This document shows positions 1 through 64,000 of a stretch of DNA of 64,000 nt, piece after piece; position 1 is the stretch's first letter; each line of letters starts with the position of its first letter. The stretch covers positions 124,001-188,000 of the forward strand of contig NHZP01000065.1 of assembly GCA_003313425.1 (NCBI GenBank), in the 5' to 3' direction. Made by a program: the position numbers and the translations under genes. This DNA is from Pseudopyrenochaeta lycopersici (lineage: Eukaryota > Ascomycota > Dothideomycetes > Pleosporales > Pseudopyrenochaetaceae). The notes under the pieces were generated by a model that saw only the letters and a list, made by a program, of their open reading frames with translations, searched no databases and was not told where the DNA came from.

Positions 1-201
1 TGTAGGGTTTTACTATGCACTACCGCCTTCGCCTGCATAGAATATAAAGTATAGGGCTAGATGCCTAATACTATTGTAGTAGAGTTGTAGGGGACGAGGA
101 GGATGAATGTAGAGGGGTAGGCAATACCTAGCTACTATTATCCATATAGTCTCTACGTGCAACTATTATGGTGCAGGTCTATAGATAGTATAATGCTGCT
201 A
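1..201. other. Left edge, no gene seen
   Basis: AT-rich sequence left of the first transposon. No open frame or known element is visible in it. Confidence 0.4.
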
Positions 202-2049
202 GCGTGTCCCACAAGCGAGCGCCGCACCCCACCAAGTTTGAGCACCTCTACCATCGTACAGCTCAACCACAAATTTAAGTACTCTATAGATATTAATATG
301 CAAGCTTAAGTAGCACCTATAGTATCGTTTTTACGCGTGCGCGAGTTATGTCTAGTCTCTCTACACCTTTTACAGCGCGATAGAGCCTGGCCCGCTAAGG
401 CCTGATTGCTCCCTACTTTGACGCATTTCACGTCTAATCTGTTAATTAGCCTCTTGTTAAGTAGCTATATCCTCTCTAACTCCCTTTGTTAAGACTCCTC
501 CCTTCTGAATCTACTTTCTCTTGCGCTGCTTTCGCCAAGTTGCTGCCTCATTAGCCTTCTTAAGGATATTAATCCTGCCCTCTATAAGCTTAGCTTTATA
601 TGCCCCTACTATAGCCCCCTTTGTAAACTGATTAAGCGCCTCAATAATTGAGGCTGGTGATAAGCTCTTACGCCGTCGAACGCGATTGCTAATTAGAGTC
701 GATTGAGCCTCAAACTCACGTGGGTTCCTTGGTGTTTGAGGCTCCCAGAGAGCTCCTTGCTGAGCTCCTTGCTGAGCTGCTGGTGATGGCGTACGCAGCT
801 GGACATCTAGCCTTGACAAGACAACGTCTGGCTGGAGAGGGACAAGGCCTGCTCCTCGAAATGCTGAGCGTATATTGACTGAAGTGAAAGCTTGATTAAA
901 GGCTGCTTTAAAGGTAGGTAGAAATTCAAGCTCAGTGATGTGGTTGATGTGGGCCTTGATCAAGCTCTCTATCTGATGGCTGTACGCCTTCTTGAGTGGA
1001 GAGAAGCAGCTAACGTTAAGAGGCTGCAGCAGATGAGATGAGTGAGGTGGCATGCAGAGGGTATAGATGTTGCTCTCTCTGCAGATCTCTTTAAACTCAA
1101 GAGAGTGATGGCTCTCATGGCTATCAAGGATAAGCAGCCGACGCGCGCTTACTACTCTTGTCTTTGTATGAGTATTAAAGTGCTTTAGCCACGCTACTCT
1201 AAGCTGATTAGTTGTCCAGCCGTTGTCACTAACTGAGATAGCCCAGTCGCGTGGGATAGCATTTTCCTGGTACCAGGCACGATGGTGATGCTGGCCAGCA
1301 AAGATTAGGAAGGGTGGGATTGCCCAGCCAGCAGCGTTAATGCTTTGAATCAACGTTACCCACTCGCGGTTGCCTGGCTGGATAGCCTTTAGCCGCCCTC
1401 TCCTCTTTAACCCTGTTACGACTAGCTGAGTTGTTATCTTGCCTATCATGAAGCTAGCTTCGTTAAAGTTAAAAGTATCCTTATCTAGTATGCCGTACTT
1501 TACCTTTGTCTCCTCTACTCGCTTAAACTAGCTATTAACTAACTTTAGATTCTTACATAGAGCTCTCTGCCTATTATATGCTTAGGTAAAGCGCGTTGTA
1601 AGACTGTCTGTACGCTTAACAAAGTTAGATAGCTAATTTATCCTAACTAGACCTCTACTACGCGTTGATAGCAGCTTATTAGCTATATCACGTATAGCTG
1701 CGTACGTAGGCGGAAATCTACGTTAATCTAGATTAAGTATATAATTAACTATCGCCTCCTCTTCTAGCTAGGTGAGCTTCCTTAAGTTGGGCCGGCAATC
1801 GCGTCGAGTAGTAGTCCCAGCGCGTCAGCAACAGATTGTTCTTGCAGACACGTTAAAGACTGCTGCAGCGGGCTGGTTGCCATTAATTTGATGCGCATAA
1901 TTAGCTAAGATAGCAAGCTGGATATCTGATTTGTTTGAAGGCATTTGAAGAGCGTGGTGTTGAGCTATTGTACGTTGAGATAAGAGAGGTGCTCAAGCTT
2001 GGTGGGGTGCGGCGCTCGCTTGTGCGCGGCGCTCGCTTGTGGGACACGT
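202..2049 (-). mobile_element. Fot1/pogo-like DNA transposon, copy 1
   Basis: An element of about 1.85 kb bounded by TA dinucleotides (200-201 and 2050-2051), the target duplication of the Tc1/mariner-pogo superfamily. The inverted ends are 202-248 and about 1990-2049. Both contain the block ACAAGCGAGCGCCGC followed by CACCCCACCAAG. The right end carries this subterminal block twice in tandem, the left end once. The interior encodes a DDE transposase on the minus strand. A related copy lies at 12282-14217. The transposase frame upstream of codon ATG at 1444-1446 contains stops, so the copy is dead. Confidence 0.85.
511..1944 (-). pseudogene. Fot1/pogo-like DDE transposase, RIP-inactivated
   Basis: The open C-terminal part (511-1449, 312 codons) has the pogo DDE signature: [12 protein letters not shown] around residue 109 and, 36 residues later, SHLLQPLNVSCFSPLK. 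In this family the second block normally reads LQPLD, so the third catalytic Asp is Asn here. Just upstream the sequence reads FNFNEASF where the first catalytic Asp (FDE) is expected, so that Asp is Asn too. Both are G-to-A changes as RIP would give. The N-terminal helix-turn-helix part can be followed to an ATG at 1944 (MPSNKSDIQLAILANYAHQ) through in-frame stops. Seen: motifs and stops. Inference: inactive transposase. Confidence 0.85.
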
Positions 2050-3764
2050 TATCTAAGGCATAAGAAATGGATATCGTGGGCAATACTATCCTAGAGAATA
2101 TGATAGAAGTATAAACAAGGCTAGAAGAGCTTAGTAAAGCAACAATCAGGGAAGCAGAAACATAGGACTAGCATAATCACAACCTGATAGACGTATAGGT
2201 ATCAATAAAAGCACATATACACGAGAACCGAGGTTATGAATGCAACCAGAAGAATGCTGACGGGGTAGAGTAGCTATTCAAAGATAGAGAGGTGACCATG
2301 CGCAGAAAAAGGGCAGGGCTGATCTCTCACCCGCCGCTTCGCGCACGCACTCTCCGCGTGTGAGCCTTCGAGGATATGAGCCTAAGAGGAGAGGGTAGTC
2401 GAGCACGGGGTGATCAGATAACGAGTTGGAGCTCTTAAGTTTCAGGTTATTTTGCTTTTTTGTTTCAGATTTTTGTGTGGTTTTTTTCTCACGCGCGGCC
2501 TGAGAGCCTCTCGTCGCTTCGTCCCTCAAGGCATAACAGGAGACGCAACCCGCGAGGCGCGGTTTGCAAGAAGAGCCTTGAGGAATGAAGTCACAGGAGG
2601 GCAATTTTGAATCTTTTACAAAATGAAGCGTGCTTAAGGTTGAAAATTACAGCTTTGATTGAGTATGTAACTAATGCCTGAGCTATTGCGTTGTGCTAGT
2701 CAATGTTTGAGATTTTTTGTAGGTTGACGATTTCTAAGCGGTCTGTTTGTGTCATCGGTAGAGGAAACAGGAGCTTGAGGGATAGAATATGGGACAAGAT
2801 TTGTGGCAGAAGTATTAATAGAATTCTGGTGGTGATTGTCTAACTGATGTCCGAGGGCTCCTCGCGAGAGGCCTTCTGCTCTATCCCTACTCTCTGACCT
2901 CCCTTCAGCCCAAGCGCTCCTCGGAGCTCAGATCTGAGCTTGCTGACTCCTCCACCTCTACTACAATACTATACAATTCACACTACATTAAGAAGAGAAG
3001 TTCTACCAAGTATCACGGTCGCATCTAAGAACTGAATGCCATAGTCTATTACACCGCGAGAGAAACCTGATTCGACAGATTGTTTAATACATCATTTTAC
3101 TTCTAGCTTAAACGCAAAGGGAGCCACTAGCCGCAAGAAGTACTCTCGTGTCAATCCTTAGTTTATCCACTAGCTTCTACTTTTTAACAATTACTTAACT
3201 ATGCTATAGATATCTCACAGATCAATACAAATGTCTACCGGCTTTCAATAACGGTAGTCCAGGGTTCTTTATGTTGGATTTATAGGCTCTTCGGCACGAT
3301 GAGGGGAGGAGACTATCGACATGATAGGTATTGTCTTCATTATTGTCCAAGGTGTCCATGACATCTAGTCGGTTGAGTGCTACATATAAAGGTGGCGCTA
3401 GCAGGGGTCTGTCTGTTTATGTATTCCAACACTTTAAACCTTGCAAGGCAGTTTTATCGGCAAGTCATTGATTGGGAAAGCAATATTCAATAACCGCGGA
3501 TAAACTATACTTAAAGACATGCATTATTAATCCTGCGATCAACTTTACTCATCCTAGGGACCAAGACTCGTCTACCACTTGATGTCGTTTAAAGTCATTA
3601 ACCGACAATAATGATCTCGAACTTCGAGGAGGGCTTTAGATTGTTATCTGCCTAGTTAGCCTTAGTCTTAGCTACAACGTCTATCTATAAAGAGCGTCCT
3701 GCGCCCGAAGGAGTGCGACAGATCAAATATCTGTTTTCACTTTTGAACCAATTGTACAACAGTC
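2050..3764. other. Intergenic, no supported gene
   Basis: Mixed sequence with only short open frames on both strands and no recognisable domain. A minus-strand frame at 2278-2604 has no family resemblance and is rejected. From about 3640 on, the DNA may hold the promoter of the broken hydrolase gene that follows. Confidence 0.4.
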
Positions 3765-4410
3765 ATGCGCTTCACTTTCCTCCCTATGGGTGTCTTTGGG
3801 ATTTCCTTTGCCTTCGCAGCACAATCTAGCGCCTTGCGTGAAGATGCAAATTTGAATCCAAACAGCGTTTGGCTTGCCGTGCTCAGCGATCTTTTGCTTT
3901 GTTCAGCAGATGCCGTTATAAATATATTAAGGGCTGCTTACCTGCTGATCAAATAGATTCCACGAGGCGGAGTTGGTATTTGTCCAGCTCTGGACGACCA
4001 TTCCACTGGTTCCATATGGTCCTCACATTCGTTTCCCATCCCTGAGCAACATTCTCAGCCATGGAACAACCTAGAAATCCCATAGACTTGTCCGCAGCCT
4101 GCCTTGTGTCAACACCTACGGCGAAGTGAAGCAGCTTGTCGTCAATGCCCGATCACATGCTGCCCCAAATGCAACTATCTACATTACTGGTCAGCCGCTC
4201 TATAGCGGCGGAGCCCAATGCTTCCTTGCAGGCCCAGGGGGACCAGAATCGACCGACAAGCTGGCGCAACAAGCTGGACAGGATGCTTCGCTGGACGTGA
4301 GGTATGTTGGCTCGTTCTTGCTCAAGCAAGGTGAAGCAGCCGACGGCTGCCATGCAAATACAAATGGGCAGAGGTCACCTGGTGAACAAGCTAAAGCATT
4401 TTGGGGCTAA
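3765..4410 (+). pseudogene. SGNH/GDSL-type hydrolase remnant
   Basis: The first open piece (3765-3956) starts with a clear secretion signal (MRFTFLPMGVFGISFAFA, then AAQSSA). The second piece (about 4090-4410) reads into VKQLVVNARSHAAPNATIY and ends with DGCHANTNGQ, which fits the C-terminal catalytic D-x-x-H box of SGNH esterases. Between them the frame is broken and the N-terminal catalytic Ser block is not seen, so most of the catalytic domain appears deleted or scrambled. Inference: a once-secreted carbohydrate esterase or lipase, now dead. An unusual multi-intron gene is a weaker alternative. The family call rests mainly on the C-terminal box. Confidence 0.5.
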
Positions 4411-5463
4411 GAGGAGCTTACAAAAGCTTTGCTATTCAAACTTCGTCATCGAGGTTGCTCAGGGACATGCGTAAAGAGGAGATTGATGAACATGGGGGAA
4501 GAACACAACCGTGAGCGAGCAGCCGCAAACAGAGACCAGGTTGATTACTATCGAATTGAGAGGCAAGGTAAATAAATAGCTATTCTCTTTTTATGCTCCC
4601 ACAATAGTGCAGGTGAGAAGCTAAACGTGTTTCGCAACCCACTTGCGTGAATGATAGGCAGCGAAAGCCGTAAGTAAATCCGCTTAGGCATCTGCCCTCA
4701 ATGCAACTATTAGTACTATCCCTTTAGGTATTGTGAACTGAAATTGGTACTATTGTGACGCTTTGGAGACACGTACAAAATTGACGTGTTTCTGTCGACT
4801 GTGAATCTTCGTGAAGCCATCAGCTGGCATCTCTCTAGTAGCTCTCGATTATACTAGCAATCAACCTTCTATTACCTCCTGACGTTTCCATTGATGGTTT
4901 GTGTTTACATGCTTCAGCTTCGTCTGAAGCTTGTCAACTGTCTTAGTTTCAATTAAATTATCACACCACGGTGCTAGCGTAAATCCAGGGTCGAATTGAG
5001 TTGCTTGAAAGAACGGTACCTCGCACTCCACTTCTTATCCTGCTCGTGACAGAGACAGTGGCTCGGCTTCAGAAGTTGATTTTGTAACTGATCATTGAAC
5101 TGTCGCCTTCCAATCGATGGGTAGTCCATATAGTTTGAACATATAGCCTTGAGAGTTTCGAAGAGTCTCAGGTTCATTTGAGAAGGCCGCATCTGATGCT
5201 CTTTAAAAAAAGGTTCTTGCTCCTGTTTAGCTGGCGCTGTGATACTAGTTATGCGGTGCTAAATGTGTGCTGAAGCAAGCAAAGCCAGATAATTAGTATC
5301 GAGAAGGGACGACATGCTGTAGCCAGGTATCTTGCGGATATGGTATCTGCTTTATTAGAAAGAATAGATCTCTATAATTGAGAATAATAGGCGAAGAGAA
5401 TGCAAAAGTTACACGGCTACAGGGAAGTTGTCATACTCCGCCTTGATATTTTCAGCTACCAAG
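4411..5463. other. Intergenic, possible tiny spliced ORF only
   Basis: No confident gene. A frame starting at 4491 could be joined across a short GTAAAT..GTGCAG intron to give about 40 residues ending NVFRNPLA, but it has no recognisable domain and is not called. The rest looks like 3' flank of the tannase-like gene. Confidence 0.3.
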
Positions 5464-7148
5464 CTATAGCACATTGTACTGATACAGGTTATTACACTTC
5501 CAATTCTCAGCTTTGTTAGGGTCTCCATGGCCCGTATATTTAGCTTGCTTGGGGTACATGCATAGTGGCCTCTGCCTCAAAACCTTATCATGAGTTGTGT
5601 CATTGACGTACTTTGTTGCGATCACCTGCTCAGGCACTATTCCTTTCTCAACCCATGCCACCATTGCCATCAAGACATCATGCTCCTTGTTCTCGAAACC
5701 GGGAGTGCTGTAGATAGCAGGGCCAAGTACAGACTGCTGGTTCGCGCCAGCGAAGTACCACGGCGCATCTACATTCGGCGTGGTGCCTGAGCAATGGGAC
5801 ATGCCAGGGACATTAAATATTTTAAAAAACGAGTCGATTCTCATTCCCTTAGGCTTAAGTGTGCTGTCAACATGGTTATAGAAATATAGAAGAGATTTTG
5901 CTGGGATGAGCGGATCCGCAAGACCATGATAGGATAGAATTTTGCCACCTTTCCTGTAGTATGCAGTCAAGTCAAACTTAACAGTTGCATTACCGGGATC
6001 AATAGAGTCGGATAATGCGACGATAGCGTCATTATAAGATGTGTAATCCCAATCTGGTCCAAGACCGAGGAAGTACTTCGGATAGTCCGTGCCTAGTGAA
6101 TTGGGGGTGGTTGCAGCGACCAGGAAGGGCTGACCTTCGCTGCCTTTAGAGAGACCTGGAAAGAAGAAGTTGTTGTTCTCGTCGACATAGTCGCTATAGA
6201 TATTGTGTAAAGTGTCGAGTTGTGTGCCAGTCAAACATTGCAAGGCATTTGCAGAGCTGTTGGCGTCGCAGAGGAGTGCTTCAGCACGGAAGTTGCACCC
6301 TTCTGGGTCAGAGATGATATTGTCTAGCAAACCATCTTGGGGATCGCATTGCTTGAGGACTTCAGCATTGATTACTGCGAACATTGAAGCAGGAATATGG
6401 TAGTCGGCAGTCACAGGAAGATTATATAGGGCAACTCGAATAGTCCATGGCTGTAAGTGCGTTGTCCACCACGCAGGCGCGCCAGCAACAATGCCGTCGA
6501 AGTCCTCTGGGAATGCTTCCGCCTCTTTTAGACCTTGACGACCTCCAGTCGAGCAGCCAGAGTAGTAGCTATACGAGGCATTTTTAGCATAGAACGCCGC
6601 GACGATTTGCTTTGAAGTAACGACAGAGCCATGCATAGCTAGATAGCCCCAGTGGACTACACGTTCACGATGCTTATAGGCCCATGTTCCATCACCAACA
6701 CTTGAATTGTGACCAGTATCCGTAGACATGACTGCGAATCCATATCGAACTCCTGACGCCTTGAATACATTTAGTGGAATCACTCAGACTCTGACTTCAT
6801 ATCACCTACCATATCCATGTAGTTGATGCCACCCGCAAAGCCGCCGTTACCGACTGCCAGAAATCGACCGTTCCATTTCTCAGGCAAGAACAAACCGAAG
6901 CCGTAAGTGGAATTTTCGTCGATTGGTTTTACCTGAACAGAAATAGCACAAAGGGGGGGCAGACTTGATGGACTGTCTGGGTAGCCTGTGTCGCCTTTCG
7001 GTACTTCGAAGGAAGCATTGGCCGCTACGGAGCGGGCAAAGTTCAAGCTTGCGCCGGGGGGTAGCGAAGCCTGAATAGTAGCTGGGTCACAAGCTGCATG
7101 GGCGGCAGCGACAAAGACCGTACCACCAAGAATGTTGTCGACCTTCAT
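5464..7148 (-). CDS. Tannase/feruloyl esterase family protein, two exons
   Basis: Secreted ester hydrolase that would split gallate or feruloyl esters from plant polyphenols or cell-wall polymers. Exons are 7148-6810 and 6759-5464, joined over a 50-bp intron (6760-6809, GTAGGT..CAAG, phase 0), giving 544 aa, normal for the family. Residues 1-18 look like a signal peptide (MKVDNILGGTVFVAAAHA). The nucleophile block is GCSTGGRQG (Cys182-Ser183), the acid is in HGLADPLIP (Asp395), and the base is in GMSHC (His435-Cys436): the CS-D-HC arrangement of tannases. A calcium-loop block CDPQDGLLDNIISDP is present. Unlike its surroundings it shows no RIP damage. Substrate (tannin versus feruloyl) cannot be decided from sequence alone. 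Confidence 0.92.
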
Positions 7149-8040
7149 TGTGATGTCCGAGTACGTTTCCAGAGGCGAATTTGAGGACGACGCACTTACT
7201 CGAAAATAGAGCTAGGCGATGAACTTTAACATTCCCAGCATTCAAAGACGGCTGAGCTTGAATGATGTCTATGAATGAGCGCATTAACTAACTTATAAAT
7301 CCACTAGCCACAATCTCGTTTCAACACATATGGCAGTTGCTCTCGGTATGCATCTGGATTTGTGGCTCCTAAATGGGGCAGCACACGAGCAGGCCCTGAG
7401 ATGAGAAACGCCGTGATTGGGGAATTTAGAATGGAGCGTGCGCCAAGGGAGCCGTTTTGTACGCCTGTCTCTTCATCAATCTCACATTTTCTAGAACTAC
7501 TCCGAGTCATGTGTACATAATATACCTATTTTGCTGTAGCTTTGAACACATTCGTTATCTCCATTGGAGGTATCCACCGAAATTGAACCGTGTAATGTCG
7601 GTGGGATAGACCCGCTCGTGCTAACAAGCCATCATCCCCGCATCGGTAGGATGAACGGCAGTTCAGCAAAGATTTTCGGATGTTTGTCCAATCACATGGA
7701 AGTACCGTGTCCCACCTCGTACCGACCGTCCCGGCATAACGACCGATTTGGCGTTGCAATACCTAACTTTTGTTGACAGGTCTAGAAAGTACGGTGATAT
7801 CTGATTGGAGAGACCGGAATTTTAGACTTTCAGTGAGACCGAGAATATCGGATTGACCGTCGGCCAGTCCGAAGAGCTGAAGTTGAGACCGCAGATATAA
7901 AGACTAGGCTGCGGTCTGAAGAAAGAGAGGGAGATTACTCACAAATAGAGATAATTCAAAGTCTATTGAGAATTGAATCACATGTGCCACGTATTCGAGT
8001 ACTCAAATCAACAACTTTCAACCACGCGTTTTTGACCAAT
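7149..8040. other. Intergenic, promoter side of the tannase gene
   Basis: No supported gene. A perfect 9-bp inverted repeat, AGACCGCAG (7886-7894) with CTGCGGTCT (7909-7917), encloses a 14-nt spacer with a TATAAAG. Its role is unknown. From about 7930 the Tc1-like relic begins. Confidence 0.4.
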
Positions 8041-9380
8041 ATGGACCTAATTAAGGCTGCGCTTACAGCTATCTACTCGTTAGAACTAGTAGAAAAACTT
8101 GTCTACGCGCAAATTGCGAGAACCTTTAGTGTAAGCCCTATAGTCACAGTACTAGTAACAAAGTTTCTTCCGCGTTCCCCCCAACATCAACACCTCAACT
8201 TTGCAGTATCATAACTATGCCACCATGACGCCGAATTCTTCAAGAAATAGACCAAAATACTCGCAAAGGGTCTAATTTGACAGTCTAGTAGCAAAATCAA
8301 ATTATTAGGAGGTTGCATGCTAGTACTACGGCCGCTAAAGTTGCTGACGCGTATGGCCGCACTGAATGCTGCACACGCGACCTCAAGAAAAAAAAATATC
8401 ATCAAACTAGTACACTAGTAGATAAACCTCGCAGCAGCAGACTACGTATACTATCGCTTCATTAGAAAAAAACTCATCTATCGCAAAGTACGCGCGAAGC
8501 CAAAAATTGAGTATACAGAGCTTGCTAAAGTAGTAGTAGTAGTTATAAATCTAGATAGCACCTCAACGAAGCTGCCTTGCTAGTACACATTGTACAAGTA
8601 TCTCAAAGGACAAGGCCTCACCAAATCTCACTATAAAATGCATCCTAAGCTCAACTACGCGCATGCGTTAAGGCGCCTCTAGTTCTATAAGGAGTACTCG
8701 CACTTCCTATAGCATTAGTACATGCTCAAGTTCTTAGATGAGTACTTAGTTTAGAAGGGCCTAGGACAAGATAAAGAGTAGGCTTTTCGCTACCCATAGG
8801 AGAAATGGAAGCTAAGGATGCTAGAAACCCATAGTACTAGTAGGAAACTAGTATAGGTAGTATAGGCATCAATATAGTTAAATGAACGTAGACAAGCATA
8901 GAGAAGTAAGCTTATCATAATAGAGTATAATTTTAATGCTTCAAAAGGTAGCTACTCCGCCCAAAGTTACATTCAAGCCTTGACAAAGGGCCTTCTACCT
9001 CATTAGCATTATACATAGCTATTTATGCAGGATAACGCAGGCATCTATATAGCTACAGTAACGCGTAAGTTCCTTCACGAGCATCACATCACTACCATCA
9101 CCTAGCTAGCGTACTCACCTAACCTCAACCCAATTAAGCACCTCTAGTAACATCTCAAGAAGCACATGTATAAATTCTATCCTTAGCATAACAATTATAG
9201 TGACGCTAAGGAAGAGTAGGATGGCTTTTGCAGTACATTGAAAGAGTGCTGGCAGCGCATACCAGCGAAGCTCATCCGCAGCCTTATCTTGAGTATGCCA
9301 CGACGAAGTGCTGCATGCAAAAAGCGCGTGGATGGCAAACAAAATATTGATCACGTGCGCAACTCCTACTTCAAAAATAA
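8041..9380 (+). pseudogene. Tc1/mariner-like DDE transposase relic
   Basis: One reading frame followed through many TAG/TAA stops. It contains LYKYLKGQGLTKSHYKMHP, then LFMQDNAGIYIATVTRKFL and LAYSPNLNPIKHL, the DDE core of fungal Tc1-like (DDE_3) transposases. The third acidic residue, normally Glu in NPIEHLW, is Lys here (GAG to AAG). The C-terminus reads SMPRRSAACKKRVDGK. The same family, more worn, recurs at 15300-16480. Element ends were not identified. Damage is of RIP type. Confidence 0.8.
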
Positions 9381-10190
9381 TTTAATTATATTATATATTG
9401 GCTGAGATACGTGGTGTTGAAGTTTTGCGAACATGTGTTTGTGCGGATGGCTCGTGCGCTGGCGGAAGAAACATTGTTCGAGTGACTGTAACGTGTTTTA
9501 TAAGTGAGTCGCCAGGCTGGCTGCTGAGGTTTGTCCCCACGTTTTTGAGATTTGTCCCCAATTTGAGATTTGTCCCCTGTCGCACTTGGGTGTGCTGATG
9601 ATGATGCATCAGGAAGAATTCATGATGAGCAGAAAAGTTGAATTGTGTGTGTATTGTGCCTTGGTCTAGTGAACCTGACCCCGCACGTCTTAGATTATAT
9701 GGCAAGATTACTAATGCAGTTTCTTCCTCAGGCTCCCTGAGATGACACCTTGGCCTGCGACAGCTTGTTTATCTGGTATTGTAAACTTATAGTAATAAGC
9801 ATAGGGGAGTATCTAGCCTCACCATCGCTCGTGGCGCCAGATCCTCCTTCATCATCGCGGTAATCTATACGGCAGCGGATCAATTCTTGTCCGTTAACAC
9901 CTCGTTTAGCGGCAAAATACCGGTGAGGACGGGCAAACTGATGTCCCGTCTGGTGTCACTTCTGAATTGTCTAACTCAAAGTGGTTAGTCAAATGACTTA
10001 ACCCGTTGTTTAGAGTTGCAGAAATGTACCTGCGAAAGAAGCGCATGCATACTAATCAGGAAAGCCTTTTAATTGCAACTCTTTATCACGGACACTATGA
10101 TTTTGTAACACCCTTTTACTAATCAGGTCTTGACATTAACTAAATAACTCGCACTTCAATTACAAGAAATCAACAATCATACAACACACA
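9381..10190. other. Intergenic with a short TTTGTCCCC repeat
   Basis: Three close copies of a GAGRTTTGTCCCC-like motif lie at about 9526-9580. No supported gene. The last 50 bases before 10191 are AC-rich (CAATCATACAACACACA then ATG), a usual fungal start context for the following gene. Confidence 0.4.
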
Positions 10191-11293
10191 ATGGCTACCA
10201 AACTTATTACTATTGTTGGTATCACTGGCAACCAGGTAAGTTGCAGCAAGTTTAGTTTTTGACAAGATTTTTTTGTGTTTCGTATATTGATCCCCTCTCA
10301 GGGCGCTTCTGTAGCAGACGCCTTTCTCCAGGAAGCAGGCTGGAAAATTCGAGGCATCAGCCGCGATGTCCGCAAAGCTTCTAGCAAAGAGTGGTCCGAC
10401 AAAGGCGTCGAAATGGTAGGCGCCGACCTAGACGACGTTCCAAGCCTCAAGGCCGCCTTCAAAGGCTCTCACGCCATCTTCGGCGTTACCGACTTCTGGC
10501 AGCATGTTAAAAATCCCGCCAACCACCAGAAAGCCAGTGAAACAGGCAAGACCGTCAATGTCGTCGCGTATGAGGCTGAGATCCAGCAAGGCAAGAACAT
10601 CGTCGATGCCGCTGAAGCGACAAAGGACACGCTTGACACGCTTGTGCTTAGTGTTCTTTCAGAGAGCAAGAAATACTCCCATGGGCGGATTACTTGGAAC
10701 TACCATTTTGATGGGAAGTGGAAGTTCGCCGAATATCTACAGAAGACCTACCCGGAGCTGTACAAAAAAACCTCTCTATTCCAGGCCGGCTTCTACATCT
10801 CGAACCTAGAGGGTCAGATGGCCCCGCAAAAGGTATTCACTCTTGTTGTATAGCTTCTAGAGCACAACGCTGACGATTTAAGGGATCCGATGGCGAATAC
10901 ATTTTCGCCTTCCCGGTGGATGGGAACAAGCCAATTCCCGTGTACCATGCACGCAACGATTCCGGATCACTAGTGAAGGCGCTCATCAAATCTTCCCCCG
11001 GAAAGAATCTCATGGGTTATAGCGGGCTCATTAGTTTCAACGAAATTGCCGATCTCTGGAGTAAGAAGCTAGGAAAGCCAATCAAGTACCAGCGTTCCAC
11101 TGTTGATGACATGGACCGGGTGATGCCGGGAGGTATTGGTAGAGAGATCGGTGAAATGATGGAGTACATAAACGATCCAGGCTACTTCGGAGGCGAGGAG
11201 GCGGTCAAGGATTTAGATCTCATTGAGCCGAAAGATCTGGGAGTGTCCGGCCTAACTGATGTGCGCGTGTACCTCCAAAGATTGGAGATCTGA
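10191..11293 (+). CDS. NmrA-like NAD(P)-binding protein, three exons
   Basis: Atypical short-chain dehydrogenase of the NmrA/HSCARG group, either an NAD(P)(H) sensor regulating other proteins or an enzyme such as an isoflavone-reductase-like reductase. Exons 10191-10235, 10302-10832, 10883-11293; introns 66 and 50 bp (GTAAGT..CTCAG and GTATTC..TTAAG), both phase 0; product 328 aa, usual for the family. The dinucleotide-binding loop is split by intron 1: residues 9-19 read VGITGNQGASV (GxxGxxG). The next blocks, RGISRDVRK and VGADLDDVPSLKAAFKGSHAI, are typical NmrA beta-2/beta-4 regions. No RIP damage. Start chosen at the first ATG, in a good context, because it alone restores the Rossmann loop. 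Substrate unknown. Confidence 0.9.
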
Positions 11294-12281
11294 AGGGCAT
11301 ATAACAATGATACTAATTTCGAAGTATCAATGGTTACCGTATATATTTGATAGGCATTTTGAATGAAAGTACCGGTTCTCATTATCTTATGTAAGCCTAG
11401 GACACGGGGGCACCAGGTGCCGCAATAATTCGTGAGACGTTTTCTGCTGAGGTAATCAACCACGCCAAACCTGACCCATCTCATCTCGACAGTGAATGTT
11501 CACAAGGCCACAACAACATGAAATTGCGCTCAAATAAAGTATATGATGGCTCATTTAAAAGGCTAAAGACTCCTAAACAAAATCCTGTGCTTAAGGTACC
11601 TAATACTAAAGAGCGTGCCTACTTTTTCTGGCATATAGACTATAGACAGCCTAGCGAGAGATTAAGGATATATGCGCTCAATATAGGATAAGTAGAGCTA
11701 CAGGTGATAGATAGCGTAAGGAGTATAAGAGATAGGGTAATGCTTACTGTGTAAGAAAGAGGGGGAGCCTAGAAAGGGGTACAAGGCTTAGGAAGCCTTA
11801 GCGGGTGAATATTTAAAAGTTAGAGCTACTCCTAGATAATTCTACTAACCCTATAAGGGATAAGCCCTATTAAATTTAAGCTAAAGAAAATAATATTCTA
11901 CTCTATTTATAATTTATAAAGTATAACCTAGTAAATAGAGTAGAATCTTAGCTCTATATAGCTAGCTATTCTAAGGAGATTTAGCATTTTAATAATAAAA
12001 AGAGAGTAAAGTATAGTAAAGATTATAAGAATAAATTACTTCCTAGCTAAAGAGGCTTCTAGGATAGAGTATACTTTATAGATAAAGCTTATCTTAACTT
12101 TATAGAAGATTTTTAGAAGCCTAAGATCCTTAGGAGAAAGGAGGTTAAGGAGAGACTTAAGCCTAAGAACATTAAATAAAGGAAGCCTATTAAGAAGTCC
12201 TTACTTACTCTATATATATTTGCCTCTATTAACTAGTATTTTAAGAGTAAATTAAACTTCTATAATAATAAGAAAGATATA

Positions 12282-14217
12282 ACGTACATAGTAAGTGAGC
12301 GGGCTATGTAAGCGAGCGGGCTACTCTACTAACTTTGCGCACCTCTATAAGCGTCCTACTTAACTATAAAATTAATTGCTATTTAGATATCTAGATACTA
12401 GCTTCAGCAGCACCTATAGTATCTTTTTTACATGTGCGCGAGTTATGTCTAGTCTCTCTGCATCTTTTACAGCGTGCTGGAGTCTTGCGGCTAGGCCCTA
12501 GTTACCCTCTACTTTAGCGCAGTTTACGCTCTATTTACTACTTAACCTCTTGCTAAGTAAGTAAATCTTCTCTAGCTCCCTTTATTAAGACTCCTCCTTT
12601 CTAAATCTGCCTTCTCTTGCGCTTCTTCTGCTAAGTTACTGCCTTATTAGCTTGCTTAAGGCTAGTAATCTTATCCTCTATTAGCTTAGCTTAGTATATC
12701 TCTACTATAGCCTCCTTATTAAACTAACTAAACGCCTTAATAATTAAGGCTAGTGATAAGCTGTTATGCTGTTGAAGGCGATCGCTAATTAGAGTAGATT
12801 GAGCCTTAAGCTCACGTACGTTCCTTGGTGTTTGAGGCTCCCAGAGAGCTCCTAGCTGAGCTGCTAACTGAGCTCCTAACTGAGCTCCTAGCTGAGCTCC
12901 TTGCTGAGCTGCGAGTTGAGCTCCTTGCTAAGCTGCGAGTTAAGCTGCTGGTGATAGCGTACGCAGTTAAACATCTAGCTTTAACAAGACAACGTCTGGC
13001 TAGAGGGGGACAAAGCCTGCCCCTTAAAATACTAAGCGTATATTTACTAAAGTAAAAGCTTAATTAAAGGCTGCTTTAAAGGCAGGCAGAAATTTAAGCT
13101 TAGTAATGTAGTTAATGTGGGCCTTAATTAAGCTCTCTATCTAGCAGCTGTACGCCTTCTTAAGAGAAGAGAAGCAGCTAACGTTAAGAGGCTGCAGCAG
13201 ATAAGATAAGTGTAGTAGCATGCAGAGGGTATAGATGTTGCTCTCTCTGCAGATCTCTTAAAATTTAAGAGAGTGATAGCTCTTATAGCTATTAAGGATA
13301 AGCAGCTAACGCGCGCCTACTACTCTTGTCTTTATGTAAGTATTAAAGTGCTTTAGCTACGCTACTCTAAGCTAATTAGTTATCTAGCTAGTATTACTAA
13401 CTAAAATAGCCTAGTCGCGTAGAATAGTATCCTCCTAGTACTAGGCAGATAGGTGATACTAGCTAGCAAAGATTAGGAAGGATAGGACTGTCTAGCTAGC
13501 TGTATTAATGCCTTAAATCAACGTTACTTACTCGCGGTTGCCTAGCTAGATAGCCTTTAGCCAACCCCTCCTCTCTAACCTAGTTACGACTAGCTAAGTT
13601 GTAATCTTACCTATCCTAAAGCTAGCTTCGTTAAAATTATATATATCCTTATCTATAATACTGTACTTTGCCTTTATCTCCTCTACTAGCTTAAACTAGT
13701 GGCTTATTAGCTAAGAGTTTTTATATAGAGCTCTCTGCCTATTATACGCTTAGGTAAAATGTGTTATAAGACTGTCTGTACGCTTAATAAAGTTATATAG
13801 CTACTTCTGCCTAACCCTACCTTACCTGCGCGCTGCTAGTAGCTTATTAGCTATATTACCTATAGCTGCGTACGTAGGCGGAAATCTACGCTAATCTAGA
13901 TTAAGTATATAATTAACTATTACCTCCTCTTCTAGCTAGGTAAGCTTCTTTAAGTTAGGCTAGTAATCGCGTTAGGTAAGCACGCTAGCGCGGCGGCGCT
14001 GAAGCGTGGTTTAAGGGACCTCAAACGTCTGTGTAGTAACTCGCTTAGTCTAATTTTAATCTAGATTAAGAGCTAAGATTGCGAGATTAACGTTAGTCTC
14101 GTGAGGAGCTAGTTAAGGTTGAATTAGTAGAGACATAATTGATTGAAGTTGATGCGTTGCGCAAAGTTGGTGGGGTAGCCCGCTCGCTTACATGGCCCGC
14201 TCGCTTGCCATGTACGT
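12282..14217 (-). mobile_element. Fot1/pogo-like DNA transposon, copy 2, heavily RIPed
   Basis: Bounded by TA (12280-12281 and 14218-14219). Inverted ends are long and clear: left ACGTACATAGTAAGTGAGCG, right (complement) ACGTACATGGCAAGCGAGCG. Both ends contain a tandem subterminal pair of the AAGCGAGCGGGC block. The interior aligns with copy 1 over its whole length (for example TTGAGGCTCCCAGAGAGCTC in both), but the transposase frame is destroyed by transitions. 1936 bp. Confidence 0.85.
12838..12950 (+). repeat. Expanded GAGCTCCT/AGCTG repeat inside Fot1-like copy 2
   Basis: About seven to eight degenerate 14-16-bp units based on GAGCTCCTAGCTGA. Copy 1 has only about two to three units at the same place (748-780), where they encode a Gln/Ala-rich stretch (AQQGAQQGA) on the minus strand. 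The expansion is therefore specific to copy 2. Confidence 0.7.
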
Positions 14218-15299
14218 TACTAAAGATACCTAAAGTCCTAAACTACTAAGAATGTAACGTATGGTTTCAGGCAATAGTACTTGCTTCACACCACAGGTAA
14301 TAGTGAAGGGATGGTTTTGTATTGCTGTAACTCAGCTATGGGAGAGAATAATACTTGTCGTCCCCGCTCCGCGCAGTTGGCGCAGGTTTTGAGCAGGTCC
14401 GTCGCGTTGCGCGCTAGCCCTCGAAAAGGCCTAGCGCAATAATACTGCAACACCAAGATTCAGATTCACGATACTTTGTTACAAAGAAGGCTAAAGAGAT
14501 TAAAGTATTACACAGATAAGTAATAGGCTAAAGACCTTAAAGAGTAGGAGGCTCTCTACCCTCCTCCTATTAAAGGAGACGTTAGTAGCTATCACATAAA
14601 TTAGAAATACTACGCAGAGAATCTCCTGCCTAAGTATATTAAGGCTATTTATTAGGCACGACTTTAGGAGCTACGTAATTAGTATCTTTAAGAGGATAAT
14701 AATCTATCTTATAGTACTAAGAGCTTAGATAATATAGCTATTAAGAAGAAAGAGGCTAATTAGATACCCCTAATTATTTACCTAGCTTAGAGTCCTAATC
14801 TAAACCTAGTAGAAGGTATATAGCTTATCTTAAAATAGAGAGTTAAGCAAAGATTATATTTACCCCTACTATCCCTAATCCTATAGGATAGAACTAAGGC
14901 CTACCTTTAGGCAATCTGCTATTAAGAATAGGTATGTATATTAATAGCGGAAGTTAGGAGTTTAATCTCTAAGATGCCTTAGTAGTGTGAATAAGTAGCT
15001 TTAAATAGTAGAAGCCTTATTTGCTTAGAAAAATAGTAAAATACTAAGAAAATAATGTATATACACCTCTATAGCTCTTTAAACAGCCTCACGATTATAT
15101 CTATGCACTCTATTCACTGTTTTAGTGTACAATACTATGGTGGGGTAGAAGCTAAGGCACTGCTTAGCTCAGCAGAAAAACGTCTCACGAATTATTGCGG
15201 CACCTAGTAGGGGTGCCTACTACAGTACTAGGATAAAAGTTTGTTCGCGTCGCGCACGTGCCAGAACAACAACACGCGAACACGCAGAACTACTACTTC

Positions 15300-16480
15300 T
15301 CTAAGTTAAGATAACTATATTAAAATAAGACCTTTTAGCAGAGAAATTAGTAGTAATTAAATATAAGGAGGTAAACTATTAGAAAGCTAGCGTAATTATA
15401 TTCTAGCCTAGAAAGAGGTAAGTATGCAGACTAAGGAAATTATAGAGACTCTTAGCTATTCGTAACGCTGCGTTTAGAAGATAATATAATAATAAGAGGC
15501 TACTACTAGTAACACCTTACGCTCCTAGATAAGCTATCTACCTATTTTAACTAGGCGTAATTATTATAAGCTACTTTACCTTACTAGAAAGTTCCTAAAA
15601 ATTAAGTACTATAAGCTCCTTAAAGAGGCTAGGATATAGGTAGCTAATAAAGCTACCCCCTATATATTAAAGAAGACTATTTAATATACCCTCTTTAAAG
15701 CTAGATTATATAAGTTTAAAGTAAAGTATAGACTAAAAATTAATAGAGCTATAGTAATTTTATATCTTAAGTTTACTATAAATTAGTATAGCTTTAATTA
15801 GCAGAGGACAGTCTTTAGGTTTAGTAATAAGTACTTAATTACCTAAGGCTTTAGCTATAATATACTATAAGTATAGTAATTACTAGATAAGAAATAGAGG
15901 TATAAGATAATAGATAGGGTTACTACTACTTATTAATCTACTTATATAGTATAGGCGTTAATATAGATAACTATAAAGAGTTATATTAGGCGTAGTCCTC
16001 TAGTAATTATAACCTGTAATCTATTAGCATAATGTAAAGGCTATAGCGCGTAGAGTTATACTTAAGCCCTTAAGGAAGGCCTATTACCTTAATATAGAGC
16101 TAGTAAGAGGTTTATATAAGATAACTTACGTATCTATACTACTACTCTCTTAAAAAAGTAGTTAGAGGTTTATAGTATATAAATAGTTAACTTCCTACTA
16201 TATTCTCTAGACTTTAACCTAATTAAACATATCTAGTAAGCACTTAAATAGAAAGTTTATAAGTTCTACTCTAAGTTTAATTATATAGGAGAGTCTAAAG
16301 ATAACTAAGATTGCTTTAAAATAGGGTTATTAGAGGCGTAGGCAGCTATCCCTAACTTACTAATCTGTAAGCTAATTACTAGCATACTATACTACCTTAA
16401 CACTGTAAGACTTATATAGGGCTACTAGACTAAATATTAAGTATATTATAATAAATTTACGCTAAAAATTATCTAGTTTT
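15300..16480 (+). pseudogene. Tc1/mariner-like transposase relic, second copy
   Basis: Very A+T-rich, RIP-saturated sequence. Read through stops it still shows the C-terminal DDE half, with LDFNLIKHI in place of the usual DLNPIEHLW and KVYKFYS after it, the order seen in the relic at 8041-9380. No complete ends were found. Dead. Confidence 0.6.
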
Positions 16481-16499
16481 GTCTATCCTACATAATGTT

Positions 16500-16990
16500 A
16501 TAGTGCTTTAAAGTTAAGGGTTTAAGTAGTGATAGGGACGCTAACCTCCTTAGCGAACAGACTTTTGTCCTGTGACTGTACCAAAATATAGCAATTCTAC
16601 GTACTAGAGGTTTCCTTTGGAGATTCATCTAACGCATACGCTTGTTAATCTTCTTCAAAATCACCTATAATGGCGGCGACTATGGGGTTCTTGAATTCAT
16701 CTTCGGGTTTGACATAATTTGGAGAAAGCCAGTGGCCCAAAACACTCTATTATTTCAACCGTATCTAGTGATAGTGAGGCCCTATCCCATGAGAGAGTCC
16801 TTCGTGCGCCTGAGAAAATCCTTTCTATCTCTGCTGACATAGGTGGTATTGAGAAGATGTCGATCGCCATTTTAGAGAGTCGAGGATACCTCTCTTGCTG
16901 TTCTGAGCGACACCACCACTCCAGTGAAGTAACGTCTTTAGGTAGGACTTTCACCTCTCCAGTCAGTGATGGATATAAACATATAAACTA
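16500..16990 (-). pseudogene. Isolated hAT transposase C-terminal fragment
   Basis: Minus-strand frame 16954-16697 (85 codons) is the hAT C-terminal dimerisation domain: YPRLSKMAIDIFSIPPMSAE followed by IERIFSGARRTLSWDR. It ends next to the left terminal repeat of the hAT element that begins at 16964, but that element has its own copy of the domain at about 17250-17460, so this fragment comes from another hAT copy. It is much less RIP-damaged than its neighbour. Confidence 0.8.
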
Positions 16991-19821
16991 AACGGAGGAC
17001 CCGTTTAGTTTCGTTTCACTGAAACGGACCTCTGTTTCAGTTTCGTTTCAGCGTTTCAATACGTTTCAGATCTAAGGATAGAGACCTTATACTCTAACTA
17101 TTTACAGTCCTCACTAACTGTGACTAACACGTCTGCTGGCATCTCTATAGCTAGCTGGTAACGCATGACATTACGGGGAAAATCTCTCGCCGTCTACGAT
17201 AGCTAGATCTTCCTCTATGCACTTGATCGCCTTATCTACGAACTGATTATTTATGAAAACACTACTCAAAGGGGCCTGCTGTCGGCATGGCGTTATGCTA
17301 ACCTAGCTCTTTATGCACTCTGTTATCTCCACCATTCTAGACCCTAAGCGTATTCTCTTAGGTGCGATTGTATGTTTGCCACCTAAAAACACCTGTTCTG
17401 GACCTGCTAACATTGGTGGGATTATAAAGGTCGTGATAGCCATCCTTGCGAGGTTGGGATAGGCAGCCTGCCTAGCCGGTTCAAGCCACTATTCAAGCGG
17501 TGTTTGGAAGGTGCTAAGCTGGATAGGCGCACCCTGTGGAGACGTTAGAAAAGGATGAAATCTAAACGCCTAGAACACTAAGCTTTACTTAGATAAAATC
17601 TTTAGACTCCTTAATAACGGCATTGGTTCGCGTTAACTCTAAACGCCGTCTCCTAACAGGATCCTTGATAGTATTAAGATCTGCTATTAGCGTAGCGGAT
17701 GACTCTAGTTTAAAGTATTTCTTCTACATTATCTGCACAGCTCTAACCGCAGGCTTAATGTACTGTTTCTGGTGATCCTAAGACTTCTTGATGTATACTT
17801 TGCGTAGTTCTGGATGGAGAAGGATGGAGGCTGCGTATACCGCTGTATCGTCGGCGAGCCTATAGTACTTATCAAACTTGAACCAGCCTGTTAGAATCTA
17901 TGTAAGCATTTGTGGATTATGGCTGTACTTAATCTTTATATCCGTGAAATGCTTGACGATTAACTCTATACTTTCGAAGGCGCGATCTAGCGTCGCCGTG
18001 ATCCCCTGCGTATTTAGCGTGCAATCTATAAAAGGCTGTAAGAACTCCTTAATATCCTTAAGCTCCTGCCAGTCTTCCCTGGATAGGGCATTGTCACCTA
18101 ACTCATTCTAATGCTTATTAATCTAATCTCTTAATTCTCTGCGCTTAAGCAGTGCGACCTTAACCTTGATGAACCAGGAGTTCTAGTGAGTGTCATTATC
18201 TAATAGGATTGCCCGGCCGATGGCTAACACGATACTATTATATCTCTCAGTTAATGCACGTGCCTAAACATTGATATTGTGCAGCTTTCCTAAAGACCCT
18301 AGCCTCCGCCATTCGCGCCCAAGCTCTTGCTTGTCCTTGTTGTCTAGGTTTGAGTCCTTGGACAGCTGGGCTACCTCGTGGATGGCTAGGTTGATGGCGT
18401 CTTCTTCGTCTGCTTGATCCTCTCCGCTCTTCTTTTTTTTAAGCTGAACAGGAATGCCTGCACTGTGAGATTAAGGTTATAGCTGTAGCAACGTACTCTG
18501 CGCAGAATAGGGTTAAAACTTTTGATCTTATTCGCGATATGACGGAGCATTTTGTTGTTTAAGGTGTGATTATCTATTGTAAAGAATCCAAGTTTATCCT
18601 GCAAGCCAGCCTCCCGGATCACCTCTAAAAACACCCTAGCCTGCTCCTCACTACTGTGTGAGCCCTTAAATTCCTTTAATAAAAGTAGTGCTGATTTAAT
18701 GCGACGGGCGTCTGCGTTAGCCTAGTGAACCACAATCGCTTAGAAGCCTGCCTTTGCTGGTAAGGTCCACATATTGATTAAGAAGTAGATCTATAAGAGT
18801 GCGTTCTGCGGTTTCTTCAGGAGCTGGTCGCGATAGAGGAGATAGGTTAATTTAATAAGCTTAGGAATATCTTTACGAGCAAGTTTTAGTAAATCCTTAG
18901 CCTTATAATTTACTAATAGGATAACGCTCTAAAACTTAGGCTAGTTAAGCAGCGAGTGAGGAAGGTTTCGAACTGTGATAAGTCTAACGCAGGCCTCTTT
19001 AAACTCTAGTTATTAAATTACAGTGCTAAGATGCTTCTCTAGCTTAATATTATAGCCTCTCTTTCGCTCTGTCTGCTTCGCAAAGATATCCTTTATTATA
19101 TTACTAAAAGCTGTGCAGGAGGCGCTATCCTGAGTAGATGAAATATGTATTAAATAGCTGTCCTAGAGGTGTTCCCGGAACCTTATAGACGCAGGTGTGC
19201 CTTTATACTTCGTGTAATGCCTGTAATAGTAAATCTCGTGGTAGTGCTTGTTTCTGGCGGGCTCCTTATCCTTTAGTAGCCGTGTGTGAGCCTATAGGTT
19301 TTTATTGAGCCTTTTTTTCTTGCGCTTTGGTTCGTTAAAGGGACAGGTATTAGTAGATTGGGGTCGAAGTCGAACCGAGCCCGTTTCTGTGTCTTTAGTC
19401 AGCTTGGTGAAGTTGGAGACTGAAGTAGAGTGGTCTAAGTTATCGCTAAAGAGGTTATTAGTCATTATGTTAAGGTAGTGGGATGTCTATCTGGGGTTGG
19501 CAGAATATATCGAGAATCGAGTTGTGAGTTAAGATAGGATATGTGAATGCATAGTAATGAGTCATCGAAACTTCTAAATTCGACTAATCTAGGATGTTAA
19601 GTTAAGTCTGTTTGCACAATAGTAGCTGGCTAGTGATCTATTGGCTTCCAAAGCTTTGATGTTCAAGCCCTTCGGCTTCAGGCTGACCTGCGATAGGCTA
19701 AATCTGAAACATATGAAACGGTATGAATCTAAACAGCCAATCGTTTCACTGAATCGAAACGGCAAACCGTTTATGTTTCAATGAAACGGACTGAAACGGA
19801 TACGGTTTATATCCATCACTG
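16964..19821 (-). mobile_element. Degraded hAT element with terminal inverted repeats
   Basis: Ends read CAGTGATGGATATAAAC at 16964 and the complement at 19805-19821. Subterminal zones at both ends are dense in short GTTTCA/TGAAAC motifs (16990-17070 and 19700-19800), resembling transposase-binding clusters. The expected 8-bp target duplication is absent: the flanks (TCTCCAGT and GTCGCATA) differ, so one end may have been rearranged. About 2.86 kb. Confidence 0.75.
17130..19465 (-). pseudogene. hAT transposase, RIP-inactivated
   Basis: Read 19465 to 17130. Start MTNNLFSDNLDHSTS, then a Lys-rich, BED-finger-like region. The open piece 18634-18386 contains DKLGFFTIDNHTLNNKMLRH and RRVRCYSYNLNLTVQAFLF, typical hAT core blocks. 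The C-terminus at about 17460-17250 reads YPNLARMAITTFIIPPMLA then GGKHTIAPKRIRLGSRMVEI, the dimerisation domain. Many TAG/TAA stops. Confidence 0.8.
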
Positions 19822-20058
19822 GTCGCATAGACTTTGGTGAAGTGAGGCGTGGGCGCGGGCGCCATGCAGCCCGATTAAAGCGAGCTAATCAGCCGAGAAA
19901 ACAGAATGAAGACTGGGTGGATATAGCCTTCTTAGCTCCAACGTGATTCATGCAAGAAACAACTAGAGAAGGTTGCCACAGATATAACCCATGTAAAACA
20001 TCGTTTGGATTGAACATCTACTGAGTGGAAACCACCCTTGGTATTCTACTGCGTAGTT

Positions 20059-21121
20059 TTATACTAGTCGCGCAGCCTCTTTGCCGGCTTTGGCAGCACG
20101 GAATTTCAGCTGCTGATCCACCACGTCTTTGACTTGCACCTCCATTTCCCTCCACGAAGTGAATCCGAGATCAGCTTGAGCACGAGTAGTGTCAACAAAC
20201 CAACGATCTCCCGACCTTGGCTTTGCCTTGAAACCTGCTCCAGGATATTCCGTTTTCGCAAAGGGAAGCACCTCCTCCCAATGCCGATCTTTAGCAGACA
20301 ACAGGTACGAAGAGATCGGCCTTTCAGCCAGATCGAGTGCTTTGATGTGGGCCTCTGCGACGTCGAGCACGTGTACGCCACGGAACGGCGCAAATAGCGG
20401 CTCCTCAGAGTACAGCGAGCCGAATAGCATCGCGTTTGTTCCGGAGAGGTCGTCTGCTGACTTTTGCAACAGGCTTGGGCCAAAAACGAAGACGGGATGC
20501 AGAGTAACGACAGAGTAGCGAGGCTTTGCGGCCGCAATAAAGTCCAAGGTGGCGGTGTAAGATGCTAGTTTACTGGCAAAATACTGGCCTGTAGGATCGA
20601 GTGATGGTACGATTGCTTCATCGAAACGAAGCTCAGCCGGGTCGATATCCTCTACAGTTTGTGAGTGGACGTGTTTCGAAGACAACAGCGAAAAGGCAGC
20701 TCGTACCCTTCACAATCAGTCCATCACGTCCCTTTCCAAGTGGAACAAGTGAGGCAACTGAGGCAGTGATGATGACTTTTTTGATAGAGGGACTGCGATG
20801 TGCAGCATCCAGGACTGAGGTTGTGCCCTTGACCGCAGGTGTCAAGAGGTCTTTGCCAGGCTTCGGCAAGGGAGAAGCAATATGTATGACATACTGGACG
20901 CCTTCAAGCGCAGCATCAAAGGCGCCCGCGACGGAATAATCCGGGACAACGATGAAGTCGAGCTTGTCGGCGAAGTCGCGAAATGCCTGCCGCAAAGACT
21001 GGATTTGCGACTCGCGTCTGACGCTCAGTCTTACCTTGTAATTGGCGCGTAACGCAGTCAAGGTAACTTGAGCACCGATGAAACCAGTGGATCCGGTAAT
21101 GAATATGAGCGGCATTGACAT
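20059..21121 (-). CDS. Epimerase-type short-chain dehydrogenase/reductase, two exons
   Basis: Extended SDR of the NAD-dependent epimerase/dihydroflavonol-reductase group, likely an NADPH aldehyde or ketone reductase in the cytosol. Exons 21121-20707 and 20651-20059, over a 55-bp intron (20652-20706, GTACGA..TGTAG, phase 1); 335 aa, normal for the group. Residues 8-17 carry the Rossmann motif ITGSTGFIGA; the active-site Tyr and Lys are in QYFASK (Tyr162, Lys166), with Ser near ITASVAS (118-124). An ATG further upstream (21199) is in frame but would add 26 residues ahead of the usual start, so MSMPLIFITG is preferred. No RIP damage. Substrate unknown. Confidence 0.88.
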
Positions 21122-21199
21122 CCTTTGGTCTTTATTCAGGGAGAGTATAGGGACACGAAAGCAATGAAAAACAGACGGTGCTGGAGAGGTAAAAGACAA

Positions 21200-22790
21200 T
21201 GTGACAGGCCGAATAGCGCATTCAAAATTGTTGTGCCACTACAGTTTCAGCAAAGTCACGATGAGTAATCAAGTTTGTAGGAAATGTGGTCTCTGTGTCA
21301 AGTGAAGTGTGGATCGGCTGATCGTTGTGCCGAGGCTTCCGAAACATGTCCCGCCACTTTTGAGTAATCAGAAAGCGGACGTGCTTATGCGGACAAGGCG
21401 GTTCGAGTTTGCAGTGCCCTAGTCAGGCATAAGATGATGATCTGCTGCTCTCTCTGGCTGGGACTCCGCTCTAACACACAAGTTCCACTTGGCGATGTTC
21501 GTCGTTATGTTCTGCATACACAACGCCTCATCAAAACTTGAGCCCCTCTGAAGCTAAACAATTAACGCGCCTGAGTAAGCTCTTCAGTACCCGCTCATAG
21601 CGCCTTGTAGCATACGATAGTAACTTAATAAAATTACTAGGGAAACTGTAGAGGCAGAGGGTAAGAGAATAGAGCCCAGAAGTGTCACTAATGCTAGCGA
21701 AGGCGTTAAGTAGTAATAAATTATAAATTCTCCTTACGTTATAACTAGAATAGTTATGCTGCTATATTTCTGCACTACTGTAGTAGACGTTAGCATACGC
21801 CTACATGTAGTTACAGGCGTAACTAAGGTTTCTAGGAATGCCCTAAATATAAGCACTAACTAGATAAGTATTAGGTGTACGGATAAGATCCTAGGATAGG
21901 TGCGGGGTAATAATTACTTTAGACGTGCATAGTGTGCCGTTGCACAGGGTACCTGGGCAATCAGGTGATGATGGGTTTCCTTTGTCAGCGAAATTTGGTG
22001 ATAAGACTTGGAGATGCGAGAGATCTCAACATTATGCACCACACACCACAATAATTCACTTCAATACTGAGATTTTGCAAAGTAGCTAGTGCATTAGCTA
22101 CGTCAATTCAATAAGATTTTAGACTATTTTGTTTATTACTTTTAATCAGGCTCCATACTTACCTTCGTTTCTAGTAGACTGCACAGGTAGGGCTGCTCCT
22201 GTTATTCACGCACGTTTGATTCTAGCGTTACCTCTTATTTACAACACTAGAACTGCGGGATTGTGCTAAACTACCTTATTAACTCTACAAATAATAGCGA
22301 AGCCTAAGGGGCATAACAGTCTGTTCTAGTTAGGCTATAGCTAATAAGAGCAGAATAAGCCTACATAGCATTAAACTGTTATCGTTAAAAACATAAATAT
22401 AAGAGCGCTATATTGCAATACAGAAATTATAGGATTACTTAGAAAGAGCTAGGTGTCTGTTTAACCCTAAAAAACCTTTAAGAGGGATGGCGCTGTTACA
22501 GCCAGCCTTTAGAACCTTTAAGAGGGATAGCGCTGTTGCAGCTAGCCCCTCTATATTTTTAGAGCTAAGAGTTGACAGGGACCAGCTCTGTTAAGGCTGT
22601 ATCCTTGTTATCTTGCTATAACAAATTAAGACTTCCTATAAGATGAGCGGAAGCTAACTTAGTAGCAGGATAAGAAAACGAACAAGAATAAGATAATAGA
22701 AAACAGAAACGAGAACAACTATAAATAATTAAGAAATAATTCAGAAGTAGTATAGTATTAGATTATTAGCGTGAGCAAGGAACTGCTTAG
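21200..22790. other. Intergenic and RIP-worn DNA
   Basis: Up to about 21540 this is ordinary intergenic DNA. Beyond that it is A+T-rich with TA-rich composition and no intact frame, consistent with an old transposon. Inside it a 35-bp direct repeat stands out (listed separately). Confidence 0.4.
22473..22547 (+). repeat. Direct duplication of a 35-bp block
   Basis: AACCTTTAAGAGGGATGGCG at 22473 recurs at 22513 with period 40; the two copies differ only by transitions (GG to AG, TTACAGCC to TTGCAGCT). A local duplication predating the mutations. Confidence 0.7.
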
Positions 22791-22793
22791 TAG

Positions 22794-23290
22794 TTGCAGT
22801 CTCCTTATTTAGTTATACTGAAGGACTGCAGCAGCCTATTCAGGATTCAGCCTTTAGTTATCCTTATAGCCAAATTAACACTAGATTCGCTATTATTTAG
22901 ATTAGATCTTACGCCTGCTATTAAGGTTATTAAGAAACACACTATAAATACTAGTAAAGTACTTATGCCTATAAGGTTAGCGAGGAAAGACTTTCTATTT
23001 ACAGAAAAGGACGTTACTAAGTTCCTAGATAACTTTAATTACTAGGCAGACAATAGCAGCTATAACAACTATTAAAAGACAAGAATATTTCTAGATTTCT
23101 GCGATACTATATATAAAAGCTTTATTAAGAAAATAAGGCTATATAGGGTACTAGACTAGAAGAAGCTTTAAGAAGTAATAAAAGAGTATTAGTATAATTA
23201 AGATGTAGCTTAACATATAGGAACGTGAGCGTTCCTAGAGACCTATATTTCTGAGACGTTAAGAAAATTCCAGGCATATGGATCCCCAGA
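22794..23290 (+). pseudogene. Gag-like retroelement fragment
   Basis: A frame with RIP-type stops reads LFTEKDVTKFLDNFNY, then KTRIFLDFCD and EVIKEY, a pattern like the gag proteins of fungal LTR retrotransposons (F-x-G/E-x-DVTxFLxxF...KR...EYC...LKKEY). No protease, polymerase or LTR was recognised nearby. The family call is an inference from pattern only. Confidence 0.45.
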
Positions 23291-24052
23291 ACTATGAGGT
23301 CTGCCCCTTTTTTCTCTTGCCCCGTGCGTTCGCTAATCTTACGAAACAGAAGGAGAACACCTAGAAGAATGCGTCCGCCCCCTTTATTCTGCGACTAAAC
23401 CTTTCTTAGCTAGTTCTCTAACCTAGATTAGCTAGTACCTACGCGTAACGCGTTAGAGCATAAATCGCGTTCCTAGACGCGTAACTACGCGTTCTATATA
23501 ATAGAATAAATAAGAGTAAAAGCGAGAGGGAATAAAAGAGAGAAAAAGAAAGAGTATCTATAATGTTTACCTTTCTCCCATCCTACAGCGTCCTTGTCTG
23601 CCGCCAGCATACCTGCGCTGTCTACGGCCTAGATTAGCACCTAGAGCGCCAGCATAGTATACCTGCAACGCAGCGGAGAGAGCTGCTCGCAGCCTACTAA
23701 GGCCTTAACTTAAACCCGCCAGCGGAGGTCCCTCTCCCTTAACTAAACAGCCCGCCTATCGCGGAGCTAGGTTCCCCACAGGACGCATTTCTCTGCTGTA
23801 ATCACGTCGCTAGTAGTAGCAGTAGCAGTAGTAGTAGTAGCACTACTACTAGCAAGCGCTGCGGCTTTCTAAGCACAAGCCGTAAGTGTATACAGAAACA
23901 TATAAACGAGCAGCACGGTATAAAGCTTACACGATGGTCCTCTGCCTCTGCGACCTCGTACCAGGAGCACGCTACGCAGCTATGGAGGCCAGTTAAGGTG
24001 CAGACTTTTTTCCGCGAACGGCGCTACGTCCGGTACTTTGTAGTACAGGCAG

Positions 24053-24145
24053 AGGTACAGGAGCAGGCACAGGAGCAGGCACAGGAGCAGGCACAGGAGC
24101 AGGCACAGGAGCAGGCACAGGAGCAGGCACAGGAGCAGACGCAGG
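24053..24145 (+). repeat. 12-bp tandem repeat (CAGGAGCAGGCA)
   Basis: About seven near-perfect copies encoding (Gln-Glu-Gln-Ala)n in the helicase ghost frame. It is C-containing and not RIPed, so the expansion is probably recent. Confidence 0.85.
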
Positions 24146-26331
24146 ATCAGCATTCGGGGCAGCAACAACAGCAGAGAAAGCGGCTAGACCCTAAGGAGAG
24201 GCTCACTAGCTTGTTAGCTGAGTGGGAAACTATTGAGCGTCAGGATAACAAGGCAATCAGCCAAATCGCTGAAGAGGCCTTAGCCTACGACCGCACTGGC
24301 TGGTTAAAACGGACGCAATGGGAGCAGTACCTTAAAGCCTACCCAGACTGGAAGCAGCTCGCCTACGCTGTGCGACCGCCAGGCGACGACGAGCCAGTAT
24401 TACAATGTACGGTACGCCGCGTTGAAGAGGTAGTTGAGCAGGCTGTCGAGGGGCTCAGCTCGCTATCGATTGAGACGTTGCGCTGGCTACGTAGTGCAAC
24501 ACTACAGCAGTCTGATTGTCGCCCTCTAGGTCGTATGCAGAAGATAGAAAGCTAACGTCGCGCAGCACGGCTCTGGGCACGACTTATTTGCTACTGCCTG
24601 CGGTTAATTGCTGCCGGAGAGAAAGAGAAGGAGGAGGAAGACGCAGAGGACGGATTCCAGCATATCGTCCGCCTATTCCCCTGGCACGGAGGGTAGAAGC
24701 AGGAAGCAGTAAAGCTCTGGAGACTACTAACTGCTGCCGACGGAAGCAGTCACGTAGCTGAACAGCAGAAGGCTATCCTAAGCCTATCTAAGGCACTGTT
24801 CTGCTAGGAGGTATACTGTCAGCCGTTTTATAGCGGTATAATCCACTTCCTCGCCGCGCTAGCTATTAACCTAGATACGAACCGACTACGCGACGCCTCG
24901 CAGTTCTTAACGCTTCTTAGCTTAATCGTCTACTGCGTCCGCGTCCTAGCAGCTAAAGCTTTCCTCCTATCTACCCAGCGCGCAGAGCAGGGTGCTGCTA
25001 AGACAGCTGCTCTACTACATCAGCGAGCGCGCTATCTCGTCGATGGCTCGCATAGCCCGATAAGCATTATGATTAGTCTACTTGCCTACGCTAAGCATAT
25101 CTCTCTACGTACCCTAGGCCGTATTGCAGGCAGTATGTGGTGGTCTCCTAACCGCCAGACGTTCTTCCTTAAAGGCCGGCCTATTAAGCTAGAGCGCTTT
25201 CGCGCTATAGCATAAGGACTAGTAGCGAAGGCAGAGCAGATCCTTTGGGGGGAACTGCTCTGGGTAGAGGAGCAGGCACAGCGACGCTCTACTAACCTAG
25301 CAGCTATCCAAGATAATGTGACAACAGCACAGCGAGCAGGCTGCTTCTTAACACTAGCTCAGCTTAAAGAGGGCAGGGACTGGGTTCTCGCGCGGCTCGC
25401 GAGCGTGCCAGCTGCGCAGCAACTATATATATTAAGAGGGGAGCAGGAAGGCGAGGAGGGTAATTAAGGCAGCTAAGTCTACCAAGCTAAGGCGTCTATA
25501 CTGTGGCATAAGTAACAGGTGCAGCGATATCTCTAGCGCGTGGGACGCTTCCTTAAGCTACTCTGTCTCGCGGTCTATATTACAGGCGGGTAGCTAGCGC
25601 GCGGGCCTGAGTTGCTGTCAGTTTGGTGGCGTAATAGGGTGCTCTAGGATCGTAACCTCTACGTAATTAATAGGCAGGTTACGCTAGTCACCCGCTACTA
25701 TAAGACGCAGGCGCAGTAGGATCGACCTAAGGTAGTTCCGCGCTTCCTGCCAGAGGCAGTAGGGCAGTTGATCGCAGCGTACCTGCTCTACGTACGGCCT
25801 CTGCGGGCGATGCTGCTAGCTAGCTAAGGTAAAGTAGCTTTAGCATCGATAAACGACTACCTCTGGGCAGACAAGGATAAGCTCTGGGATATAGATAGGC
25901 TTACGCGTGCGTTAGCGGTCGAGTCAGTAGAGCTTCTAGGCACGCGGCTGACAATCCAGGAGTACTGGCACGTAGCTGTAGGTATTGGGCGCGAGGTAGT
26001 AGGACAGCGGTTTGCAGCAGGCTATTGTTAGGAGAAAAAGAGTCGCGGTAGTTACTGGGCGTTTGCGCCTGAGGTAGACGGTGGCAGTGACGGCGAGGAG
26101 GACGGAGAGGATCCGCTTAAGCTACAGAGCGGGCGTTTTACGACGACAGGACTAATAGCCTATGCTGTACAGGCTGATATAGTACAGGGGCTAAGTGTTC
26201 GTTCAATTGACGTCTTCCGCACGTTAAGCTATAGCTGGCACGCCTTCTTTAGCTTCCTTCTACATACAGAGGCGAGTAGAAAGAGGAAGCAGGAGCAGAG
26301 CAGCCTAAGCGATAGAGACGAGCCGCAGAAG

Positions 26332-26522
26332 AGGCAGCAGACGCAGCAGTTCCAGCAGACGCAGCAGTTCCAGCAGACGCAGCAGTTCCAGCAGACGCAG
26401 CAGTTCCAGACGCAGCAGTTCCAGCAGACGCAGCAGATGCAGCAGTTCCAGCAATTCCAGCAATTCCAGCAGTTTGAGCAGTTTCAGCAGTTTCAGCAGT
26501 TCCAGCAGTGGCAACGGTGGCA
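26332..26522 (+). repeat. CAGCAGTTCCAGCAGACG repeat tract
   Basis: Tandem 15-bp units (CAGCAGTTCCAGCAGACG and shorter variants) coding Gln/Phe/Thr in the helicase ghost frame. The tract sits where the N-terminal helicase motifs are missing, immediately before the mutated motif II. Confidence 0.8.
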
Positions 26523-27192
26523 ACTGAGGCAGAATTAAAGGCAGTAGTTAATAAGTCGCATGTTGTTATTACAGCAGACTCGTGGCGGATAAAGCTGCAT
26601 AGGCTAAAGGATCTTCGGCTGCTACCGTGCCAGCAGGTACTACTTACAGCTACGTTGCCGCCGTCGCAGGAGAGGCAGCTACAGGTGGTAATGTTAATGC
26701 GCGGAGCAACAATTATCCGCGCAGAGACAACGCAGCGACGTAGGACGCAGTATACAGTAGTACGCTGCAGGCGTAAGGTAGAGCTGCAGGAGACGGCTGT
26801 AGAGCTCGCGCGCAGGCTGATGGACAAGGCAAGGTTGCTTAGTAGCGCGCAGGTAGCAGAGGTAGCAGGAGGACGAGAGGTAGCAAGAGCGAAAGGGGTT
26901 GTGTACTGTCGCAGCAAGGCGCTGTGTGAGCAGCTAGCAGGGCGGCTAGGCTGCGTAGCGTACCACGCAGGCATGCCCGAGCGTGCAGAGGTACTAGAGA
27001 GGTAGAGACAGTCAGGAGGGCTAATTACGTGCACGTCAGCGCTTGGAGTAGGAGTCGATATCGCGCAGGTGCTCTTCACGCTGCATGTAGAGAGGCCGTG
27101 GGGGATGGTTGATTTTGTGCAGGAGAGCGGGCGAGCGCGAGGGGCAGGCAAGGCAGTGATTCTAGTGGTGCAAGGACAGCAGTGGCAGAAAG

Positions 27193-27296
27193 CTGAGGCA
27201 GAGGCAGAGGCAGAGGCAGAGGCAGAGGCAGAGGCAGAGGCAGAGGCAGAGGCAGAGGCAGAGGCAGAGTCAGAGGCAGAGGCAGAGGCAGAGGAG
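27193..27296 (+). repeat. GAGGCA hexamer repeat
   Basis: About sixteen GAGGCA units coding (Glu-Ala)n straight after the last helicase motif of copy A. Confidence 0.85.
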
Positions 27297-28350
27297 CAGC
27301 AACCGATGAACGATAGCGAGGTGATGGACGCGTTTATTAGCACAGTAGGTTGTTGAAGAGCAGTAATAAGTTGGTATATAGACGGCAGGCAATTATCTTG
27401 CAGACAGCTACAGGCAAGAGCAAATACAGGAGTAGACGGCGCAGCAGACGGCGCAGCAGAAGGCGCAGAGATAGCGTTCTGCGATAACTGTGAGGAGCAG
27501 GAGTATAGAGGGCAGAAACAGTGGCAGGACGAGGAGCAGGTACAGGCGAGGCAGGAGCAGGTAGTACGGGCGAAGCTCGATGAGCTATCACAGACGACGT
27601 GTCCATACTGCTGGGGTATGTTGCATGAAGTATTCAGGAGGGAGGAGGGCAAGGTGGCAGTACAGCAGGAGGAAGAGGAGGAGGAGTATGAGGCAGGGCA
27701 GCAAGAGGAGGAAGAGGCGGAGCAACAGACTAAGCAGCAAGCTGAGCAGTAAGCTAAGCGGCAGGCCGAGCAGCAGACCAAGCTGCAGACTAAGCAGTAG
27801 GCCGAGCAGCAGGCCGAGCAGCAGGCCAAGCAGCAGGCCAAGCAGCAGGCCGAGCAGGAGCTCGAGCAGAGAGAGCGCGAGGCGGCAGTACATAGTCTGT
27901 GGCAGTGTCCGCGGCTTAGGCAGGAGGGGTTGCAGGATATAGAGGAGCTGCGGAGTAGGGTAAGGTATAAAAAGGAGGTTCAAACGTGCTGGAAGTGTGG
28001 GATGATAGAGTATCTCTGCGGCAGAACGCAGGGTAGTAAGCAGAGCAGCAAGCAGAGCTGTAAGCAGAGTAGTAGGCAGGCAGATTGTGCATAGCCGAAC
28101 GTAGCGATAGCAGTACTATATAGGCTACGAGTAGCAGCAGAGGCAAAAGCAAAGCTAGAGGTAGGTAGAGGAATTTAAGATAGTAGGCTTTAGGAGGTAG
28201 GATATTAAGGGCAGGTAGATAGTAAGGAGGAGCTAGGTAGATGGATAGGAGAGGTATATCAAGATAGGCAGATTTTTAAGCATATTACTAGTAAAGGAGT
28301 AGCTAGTATTATATATAGTATCTTAGAAGAGGAAAGAAAGAAATAGATAT

Positions 28351-29540
28351 AATTTATATAGTATTTATAAAAGAATAGTTAACTAGTTTAAACAAGAAAA
28401 AAGAAGAAGAAAGTAAAGTAATTTAATATAAGATATTAGAAAGAGAGTAAATAATAGATAGCTGTATTTAATAAGAAAAAGAAGAAAGAGAGTAAAGTAA
28501 TTTAATATAAGATATTAGAAAGAAAGTTAAGAATAGCTAGCTACTTTAAATAATATATAGAATAGCTATAATTAGGTTAATTTTTAGAAAAGTTAAGTTT
28601 ATATATAAGTTTTAGTAGAAAATACTATATAAATAATAATAGTAAGAAGCTATTTTATATAAAACTATTCTAGAAATATAGTAGTATAACTTTTATAGTA
28701 GTATAATAAAACGTTATTAAAATATAATAGTTAAAAGATAAAAAGAAAAGAAGAAGAAAAGTATTAGACTTAATAATTAATAATATTATAGTAAAGAATA
28801 GTTTTTAAAGTAAAGTAAATAAAATAGTAGTAAAGAAGAATATAGTAAGTAAAGTTATAGTAAGTAAAGCAGAAGTAAGTAAAGTAGAAGATAAAATAGT
28901 AGTATATAAGATAGTAGGAAGTAAGATAGTAGAAAATAAGATAGTAAGTTAAATTATAGCTAACGTAGTAGTAAGTAAAACAGTAGATAATATAGTAGTA
29001 GGTAATATAGTAGATAAAGTAGTAGATAGGAAAGTAGTAGGTAAAGTAGTTAATAAGTAAGTAGGTAAAATAAAAGTAGATAAAGTAGTAGTAAAAGAAG
29101 TAAAAGTAAATAATAGGTTAGGAGTATTAATAGGAAAAAAGAAGAGAAAAGTAAAATAATTAAAATATAGTATAAGGACAAGTAAATAATAAGTAATTAT
29201 AATTAAAAGAAAGAGGTTAAAAAGAGTAAAGTAATAAAAGATAAGTTAAAAAGTGCAAAGTAATAAAATAGAGGTTAAAGAAGAATAGATAGTAAGTAAG
29301 TAGTATTACTTAGAAAAAAAAAAGATAGTATAATAATATAAAAGAGTATAGTATATACAGTTATTATAAGTAATAGAGTAGATAGTATAGTAGAAGTAAT
29401 ATTATAAAAGTTCCGAATTTAAAAAGAATAAAATAGTAGGAATAGTTTTAAAGTTAATAAGAATAATTAAAGTAAGTAGTAAGTAGTTGAAGACTAAGTA
29501 GTAAATAGTTTTATAAAAAAACTACTCAGGTATGCCGCTA
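28351..29540. other. C-poor, A+T/purine-rich tail after helicase copy A
   Basis: About 1.2 kb with very few C residues on this strand, built from degenerate AAGTAG, GTAGTA and AAGAAG words. No gene. The same kind of tail follows copy C (49166 onward). Confidence 0.6.
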
Positions 29541-29789
29541 GGGAATGCCCCCCTCTCCTAAACTAAACCCTTTCGGGAAGTCATTACCTCTTCCAGCCAA
29601 ACCCCCTAGCATCTCATGCGACCTCTCTACGCGCACACATGTTACGCGTCAACGCGCTTTTGCTTGCCAACTTATCACGAACATCCTTCTCCCCAACTAC
29701 TACAGCTTACTAATTAGCTCTATCTTACTGCGTACTCCTTATACTTCTTACTGGCCGTAGAGCTGCTATAACGGCTTAACTCGGATTAA

Positions 29790-32700
29790 GAGAGCTCCTC
29801 AAGCAGCTCAATCTCCACGTTAACAAGCCTAAGCTAGTTATTATCTGTCGCCTGTGTAAATTTGCTCTGCATAGCACTAGCAAGTCTATCGCTAATCATG
29901 TAGTTAAAAAACACAACTATTCTAGGTATATAATAAAGCAGCTACGCGAACTTCTTAAACCGTACAACATCCTAGGCCTAAGAGAGCTCCGCCTGCGACT
30001 AGACTACTCTCTGCCCTATCCCTATCTTGCTAATTACCTTAGAAATGCGTGTAAGTATTATAGCTATAAGACGACGAGCATCGACCTTATAGGTCGCTAT
30101 TTATCTGCTAAGCACGGCGTAAAGCGCAAGTCCTTAACATAGCTCCACAATTATGTCAGCCGAGGCCTAATACTCTAAAGCTAGGACCATAATAGAGCGT
30201 ACGGTTATTGGATTGTAAAACAGGATCGTACATCTGCTACTCGCAGTTCTGTCGTCGACAGCAGCCTGCAACAGACCTCTGCACCGCGCCTGCAGCGCCT
30301 CAAACAGCTACATCTTAAAGAACTTAAACGCATGAATCGTCGTTAAACGAATGCAACCAATAACCTTAGCAGTTGCGACATAGCTTTGAACACGAACTGG
30401 ATGCGACGCACTAGATGGGCGGAAACCTTCGCTGGTGCAGAGCGTAGGCTTCTCGTGCAGCTCGCGCAGATCCCCGTTGTCACGGTGCGGAATCTGCACC
30501 TCAGACTCTACAGAGGCGTGGATCTGTACAGCTGCAAGGAAGATAAGTATAGACTAAGCCTTCTAGTCGCAGCGCTAGACCAAGTCTTTAATTAATGTGA
30601 AGACACAGTCCGCTATACTAATGTTTTAATCTAGTGTCTGCTTCGTAGTTCATACCCTAATCGCACGTACAAGGCGCCTTTCAAGTTAGTTAGTCGCAAG
30701 GTAACTACCTAAAGATACAGAAGGATCTTTAAGATAGTTTTCTGTTTCTGTGTGCGCTTCTAGAGGCTAGATAAGTGCGCACAATAAAACCTTCTACGCA
30801 GGTCTCTTACTAAAGAGCAAGATGAGTCGCTGCACCAACTGTAGTTTGACCAGGCATGGTCCCTTATGCCCGAGATGAAGACAAAGGAAGCAGAGCTGCG
30901 CGCATACTAATTAAAATCAGGCCCTCTAAACTTAGAAACCTAGGAATCAATTTCAGAAGATAAGAGCGACGAGTCTACCTCCGTTATCACAGACAATAGT
31001 AAGGAAGAGTTCGAATCAGCAGAAAGCCTACTAATAACTGCATTAGAATTTAAGGAGCCTTCTAAAAGTTATAGTTTCTTAAAAAGGAATAGTAGAGAAG
31101 CTCTTTCCTAGGCTAAGCGTATAAAGCGCCGCTAGTCTACTAGTATAGCCTACGCTGTAAGTACTCTGGATTTAAGAAGGGATTATAAAACTCCTTAACC
31201 CTTTAAAAAAAAGGAGGCGATATAGAGTAGCCTACTAGAAAATATGCTCTTCCGCTTTATATATTTTCTATTAACAGAGGAATATAAGAATAGCACGCCG
31301 TCCTCTACCCTTCTAATATACTCTAGCAGTGTTCTTAGCTTAACTTAAGGTGGCTCTACATTCAAACGCGCGGGGAATTATACGTTAAAATTATCTGCTA
31401 TAATCTATTACGTTTAAATAATTATCCTTAAAGCTACTCTTCCTTAGTTTACTTATGTTAGCCTAGGTTAGAGCGTTAGACTACGCTATAGACAAGTAGA
31501 GCTCCTTAATTAGGCCCGTAGAAAAAATTTGTGCCTAGGATCGCTAACGCTAATAAATAAGCTTCTTAGCCTACGCGATTACAGGAGGGTAAGCAGTTGC
31601 TCAGAAGGGCTCTTATTCCGCGTAACTTAGAGCTAAGACAGCTAGGTCGTCTCTTAGGAAAAACATAGCCTTTCTATAGCGAAGTTCTGTTAGATCAGCT
31701 ACAACTCTATTCAGGACACTTTAGCAGTATATAGTAAACTTATGTATAGTTAGAGTCCGCCAATCAATCTGGGTAGCATTCGTAACTATCTTACTAATAC
31801 TTCCGCCAGCTATTCCTTTATAACTAACAGTGTAAATGGCCTCTCAGAATCGTACCTAGAGCTATCTCGCAGGGCTTCCTTGGCGACGGTTAATAGACTG
31901 CTAGCTAATAATAACTAGGATAACCAAGCGGTCTGCTAGTACCTAGAGCTATACAGTCAAATAACTAAGCTAATAATGTTATCGCTGTATTTGCTAGGAG
32001 GACAGGCTCTAAGGGGAACAGAACTGTTAGCGCTTAAGCACTGCAACAGATCTTCGACATCTTGTGGTGTGTGTGTATATTTACGTAAGATAGCGCTAAT
32101 CTTTAGGCACGCTAAGTCCCAGCGCTCGACTAATTATAAGTTCTACGTAGTAAGATTTATACTAGATAAAGTTAGTTAGCTTCTCTACTATTATCTTGTG
32201 TTCATTCAGCTATTTGTATGCATGCTCTATTAAGAGTTCTATGCAGGGGACATTAATAGCACACTTCTCTTTTTATTACTAACTGTTCTAAAAGAGCTAT
32301 TAAAGACGTTAGTGCTTACAAAGGCACTTAAGCGTCAAACTACGAGCACTGTAGGTTTCTGATTAAGCGTTAGGACATATTAACAGCTAGTAATTACAGT
32401 AACTAATAAATATATTCGACACATATCAGAACCTTTTAACAGGCATAACGACCGAAGCACAAAGGCAGATCTGAATATAGCATATACATAGCAGAGTAGG
32501 CACAGACTACTGCAAAGAGGCATGTTATATAGAATTAACAGTGCATTCCTAGATACGCTTTAACCTGCGCTGCTTAATATTTACAAATAGGTATTAAATA
32601 AGTAGCATAAGTTTCTGCAGCTAGAACTAGCAGCTTACAACGCCTGTATTAAGATAATTGAAGGTTAAAAGCGTAAGGTGCCGTCTTCTTCCAGCAATAG

Positions 32701-34510
32701 TTCTCTAAAACAGCGTTATACTACTTAGTAAACAGGTATAGATTTATCCCCACTAAATAAGTAAGCCCTCCTTAAGCCTATGCTATATAAGATCGGCTAA
32801 GGCCCGTAGGCGAAGGAAGTTAAAGTTACCTTTTATAAAAGCACACTAAAATAAGCATAGCTAGGTTATATACCTATCTTTAGTCGCCTAAGTTACTTCG
32901 AGCGCGACAGAGTAATTAAGGAGAGGAAAAAGATTTTAGCCTATATTACGAGCGAAGAAGTAGAACTTAACAGACGCTTTAATTCCCGCTACTGGCTGCA
33001 TAGTATAGATAAAGAGTTCGTACGCTAGAGAAACGTTAGCTACTAGCTTTATTACGCGGACAGTAGGAAGATAGAGCCCAATCACCTACTTAAGCACTGC
33101 AACTGTTACTGTAGCTCTGCAAGAGCTTAATAAATTTTTAATTAGCTTTAAGCGCTTAAGCTTCTACAGCGCTTAAGGGGTGCTAGCTAGTGCAATTTAT
33201 ACTCTATAACTAAATTTATGTATGCAGATATTATTACAGGCGTCTAGCTAGGTAACGCTAAGCATAAGGCTAAAAGAAGTTATTAGAGAGAGCAGGCGGA
33301 GAAGTCGCTTGACGGGGATAGGAAATGCTAAATAAAGCTAGTAGTAAAGAGGACTATTGCTGCACTTTATACTTATAATGAACACATCCTTAGAGCCTTT
33401 TTAATAGAAAGACTTAGTAAGGAGAACAGAGTAGATATCATGGCGAAGAATTAGGTAGAGTTCTGGTTCCGGCAACGCGTCTCTCTAGGTAGCAGTACAG
33501 TCTTAAGGCTTCTTTTCGTGTTTAAAATACTTATAAGTGCTTTTAACTTCAGACGATCCCAGCTATTAGTAATAAAGAGCCTTAATTTAAGCGTAATCTC
33601 CCTACTACTATGTAGTTATAGCTAGGATAACAACAATAAAGTACAGGGCTAGCATAACACGTTAAAGTAGTAGATAGGAAAATATAGATTCTGTGCTGAA
33701 CGCGGGCTCAAAGATACTAAGATTAATTACAGTTTAAGTAACTGTAGGCGCAGGGGATTAACACAGCGGTTGATCCGTATAGGCGAAGCTATCTTTCTTA
33801 AAGATTTTAAAGCGAAAGGTAGTTGTGCGAGGTGCGCTGTACCTTAAGAAATTTATAATAGGTAGGTAAAATTAAGCGACAGAGTCTAGAGAGAGCAACC
33901 TCTAGAACGTTATTAATACGGGCGCTTAGTATATAATATAGTTATTAGGCTATACTAATGTACTAATACAAGGTACGCCTTTAACTTATTAACAACGATA
34001 GAAGAGGAGGGTAAGGAGGAGTACTATAACCTAGACGATGTTGACGTAACTATGTAGCTATATAGGAAGTTAGTTGTTGCTAACATTAAAGGTACTGAGA
34101 TGCTGCGATAGCTTTAGGTATAGACGCAAATGCTATAAAAAGCACGCTTAGAGTACTAAGATTTTAGAGTACTTTTAGGGTCGTTATAACAACACTAGAT
34201 CTCTACCAAGTAGCTAGAGTATAATAATACTGCAGCATATCAGCCCTAGTTCTTCTAATAAGTACCCTTAAAAATATACTGTTACGAGAAGGAGCGAAGA
34301 CATTAATTAAAATATACGGTTGCTTACATTACGCGATGTTATTATAATTCTATTACTACTTATATAGAATACGCATCCTTAACCTTTAGACAGGTAGATA
34401 AAGGCTTAGAACTACTTAATAATGCTTTCTTAAAGACTTTAGCGTCTTAGTCTGCAAGCAGTATAGTACTACAGTCGTTAATCTTAACACGTATCCCCTG
34501 CAGTATTATA
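29790..34510 (+). pseudogene. Giant OrsD/tyrosine-recombinase-like ghost gene
   Basis: A single frame of about 1,570 codons can be read here although it holds dozens of TAA/TAG and almost no TGA. The N-terminal part has two OrsD-type zinc blocks (IICRLCKFALHSTSKSIANH near 29850; CKYYSYKTTSIDLIGRYLSA near 30050) and RTRWAETFAGAERRLLVQLA (about 30410). The middle (31976-32540) has GGQALRGTELLALKH and SVRTYQQLVITVTNKYIRH-like remains, as in tyrosine recombinases. The C-terminal part is Cys-containing (CRRRGLTQRLI, CARCAVP near 33740-33840). No helicase motif was found. It is related to the N-terminal and middle parts of helicase copies A-C. Function unknown. Confidence 0.65.
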
Positions 34511-34514
34511 CTAT

Positions 34515-34660
34515 GTACCTAAACTATACCTTTAGGGTTATGTTAGGTTACCCCTAAAGGTAAGAATTAAGTTAGCCTCTAGGGGTAAGACCCTAGGGGG
34601 GTTAACAAGCGTAGGAAGTAATGCCTACCCCTAGGGGCAAGATGCCTGTGCGAACAACGT
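34515..34660. repeat. Cluster of CCCCTAGGGG-type palindromes
   Basis: Within about 140 bp the words TTACCCCTAAAGGTAA, TCTAGGGGTAAGACCCTAGG and CTACCCCTAGGGGCA occur, all built on (A)CCCCTA/TAGGGG(T). They lie just past the ghost gene's end. Function unknown. Confidence 0.6.
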
Positions 34661-34849
34661 AGCTTCGCGAACTTTAAAACTTTATATAGCCTTCCTACCT
34701 ACTACTCTATAGCGTGCCTATTCTATAAGAAGCTATTTTCCTAGGCTCTATTATACAAAAACTACTCCTATAAAACGCAAAGGCGATAAAACAGCTGTTA
34801 AGGGAAGGAAGAAGTAACGAGTAGAGGTAAAAGATGTAGACTCCGTTCA

Positions 34850-35608
34850 CGAGCAGGCTGAGCTATATCAACTAGCTACTGCTAGGTTTCTAATTAATGT
34901 GCTTACTTTAGAGTAGACAACTGGCACCAACCGGTCCATCAACAAACACCACAAGCGCCGCCTCTGCCAGACATTCAGAGAAGTAGGCGTCCTTCGCAGA
35001 AATGAAAGCCGCCGACTGCAGGTTGCTTGCACAAAAGCGTAAGTGCACTAGATACTTAACTATCTCAGGCTAAGAGAAAGCAGAGTTCTAAGCGATTGTA
35101 GTAGCTAGCGAACTAAGGGAGGAGATAATGCGGATTAGCCATCGTTCGAAGACTAGAGTAGCGTTGTTAGACAGAGGGCAGAACCTATAGCGTGCAACTA
35201 TTAAGTAGAGGCCTTAAAGGAATATTTACATGGTTCTTAGTCTGCGCATAGGGGGCGGTAGTAGATTAGTGACATCTACGACAAAGGTTCTATCCCTTAA
35301 GCCGCAGCAGCTAAGACAAGCTAACCCTAACAGCAGACGCAAAAAAAAAAAAGCTTATAGGTAGCTGTTATTAAGAGCTAAGTTTTTAGGACGGGCTCTT
35401 AAGTAGCTAGGACCACGTCTAACCGAAAAACCTTACCTAAATGCGAGATACTATCGTTATTCCGCTGCTGACTATTAAGGTCTATAGGCAGGATATTTAA
35501 GTAGAAGCGTCTGCGAACTAATACAGTCTTTAGGTCTAGTCTTAAGCAAAGACTACATAAAGAAGATTATCTACAATATACTTATAAGACTACGCTATGT
35601 AATTTAAA
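34850..35608 (+). pseudogene. Unrecognised RIP-killed ORF
   Basis: One frame of roughly 250 codons interrupted only by TAA/TAG, ending YNILIRLRYVI. It reads AIVVASELREEIMRISHRSK and later AYRQLLLRAKFLGRALKQL if stops are taken as former Gln codons. It is basic and Gln/Arg/Leu-rich. I do not recognise the family. Confidence 0.4.
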
Positions 35609-35639
35609 CAGCTACTAATATAGTAAGAGCTGTAAAAAG

Positions 35640-36407
35640 CTAGATAAGAGGTGTGCTGTATAGTAACTCACCGTAGTTCTTATTCTTATTCTTGTTCTCG
35701 CTGTTAAAGTTTACAGTAATATTCATAGCCGGCCTCGTTAACTTAGGCCTAGCCTCCTAAGTTTTGCGCGCTTTCTCAGACCTAGTCCTAGTAGGTCTCT
35801 TGCTTTTTAATCGTTCCAGGCTTCTTTTTACCTCCTGTTTGCTTAGTGCATTATACACGTTTCCTGCGACGGTGTGTAGGCTAGCCCACGGCTCAACAAA
35901 CAACGCTGCTAGGTCCTTAGGTTAGCTATCTGTTATGTTTAGAAGAAGCTGTGTAGAGCCATCTAGTAGAGGCAGGTTACTAGTTAGCAATTCTATAGCA
36001 TAAGGTGCCTGCGAGGAGGGCTTTTTTAGGTTAACAAGCTCGTACACCATCTTACCCGCGAGAAACGTAAGCTGATAGGAGGACACCAGACCTGACTGCA
36101 TAGAGCAACGAGACAGAGAGGATGCATTGCATCTAGCCTTATTAACCAGAAGGAGCGTGTAAGAGCTAGGAAGCCTCTACTCTGTACCTATCCTTACAGC
36201 TACAGCAGGATCTATAGTAGCTGCGGGGCCTACGTGTTAGAGTTATGTTGCTGTGCACAGCGTAGATAGTAACTTACGCTCTACAGGGATGCTAACACCG
36301 CCACTAGCAACCGCTGTGTTAAATTCTACAGTAAGATTATCTATAGCTATGCCTCTTACAAACTATAAAAGGCCAGCTATTAGAACTATACGACAAGTAA
36401 AGTGCAT
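35640..36407 (-). pseudogene. Unrecognised secreted-like protein, RIP-killed
   Basis: Read from ATG at 36407: a hydrophobic start (MHFTCRIVLIAGLL) that looks like a secretion signal, then about 230 codons with six TAA/TAG stops. Blocks include RKLLSTLCTAT, QSGLVSSYQLTFLAGKMVYE and LLLNITDS, and a basic stretch KRSLERLKSKRPTRTR. It ends with a second hydrophobic run. It is transcribed away from the plus-strand ghost gene that begins near 36500. No family recognised. Confidence 0.45.
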
Positions 36408-36499
36408 TTTTGGTAGGCAGGCGTAAGAGGAGATAGATAGACAAATAGGAGGACAGGACAGTTAGGCTGGGTAGGTAAGAATAGACGAAAGAAAAGAGA

Positions 36500-37380
36500 A
36501 AGGGGCACAGCAAAGCTAAAGATAAAGGAAATGCAGTAGAGACAGATGCTAAAAGAGCGTTAGTTTTTTATAGCTATTACCTTGCTGCTGCATATCGCAT
36601 ACGGACTTAGTGTAAAGCGCAGCATAAGGTAAAGACAGCATACCTAACACTAGCGTTTCTCTACGTCCCTACTACATTATGCAAAGACCTTAGTTATTAA
36701 CAAAACAGCATAGCGAGAATAGCTCAACATCTAAGTAACGAGCATATTAGTACATTCCGACTGTTAGGCTTGTGTGGGGTAAGTTAGAACCAGCAGTTAA
36801 AACAGTTCGCTAAGGGAGGTGCAGTAGAGACGCACAGACTATTAGAGGTTAAAGTAAATACACGAGCTGCGCTAAGACACTTACAGCAGCTTCTAGAAGG
36901 CTTTAAAACACTACACAGACTAGACAGGTGTTTCTTAGCCGCTAATCCTGTTACCTAATACAGCTACTTCGTTTATGCCCCCTTCTATTCAGTGTAGTTA
37001 TTAATTAGCGCGATTATGTTAAGTTCGGCCGCGTTATACTGAATAGGCCGTGCACTAGGGGTGCTAGGGAAGTACCGTTTATACTAAGGCAATGCGGGTC
37101 TAGTTATTATTATCGTCTATGTTGCGACATCCCTGCCAAGACCAAACCCTACGAGTTTCTTTAAGAGCCTCCCTTATTATACAATTATTTTTGCTGACAA
37201 ACAGATAGGTTTAAAGGGCTATCGTTTATGCGTCTGGCTTAGTAGCTAACATGTCGAAACAATGCAAGCAGCTTAGCATGTTAGGGGCACGATTTTCGTC
37301 CTTATAAGAGGTATCTTAAAAGGATATAAAATAAGCCTCTTTTACCCTAATCAGAACTCATATCATTAGCATCTCTCTAC
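36500..37380 (+). pseudogene. Unrecognised membrane-like ghost gene
   Basis: One frame of nearly 290 codons, broken by TAA/TAG only, with ALRHLQQLLEGFKTLHRLDR in the middle and hydrophobic runs LLISAIMLSSAALY and GLVIIIVYVATSLP suggesting membrane segments. Start codon not visible. No family recognised. Confidence 0.4.
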
Positions 37381-37434
37381 CTCATTTCTAGACACGCACC
37401 TTCTATAAATAATTTCACGCCTCAGCGCTCTTTT

Positions 37435-38373
37435 CCCTAACTTCAAGACTACAAATCCTTAGCAAAGCCCCTTTTACTATACAAGCATTAACAGTCGCGG
37501 CCATTTTAGCGTTTACTACAGGCATAACTGCTAATACTGCACCTGTTATCCTCTTAGAGGGTCTCTCTAATAGCCTCCTGTCTAGGCTTCTAACCACGGT
37601 TAGCCTTAATGTACCTGCAGGTGTTAATAATCTGTAGGTCCCACACAGCAAACAATATACTAGGTTACTAACAGCATCAGGAGCCAGACAATCCGAGACT
37701 AGAGTTCTAAGGAGGCCCAGGCAGTTGCAAAGAGAGAGCTACAGCGAGGCTGGGGCCGCGGTGGACGTGGCCGGGCGGGTCGTGTTAGCAGTGTTGTTAA
37801 GGGTGTTAGTAAGGGGATTGGCAGCGCAGCAGACGTAATTTTCATCAGGCAGACGATCCAGGACCAGACATCTTAAGAGGCGCAGCTAGTGGCGAAGAGA
37901 GAGCTACAGCGAGGCTGGGGCCGCAGTAGACGTAGCCGGGCGGGTCGTGTTAGCGGTGTTGTTAAGGGTGTAACTAAAGGTATTGGCGGGGTAGCAGATA
38001 GAATCTTTATTAGACAGACGATCTAAGACCAGACGTCTAAGGAATCGCAGCTAGTTGCAAAGAGAGAGCCACAGCGAGGCCGAGGACGTGGTAGGCGCGG
38101 GCGAGCTGGTTGTATTAGCGACGTCGTTGAGGGCGTAACTGAAGGTATCAGCGGTATAGCAGATACTATTTTCATTAGGCAGACGATCCAAGACCAGACC
38201 TCTCAGGAATCGCAGCCAGTTGCGAAGAGGGAGCCGCAGCGAGGCCAGGGACGTAGTAGACGCAGGCGAGGTAGTCGTGTTAGCGGTGTTATAGAGGGCG
38301 TAAGTAAGGGGATTGGCAGCGCAGCAGACGCAATTTTCATCAGACAGACAATCCTTCCCGAGAAGCTATAACT
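37435..38373 (+). pseudogene. Spliced gene with four 55-aa repeats, RIP-damaged
   Basis: Exon 1 (to 37633) reads PFTIQALTVAAILAFTTGIT (secretion-signal-like) and VILLEGLSNSLLSRLLTTV. A 47-bp intron (37634-37680) has GTAGGT, a perfect TACTAAC branch site (37666-37672) and CAG. Exon 2 (37681-38373) is then in frame and consists of four exact-length 55-codon repeats (QTIQDQTSQESQPVAKREPQ, then an RGRGRRGR-like basic block, then SGVxxGVxxGIGxxAD). In-frame stops: one or more TAG/TAA at Gln. The last repeat runs into the start of the 5.4-kb helicase unit at 38353, which supplies the stop, so the gene may be truncated there. Confidence 0.55.
37686..38345 (+). repeat. Four tandem 165-bp coding repeats
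   Basis: AGACRATCCR recurs at 37686, 37851, 38016, 38181 and (start of a fifth) 38346, a constant period of 165 bp. Units differ mainly by transitions. Confidence 0.9.
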
Positions 38374-38597
38374 TTTCGTACCAGAATTTCGCCGAGTTAG
38401 GCTTAACGCTAGGGTTTCTCATACCCAGAATGGTAATCTCAGGGGCTCTCTTATTTCAGCGAAATGCGGACATTATAAACACTTTTTTATCAAACTTTTA
38501 GTACAAATATTACTTAATAGCTTCTAAAGAATATTATTTATTAGTTTGCAGCCCTGTCTAGCAACGTATATATTGCGATAGGATTAGGATTTGCCCC

Positions 38598-41500
38598 CAG
38601 ATATAGAGTTCTGCTGGGACGCACAGATACCAGTCGCACAAACAGGAACAACAACACAGACAGAGAGCAGCGCAGAATATTAACCCGTACGCTTATCGCA
38701 GTCGGTGGAAGACTCTATATGCTTTCTTAAAGAGTACAGCGTAATTATCTGCAAGTAGCATACGACTGCTGTTCAAAATCTAGATATACATCTGCAGAAG
38801 CATCACTCTATAAGAAGTAAGACACAAAAAGTGATCGTTAAAAGCTATTAAGATAAGCAAGTTAGGAGCCCGTAAGAAGTTAAGTTACTAGCACTGCTAG
38901 GACCGCCGATTAAAGAGCTTAGGGCGCCGCTTAATAGCTTCCGCTGCGAAGAGGAAGATTATAGTTTTATAATAATCAACTTTAGTATACTACGCGTACA
39001 TCTAAAAAAACTTCACGCGTAATCATAGAAAGGCGAGACAAGTTCGCTATATAAAAAAGTAAAAGTTCAGACGTTCTTTTGTAATAGAGGACAGCAGCGA
39101 TATTTTATTGTTAATGTAGGAGGTAGTACTAGCGGTTTAGTAGTGTCCCGTAAAGTAGCAGATGTGGTAGAGTATTAGCTCGCGTAATAGGACGCAACAA
39201 AACAGATTCTTAAGGAAAGAGCGTAGGTTATAGAAGAGGAAATAGTAAAGACAGACAGGACTAGCTAGTTCAGTCGGACAGGGTAGCCAGAACATTTTGC
39301 GAATCGTAATCTAGTACATCTTGCTTATCAGATCCGACTACCCAACTAAGGTAATACGAAGCTTAAGCTTGTAGCAGAGCTAGTCAAGCGACTAATAGAA
39401 AGAAGCGTAAAGGAGCTATTAACACTTGCACGAGAGACAAGACGATAGCTAAAGAGCGCGCAGCAGAAAGAGCCTAACCCGCGACCGCTCGCTCGACTGC
39501 AAAACCCGGAGAGTTAGGCACGATATGCAAGCTACATAGTTAAGTTTATCTACTACATGCTGCGTATTATCGCCGACGAAGAGAGGATAGTTTAGCGTAG
39601 CTATAGTATAGATAATAGCCGCGATAATGATAGTAATAGCGATAGCGTTGTGTCTGACAGTAGTGTAGATTTCAAGTCCTAGTTAGATTGAACGGGAAGC
39701 GACGCCAAAAGCGATAACAATAACTGCCCGCGCCGTAGCAAGAAGAAGAAGAAGAATAGCATAGATATAATAAAGGATGCACGCGAGCTATTCTGTTAGC
39801 ACGGCGAGTAGAAGGAACTGGCGATACGGCTGTGGGACTAGCTAGACAAGGACCCTGAGGAGAATAGAGAAGCTCAGCTCAACGCACTGCTAGAGGTATT
39901 TATATTATTTATATTTTATAACTTAGGCGACCGGCCGCTTAGTAGTAGGTTAATTTATTTTCTAGCTGTTATAGGTATTGACGCGGATATGGGGCGCTTA
40001 CGCACTGCGAAGAACTATTCGTACATGCTGGCTGGAGTCGTATACTGCATACGCGTGCTTAGCGTAGAAAAGCTACTACTGTTAGCACTCCGCGAAGAAA
40101 ATTCAGACAGAGAGCGTAAACGCTTCTTAAAGATAAGAAAGCAGTATCTTACTGACGGCGCGTATAGCCTGATAAGCAAGGCTATTAACATGTTAGCGTA
40201 TAGGAAGTTTGTTGCGCTCGCAGCGGGCAATTCTAGCAATGCGTACTAGTTAGAGGATAAGATAATTTTTTATCTTAACGGCCGACCAATTTATATCAGC
40301 CGCTTTCGCACTATAGCATAGAATATTGTTGCTGAGGCAGAGAGTATGCTGTGGTAAGAGCTGCTCTAGGTTACAGGGGAGAGCGATCGATTTACTATCG
40401 CACTTAAGTGACTTATTGACGATGTTACGTTTACTCAGCAAGGGGAGTCTTTTATTAATAATGCTAAGAATTAGCTAAATAACAGACTTAAGTAGATGCT
40501 TATATAGGCTAAGCAGAGCGGAGAGGGCCGTAGGCTTTAGTTGAGCGACAGGAAGTAGAAGGTAAAGCAGGTAAAGCGGTATCTGCGTTTGCTCAATCGC
40601 TTCTTAGAGCTACTACTGCTGTGTGTGCATATAATATCTAGGCAACCAGGCCGTAGATCTGAGGTAACGACAATGCAGCATCAGAACAGGTTGCTGTAGG
40701 ACCGCAATATCTTTATTATAGACGGACAGGTGATGACTGTAGTCTGCTATTACAAGTCGCAGTTATAGTAGGACAAGCTAAAGATTGTGCTGCGCTTTCT
40801 TCTGCTGCAGTTAGGGCAAATTATAGTAGTATACTTAGTATACTTGTAGCTGTTTCAGGAATATCTTACTATAGAAGTGCTAGGCGGTAATATAAACAAC
40901 TATGTATAGGCAGATAAGCAGGGACCGTAGGGGACAGATTAACTCACGCGTGTGCTTAAGCAAGAGACAGGTAAGAGGCTGGGCGTAGAATTGCATACGC
41001 TAGACTATTAACACACAGCAGTTAGTATTAGTAGAGTTGTTGTAAGAGAGTCGTTTAGCAGAGGGTATTAAGACGAGGTCAGGGAAATTAAGGAGGCAGA
41101 GGTAGACGAGGCAGACGAAGACATTATTAAACTATAGAACGCGCGGTCGACCGTAATAGGGGTAGGGAACTACAGCATGCCAATTAATATTATTAAGCAT
41201 CTCAGTATACGCTTAATTAAGGCGTTCCGGCCGCTAAGTACGCTGTGGCATCGCTTCTTAGGGCTTAAAAGGCGGAAGGATAATTAAGAGGTATAGTTAG
41301 GCAGCACTAGTACAGTAAAAAAGCGGCTAGAGCGGAGTGACGAGGATAAAGGTTAAGACGAAAGGCTTATTATGCGGCTAAAAGAGACGCGAATAGAAGA
41401 TAAAAGAAAAGATGCGGTTCGCAGGGCGATGCAGCAGGTACTAGGTTAAGAAGACGTAGGGTTTCAATCTATACAGCAAGAGCAGGCAATACATACTGTG

Positions 41501-43081
41501 CTTAATGGGCAGACACCGCTAGTAGTCGTGCTCCTAACAGGCAGGGGTAAGAGCTTGCTGTTTACTGTACTAGCTTGTATAGAGAAAAATAGAGTAATAG
41601 TAGTTATAGTACCGTATTAAGCGCTTATTACGGACTTAGTAGAACGCATATAAGCGTGCGGAATTAACTGTATAGAGTAGAAGCACGGCGAGAGCAACCC
41701 GGCATTAATTGTAGTCGTCAGCGCAGACGTAGCAGGCGACATAATAAGCAACAGGAATTTTGTCAGCTACGCAGGGATGTTAAACAGTAAGGGAATACTG
41801 CAGCGGGTTGTTATAGACGAGTGTCATCTTATCTTTACAGCAAGTAACTAGCGACAGAAGCTGGCGATACTAAAGAATTTGCGGTTATTACCGTGCCCGC
41901 TAGTACTACTTACAGCAACACTGCCGCTAACGCGAGAGGGAGAGCTAGACAGAAGCATAATAATTCAGTGCGCGAGGTATATTTGAGCAAGCATAGTACA
42001 GCTGAATACGCGCTACTTTATGTTATAGTGCGAGCGCGATAAGCTGGACGAGACGGCACTTATTATGTGCAGGCGATAACAGCAACTGCTACTGCATTGA
42101 GGGGAAAAGGGGGTGGTATACTGTTAGAGTAAACAGCAGTGTGACGATATGGTAGAGGCGCTAGGGTGTCTAAGCTATTACGCTGACGTACTTAACCGTG
42201 CAGGGCGGTTAGTAGAGTAGCTCGAGAAGGGCGGACTTATTGTAGCTACGTCAGCGCTAGGAACAGGGGTTAATTACCCTAGGATTCTGTATATACTACA
42301 CGTAGGGATGCTATAGAGCATAATTAACTACGCGCAAGAGAGTGGACGTAAAGGGCGAGGCGGGGAACAGGTTGACTCGGTGGTGCTAGTAGCGCAGGGT
42401 AAGGTAGAGGAGACGATAAAACAAAAGAGCGAGGACTTGGATGTGCAGGCAGTAGGCTTATTTTTAATAGGCAGCGGGTGTCGACGGGGGCTGATAAGCA
42501 GCTATCTTAACAGACAGCAGGTTAGCTGTAATAATATTGAGTTGGCTGGGTGCGACTGTTATAGAGAGGGGCTGAGAGAGTGGCTAGATAAGCAAGAGAA
42601 GGCGAGCAGGGAGTAGTAGACGGTGCGAGAGAAGATAAGTAAGCTTCGGCATGGGTGTGTTATATGCTAGGTGCTTAGACAAGGGATAGAGGAATAAGAG
42701 GGTATATAGATAAAGCACTGTATGATGCAGTGTACTGCGTACGATAGAGCAAGTAGGAGAGAAGTAGATGCGTTTCAGCGGAAGATTTAGGATAAGGGAG
42801 GTATTTACAGCTGCAGGCAGTGCTGGGTAAGTTAAAAGTACTGCGTAACAGGGGAGGATAATAAGGCGAAATATTAATAGCTGAATGTAATTATACTGAT
42901 AGTATTTACAGCGATAGAGTTCAGAGACAGAGTAGAAGTTATACGAAAGTGTGGGTATACTAGTAATAGTACTGAGGAGTATACGAAGTAGCTTAGGGGG
43001 CAGTATAAAGAGCGAGTTTAGGGAGAGTTTTTTAGCAACGCGATAGTAACAGTAATACAGATTATACTACAATTTAAGTAA
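38598..43081 (+). pseudogene. Telomere-linked RecQ/OrsD helicase, copy B, RIP-inactivated
   Basis: Ghost frame with many TAA/TAG. N-terminus: OrsD-type zinc block (EYSVIICK..HTTAVQNLDIH then LQKHH). Middle (39890-41100): LFIFYNLGDRPLSSRLIYFL, SYMLAGVVYCIRVLSVEKLL, and a tyrosine-recombinase-like stretch (RQPGRRSEV near 40645; HTAVSISR near 41015). C-terminal half: a full RecQ set, motif I LLTGRGKSLLF (41531-41563), motif II DECH (41816-41827), motif III LLTATLPL, GGLIVATSALGTGVNYPR, motif VI QESGRKGRGG (about 42334), then the Cys-containing tail CRRGLISSYLNRQQVS and a second C-rich region. The intact motif I shows what copy A lost. Presumed former role: DNA helicase expressed near telomeres. 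Confidence 0.88.
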
Positions 43082-43666
43082 GAAGAAGAAGTAGAGAGCT
43101 AGAAATAGAAAAGTAAGGGAAATTAGAGATTTGTTTCTGTTAGGGATGGAAGTTTTATTTAAGTAAAGATAGTAATTTAAGTTAAGAGAAGGGCTTACGT
43201 GAGAGAAAAAGGGTTAGGGGTAGGCCTGTCTAGTGCAGAAAAAGAAGTAGAGCTTTATAGAGAAGTAGAAAGAAAGAAGAGAAAGAAAAACCTGGCTGAA
43301 CCGCTTAGGTTAGGGAGAGAAGAGGTAGTAAGGAGAGAAGGAAGAAACCTAGCCGAACTGCTTAGGTTAGGGAGAAAGAGGAGAAAGAAGAGAAAGAAGA
43401 AACCTGGCTGAACCGCTTAGGTTAGGAGAAAGAAAAGAGAGCGCCTGTAAACTGCGAAATAGCAGAGAGAGGGGAGAGGATTTAGGTTTGGGCCGGATTG
43501 AAAGTTAGAAAGGCGGAAACTAACTTACGTCCCTGTTAGAACGGAAGTTAGGGGCTGTAAGGTGTTAGAAGATAAAAAACAAACGTAGGAAGACAATTAC
43601 TAGGTTTAGGAGATAGTTTAATAATTAGATAACTGCTTAAGGCTAGAAAGAGCGCGTACCTAGGTT

Positions 43667-43757
43667 CCCGTTATCTGTAACCCGTAACGGCGACCTGTAA
43701 CGGCGACCCGTAACAGCGACCCGTAACAGTAACCCGTAATAGCAGTCTGTAACTGCA
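43667..43757 (+). repeat. CCCGTAACRGCGA minisatellite, end of unit B
   Basis: Seven to eight degenerate copies of a 12-bp word CCCGTAACGGCGA/CCTGTAACGGCGA. The same array closes unit C. Confidence 0.8.
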
Positions 43758-44003
43758 ACCTTCCTGAGAAGCTATAACTTTTCGTACCGGAATTTCGCCG
43801 AGTTAGGCTTAACGCTAGGGTTTCTCATACCCAGAATGGTAATCTTAGGGGCTCTCTTATTTCAGCGAAATGCGGACATTATAAATACTTTTTTATTAAA
43901 CTTTTAGTACAAATATTACTTAATGGCTTCTAAAGAATATTATTTATTAGTTTGCAGCCCTGTCTAGTAACGTATATGTTGCGATAGGATTAGGATTTGC
44001 CCC

Positions 44004-47000
44004 TAGATATAGAGTTCTACTAGGACGCACGGATACCAGTCGCACAAACAGGAATAACAACACAGACAGAGAGCAGCGCAGAATATCAACCCGTACGCTT
44101 ATCGCAGTCAGTAGAAGACTCTATATGCTTTCTTAAAGAGTACAGCGTGATTGTCTGCAAGCAGCATACAACTACTGTTCAAAATCTAGATATATATCTG
44201 CAGAAGCATCACTCTGTAAGAAGTAAGACACAAAAAGTAATTATTAAAAGCTATTAGGATAAGCAAGTCAGGAGCCCATAAGAAGTTAAGTTACCAGCAC
44301 CGCTAGGACTGCTGATTAAAGAGCTTAGGGCGCCGCTTAATAGCTTCCGCTGCAAAGAGGAAGATTATAGTTTTATAACAATTAACTTTAGTGTACTACG
44401 CGTACATCTGAAAAAACTTCACGCGCGATTATAGAAAGGCGAGACAAGTTCGCTATATAAAAAAGTAAAAGTTCAGACGTTCTTTTATAATAGAGGACAG
44501 CAGCAATATTTTATTATTAATGTAGGAGGTAGTACTAGCAGTTTAGTAGTGTCCTGTGAAGTAGCAGATATAGTAGAGTATTAGCTCGCGCAATAGGACG
44601 CAACAAAACAGATTCTTAAGGAAAGAGCGCAGGTTATAGAAGAGGAAATAGTAAAGACAGACAGGACTAGCTAGTTCAGTTAGACAGGGTGGCCGGAACA
44701 TTTTGCGAATTGTAATCTAGTACATCTTACTTATTAGATCCAACTACCTAACTAAGGTAATACGAAGCTTAAGCTTGCAGTAGAGCTAGTTAAGCGACTA
44801 ATAGAAAGAAGCGTAAAGGGGCTATTAACACTTACACGAGAGACAAGACGATAGCTAAAGAGCGCGCAGCGGAAAGAGCCCGACCTGCGACTGCTCGCTT
44901 AACTACAAAACCTAGAGAGTTAGGCACAATATGCGAGCTATATAGTTAAGTTTATCTGCTACATGCTGCGTATTATTGCTGATGAAGAGAGAATAGTTCA
45001 GCGTAGCTATAGTATAGATAATAGCCGCGATAATAATAGTAATAGCGATAGCGTCGTGTCTGACAGTAGTGTAGATTTCAAGTCCTAGTTAGATCGAACG
45101 GGAAGCGACGCTGAAAGCGATGACAATGACCGCCCGCGCTGTAGCAAGAAGAAGAAGAAGAATAGCATAGATATAATAAAGGATGCACGCGAGCTATTCT
45201 GTTAGCACGGCGAGTAGAAGGAACTAGCAATACAGCTGTAGGACTAGCTAGACAAGGACCCCGAGGAGAATAGAGAAGCTCAGCTCAACGCACTGCTAGA
45301 AGTATTTGCATTGTTTATATTTTATAACTTAGGCGACCGGCCGCTTAGTAGTAGGTTAATTCATTTTCTAGCTGTTATAGGTATTAACGCGGATATAGGG
45401 CGCTTACGCACTGCGAAGAACTATTCGTACATGCTAGCTAGAGTTGTATACTACATACGCGTGCTTAGCGTAGAAAAGCTACTACTGTCAGTACTCCGCG
45501 AAGAAAATTCAGACAGAGAGCGTAAACGCTTCTTAAAGATAAGAAAGCAGTATCTTACTAACAGCGCGTATAGCCTGATAAGCGAGGCTATTAACATGTT
45601 GGCGTATAGGAAGTTTGTTACGCTCGCAGCGGGCAATTCTAGCAATGCGTACTAGTTAGAGGATAAGACGATTTTTTATCTTAACGGCCGACTGATTTAT
45701 ATCAGCCGCTTTCGCACTATAGCACAGAACATTGTCGCTGAGGCAGAGAGTATGCTGTAGCAAGAGCTGCTCTAGGTTGCAGGGGAGAGCGATTAATTTA
45801 CTATCGCACTTAAGTAACTTGTTAACGATGTTACGTTTACTCAGCAAGGGGAGTCTTTTATTAATAATGCTAAGAATCAGCTGAATAACGGACTTAAGTA
45901 GATGCTTACACAGGCTGAGCAGAGCGGAGAGGGCCGTAGGCTTCAGTTAAGCGACGGGAAGTAGAAGGTAAAGCAGGTAAAGCAGTATCTGCGTTTGCTC
46001 AATCGCTTCTTAGAGCTACTGCTGCTGTGTGTGCATGTAACATCTAGGCAACCGGGCCGTAGATCTAAGGTAACGACAATATAGTATCAGAACGGGTTGC
46101 TGTAGGACCGTAATATCTTTATTATAGACGGACAGGTAATAACTATAGTCTGCTATTATAAGTCGCAGTTACAGTAAGACAAGCTAAAGATCGTGCCGCG
46201 CTTTCTTCTGCCGCGGTTAGGGCAAATTATAGTAGTGTACTTAGTATACTTGTAGCTGTTTCAGGAATATCTTACTGTAGAGGTGCTAGGCGGTAATATA
46301 AACAACTATGTATAGGCGGATAAGCAGGGACTGTAAGGGACGGATCAACTCACGCGTGTGCTTAAGCGAGAGACAGGTAAGAGGCTGGGCGTAGAATTAC
46401 ATACGCTAGACTATTAACACACGGTAGTTAGTATTAGCAGAGTTGTTGTAGGAGAGTCGTTTAGCAGAGGGTATTAAGACAAGGTCGGGGAAATTAAGGA
46501 GGCAGAGGTAGATGAGGCGGACGAAGACATTATCAAACTACAGAACGCGCAGTTAACCGTAATAGGGGTAGGGAACTACAGCGTACTAATTAATATTATC
46601 AAGCATCTTAGTATACGCTTAATTAAGGCATTCTAGCTGCTGAGTACGCTGTAGCATCGCTTCTTAGGGCTTAAAGGGCGGAAGGATAATTAAGAGGTAT
46701 AGTTAGGCGGCACTAGTATAGTAAAAAAGCGGCTAGAGCAGAGTGATAAGGATAAAGGTTAAGACAAAAGGCTTATTATGCGGCCGAAAGAGACGCGAAT
46801 AGAAGATAAGAGAAAAGATACAGTCCGCAGGGCGATGCAGTAGGTGCTAGGTTAAGAAGACGTAGGGTTTTAATCTGTACAGCAGGAGCAGGCAATACAT
46901 ACTGTACTTAATAGGCAGACACCGCTGGTAGTCGTGCTCCTAACGGGCGGGGGTAAGAGCTTACTATTTACTGTGCTAGCTTATATAGAGAAAAATAGAG

Positions 47001-48487
47001 TAACAGTAGTTATAGTACCATATTAAGCGCTTATCACAGACTTAGTAGAACGCATATAAGCGTGCGGAATTAACTGTATAGAGTAGAAGCACGGCAAGAG
47101 TAACCCAGCATTAATTGTAGTCGTCAGCGCAGACGTAGCAGGCGACATAATAAGTAACAGGAATTTTGTCAGCTACGCAGGGATATTAAATAGTAAGGGA
47201 ATACTGCAGCGGGTTGTTATAGACGAGTGTTATCTTATCTTTACAGTAAGTAACTGGCGACAGAAGCTGGCGATGCTGAAGAATTTGCGGTTATTACTGT
47301 GCCCGCTAGTACTGCTTACAGTAACACTGCCGCCGACGCGAGAGGGAGAGCTGGACAGAAGCATAATAATTTAGTGCGCGAGGTATATTCAAGTAAGCAC
47401 GGTATAGCTAAATACGCGCTACTTTGTGTTATAGTGCGAGCGCGACAAGCTAGACGAGACGGCACTTATTATGTGCAGGCGACAACAGCGACTGCTACTG
47501 CATTAAGGGGAAAAGGGGGTAGTATACTGTCAGAGTAAACAGCAGTGTGACGATATAGTAGAGGCGCTAGGGTGTCTAAGCTATCACGCCGACGTACTTA
47601 ACTGTGCAGGGCAGTTAGTAGAGTAGCTTGAGAAGGGCGGACTTATTGTAGCTACGTTAGCGCTGGGAATAAGGGTTAATTACCCTAGGATTCTGTATAT
47701 ACTACACGTAGGGATGCTGTAGAGCATAATTAACTACGCGCAAGAGAGTGGACGTGGAGGGCGAGGCGGGGAACAGGTTAACTTAGTAGTGCTGGTAGCG
47801 CAGGGTAAGGTAGAGGAGATGATGAAACAAAAGAGCGAGGACTTAGACGTGCAGGCAGTAGGCTTATTTTTAATAGGCAGCAGGTGTCGACGGGGGCTAA
47901 TAAGCAGCTATCTTAACAGACAGCAGGTTAGCTATAACAATATCGAGTTAGCTAGGTGCGACCGTTGTAGAGAGGGGCTAAGAGAGTGGCTAGATAAGCA
48001 AGAGAAGGCGAGCAGGGAGTAGCAGACGGTGTGAGAGAAGATAGGTAAGCTTCGGCATGGGTGTGTTATATACTGGGTGCTTAGACAAGGGATAGAGGAA
48101 CAAGAGGGTGTATGGACAGAGCACTGTACGATGCAGTGTACTGCGTACGATAGAGCAAGTAGGAGAGAAGTAGATGCGTTTCAGCGGAAGATTTAGGATA
48201 AGAGAGGTATTCACAGCTGCAGGCGGTGCTAGGTAAGTTAAAAGTACTGCGCAACAGGGGAGGATAATAAGGCGAAATGTTAATGGCTGAATATAATTAT
48301 ACTAATAGTATTTATAGTGATAGGGTTTAGAGACAGAGTAGAGGTTATACGAAAGTGTGGGTATACTAGTAATAGTACTAAGGAGTATGCGAAGTGGCTT
48401 AGGGGGCGGTATAAAGAGCGAGTTTAGGGAGAGTTTTTTAGCAACGCGATAGTAATGGCGATACAGATTATACTACGATTTAAGTAA
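44004..48487 (+). pseudogene. Telomere-linked RecQ/OrsD helicase, copy C, RIP-inactivated
   Basis: Same order of domains as copy B at +5,406 bp: OrsD-type zinc block, LFIFYNLGDRPLSSRLIHFL, recombinase-like middle, then RecQ motifs. Motif I still reads LLTGGGKSLLF. In motif II the His codon has become Tyr (GACGAGTGTTAT, DECY), a C-to-T change that would spoil the helicase even without the stops. The tail CRRGLISSYLNRQQVS is retained. Confidence 0.88.
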
Positions 48488-49076
48488 GAAGAAGAAGTAG
48501 AGAGCTAGAAATAGAAAAGTAAAGGAAATTAGAGATTCGTTTCTGTTAGGGACGGAAGTTTTATTTAAGTAAAGATAGTAATTTAAGTTAAGAGAAGGGC
48601 TTACGTAAGAGAAAAAGGGTTAGAAGTAAGCCTGTCTAGTGCAGAAAAAGAAGCAGAGCTTTATAGAGAAGTAGAAAGAAAGAAGAGAAAGAAAAACCTG
48701 GCTGAACTACTTAAGTTAGGGAGAGAAGAAGTAGTAAGGAGAGAAGGAAGAAACCCGGCCGAACCGCTTAGGTTAGGGAGAAAGAGAAGAAAGAAGAGAA
48801 AGAAGAAACCTAGCCGAACCGCTTAGGTTAGGAGAAAGAAGAGAGAGCGCTCGCAAACCGCGAAATAGTAAAGAGAGAGGAGAGGATTTAGGTTTAGGCT
48901 GGATTAAAAGTTAGAAAGGCGGAAACTAACTTGCGTCCCTATTAGAACGGAAGTTAGAGGCTGTAAGGTGTTAGAAGATAAAAAACAAACATAGGAAGAC
49001 AATTACTAAGTTTAGGAGATAGTTTAATAATTAGATAACCGCTTAAGGCTAGAAAGAGCGCGTACCTAGGTTCCCG

Positions 49077-49165
49077 TTATCCGTAACCCGTAACGGCGAC
49101 CTATAACAGCAACCCGTAACAGCGACTTGTAATAGTAACCCGTAATAGCAGTCTATAACTACAAC
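49077..49165 (+). repeat. CCCGTAAC-type minisatellite, end of unit C
   Basis: Counterpart of the array at 43667-43757, more worn by transitions. Confidence 0.75.
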
Positions 49166-52100
49166 CTGTTTTTTAGTAGAGAGAGAGGAATAAGAGGTAG
49201 AGAAAGCGTCTGATTTAGGAGAAGAGGAGGGTAGGTAGACTCGTTAGTGCAGAAAAGAAGTTAAGCGCAGCGGAACAAGAGGGTAAGGGTAAGGAAGAAA
49301 GGGTAAGTAGAGGGCCCGTTAGCTGTTATAAAGAGAAGAGAGGGCAGCTGTAAAGCGTAGAAGAAGGGGGCGTAGTATAAAATTCTGTTAGGGTTAGAAC
49401 TAAAATTAGAAAGATAACACCGTAGAAGAAGAGAGATACGCGTAAGGTGTTACACGAAGAAGTATTATAAGAAAGAGAGAAGTATATAGAGAACCGCTTA
49501 GGTTAGGAGATAAATAAGATAGTAAAAGGCAACCGCTTAGATTAAAAGAAGAAGACAAGAAAGAAGAAGAATAGTAGGAAGATAAAATTATAGACAAAGA
49601 AAAGATATAAGAAAAGAGAAAGAGAAAGAGAAAGAAGTAGATAAATATATTAGTAGAGTTATTAGTATAGTAAATTAGTAAAAGTAAAAGTAAATAAAAA
49701 TAAAAATAATAAATTAATAAAATAGTACAAGGGTTAGAGATAAGGTAAAACGTGTTAGATTTAAATAGAGAGAAACGCATAAATAGTATAGTAGTAATAG
49801 AGTAGGTAGAGATAAGGGTAAGTAAGAGGAAAATAAGAATAAAAAAAAATATAAGAATAAGGTAGAATTTAGAGAATAAAAGTAGATAGAGAAGAGATTA
49901 TTATATAGGATAGGGAGTTATTAAAGAAGAAGAAGAGTACGTAGAAAGAAATTATAACAGAATTAGAGTTTAATAGATTAAAAGTTAGTAAAGAGTAATT
50001 TTTAAGGTAGAGGTATAGTATTTTAAAGTAGAAGAAGAGAGTAGAAAAGTGTATAGAGAAAAGAAGTAGAGAGTTAGTAGAAGTTAGAAGGAGAAGAAAA
50101 AGAGTTATTAAAGAAAAAAGAAAAGTAGGATTAAAGTTTTTAATTTATTTAGGTTTAGTGTTAAAAGTATTTAGAGTTAAGAAGAAGGTAGAAGAGGAAA
50201 AGAGTTAGAGTAAGAGAAGTTTAGTAGTATAAAGAGGAGTAAAAAGAGGGGAGGAGGGGAAGATTAAGTTTTAGAAGAAGTAAAGAGTAAAGAAGACGAG
50301 AGTAGAATTTAAGGTTATAAGGGTAGTAGGAGTAAAAAGAAAAAGTAGAGGATAGTATAAAGGAAAAGAGTTAAAAAGAAGGAAAGGTAGAGGTTTAAGA
50401 AGAGTAAAAAAGAGAAGGAGGTAGAGAGTAAAGAGTAGGAAGGGAGAAAGTAGAAGTAGGGGGGTGTAGAAGAGTAGGAGAGGGTTAGAGTTAAAAGAAA
50501 GAGGTAAAGGAGAAGGTTAACGAGAAGAAGAGAAGGTCAAAGAAGGTAAAAAAGGTTAGTTAAAAGTAGGTATAAGTAAAGAAGGGAAAGAAAGAAAGGT
50601 AGAAGTTTAAAGAGAAAGAAAGTTATAAGAAGAGTAAAAAAAAAAGTAAAAAGAGAGTTTTAAAAAGAGAAAAAAGAGTAAGGAGGTAAAAGCAGAAGTT
50701 AAGTAAAAAGAAAGAAAAGTAGTAAAGGGTTAAAGTTATAGAAAGGGTAAAGATTATAGATATTAAAAAGGATAGAGTAGGAGGAGAGGAAGGATAAGTA
50801 TTAGAAGAGGAGAAAAGAGGTTAAGAGAGTGTAAAGGTAAGAGTTTAGAAGGTAAAGAGAGTTAGAGTAGTAAGAAATATTAAAGGGGTTAGTTAAAAGT
50901 AAGAAAAGAAAAGTAGAAGGTAAAAAAAGTAGAGGAGTAGAGTTATAAAAGTAGTAGAAAAAAGAGAAAAAAAGAGTAAGAGAAGAGTAAAAGGGGAGAA
51001 AGAAAACAAGAAAAGAGTTAGTAGAAGAAAAGAGAGTTATAGTTTTAGAAGAGAGTAAGGGAGAGAGAGAGAGAGTAAAAAAAGAGAGGGGTAGAGTTTT
51101 AGAAGAGAGAGAGTTAGTTAGAAGGTTAAGGAGGGGTAGAGGGGGAGTTAAAGGGAGAAAGAGAGAGTAAAGTAAGTAGAGAAAAAAAAGGAGAGGATTA
51201 GCAGGAAAATATAAGTAGAGAAGGGGGTTTAAAGAGAGAAAAGAGAAGAGAGAAAAGAGAAGAGAGAAAAGAGAAGAGAGAAAAGAGAAGAGAGAAAAGA
51301 GAAGAGAGAAAAGAGAAGAGAGAAAAGAGAAGAGAGAAAAGAGAAGAGAGAAAAGAGAAGAGAGAAGAGAGAAGAGGTAGAATAGAAGTAAAGGAAGAAA
51401 GGAGAGAGTTAGGGTTTAAAGAGAAAGAGAAGGTTAGAGTTATAAGAAGAGGGAAGTTTAAGTTTAAGAGAAAGGAAGGAAGTTATAGAGAAAAGGGAGA
51501 AGAAGAGGAGGGAGAGGGAATAAGAAGAAAAGGGTGAGTAAGTTAGGGTTAAGAAGGTAAGTAAGGTAAGGTAAAGTAAGGGTAGAGAAAAAGGGGGGAG
51601 GTAGAAAGTAAGGAAGAGAGAGTTAGGGTTAAAGAAGAAAAAGGTAGAAAGAGAGAGTAAAAAGGGTTAGAAAGGGTTAGAGTAAGGGTAGGTAAAGTAG
51701 AGAAAGAGAGGTAAAAGGTAAAAGGTAAAAGAGAGGGAGTAGAGAGAGTAGTAGAGAGGAGAAGGGAAAGAAAGAAGAGGTTATAGTAAGAGTTAAAAGG
51801 GGATTAAAGGTATAGAAGAGGTAAGAGTAAAGTTAGAAGAGTAGTAGAGGGTGTAAGGAAGGTAGGGTTAAGAAAGAAGGTAGTAAGGGTGAGAGAAAGG
51901 AAAAGAGTAAGAGGGTTAGGGTTTTAGAAGAAAGAGAGGGTTAGGGGTTAAAAAGTAGAAAGAGTAAGAAAAAGAAAGGTTAAAAGGAAAGGAGAAGTAA
52001 GGGAAGTTAAAGAGTTAAAAAGGAGTAAATATAAAGAAAAAGGGAGTAAAGAGTAGGGTTAAGTAAAGGAAAAGAGAAAAAAAGTAGAAAAAGGGTAGGA

Positions 52101-54560
52101 GAAAGTAAAATAGGTAGAAAGAAAAAAAAAGAGTAGAGAAGAGTAGTTTAGAAGTTAAAAGAAAGGTTAGAGAGTTTAGAAGTAAAAGTTTAGAAAGATA
52201 GCATAAGTATAGGTAGAGAAGTAAAAGAAAATATTAGGAAGAGGTAAGAGAGAAAGAGTAAGAGGAAAGAAAAGTTAGGTAAGAGAGGAGTTAGGGTTAT
52301 AGAGGAGGTTAAAAAGGTAGAAGGTTAAAAAAGAGTAAAGAGGTTAAAAAAAGAGTAGTAAAGAGGTAGAGTTAGTTAAATTAAAAGTAGGAGTAAGTTT
52401 TAGGAGTAGTAAGGAAAAAAAGAAAGAGGATGTTTAAAGAGGGAAAAAAGGGTAAAGAGATTAAAAAGTAAGTAAGATAAAGAGAAAGAGTTATAGTAAA
52501 GAAGTAGGGTTTTTTTTTAGAGAGAGTAGAGTAGGGAAAGTTAAAGGAAAAGAAAAAGAGAAAAGAGAGGTAGTTAGAAAAAAGTAAGAGGAAAGAAAAA
52601 GAAAGGGGGGTGTTAAAAAGAGAGTTAAAGTAGAAAGAGAGGGGTAAGAGAGGAGGGTTTAGAGTAAAGGAAGGATTAAGGTTAGAGTATAAAAAGAGGG
52701 TTAGGGTTTTAGAGGAGAGAAAGAGTTAGGGTTTTAAGAGAAAAAGAGTAGGGGAAAAAGAGAGAGTTAAAGAGAGAAAGTAGAAAAAGGGGTTTTTTTT
52801 AGTAAAAAGAAGAGTAGAGTAAAGTAAAGTAAAGAAGGGGAGGAAAAGTAAGAGTAAAGGGAAAAAGTAGAGGAAGTAGCAAAAGTGTAGTTTAAGTAAA
52901 AAAGGAGTAAAAGTATTAAGAGTAGAAAGGGGTTTAAAGAGGGTAGTAAGTAGAAGAAGTAAAGAAAAAAGTAAAGAAAAAAGTAAAGAAAAAGAGAAGA
53001 GAGTTGTGTTAGAAAGGTAGAAAGGGTAGAAAGAAGGTAGAAAAGTAAGAGTAAAGAGTAGGAAAGGGAGGGAGAAAGAGAGAGGGTAAGGGAGAGGGAG
53101 AGAGTAAGGGAGAGGGTGAGGGTTTTAGGAGAAGGAGAGGGTTAAGGTTTTAAGAAAAGGAAGAAGTAAAGGTGTTAAAGAAAGGGAAGGAGTTAAAGAG
53201 AGAGGGGGAGAGAAGTTAAGTAGTAGAAAGAAGAGTAAAAAGAGAGTAAGGAAAAAGTAAGGTGTTTAAGGGAAGTAAGGTAGTAGGGAAAGAGTAAAGA
53301 AAGAGAAGAAAAAGAAAGGGTTTTTTTTTTAAGAAAGGAGGGTAAGAGTAAAAGAGGAAGAAAGTATAAGAGAGAGGTTAGAGTTATAGGAAAGGGTAAG
53401 GGGGTTAGTTAAAAGAGAGAAAAGAGGAGTAAAAGTAGAGGAAAAAGAGAAGGTAAGAGTAAGAAGAAGAAGTAGAGAGAAAGTAAAGGAAGTTTAGAAA
53501 GGAAAGTAAGTTATAAAAAGAAGAGAGTAGAGAGTAGGTATAAGTGTAAAAAGGGAAGTAAAGAAAAGTAGGAGGGAAAAAAAGTAGAGAGGTAAAGTTA
53601 TAAAAGTAGTAGAAAAAGGGAAAGAAGAGTAAAGGAAAAAAAGAGGAAAGTAAGTAAAAAAGAAAAAAGTTAGGGAAGGGAAGAGGAGGTAGAAGAAAAG
53701 GGTTATTAAGAAGTAAAAAAGGGTGTTAAAAAGGAAGAAAAGAGTAAGAGAGAGAGAGAGAGGTTAAAAGGGGTAGGAGTGTAGTAGAGTAAGAAAGGGA
53801 GGGTTAAGGTTATAAGAGAAAGAGGAGGTTAGAGTTATAAGAAGAGAGAAGTTTAAGTTAAAGGTAAAGGAAGGAGTTGTAGAGAAGAAGGAGAAGGATA
53901 GGAAGGAGAAGAAAAAGGTAAAGAGGAGGAAAGAGAGGGTAAGTAAGTAAGGGAAGGTGTAAAGAGTTGGAGTAGAGGTAAAGAAAAAGTAGAGAGGTAG
54001 AAGGTAAGAAAGAGAGTTAGGGTTTTAAGAGAGAGAGGGTTAGGGTTTTAAGAAAAAGAAAGGAGGGGAAAAGGAGAGAGTTAAAGGGAGAAAGTAGAGG
54101 AGGGTAAGTTTAAGAGAATAAAGGGTAGAAGTATTAGAAGGAGTAGAAAAAGGTTTAAAAAGGGTAGTAAGTAGAAGAAGTAAAGAAAAAGAGGAGAGAG
54201 TTTTAGAAGAAAGGTAGGAAAGGTAGAAAGAAGGTAAAAGTAAGAGTAAAGAGTAGAAAAGAGAGGGAGAAAGTAAGAGTAAGGGTAAGAGAGAGAGTAA
54301 GAGGGTTAGGGAGAGAGTAGGAGGGTTAGGGAGAGAGTGGGAGGGTTAGGGTTTTAGGAGAGAAAGAGTAAAGTTTGTAAGGGAAAGAGAAGGAAAAGGT
54401 TATAGAAGAGAAAGTAAAGGAAGGTTAGAAAGAGGAAAGGGTAGAGAAAAGGGTAAGAAGAAAAAGAGAAAGAGGAAGAAAGGGAGGGGTAAAAAGTAGA
54501 GTAGGGTTAAAAAGGAGGAAAGGTAAAAAGAGTTAAGAGTAGGAGTAGGGAAGAGGGAGG
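49166..54560. repeat. C-depleted purine-rich tract
   Basis: More than 5 kb in which C is almost absent from this strand, while A, G and (mostly in TTA, TAG, GTT words) T remain. From about 49900 on whole lines contain no C. It is built from degenerate AAGAGTAAG, AGGTAGAG and GGGTTAGGG-like words. No coding frame is credible. Possible origins are listed under findings. Confidence 0.9.
51232..51372 (+). repeat. 14-bp homopurine tandem repeat
   Basis: About ten copies of GAAAAGAGAAGAGA, pure A/G on this strand. Such a mirror-like homopurine tract can form triplex DNA. Confidence 0.85.
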
Positions 54561-54993
54561 AAGTAGAGGATAAGGGAGAGGGAGAGAGTAAGGGAGAGGT
54601 AGAGGGTGAGGGGGAGTAAGGGTGGGGGTGAGGGTAAGGGAGAGGTAGAGGGTAAGGGAGAGTAAGGGTGAGGGTGAGGGTTAGGGAGAGGTAGAGGGTG
54701 AGGGAGAGTGAGGGTTAGGGAGAGTAAGGGTTAGGGAGAGGTAGAGGGTTAGGGAGAGGTAGAGGGTGAGGGAGAGTAAGGGTAAGAGTGAGGGTGAGGG
54801 AGAGTGAGGGTTAGGGAGAGGTAGAGGGTAAGAGTAAGGGAGAGGGTTAGGGAGAGGTAGAGGGTGAGGGAGAGTAAGGGTAAGGGTGAGGGTGAGGGAG
54901 AGTAAGAGTGAGGGTAAGGGAGAGGGAGGGTAAGAGTAAGAGTAAGAGTGAGGGTTAGGGTTTTAAGAGAGAGAGAGGGTTAGGGTTAGGGTT
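54561..54993 (+). repeat. Degenerate telomere-like GGG repeat tract
   Basis: Dense GGGTGAGGG, GGGTAAGGG, GGGTTAGGG and GGGAGAGGT words, ending in perfect telomere repeats (54977-54993) at the first array unit. Strong G-quadruplex potential. Orientation TTAGGG on + puts the telomere to the right. Confidence 0.85.
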
Positions 54994-55009
54994 CCTTTCA
55001 CTAGAAAGT

Positions 55010-55140
55010 TGTCAAGTGGTCAGGAGCCTTGTGCTCGGGACCACGACGGCTTTACATCTAAGCAGGGCCTCGAGTGGAACGAGAAGCGAAGCGTTAAACC
55101 ACCTGGGGTTTAGGGCCTCTGCCCCCTGTAAGCGCTAGCC
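55010..55140 (+). ncRNA. Conserved structured region, unit 1
   Basis: Helix A: GTGGTC..GACCAC enclosing GAGC CTTGT GCTC. Helix B: TAAACC ACCTGG GGTTTA. Helix C: GCAG..CTGC around GGGCC. Compared with the other units the arms change in a compensating way. Whether it acts as RNA or as folded DNA is not known. Confidence 0.55.
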
Positions 55141-55230
55141 TTTTTGTCACGTGGAGGCGGGAACACATGGAGTGGGCAGTATGTCTCTTTCTACGGAGTA
55201 GTGTATCTTGGCGGAGCTTGAGGTAGGTAG

Positions 55231-55266
55231 TATTTATATGCGCGCTCTGGCCGATATGTAGCGCGC
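55231..55266 (+). promoter_or_regulatory. Rep promoter: TATA box and palindrome
   Basis: TATTTATAT (55231-55239) is followed by a 7-bp inverted repeat, GCGCGCT (55240-55246) with AGCGCGC (55260-55266), just upstream of the Rep ATG. Initiator proteins often bind their own promoter, so this is a candidate operator (inference). Confidence 0.5.
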
Positions 55267-55283
55267 TATCGTGGAGCGATATT

Positions 55284-56462
55284 ATGGCGGAGCCTACAGT
55301 AGAGACGTGCGATATTTCTACGGTGGGACCGTCGTCCAGGCGGACATCTTTTGCGTCTTTGTTTTCGTGTAGTACGCAAGGAAGTGCGTCGAGCGTAGTC
55401 GATGACCTCCCGGATGGGTGTGGGGAAAGGGAAGCTTTCGCGTTGAGGGTCAACGTTGTTCTTGTAACGTGGTCACAGAGTCGTCTGGAGGACGCGTCCG
55501 AATTTTACAATCTTCTTCAGGAGCGGATGCCTCCTGGTACGGAGATTTACGGTTGTCAAGAGCGCCATGAGGATGGGAAGCCTCATTATCACGCAGTGTT
55601 TCGGTTCACGCGTCGGACGAATTGGGTGGATGCACACCAACATTTTCGAATTTATCTGTCTGATGGCACAGTGGATACAGAGGCTATTCGGTTCTCGGTG
55701 CCTCGCCCGTATCAGCGGGAGTCTGATTTTTTGGAAAACACACAGAATTACTGTTTTAAGTATGATGATTCGGTGTTTTTTGGGACGAGGATCGAGTCAC
55801 TCAGTAGTTCTGAGTCTCGGAAGCGCAAGTTCGCTGAGGTGCTGGTGGAACCTGATTACATTAAAGCGAAACGGATGTTGATGGAACTGGATCCTATGGG
55901 ATTTATCAAGTTTTATAACGCGTACTCGTCCTATCTGGCTAACGAGAAGAAAGGCACGCCTGGACGAGGGTGGGTAGACTCTGGGGAACCCCTGAAGCAA
56001 TGGCGTGTCCCGGTCGCCATGGAGGATTGGCGGAAAAGTTACATTGGGGGGTCATATAAGGGTAGACCTGTCCCCCTCATTCTTGTTGGTCCATCGAGGC
56101 TAGGAAAGACAGAATGGGCTTTGCGTGCAGGGCCCAAGCCCATGGCCATGTCCAATCAGTGGAACCTTGGTAATTATGACCAGGATGCGTCGCATCTCGT
56201 GTTAAACGACATCGATTTCAGCAATTTTGGGTCTGGTAAGTACCGGTATTGGCGAGAAATACTTGGTGGGCAGGCTTGTATTGATGCGCACGATCGGTAT
56301 ACGAAAACACGGAATTTGAGTTGGGGATTTCCAGTCATTGTAACGTGCAATGCAGATAATGACCCTCGGAAAGTTCCTGACATTGCGGCGTATCTGAAGC
56401 ATGCGCCTTGTGTTGTGGTTGAGTTGGCGGATCTACTGTATGTAGATGACGATCTAGCGTAG
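55284..56462 (+). CDS. rep: CRESS-type replication initiator (Rep): HUH endonuclease plus SF3 helicase
   Basis: Intact 392-aa protein expected to nick the origin, bind its 5' end through a Tyr, and unwind DNA for rolling-circle replication in the nucleus. HUH motifs: I VLVTWSQ (59-66), II PHYHAVFRF (100-108, two His), III NYCFKY (155-160, Tyr156 with Lys159). SF3 helicase: Walker A GPSRLGKT (269-276), Walker B HLVLNDIDF (304-312), motif C IVTCNAD (352-358). Length and order match geminivirus/genomovirus-type Reps; motif I is unusual (TWSQ), so family is open. The basic stretch SRKRKF (178-183) may be a nuclear signal. Single exon, no stop, no RIP-type damage. It is the only Rep in the visible array and would have to serve the other units in trans. 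Confidence 0.93.
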   Translation: MAEPTVETCDISTVGPSSRRTSFASLFSCSTQGSASSVVDDLPDGCGEREAFALRVNVVLVTWSQSRLEDASEFYNLLQERMPPGTEIYGCQERHEDGKPHYHAVFRFTRRTNWVDAHQHFRIYLSDGTVDTEAIRFSVPRPYQRESDFLENTQNYCFKYDDSVFFGTRIESLSSSESRKRKFAEVLVEPDYIKAKRMLMELDPMGFIKFYNAYSSYLANEKKGTPGRGWVDSGEPLKQWRVPVAMEDWRKSYIGGSYKGRPVPLILVGPSRLGKTEWALRAGPKPMAMSNQWNLGNYDQDASHLVLNDIDFSNFGSGKYRYWREILGGQACIDAHDRYTKTRNLSWGFPVIVTCNADNDPRKVPDIAAYLKHAPCVVVELADLLYVDDDLA

Positions 56463-56531
56463 ATAGATAGAATGAAAAATGGCTATGTCCATTTTCGTGG
56501 TGGCGGTGCGGGTCGCGCACAGGCCAGAACT

Positions 56532-56596
56532 CAACTTTTCTAGTGTGGCGCAGCCTATATATGATTAGGGTTAGGGTTCCTTTCACTAGAAAGTTG
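56532..56596. other. Junction stem-loop between units 1 and 2, with two telomere repeats in the loop
   Basis: Left arm CAACTTTTCTAGTG (one extra T), right arm CACTAGAAAGTTG (56584-56596). The loop holds TATATATGATT, then AGGGTT twice (56567-56578), then CCTTT. Confidence 0.8.
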
Positions 56597-56725
56597 TCAA
56601 GTGGTCAGGAGCCTTGCGCTCCTTACCCTTGCCACTTTACAATTAAGCAGGGCCGGCGAGTGGAACGAGTAGCGAAGCGGTAGTCTTGAATAAGACTAGG
56701 GCCTCTGCACTTAGTAAGCAACACA
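56595..56725 (+). ncRNA. Conserved structured region, unit 2
   Basis: Helix A: AAGTGG (56599-56604) with CCACTT (56632-56637), inside it GGAGC CTTGC GCTCC. Helix B: TAGTCTT GAAT AAGACTA (56681-56698). Helix C: GCAG (56647-56650) with CTGC (56705-56708). Confidence 0.6.
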
Positions 56726-56774
56726 GCGCACGGACGTAGCGCGAGATCATCTGATCTGTGGGTTGCCACATTCT

Positions 56775-56896
56775 TCAGATTTTTTATCTGATTGGTCTAT
56801 GGATATGGAGGCAGGGAGTGTGCAGGACCCTGCTAACTAGGGACTAACACATCTTGGCGGGGCCAAGGGTCTGGGAGACAGATTGAGATATATAAG
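56775..56896 (+). promoter_or_regulatory. Promoter of unit 2 gene
   Basis: Hairpin CAGAT..ATCTG runs into ATTGGTCTATG (inverted CCAAT box, 56791-56795). TATATAAG at 56889-56896 is about 110 bp before the ATG. Confidence 0.65.
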
Positions 56897-57003
56897 AGAG
56901 GGGAGCGCCCTCCTATCTCTAATATCAACGGAGGTGTGCTTTGTTCGGTTCAGTTGTAGTCACTACATAGTGAACGTATTGTACGTAAGTAGTAGCGGTA
57001 GCT

Positions 57004-57781
57004 ATGGCGATGGAGTCGTTGCACGGAGTTGGCGTTTTCAGAGAACGTAGTATATTGTGTAGTAACAAGATGCCGGCGGGTACGTCGAGCGAAGCGTTTG
57101 CAGGGAGTGAAGAGCAGATGGAATGGGTGCGGAGTCACATTCCCGGTAGGTACTTCTTTCTCCTCGGGAAGTTAGTATCCTTTAACTGACACTGGGACAG
57201 AGTTTGTGGAACAAGGTGTTTCTCTTACATGTCATGTAAACCCGTGGGGGGCACGGTGTTGGTGGTCAACGAAGGAGAGTGGGAAGCTCTCTCGCGAATG
57301 TGTAGAGGAACAGCACAGTCCGTGTCTTAATGATTACGAAGTGATTGGCGCGGGCGGCGACAGGAGACGGGCGCTCCTTGTGTTCAAGGTGGACATCTTG
57401 GTAGGAGATGAATTGCAGAGCAATGTTGCGTTTGCGCAACTCTCTTTAGAGACACTGGAGGTGTTCCTGCAGGATGTTTTACCTCGTGTCTACTCGCTTG
57501 AAGAGAATTCGGTGGATACCTATATTGTGGACGATTTGTTCCACTCGTTAAACGTCGGGTGTTACTCTACGACGGTAGGGTGCGGATGCACGCGTTCTGA
57601 TATTTGTATGAAGTGCGCGCCGGTGAGGATAGAGCGTGCTAGGTTTATCGTGCTCCACAGATTTACCTCTGTTTATCCGTTTGGCTTGGGGAGGTGGTTT
57701 GATGGAATCAGCGATGCAGCAGGGACTGTGTACCCGTCGGGAAAAAACTGGTTGAGTTGTTCCCATAGCCGTGTTCTGTAG
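57004..57781 (+). CDS. Array Cys-motif family protein, unit 2, two exons
   Basis: Family not recognised. Exons 57004-57145 and 57201-57781 joined over a 55-bp intron (GTAGGT..GGACAG, phase 1); 240 aa. Exon 1 is variable and ends MEWVRSHIP, a block found before the intron in other units. Exon 2 begins EFVEQGVSLTC, then WWSTKESGKLSRECVEEQH, a hydrophobic-rich middle (LLVFKVDILV), the motif CGCTRSDICMKC (CxC-x5-CxxC, zinc-site-like) and a closing block RWFDGISDAAGTVYP..NWLSC. No signal peptide or membrane segment. The conserved splice phase across five units shows that the gene is used by a host with a spliceosome. Role unknown; a structural, regulatory or replication-accessory protein are all possible. 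Confidence 0.85.
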
Positions 57782-58124
57782 AGCACGATGTATTTTGTCT
57801 GGCCTGGAGGAGCTGCATTGAGGTAGACATAGTAGAGTTTTATTAACGATTTTATTGTAAAGGATGCAGAGGAAACGATAGGTATATGTGTGGAGAGCAA
57901 TTAGCGAGCATAGTGGTAATGCAGGTGTGGACCTGTTATGGCCGGCAGGTATTGAATTTACATTACGGGGTGTTGTAACGGAGTGTTGTTGTAGGACAAC
58001 CCAAAAAAAAACGGTAAGTCAAAAAAAAATCCCAAGTTTTTTTGGCTAAGTCCGATTTTGCTGTGGCTGGAGGGCCATGCTGGGTCACGTTTGCTGTGGC
58101 GCGGGGAGCGCACAGGCCCCGACT

Positions 58125-58178
58125 CAACTTTCTAGTGTGGCGAAAAGCCTATATATGATTCCTTTCACTAGAAAGTTG
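58125..58178. other. Junction stem-loop between units 2 and 3
   Basis: Perfect 13-bp arms CAACTTTCTAGTG (58125-58137) and CACTAGAAAGTTG (58166-58178). Loop contains a small GGCGAAAAGCC hairpin and TATATATGATT joined directly to CCTTT. Confidence 0.85.
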
Positions 58179-58305
58179 TCAAGTGGTCAGGAGCCTTGCG
58201 CTCGGGACCACGACGGCTTTACTCTAAGCTCTGGCCGTGACTGGAGGGAACAGCGAAGCGTTAAACCACCTGGGGTTTAGGGCAAGAGACCCCGGTAAGC
58301 AAAGC
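58177..58305 (+). ncRNA. Conserved structured region, unit 3
   Basis: Same fold as unit 1 (GTGGTC/GACCAC with GAGC/GCTC; TAAACC/GGTTTA), but helix C is CTCT with AGAG instead of GCAG with CTGC. Confidence 0.55.
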
Positions 58306-58352
58306 ATGACATGGATATGTGAGTCAGATGACCATGGGTTGCCACTCTTTTT

Positions 58353-58467
58353 ATCAATCAATCATTTGATTGGTCTATGAATATGGACGTAGGGACTAGG
58401 CAGTCCGCTGCTCTCTAGGGACTAGCGTGTCTTGGCAAAGAACAGGATGGATATGCCTATATATAAT
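58353..58467 (+). promoter_or_regulatory. Promoter of unit 3 gene
   Basis: Hairpin CAATC..GATTG leads into ATTGG (58369-58373); TATATATAA at 58459-58467, about 60 bp before the ATG at 58528. Confidence 0.65.
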
Positions 58468-58527
58468 AACAGAGAATCTGTTGCTACGGAGTGTGTTTTT
58501 ATAGAACACTTCTTTTACGATACTGTG

Positions 58528-59322
58528 ATGGAGTCACACGCTGGAGGCAGTAACGCGGTTATGGACGTTGGTGTACTGGGTGTCCACGTACGAAGTTGGC
58601 TGGACAGCCTTGTTGAAGGGGCTACTGTTCGTGTATTGTCACCATCTGACAATCACATGGAGTGGGTGCGGAGGCACATTCACAGTAAGTGGATACTTCC
58701 TTTCTTCTAGTTAGGGGGAGGTCCCCCAACTGACAGAGTAGTAGCGTTGGCGGAGTGCGGCGCGTCGGTCACGTGTGATGTGAAGTTCAATGGGGTTGTA
58801 TCTTGGTGGATCACCAAGGAGAGCGGATGCCTTCCTACCCAGTGTGTGGAGGAACAGCACACGGGGTGTTTAAACGCTTATAAGGAACTGTGTGCACGTA
58901 GTGTTCCTAGGCAGGCACTTCTCATCTGGAAGGTGAGTTTGTTGAGGGACTTTACTGTACGTAGTATGGTTGTCTTTGCAGAGCTGTCAGTAGAGACATT
59001 GGATGTGTTGGCGCGCAGTTTGCTGTGCCATCTTCATACACGGCGTGGAGACCTCGTGCAGGCGGAGGAGGTCGATACGCTCTTTGACGCACTTGATCAA
59101 GGGCGATTTTCCAGTAGCGTTGGATGCGGGTGCACCTGGACTATGGAGTGTGATGACTGTGGACTGCTGTATGAAGGGCAGCCACGTTTTACTCGTTGTG
59201 ATACGTTTAGTGGGATACGTTTAGGCGGAGAGAATAGGTGGTTTACTGGGCTCAGTGACGGAGCCGGTGTTGTAAAGCCTTCTAATCTCCCTTGGCTTAG
59301 TTGCGGACGCTCTAGGTTGTAG
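58528..59322 (+). CDS. Array Cys-motif family protein, unit 3, two exons
   Basis: Paralogue of the unit 2 protein. Exon 1 58528-58684 starts MESHAGGS (an upstream ATG at 58447 lies ahead of the TATA box and is not used) and ends MEWVRRHIH. Donor GTAAGT at 58685; acceptor most likely AG at 58738 (58741 is an in-frame alternative), so exon 2 is 58739-59322, about 246 aa. Blocks: ECGASVTC, WWITKESGCLPTQCVEEQH, CGCTWTMECDDC (CxC-x5-CxxC), RWFTGLSDGAGVVKP..PWLSC. Function unknown. Confidence 0.83.
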
Positions 59323-59717
59323 TCTGTACTCTTGTTATGCAAGAGAGTACAGTTATGACGTTAAGTGTAGTTCTTTTGGTAAGGTTGCTGTTGTAGAGTT
59401 ATTCTAAACAGTGGGTTACGAATTAAAAGTAAGTACTTGTATGCATTATGTTTTTAGTTTTCTTTTCTTTCAAACTGAAAAAAATAGGAGTTGGGTAGAG
59501 CAATGTATACTGAGTATATTTTATAGGAGTAGAATAATAGAGGGTTTGTGACGCCGAGCTTAGTCATCGAGGGTGGGAGCCCTTCAGATGGAACATCGAA
59601 TCTGCAGAAAAATTGGCTAAGTCCAATTTCCCTGTGGCTGACAGTCACGCAGGGTCACGTTAGCTGTGGCGCGGGGAGCGCAGACATGGGTCATGTTGGG
59701 GCACGGGCCCCCTCCGA

Positions 59718-59760
59718 CAACTTTCGAGTGCTATATATGATTCCTTTCACTAGAAAGTTG
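59718..59760. other. Junction stem-loop between units 3 and 4
   Basis: Arms CAACTTTCGAGTG and CACTAGAAAGTTG (one mismatch, 13 bp); the shortest loop type, CTATATATGATTCCTTT. Confidence 0.8.
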
Positions 59761-59895
59761 TCAAGTGGTCAGGAGCCTTGCGCTCCTTGACCCCTGACAC
59801 TTTACTGTAAGCAGAGCCTACGACTGGAGGGAGTACCGAAGGGTTAGGCTTTTTAAAGCCTAGAGGCGCTGTCCCCTGTAAGCAAAGCAGAGCAC
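59759..59895 (+). ncRNA. Conserved structured region, unit 4
   Basis: Helix A AAGTG/CACTT with GGAGC/GCTCC. Helix B TAGGCTT TTTA AAGCCTA. Helix C CAG-n-GCC with GGC-n-CTG. Confidence 0.6.
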
Positions 59896-59934
59896 GGACT
59901 GTGTGGGTCAGATGATCACTGCTTGCCCACTCTT

Positions 59935-60049
59935 TTTCAGAACGTCAGTCTGATTGGTCTATGAACATGGACGCAGGGACGGGGCACCACATTGCCTGCT
60001 AGGGACTAGGTGCTCTTGGCGTTGCGCAAGGTCTGGAGGGACATATAAG
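59935..60049 (+). promoter_or_regulatory. Promoter of unit 4 gene
   Basis: CAGA..TCTG hairpin into ATTGG (59953-59957); TATAAG at 60044-60049, about 105 bp before the ATG at 60154. Confidence 0.65.
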
Positions 60050-60153
60050 AGTCTTTTCTTGTCTTTATATCATCCATGGATGTGGTGCTTGTGTAGCATT
60101 AGCGTGTAGCGCTTGTCTTCTTCTCTTGTTCCTAGGGAGTATATGTGATAGCG

Positions 60154-60952
60154 ATGGTGTCGCGGCCTGGACAAAGGTTTCTGGTAGGTACGGTTGGTAG
60201 ACCATCCGTTGTATTTTGCCCGTACACTTTACGTGTAGGTGAAAGAGGGGTTCCTTCTGTGTGGAGCGGTAATACTTTTCAGGCTGTGAGGGATCACGTG
60301 CCCCGTAGGTGTCTTGATCTTTTTACTGTAGAAGTTAAAAACAAGATCATCTGACGTAGGTGTAGTGTTTGTAGAACGCGGTGTTTCGATTACCTGCCAC
60401 CTTGCACTCAATGGCGAGGTGCGTTGGTGGTGCACCAAGGAGAGCGGGAAGCCTCCTCAGCAGTGCGTGGACGAACAACACGCATCTTGTCTAGAGGACT
60501 ACATGGAGTTTTGCGCAAGTGATGGTTGTCGATGCGCACTCTTTGTGGTAAAGGTGGACGTTGTCCAGAATGGCGAAGTGCGGAGCCTTGTTGCGTTTGC
60601 GAAGCTTTCTGTGCAGACATTCGATGTGTTTCTGCAGCGGGTGCTGCCTCTTATTGTCTTGCCGGATGGGCAGGCTGCGGATGCTACTCTTATTAGTATG
60701 TTGTTCGTTCTGTTGGACCTGGGGGGTCTCTCTAGCGGCTCGTTATGCGAATGCCATTTACAGGCTGTGTGCAAGCCGTGTAGCGAAGTGTTGGGGGTTC
60801 ACTCCAGGTTTGAACGTTGGGATGCGTTTTCTTGTGTATATCCAGATAAAATGTCTGGTTGGTTTGCTGGGATCAGCGATGCCGTAGGAAAAGTACACCC
60901 GGGAGGCGAAGACTGGCTGTCATGTCCTCGTCAGCGAGTCTTACGATGTTGA
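60154..60952 (+). CDS. Array Cys-motif family protein, unit 4, two exons
   Basis: Paralogue. Exons 60154-60304 and 60366-60952; intron 61 bp (GTAGGT..GTGTAG, phase 1, CTGAC branch-like site); 245 aa. Exon 1 starts MVSRPGQRFLVG and ends AVRDHVP. Exon 2: LFVERGVSITC, WWCTKESGKPPQQCVDEQH, LLPDGQAADA-like Asp/Gly block (VLPDGQAAD), CECHLQAVCKPC (CxC-x5-CxxC), GWFAGISDAVGKVHP..DWLSC. Function unknown. Confidence 0.85.
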
Positions 60953-61283
60953 TATGTGACACTGGTAGGTGTTTGCGGTTGGGCGCATGCTGATGTAGGG
61001 AGCATCGTGTTTTCTACTTCTCGTTGGAAGTATACAGATTTGTATTATTTATATGTTATTGTATTCTGATGTGTTTACAGTACACAGTGTGGGATGTAAA
61101 TGGGTTGGTAGCGTAGGCTGAATTTGTTAATGGTGTGAGCCCTCCCTGGGATGGAATACCAACTCTCAAAAAAAAAATTGCGTAAGTTCATTTTCCCTGT
61201 GGCTGGAAGACAGGCTGGGTCACATGGGGGTGTGGCTCGAGAGAGCGCAGACATGGGTCGAGTTGGGGCACGGGCCCCTCCGA

Positions 61284-61355
61284 CAACTTTCTAGTGTGGC
61301 GTTTTGCGTATATATGATTAGGGTTAGGGTTAGGGTTCCTTTCACTAGAAAGTTG
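61284..61355. other. Junction stem-loop between units 4 and 5, with three telomere repeats in the loop
   Basis: Perfect arms CAACTTTCTAGTG (61284-61296) and CACTAGAAAGTTG (61343-61355). The loop reads TATATATGATT, AGGGTT three times, CCTTT. Confidence 0.85.
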
Positions 61356-61485
61356 TCAAGTGGTCACCAGCCTTGCGCTGGTTACCCTGGACACTTTACC
61401 TGTAAGCTCTGGCCGTGACTGGAGGGAACAGCGAAGCGGTAAACTAGAATTAGTTTAGGGCAAGAGACCCCGGTAAGTAACACGA
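61354..61485 (+). ncRNA. Conserved structured region, unit 5
   Basis: Helix A AAGTG/CACTT with CCAGC (61367-61371) and GCTGG (61377-61381), changed on both arms relative to units 2 and 4. Helix B TAAACTA GAAT TAGTTTA. Helix C CTCT/AGAG. Confidence 0.6.
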
Positions 61486-61531
61486 AGCACGGACTGTGCA
61501 GGTCATCTGATCTCAGGTTACCCACATTTTA

Positions 61532-61644
61532 TTCAATCGATGCTTTGATTGGTCTATGAATGTAGACAACATGGAAGGGGCACTCTGTTGCTCCCTAGGG
61601 ACTAGTGTGTCTTGGCAAGGACAGCATGGACATCAAAATATAAG
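61532..61644 (+). promoter_or_regulatory. Promoter of unit 5 gene
   Basis: CAATC..GATTG hairpin into ATTGG (61548-61552); ATATAAG at 61638-61644. Confidence 0.65.
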
Positions 61645-61829
61645 AGGGGGAGGCCTTCCCCCGCTCACGGAGTGTTCTCTACTATGTAGTAACAACGGTA
61701 CATTACGATTGTATCGCTTGTGTTAGTTTATGGTGTATGCCATTAGGGTTTGGGAACTGGTTTCGTCCCTAAAAACGAAACAATAGATCATTGAATAGCA
61801 GGGAGCTGCGTTCCTTTGGTTAAACAGGT

Positions 61830-62653
61830 ATGTCCTTTTCAAGGCAGCTTGGAGAGCTGGTTGCCCTGTGTGAGCAGATCGGCTGTTCTGTTCTGGAGGC
61901 GGACAGGGCGTTACTGTCGTGGCTTCGGCATTATGTGTGTGGCTCGATAGGCCACGTTGCCGCTGTGGAGACTGCTGACTTGCGGTTTTTATGGGAGCAT
62001 GTGCATGGTGTGCGCTCTCCATTTCCTTCTTGTAGGGAGGGACTCTGGCTAATACCCTTGTAGTGCTGGTGGAGCAGCACATTTCAGTCACGTGTGTCTT
62101 GCTGGATGGCAAAGTATCCTGGAGGCTTACAGAGGAGACCGGACGGGTTCCTTACATCTCCAGTGGTGTTGGAGTTGAACACCCTCGTCACCCTCGTGTT
62201 ATGGTACGGACTGCGTATGCTGTCGTGAAGCTTAGTACACGTTTCTGGGCGGAGACTGTGCAATGGAGTGAAGTGCTTGTTAGCGAACTTAGTGGTCATT
62301 CGCTTTGGGTGATTGAGCATCGGGTTGTCCCCATGCTTGTTGGACTTTTTGGAGAGCAGGCGTGCGGTGTAGAGGCACCGCTTGGGAGATATGCAGTGAC
62401 GCTGTGGGTGCGTCTTGCACAGAATGTTTTTGCGTTGCTGGAGGCTGGTGCCTTTTCCAGTGGTTGTTTGTGTAGTTGTACGATTTGTGGAGTATGCGAT
62501 AGTTGCATAACGAATTGCAACCAGGCAGGGCTGTTTGTAGAGCAGTGGAGGTTTTGTGGATTGTTTCCTCTCGGCGAAGGACACTGGTGGAGCGGCGTTA
62601 CGGATGCTGTGGGAGATATTCGCAATAGCATCAACTGGTTGTCGTTAAGTTGA
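61830..62653 (+). CDS. Array Cys-motif family protein, unit 5, most diverged, two exons
   Basis: Exons 61830-62007 and 62064-62653; intron 56 bp (62008-62063, phase 1; the donor GTGTGC is weak but keeps the family's position); 255 aa. Exon 1 starts MSFSRQLGELVALCEQ and ends FLWEHVHG. Exon 2 begins VLVEQHISVTC, then WRLTEETGRVP in place of WWxTKESGxxP, and lacks the QCV..EQH..CL block. The CSCTICGVCDSC motif and HWWSGVTDAVGDI..NWLS end are kept. A later ATG-less leader from the TATA box is about 190 nt. Perhaps a specialised paralogue. Function unknown. Confidence 0.78.
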
Positions 62654-62898
62654 CTGACAGCTGTTATTATGGGGCAGCAGTACTAATTTTGTAAGAGTGG
62701 GAACATTGGAACAATGAGAAGTTATTATTGCGCAGCTTCATTGTTAAGGGTGGGAGCCCTTCAGATGGAACGTCGAACCTTCAAAAAAAAATGCGTAAGT
62801 CCATTTTCCGTGTGGCTGACGGTCATGCAGAGTCACGCTGGGTTGCTGTGGCGCGTTTTGCGCACAGACGGGTTGTGATGGGCACGGGCCCATTCCGT

Positions 62899-62940
62899 CA
62901 ACTTTCGAGTGTATATATGATTCCTTTCACTAGAAAGTTG
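62899..62940. other. Junction stem-loop between units 5 and 6
   Basis: Arms CAACTTTCGAGTG (62899-62911) and CACTAGAAAGTTG (62928-62940), one mismatch; loop TATATATGATTCCTTT with no telomere repeat. Confidence 0.8.
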
Positions 62941-63075
62941 TCAAGTGGTCGGCAGCCTCGCGCTGCCTACCCTTGCCACTTTACACATAAGCATCGCCCG
63001 CGAGTGGAGCGAGTACCGAAGGGGTAGACTACTTGTAGGCTAGGGCCATGCACTTAGTAAGCAACGCAGAGCACG
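62939..63075 (+). ncRNA. Conserved structured region, unit 6
   Basis: Helix A AAGTGG/CCACTT with GGCAGC (62951-62956) and GCTGCC (62962-62967). Helix B TAGACTA CTTG TAGGCTA (one mismatch). Helix C GCAT/ATGC. A third variant at each helix. Confidence 0.6.
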
Positions 63076-63116
63076 GACAGTGCGGGTCAGATGACTCTTC
63101 TTTGCCACTCTCTTCT

Positions 63117-63224
63117 TTCAATCAATGCTTTGATTGGTCTATGAACGTAGACAGATGGAATGGGCACATTATTGCCTGCTAGGGACTAGTTACTCTTGGC
63201 GGTGCCATAGATAGAGGTATATAG
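63117..63224 (+). promoter_or_regulatory. Promoter of unit 6 gene
   Basis: CAATC..GATTG hairpin into ATTGG (63133-63137); TATATAG at 63218-63224, about 65 bp before the ATG. Confidence 0.65.
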
Positions 63225-63289
63225 TCACAACAGAGGATCTGTGTTCATGGATATGTTTTACAATATGTAGTTTTTTTACTACACATGCG

Positions 63290-64000
63290 ATGGATTCGCA
63301 ACCTGGAGAGCAGGCAGTGCCATCACCAGATAGTGGTGCAACAAAGTTGTTATCGCTTGTGGAAGCGTTAGAAGAAGGGAGTTCTTCCGCATTGTCCGTA
63401 GGGACACCCATGGAACAGCAGACTGTGAGGGATCACGTGCCTGGTAAGTGTCAAAGAAACAGAAGACACGGAAGAAGTTGGGCCCTTCCCAACTAACCTC
63501 ATCACAGTGCTCCACCAGCTCTGTGTCTCTATCACTGTGCATGTGCCATTGTCGGGGGGACAATCCTGGTGGGTGACCAAGGAGAGTGGGAAGTTGCCTC
63601 GTCAGTGCGTTTCTCAGAAACACACGGAGTGTTTAAAGCATCACAACGAACTTTGTGCACGGGGTGGCACGCTGAAGGCGCTTCTTGTCCTCAAGGTGGA
63701 TACGTTGAACATCGGGGAGCTAGAAAGCTCTGTTGCCTTCGCGGTGCTTTCTGTAAAGGCACTGGATGTGTTGGTGGAGCGCATTCTTCCTCTGCTCACA
63801 CTGCCGGATGGGCAGGCTGCGGAGGGTATTGTAGTCGGTATGTTATTTGATCGACTGTGCTTTGGGTACTATAGTACGCGGGTCGACTGCGCGTGTACCT
63901 TCTCCACACAGTGTGAGCCTTGTGCGTATGCGCATTATTGTTCACCGAGATTTCTCTGGTTAAATACATTTTCCGGTGAGTGGCCGCCTGGAAAGTTTGA
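63290..64000 (+). CDS. Array Cys-motif family protein, unit 6, partial
   Basis: Exons 63290-63443 and 63508 to beyond the window; intron 64 bp (GTAAGT..ATCACAG with an ACTAAC branch-like site, phase 1). Exon 1 starts MDSQPGEQAVPSPDSGATK and ends QQTVRDHVPG. Exon 2: VLHQLCVSITVH, WWVTKESGKLPRQCVSQKH, LTLPDGQAAEG, CACTFSTQCEPC (CxC-x5-CxxC). The C-terminal GIS/TDA..WLS block lies past the window end. Confidence 0.83.

What the first reader, a model, noticed from the sequence alone, without database searches (positions are those of the whole stretch)
54994..64000. A multi-component Rep element integrated as a tandem array in telomeric repeat
Seen: six head-to-tail units of 1,573-1,585 bp (telomere insert excluded), identical at both ends, each with one gene; one codes an intact CRESS Rep, the others a private protein family. 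Known: equal-sized circles with one gene each, a shared stem-loop and a common region are the plan of multipartite ssDNA replicons such as nanoviruses. Inference: this is a multipartite-like CRESS replicon or mobile element resident at fungal telomeres, the Rep acting in trans on units without it. I know of no named system with this combination, but cannot search.
Basis: partly seen in the sequence, partly recalled or inferred. Interest (0 to 1): 0.97.

Follow-up and report, generated by a model that had tools for sequence, protein, structure and literature searches.

The report
Seventy-five-part telomere-colonising Rep element
In this likely fungal genome, an estimated 75 kinds of equal-length DNA unit (one carrying an intact virus-type Rep replication gene, another a RAD52 gene) sit in roughly 890 copies as tandem arrays at chromosome ends, joined to telomere repeats at a fixed base, where the Rep is predicted to copy and paste them.

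Summary
Genome-wide there are about 890 head-to-tail units. In 116 sampled units I found 61 distinct types (estimated total about 75), 1,578 +/- 10.5 bp long; 25 of 34 multi-copy types are 100% identical throughout, and unit order is shuffled. One type encodes an intact HUH+SF3 Rep (9 identical copies), another an HUH-only Rep, another a RAD52 (13 identical copies, distinct from a probable host RAD52). 38 of 61 types share a private protein domain with no database relative found. All 61 sampled types have a 13-nt inverted repeat (12-13 nt matching) across the unit junction, and heads are structured with strong covariation. Units join each other at GATT^CC and telomeres at GGGTT^CC and GATT^AGGG, where a CRESS Rep would be expected to nick; no unit start in another context was found. 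Likely mechanism (inferred): one Rep mobilises all units in trans as rolling-circle molecules and joins them to telomeric G-strand DNA. No capsid gene was recognised; free circles were not testable. Nearest kinds are multipartite ssDNA mycoviruses, nanoviruses, fungal geminivirus-like transposons and telomeric retrotransposons; none combines these features.

The parts
54975..54993 (+). telomeric repeats (..AGGGTTAGGGTTAGGGTT) that the first unit abuts
54994..56566 (+). unit 1 (type 0), 1573 bp, Rep unit; identical in 9 places on 7 contigs
55284..56462 (+). rep: 392-aa HUH endonuclease + SF3 helicase
54994..55179 (+). structured head (common region) of unit 1; equivalents at the start of the other units
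56532..56545 (+). upstream arm of the origin-like stem (CAACTTTTCTAGTG) at the end of unit 1
56567..56578 (+). telomeric insert AGGGTTAGGGTT in the loop, between GATT and CC
56584..56596 (+). downstream arm of the origin-like stem (CACTAGAAAGTTG) at the start of unit 2
56579..58160 (+). unit 2 (type 25), 1582 bp
57176..57778 (+). unit 2 private-family open frame (main exon)
58161..59742 (+). unit 3 (type 4), 1582 bp
58711..59319 (+). unit 3 private-family open frame
59743..61319 (+). unit 4 (type 45), 1577 bp
60332..60949 (+). unit 4 private-family open frame
61320..61337 (+). telomeric insert AGGGTTAGGGTTAGGGTT between units 4 and 5
61338..62922 (+). unit 5 (type 26), 1585 bp
62036..62650 (+). 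unit 5 private-family open frame
62923..64000 (+). unit 6 (type 27), cut by the window end; 1565 bp in the contig, private-family gene

Best explanation
These arrays are a many-component DNA element in which one HUH-SF3 Rep, encoded by one unit type, is predicted to replicate and mobilise an estimated 75 kinds of ~1.58-kb unit in trans and to join them to telomeric G-strand DNA at TT^. Shown by sequence: equal unit size; a 13-nt inverted repeat (12-13 nt matching) across the junction in all 61 sampled types, with the junction in the loop; telomere repeats sitting exactly between GATT and CC; a covarying head structure; 9 identical Rep units; shuffled unit order; no unit start found in another context. 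Inferred: Rep nicks GATT^CC, like the ATT^ nick of CRESS origins (recalled); adjacent units release single circles; Rep joins the 5' CC end to a 3' ...GGGTT of telomeric single-stranded DNA, while the 3' ...GATT end is either ligated to AGGG or extended by telomerase, for which it is a natural primer; the same reaction at GATT^CC between units would let arrays grow one unit at a time. The element's own RAD52 probably anneals single-stranded intermediates. The private-family and F-box-like proteins are probably host-interaction factors.
Against: No free circle, no Rep activity and no transcript was observed. The same junctions could in part arise by homologous recombination between common regions, and unit-to-telomere joins by telomerase alone. 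Some contigs end in truncated units capped by telomere, such as C65 and C5, so breakage and healing also shape arrays. On C5 the innermost fetched unit follows unique non-telomeric sequence with a single TTAGGG. One unit-to-telomere join (C131) is out of phase. The Rep itself scores below Pfam's gathering cut-offs, and its helicase part matches MCM and other AAA+ folds as well as SF3 ones. The number of further pair types in the head is not above shuffles (29 vs 26.8, 76 of 500). Two family pairs are near neutral (dN/dS 0.96 and 0.78), and the median pN/pS of 138 pairs is 0.52.
Confidence: 0.66

Rival explanations
1. An endogenised multipartite ssDNA mycovirus: the units are proviral segments of a virus with capsid, the arrays its latent form.
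For: Rep is of geminivirus/genomovirus type; equal unit sizes look like a packaging limit; fungi carry tri- and tetra-segmented ssDNA viruses, one with ~1.7-kb segments (PMC10731770, abstract and sections 14 and 17; listing); 23 of 61 types lack the family domain and 20 of those have no recognised gene (16 scanned without a convincing hit, 4 not scanned), leaving room for a capsid.
Against: No capsid gene recognised in Pfam scans of 26 open frames from 26 of 61 types; no relative of the Rep found in IMG/VR, nor the junction sequence; an estimated 75 types is far above the 6-8 segments given for the extreme known case (PMC5680193, passage; the family name was cut off in what I saw, taken to be nanoviruses).
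Confidence: 0.2
2. A host subtelomeric gene family amplified by ordinary telomere-driven recombination (break-induced replication, unequal exchange), with a captured Rep as passenger.
For: Tandem amplification bounded by interstitial telomeres is known in Magnaporthe (PMC8381367 and PMC7367193, passages); most sampled unit types belong to one diversified family, largely under purifying selection; identical copies could reflect gene conversion.
Against: All 61 sampled types carry the origin-like stem and the head helices covary; unit limits coincide with one base; size is constant although gene content differs; no collinear blocks between sampled arrays; of 34 multi-copy types 25 are 100% identical throughout.
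Confidence: 0.12
3. An assembly artefact or contaminant.
For: Highly identical repeats are hard to assemble; an interrupted Rep copy near the edge of C166 differs from the intact ones only by 8 missing bases, as read error would give, and another at the edge of C99 is also interrupted.
Against: Arrays sit at the ends of contigs over 1 Mb (C4, C5, C10, C18, C23), oriented to the nearer end in all six cases; the window itself runs from host-like genes into the array; the C18 array is bounded by telomere repeats on both sides.
Confidence: 0.02

Closest known systems
Multipartite ssDNA mycoviruses: Botrytis cinerea ssDNA virus 1 (four ~1.7-kb segments) and Fusarium graminearum gemytripvirus 1 (three)
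   Same: Several equal-sized units sharing common regions, mostly one gene per unit; geminivirus-type Rep on one unit; fungal host (likely here).
   Different: 3-4 segments including a capsid, found as viruses; here an estimated 75 types, no capsid recognised, carried in chromosomes at telomeres. BcssDV1: abstract and sections 14, 17 read. FgGMTV1: search listing and abstract starts, plus mentions in BcssDV1 sections.
Nanoviridae
   Same: One gene per component, shared origin region, one Rep for the components (recalled).
   Different: 6-8 components (PMC5680193 passage, family name cut off in what I saw), plant hosts, virions; telomere integration not known to me.
Geminivirus-like transposon of Tuber melanosporum (Liu et al. 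2011, PMC3198968)
   Same: Fungal genome, geminivirus-like Rep gene, inverted terminal repeats, recent amplification.
   Different: Rep ORF interrupted, two transposase ORFs, 37-bp TIRs, interspersed copies; not described as telomeric or multi-component (section 8).
Telomeric retrotransposons MoTeR (Magnaporthe) and FoTeR (Fusarium)
   Same: At chromosome ends; MoTeRs insert in TTAGGG repeats and form head-to-tail arrays with telomere tracts between elements, all in one orientation.
   Different: Retrotransposons; here a DNA element with HUH Rep and most junctions without telomere repeats. MoTeR: passages. FoTeR: listing and passages.
Helitrons
   Same: HUH-type rolling-circle logic, insertion without target duplication (recalled).
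   Different: Helitrons use an SF1 helicase and TC...CTRR ends inserted at A/T (recalled); here SF3, CC...GATT ends, telomere target, many components.

Membership tests
CRESS-type Rep (geminivirus/genomovirus-like) | HUH endonuclease with motifs I-III and catalytic Tyr | tested here: met
CRESS-type Rep (geminivirus/genomovirus-like) | SF3 helicase domain | tested here: met
CRESS-type Rep (geminivirus/genomovirus-like) | Pfam Gemini_AL1 families at gathering score | tested here: not met
   This Rep 15.0 and 19.8 bits, under the cut-offs of 24; at E<=0.01, Gemini_AL1_M matches 10 of 14 relatives (best 6e-10) and Gemini_AL1 6 of 14
Multipartite ssDNA virus | several equal-sized components, shared origin stem-loop, one Rep | tested here: met
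   (as integrated units)
Multipartite ssDNA virus | capsid gene | tested here: inconclusive
   none recognised in 26 frames of 26 of 61 types; many orphans untested by structure
Multipartite ssDNA virus | extrachromosomal circular ssDNA and virions | not testable with these tools
   needs DNA from cells
Geminivirus-like transposon (Tuber type) | single element with Rep, transposase and 37-bp TIRs, interspersed | tested here: not met
   units of one main gene, 13-nt subterminal repeats, found only in arrays or beside telomere repeats
Helitron | Rep fused to SF1 helicase, TC/CTRR ends | tested here: not met
   392-aa Rep with SF3-type motifs; ends CC/GATT; the family's features are recalled
MoTeR/FoTeR telomeric retrotransposon | reverse transcriptase | tested here: not met
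   no RT in 26 frames of 26 of 61 types scanned; longest open frame of any sampled type is 411 aa, the Rep
RAD52/Rad22 | PF04098 annealing domain above cut-off | tested here: met
   97.7 bits vs 20.3, E=8e-28; PDB RAD52 chains E=6.5e-20

The most novel reading that the evidence does not exclude
A new class of eukaryotic mobile system: a DNA 'society' of about 75 mostly one-gene circles that lives at telomeres, uses a single HUH Rep to paste units onto the telomeric 3' overhang, lets telomerase cap the new end, brings its own RAD52 annealing protein, and spends most of its components on a diversified private protein family; in effect the most highly divided replicon known and a non-retroviral way of building chromosome ends.
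Probability: 0.4. Interest if true: 0.97.

Novelty: categorically new. Interest (0 to 1): 0.93.

Why it matters
The telomere-colonising transposons that my paper searches met are retroelements, and the multipartite ssDNA systems they met have at most eight parts. A Rep-based element that targets telomeres would be a second route to extending chromosome ends, and would make testable whether HUH enzymes can use the telomeric single-stranded overhang as a target. About 75 components sharing one Rep would be an extreme case for theories of multipartite genomes and trans-replication. A RAD52 carried by a Rep element suggests annealing-based maintenance. The private protein family, with no relatives found, is a large unexplored set.

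Tried and rejected
Searches that found nothing: relatives of the Rep in IMG/VR by profile and by two relatives, junction DNA in IMG/VR, phage records (one chance-level hit), PHROGs for 6 window frames (only chance-level hits), private-family relatives among 5.8 billion proteins (6037 candidates, none at E<=0.01), private-family fold in PDB and BFVD (best E 0.25 and 0.27, TM-scores at most 0.27 in the rows shown; model pLDDT 72, so absence is weak evidence). Rfam: nothing at gathering score in the window; one chance-level hit at E 0.71 in 54980-63300, so the head matches no known RNA family. LxCxE (nanovirus Clink-like, recalled): 4 of 417 open frames, treated as chance. F-box in type 8: 7.5e-4, below cut-off, so 'F-box-like' only. 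RNAalifold alone gave a partial head structure and almost none for the tail; the helices counted were chosen by eye from the alignment, which favours them over the slid controls, and types share mosaic heads, so sequences are not independent.

Considered and dropped: RIP as cause of unit variation (indices near 1.08 and 1.06, no RIP signature); block duplication; the two interrupted Rep copies near contig edges (C166, C99) as biological pseudogenes: read error is as likely, and they were not interpreted further.

Print: 'not described' rests on ten searches of open-licence PMC papers only; subscription papers and preprints were not seen. Papers: abstract and sections 14 and 17 seen for PMC10731770; passages and section 8 for PMC3198968; passages (and abstract starts in listings) for PMC7367193, PMC8381367, PMC7473861, PMC5680193, PMC12857005; all others only in listings.
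Full report
WHAT IS THERE. The window ends in a tandem array that starts at 54994, directly after TTAGGG repeats. The window is C65:124001-188000 of an unnamed 62.7-Mb, 188-contig genome. The array continues to the contig's end at 291258, where a truncated unit is capped by terminal TTAGGG repeats (C65:284001-285000 was not fetched). The unit-start 28-mer occurs 340 times forward and 499 times reverse genome-wide at up to 3 mismatches; the reversed pattern occurs 0 times. With separate patterns, 851 starts follow another unit's end directly (up to 1 mismatch) and 40 follow telomere repeats (exact), on 22 contigs. No exact 18-nt unit start is preceded by a base other than T, and in the DNA held here all 152 starts counted (overlapping loci counted twice) follow ATGATT, AGGGTT or GGGGTT. 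So no unit was found outside arrays or telomere repeats. On the five contigs over 1 Mb for which searches list arrays (C4, C5, C10, C18, C23; lengths), all six arrays point to the nearer contig end: the telomeric G strand and the unit's plus strand run the same way. Not every telomeric end is shown to carry an array: C17, C95 and C110 have long telomere tracts (first 100 of 131 matches listed) but no telomere-to-unit junction, and were not looked at.

COMPONENTS. From 116 complete units in the fetched DNA I cut 61 types at >=97% identity over >93% of length: 27 singletons, 23 doubletons, 11 larger. Copies of a type are 99-100% identical, on the same or different contigs; 25 of 34 multi-copy types are 100% identical throughout. 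Leaving out contigs fetched for a Rep hit other than C65 and C166, 106 units give 60 types and a Chao1 estimate of 74.6; the C65 array alone (69 units, 48 types) gives 81.2; comparing C65 with the other arrays gives 76.0. Length is 1577.7 +/- 10.5 bp for 115 of 116 units; the one left out is 1319 bp. Order is shuffled: of 97 adjacent pairs one ordered pair recurs (random mean 0.50), and 3 are self-adjacent (random 1.9). Rolling-circle concatemers of one circle would give runs of one type and block duplication would give shared order; neither is seen.

ENDS. Each unit begins CCTTTCACTAGAAAGTTG by the way it was cut; 58 of 61 sampled types end in TATATATGATT, 2 in a close variant, and 1 had an untrimmed telomere insert. 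The start contains CACTAGAAAGTTG, the reverse complement of CAACTTTCTAGTG near the end: 13 of 13 nt in 38 types and 12 of 13 in 23. In a circle or an array these form a stem with the junction in a loop of 15-27 nt (45 in one), the layout of a CRESS origin (recalled). Telomere repeats, where present, sit exactly between GATT and CC. Allowing gaps of 0-9 nt, the 54 matches, at 33 distinct unit starts, all read ..TT^CC (one after GGGG instead of GGG), and 17 of 18 unit-to-telomere joins read GATT^AGG. One search lists 17 exact unit-to-telomere joins; at least 5 lie within 200 nt of a contig end (C18, C77, C99, C118, C119). The C18 array is complete: telomere repeats, 11 units, telomere, contig end, with no Rep hit.

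HEAD. The first ~185 nt are a mosaic of helices. On 58 distinct rows (59 of 61 types), 92.4% of cells in 20 chosen pairs are paired (shuffles 79.3%, slid versions at most 48.2%), 14 pairs show two-sided changes, and covariation is 0.374 against 0.147; one measure, further pair types, does not exceed shuffles (29 vs 26.8). Mini-hairpins such as GCGAAGC, CCGAAGG and ACGAAGT recur; GCGAAGC is recalled as a very stable DNA hairpin, which would suit a single-stranded DNA signal, but RNA cannot be excluded. No Rfam family fits.

MECHANISM. Shown: the anatomy above. Inferred: Rep nicks after ATT (as recalled for CRESS origins, which cut ..ATT^), the base at which the junctions change partner. A unit flanked by two origins can be released as a circle. 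The 5' CC end is joined to a 3' ...GGGTT of telomeric single-stranded DNA; the 3' ...GATT end is a natural telomerase primer or is joined to AGGG. Since few units carry Rep and at least one complete array lacks it, mobilisation in trans is the simplest reading. RAD52 would anneal single strands; the constant length suggests a replication or packaging limit. Against: nothing biochemical was seen, recombination between common regions would also shuffle units, truncated capped units show ordinary breakage and healing, and on C5 a unit follows unique sequence with one TTAGGG.

KNOWN AND NEW. Its parts are known: a geminivirus-type Rep, fungal tri- and tetra-segmented ssDNA viruses, geminivirus-like fungal transposons and telomeric retrotransposons. 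I found no report, in ten searches of open-licence papers, of a Rep element at telomeres, of this number of components, or of one with its own RAD52. As a system it fits no family that I know: it works like a multipartite rolling-circle replicon, but membership in a virus family is open because capsid and circles are inconclusive or untestable here.

Noticed in passing
window 50001-54993: Strand-asymmetric subtelomere: only 8 C in 50001-54950 (4950 nt), with a 2113-nt run without any C (52881-54993); interspersed TTAGGG-like motifs. Similar C-poor flanks (0.1-2.8% C in 1400 nt) precede the arrays on C4, C10 and C18. Cause unknown; looks like decayed telomeric G-strand.
   Followed up: partly
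G000:C5, locus L024: A unit follows ordinary unique sequence with a single TTAGGG, as if a broken chromosome end was minimally healed before a unit was added.
   Followed up: no
G000:C61 (301352 bp): Unit starts, Rep and RAD52 copies lie from about 1 to 275 kb and no telomere-to-unit junction is listed for it: possibly an all-unit contig of some 190 units, or a small chromosome made of them.
   Followed up: no
type 10 (C65:260829) and type 40 (C166:20516): Identical family frame (223 of 223 residues, dS 0) in units of different length (1562 and 1543 bp), typed as distinct.
   Followed up: partly
window 43271-43760 and 48665-49150: Two copies of a composite repeat: a 55-bp unit containing GGTTAGG followed by 13/26-bp AACCCGTAACAGC-like repeats; a second subterminal repeat family.
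   Followed up: no
window 37685-38354: 165-bp tandem repeat, about 4 copies, 79% matches.
   Followed up: no
all sampled arrays: Many near-identical 1.58-kb repeats show no RIP signature (TA/AT 1.08 over 116 units), although window 28-36 kb has a RIP-like index (1.92): either RIP is inactive now or the arrays escape it.
   Followed up: partly
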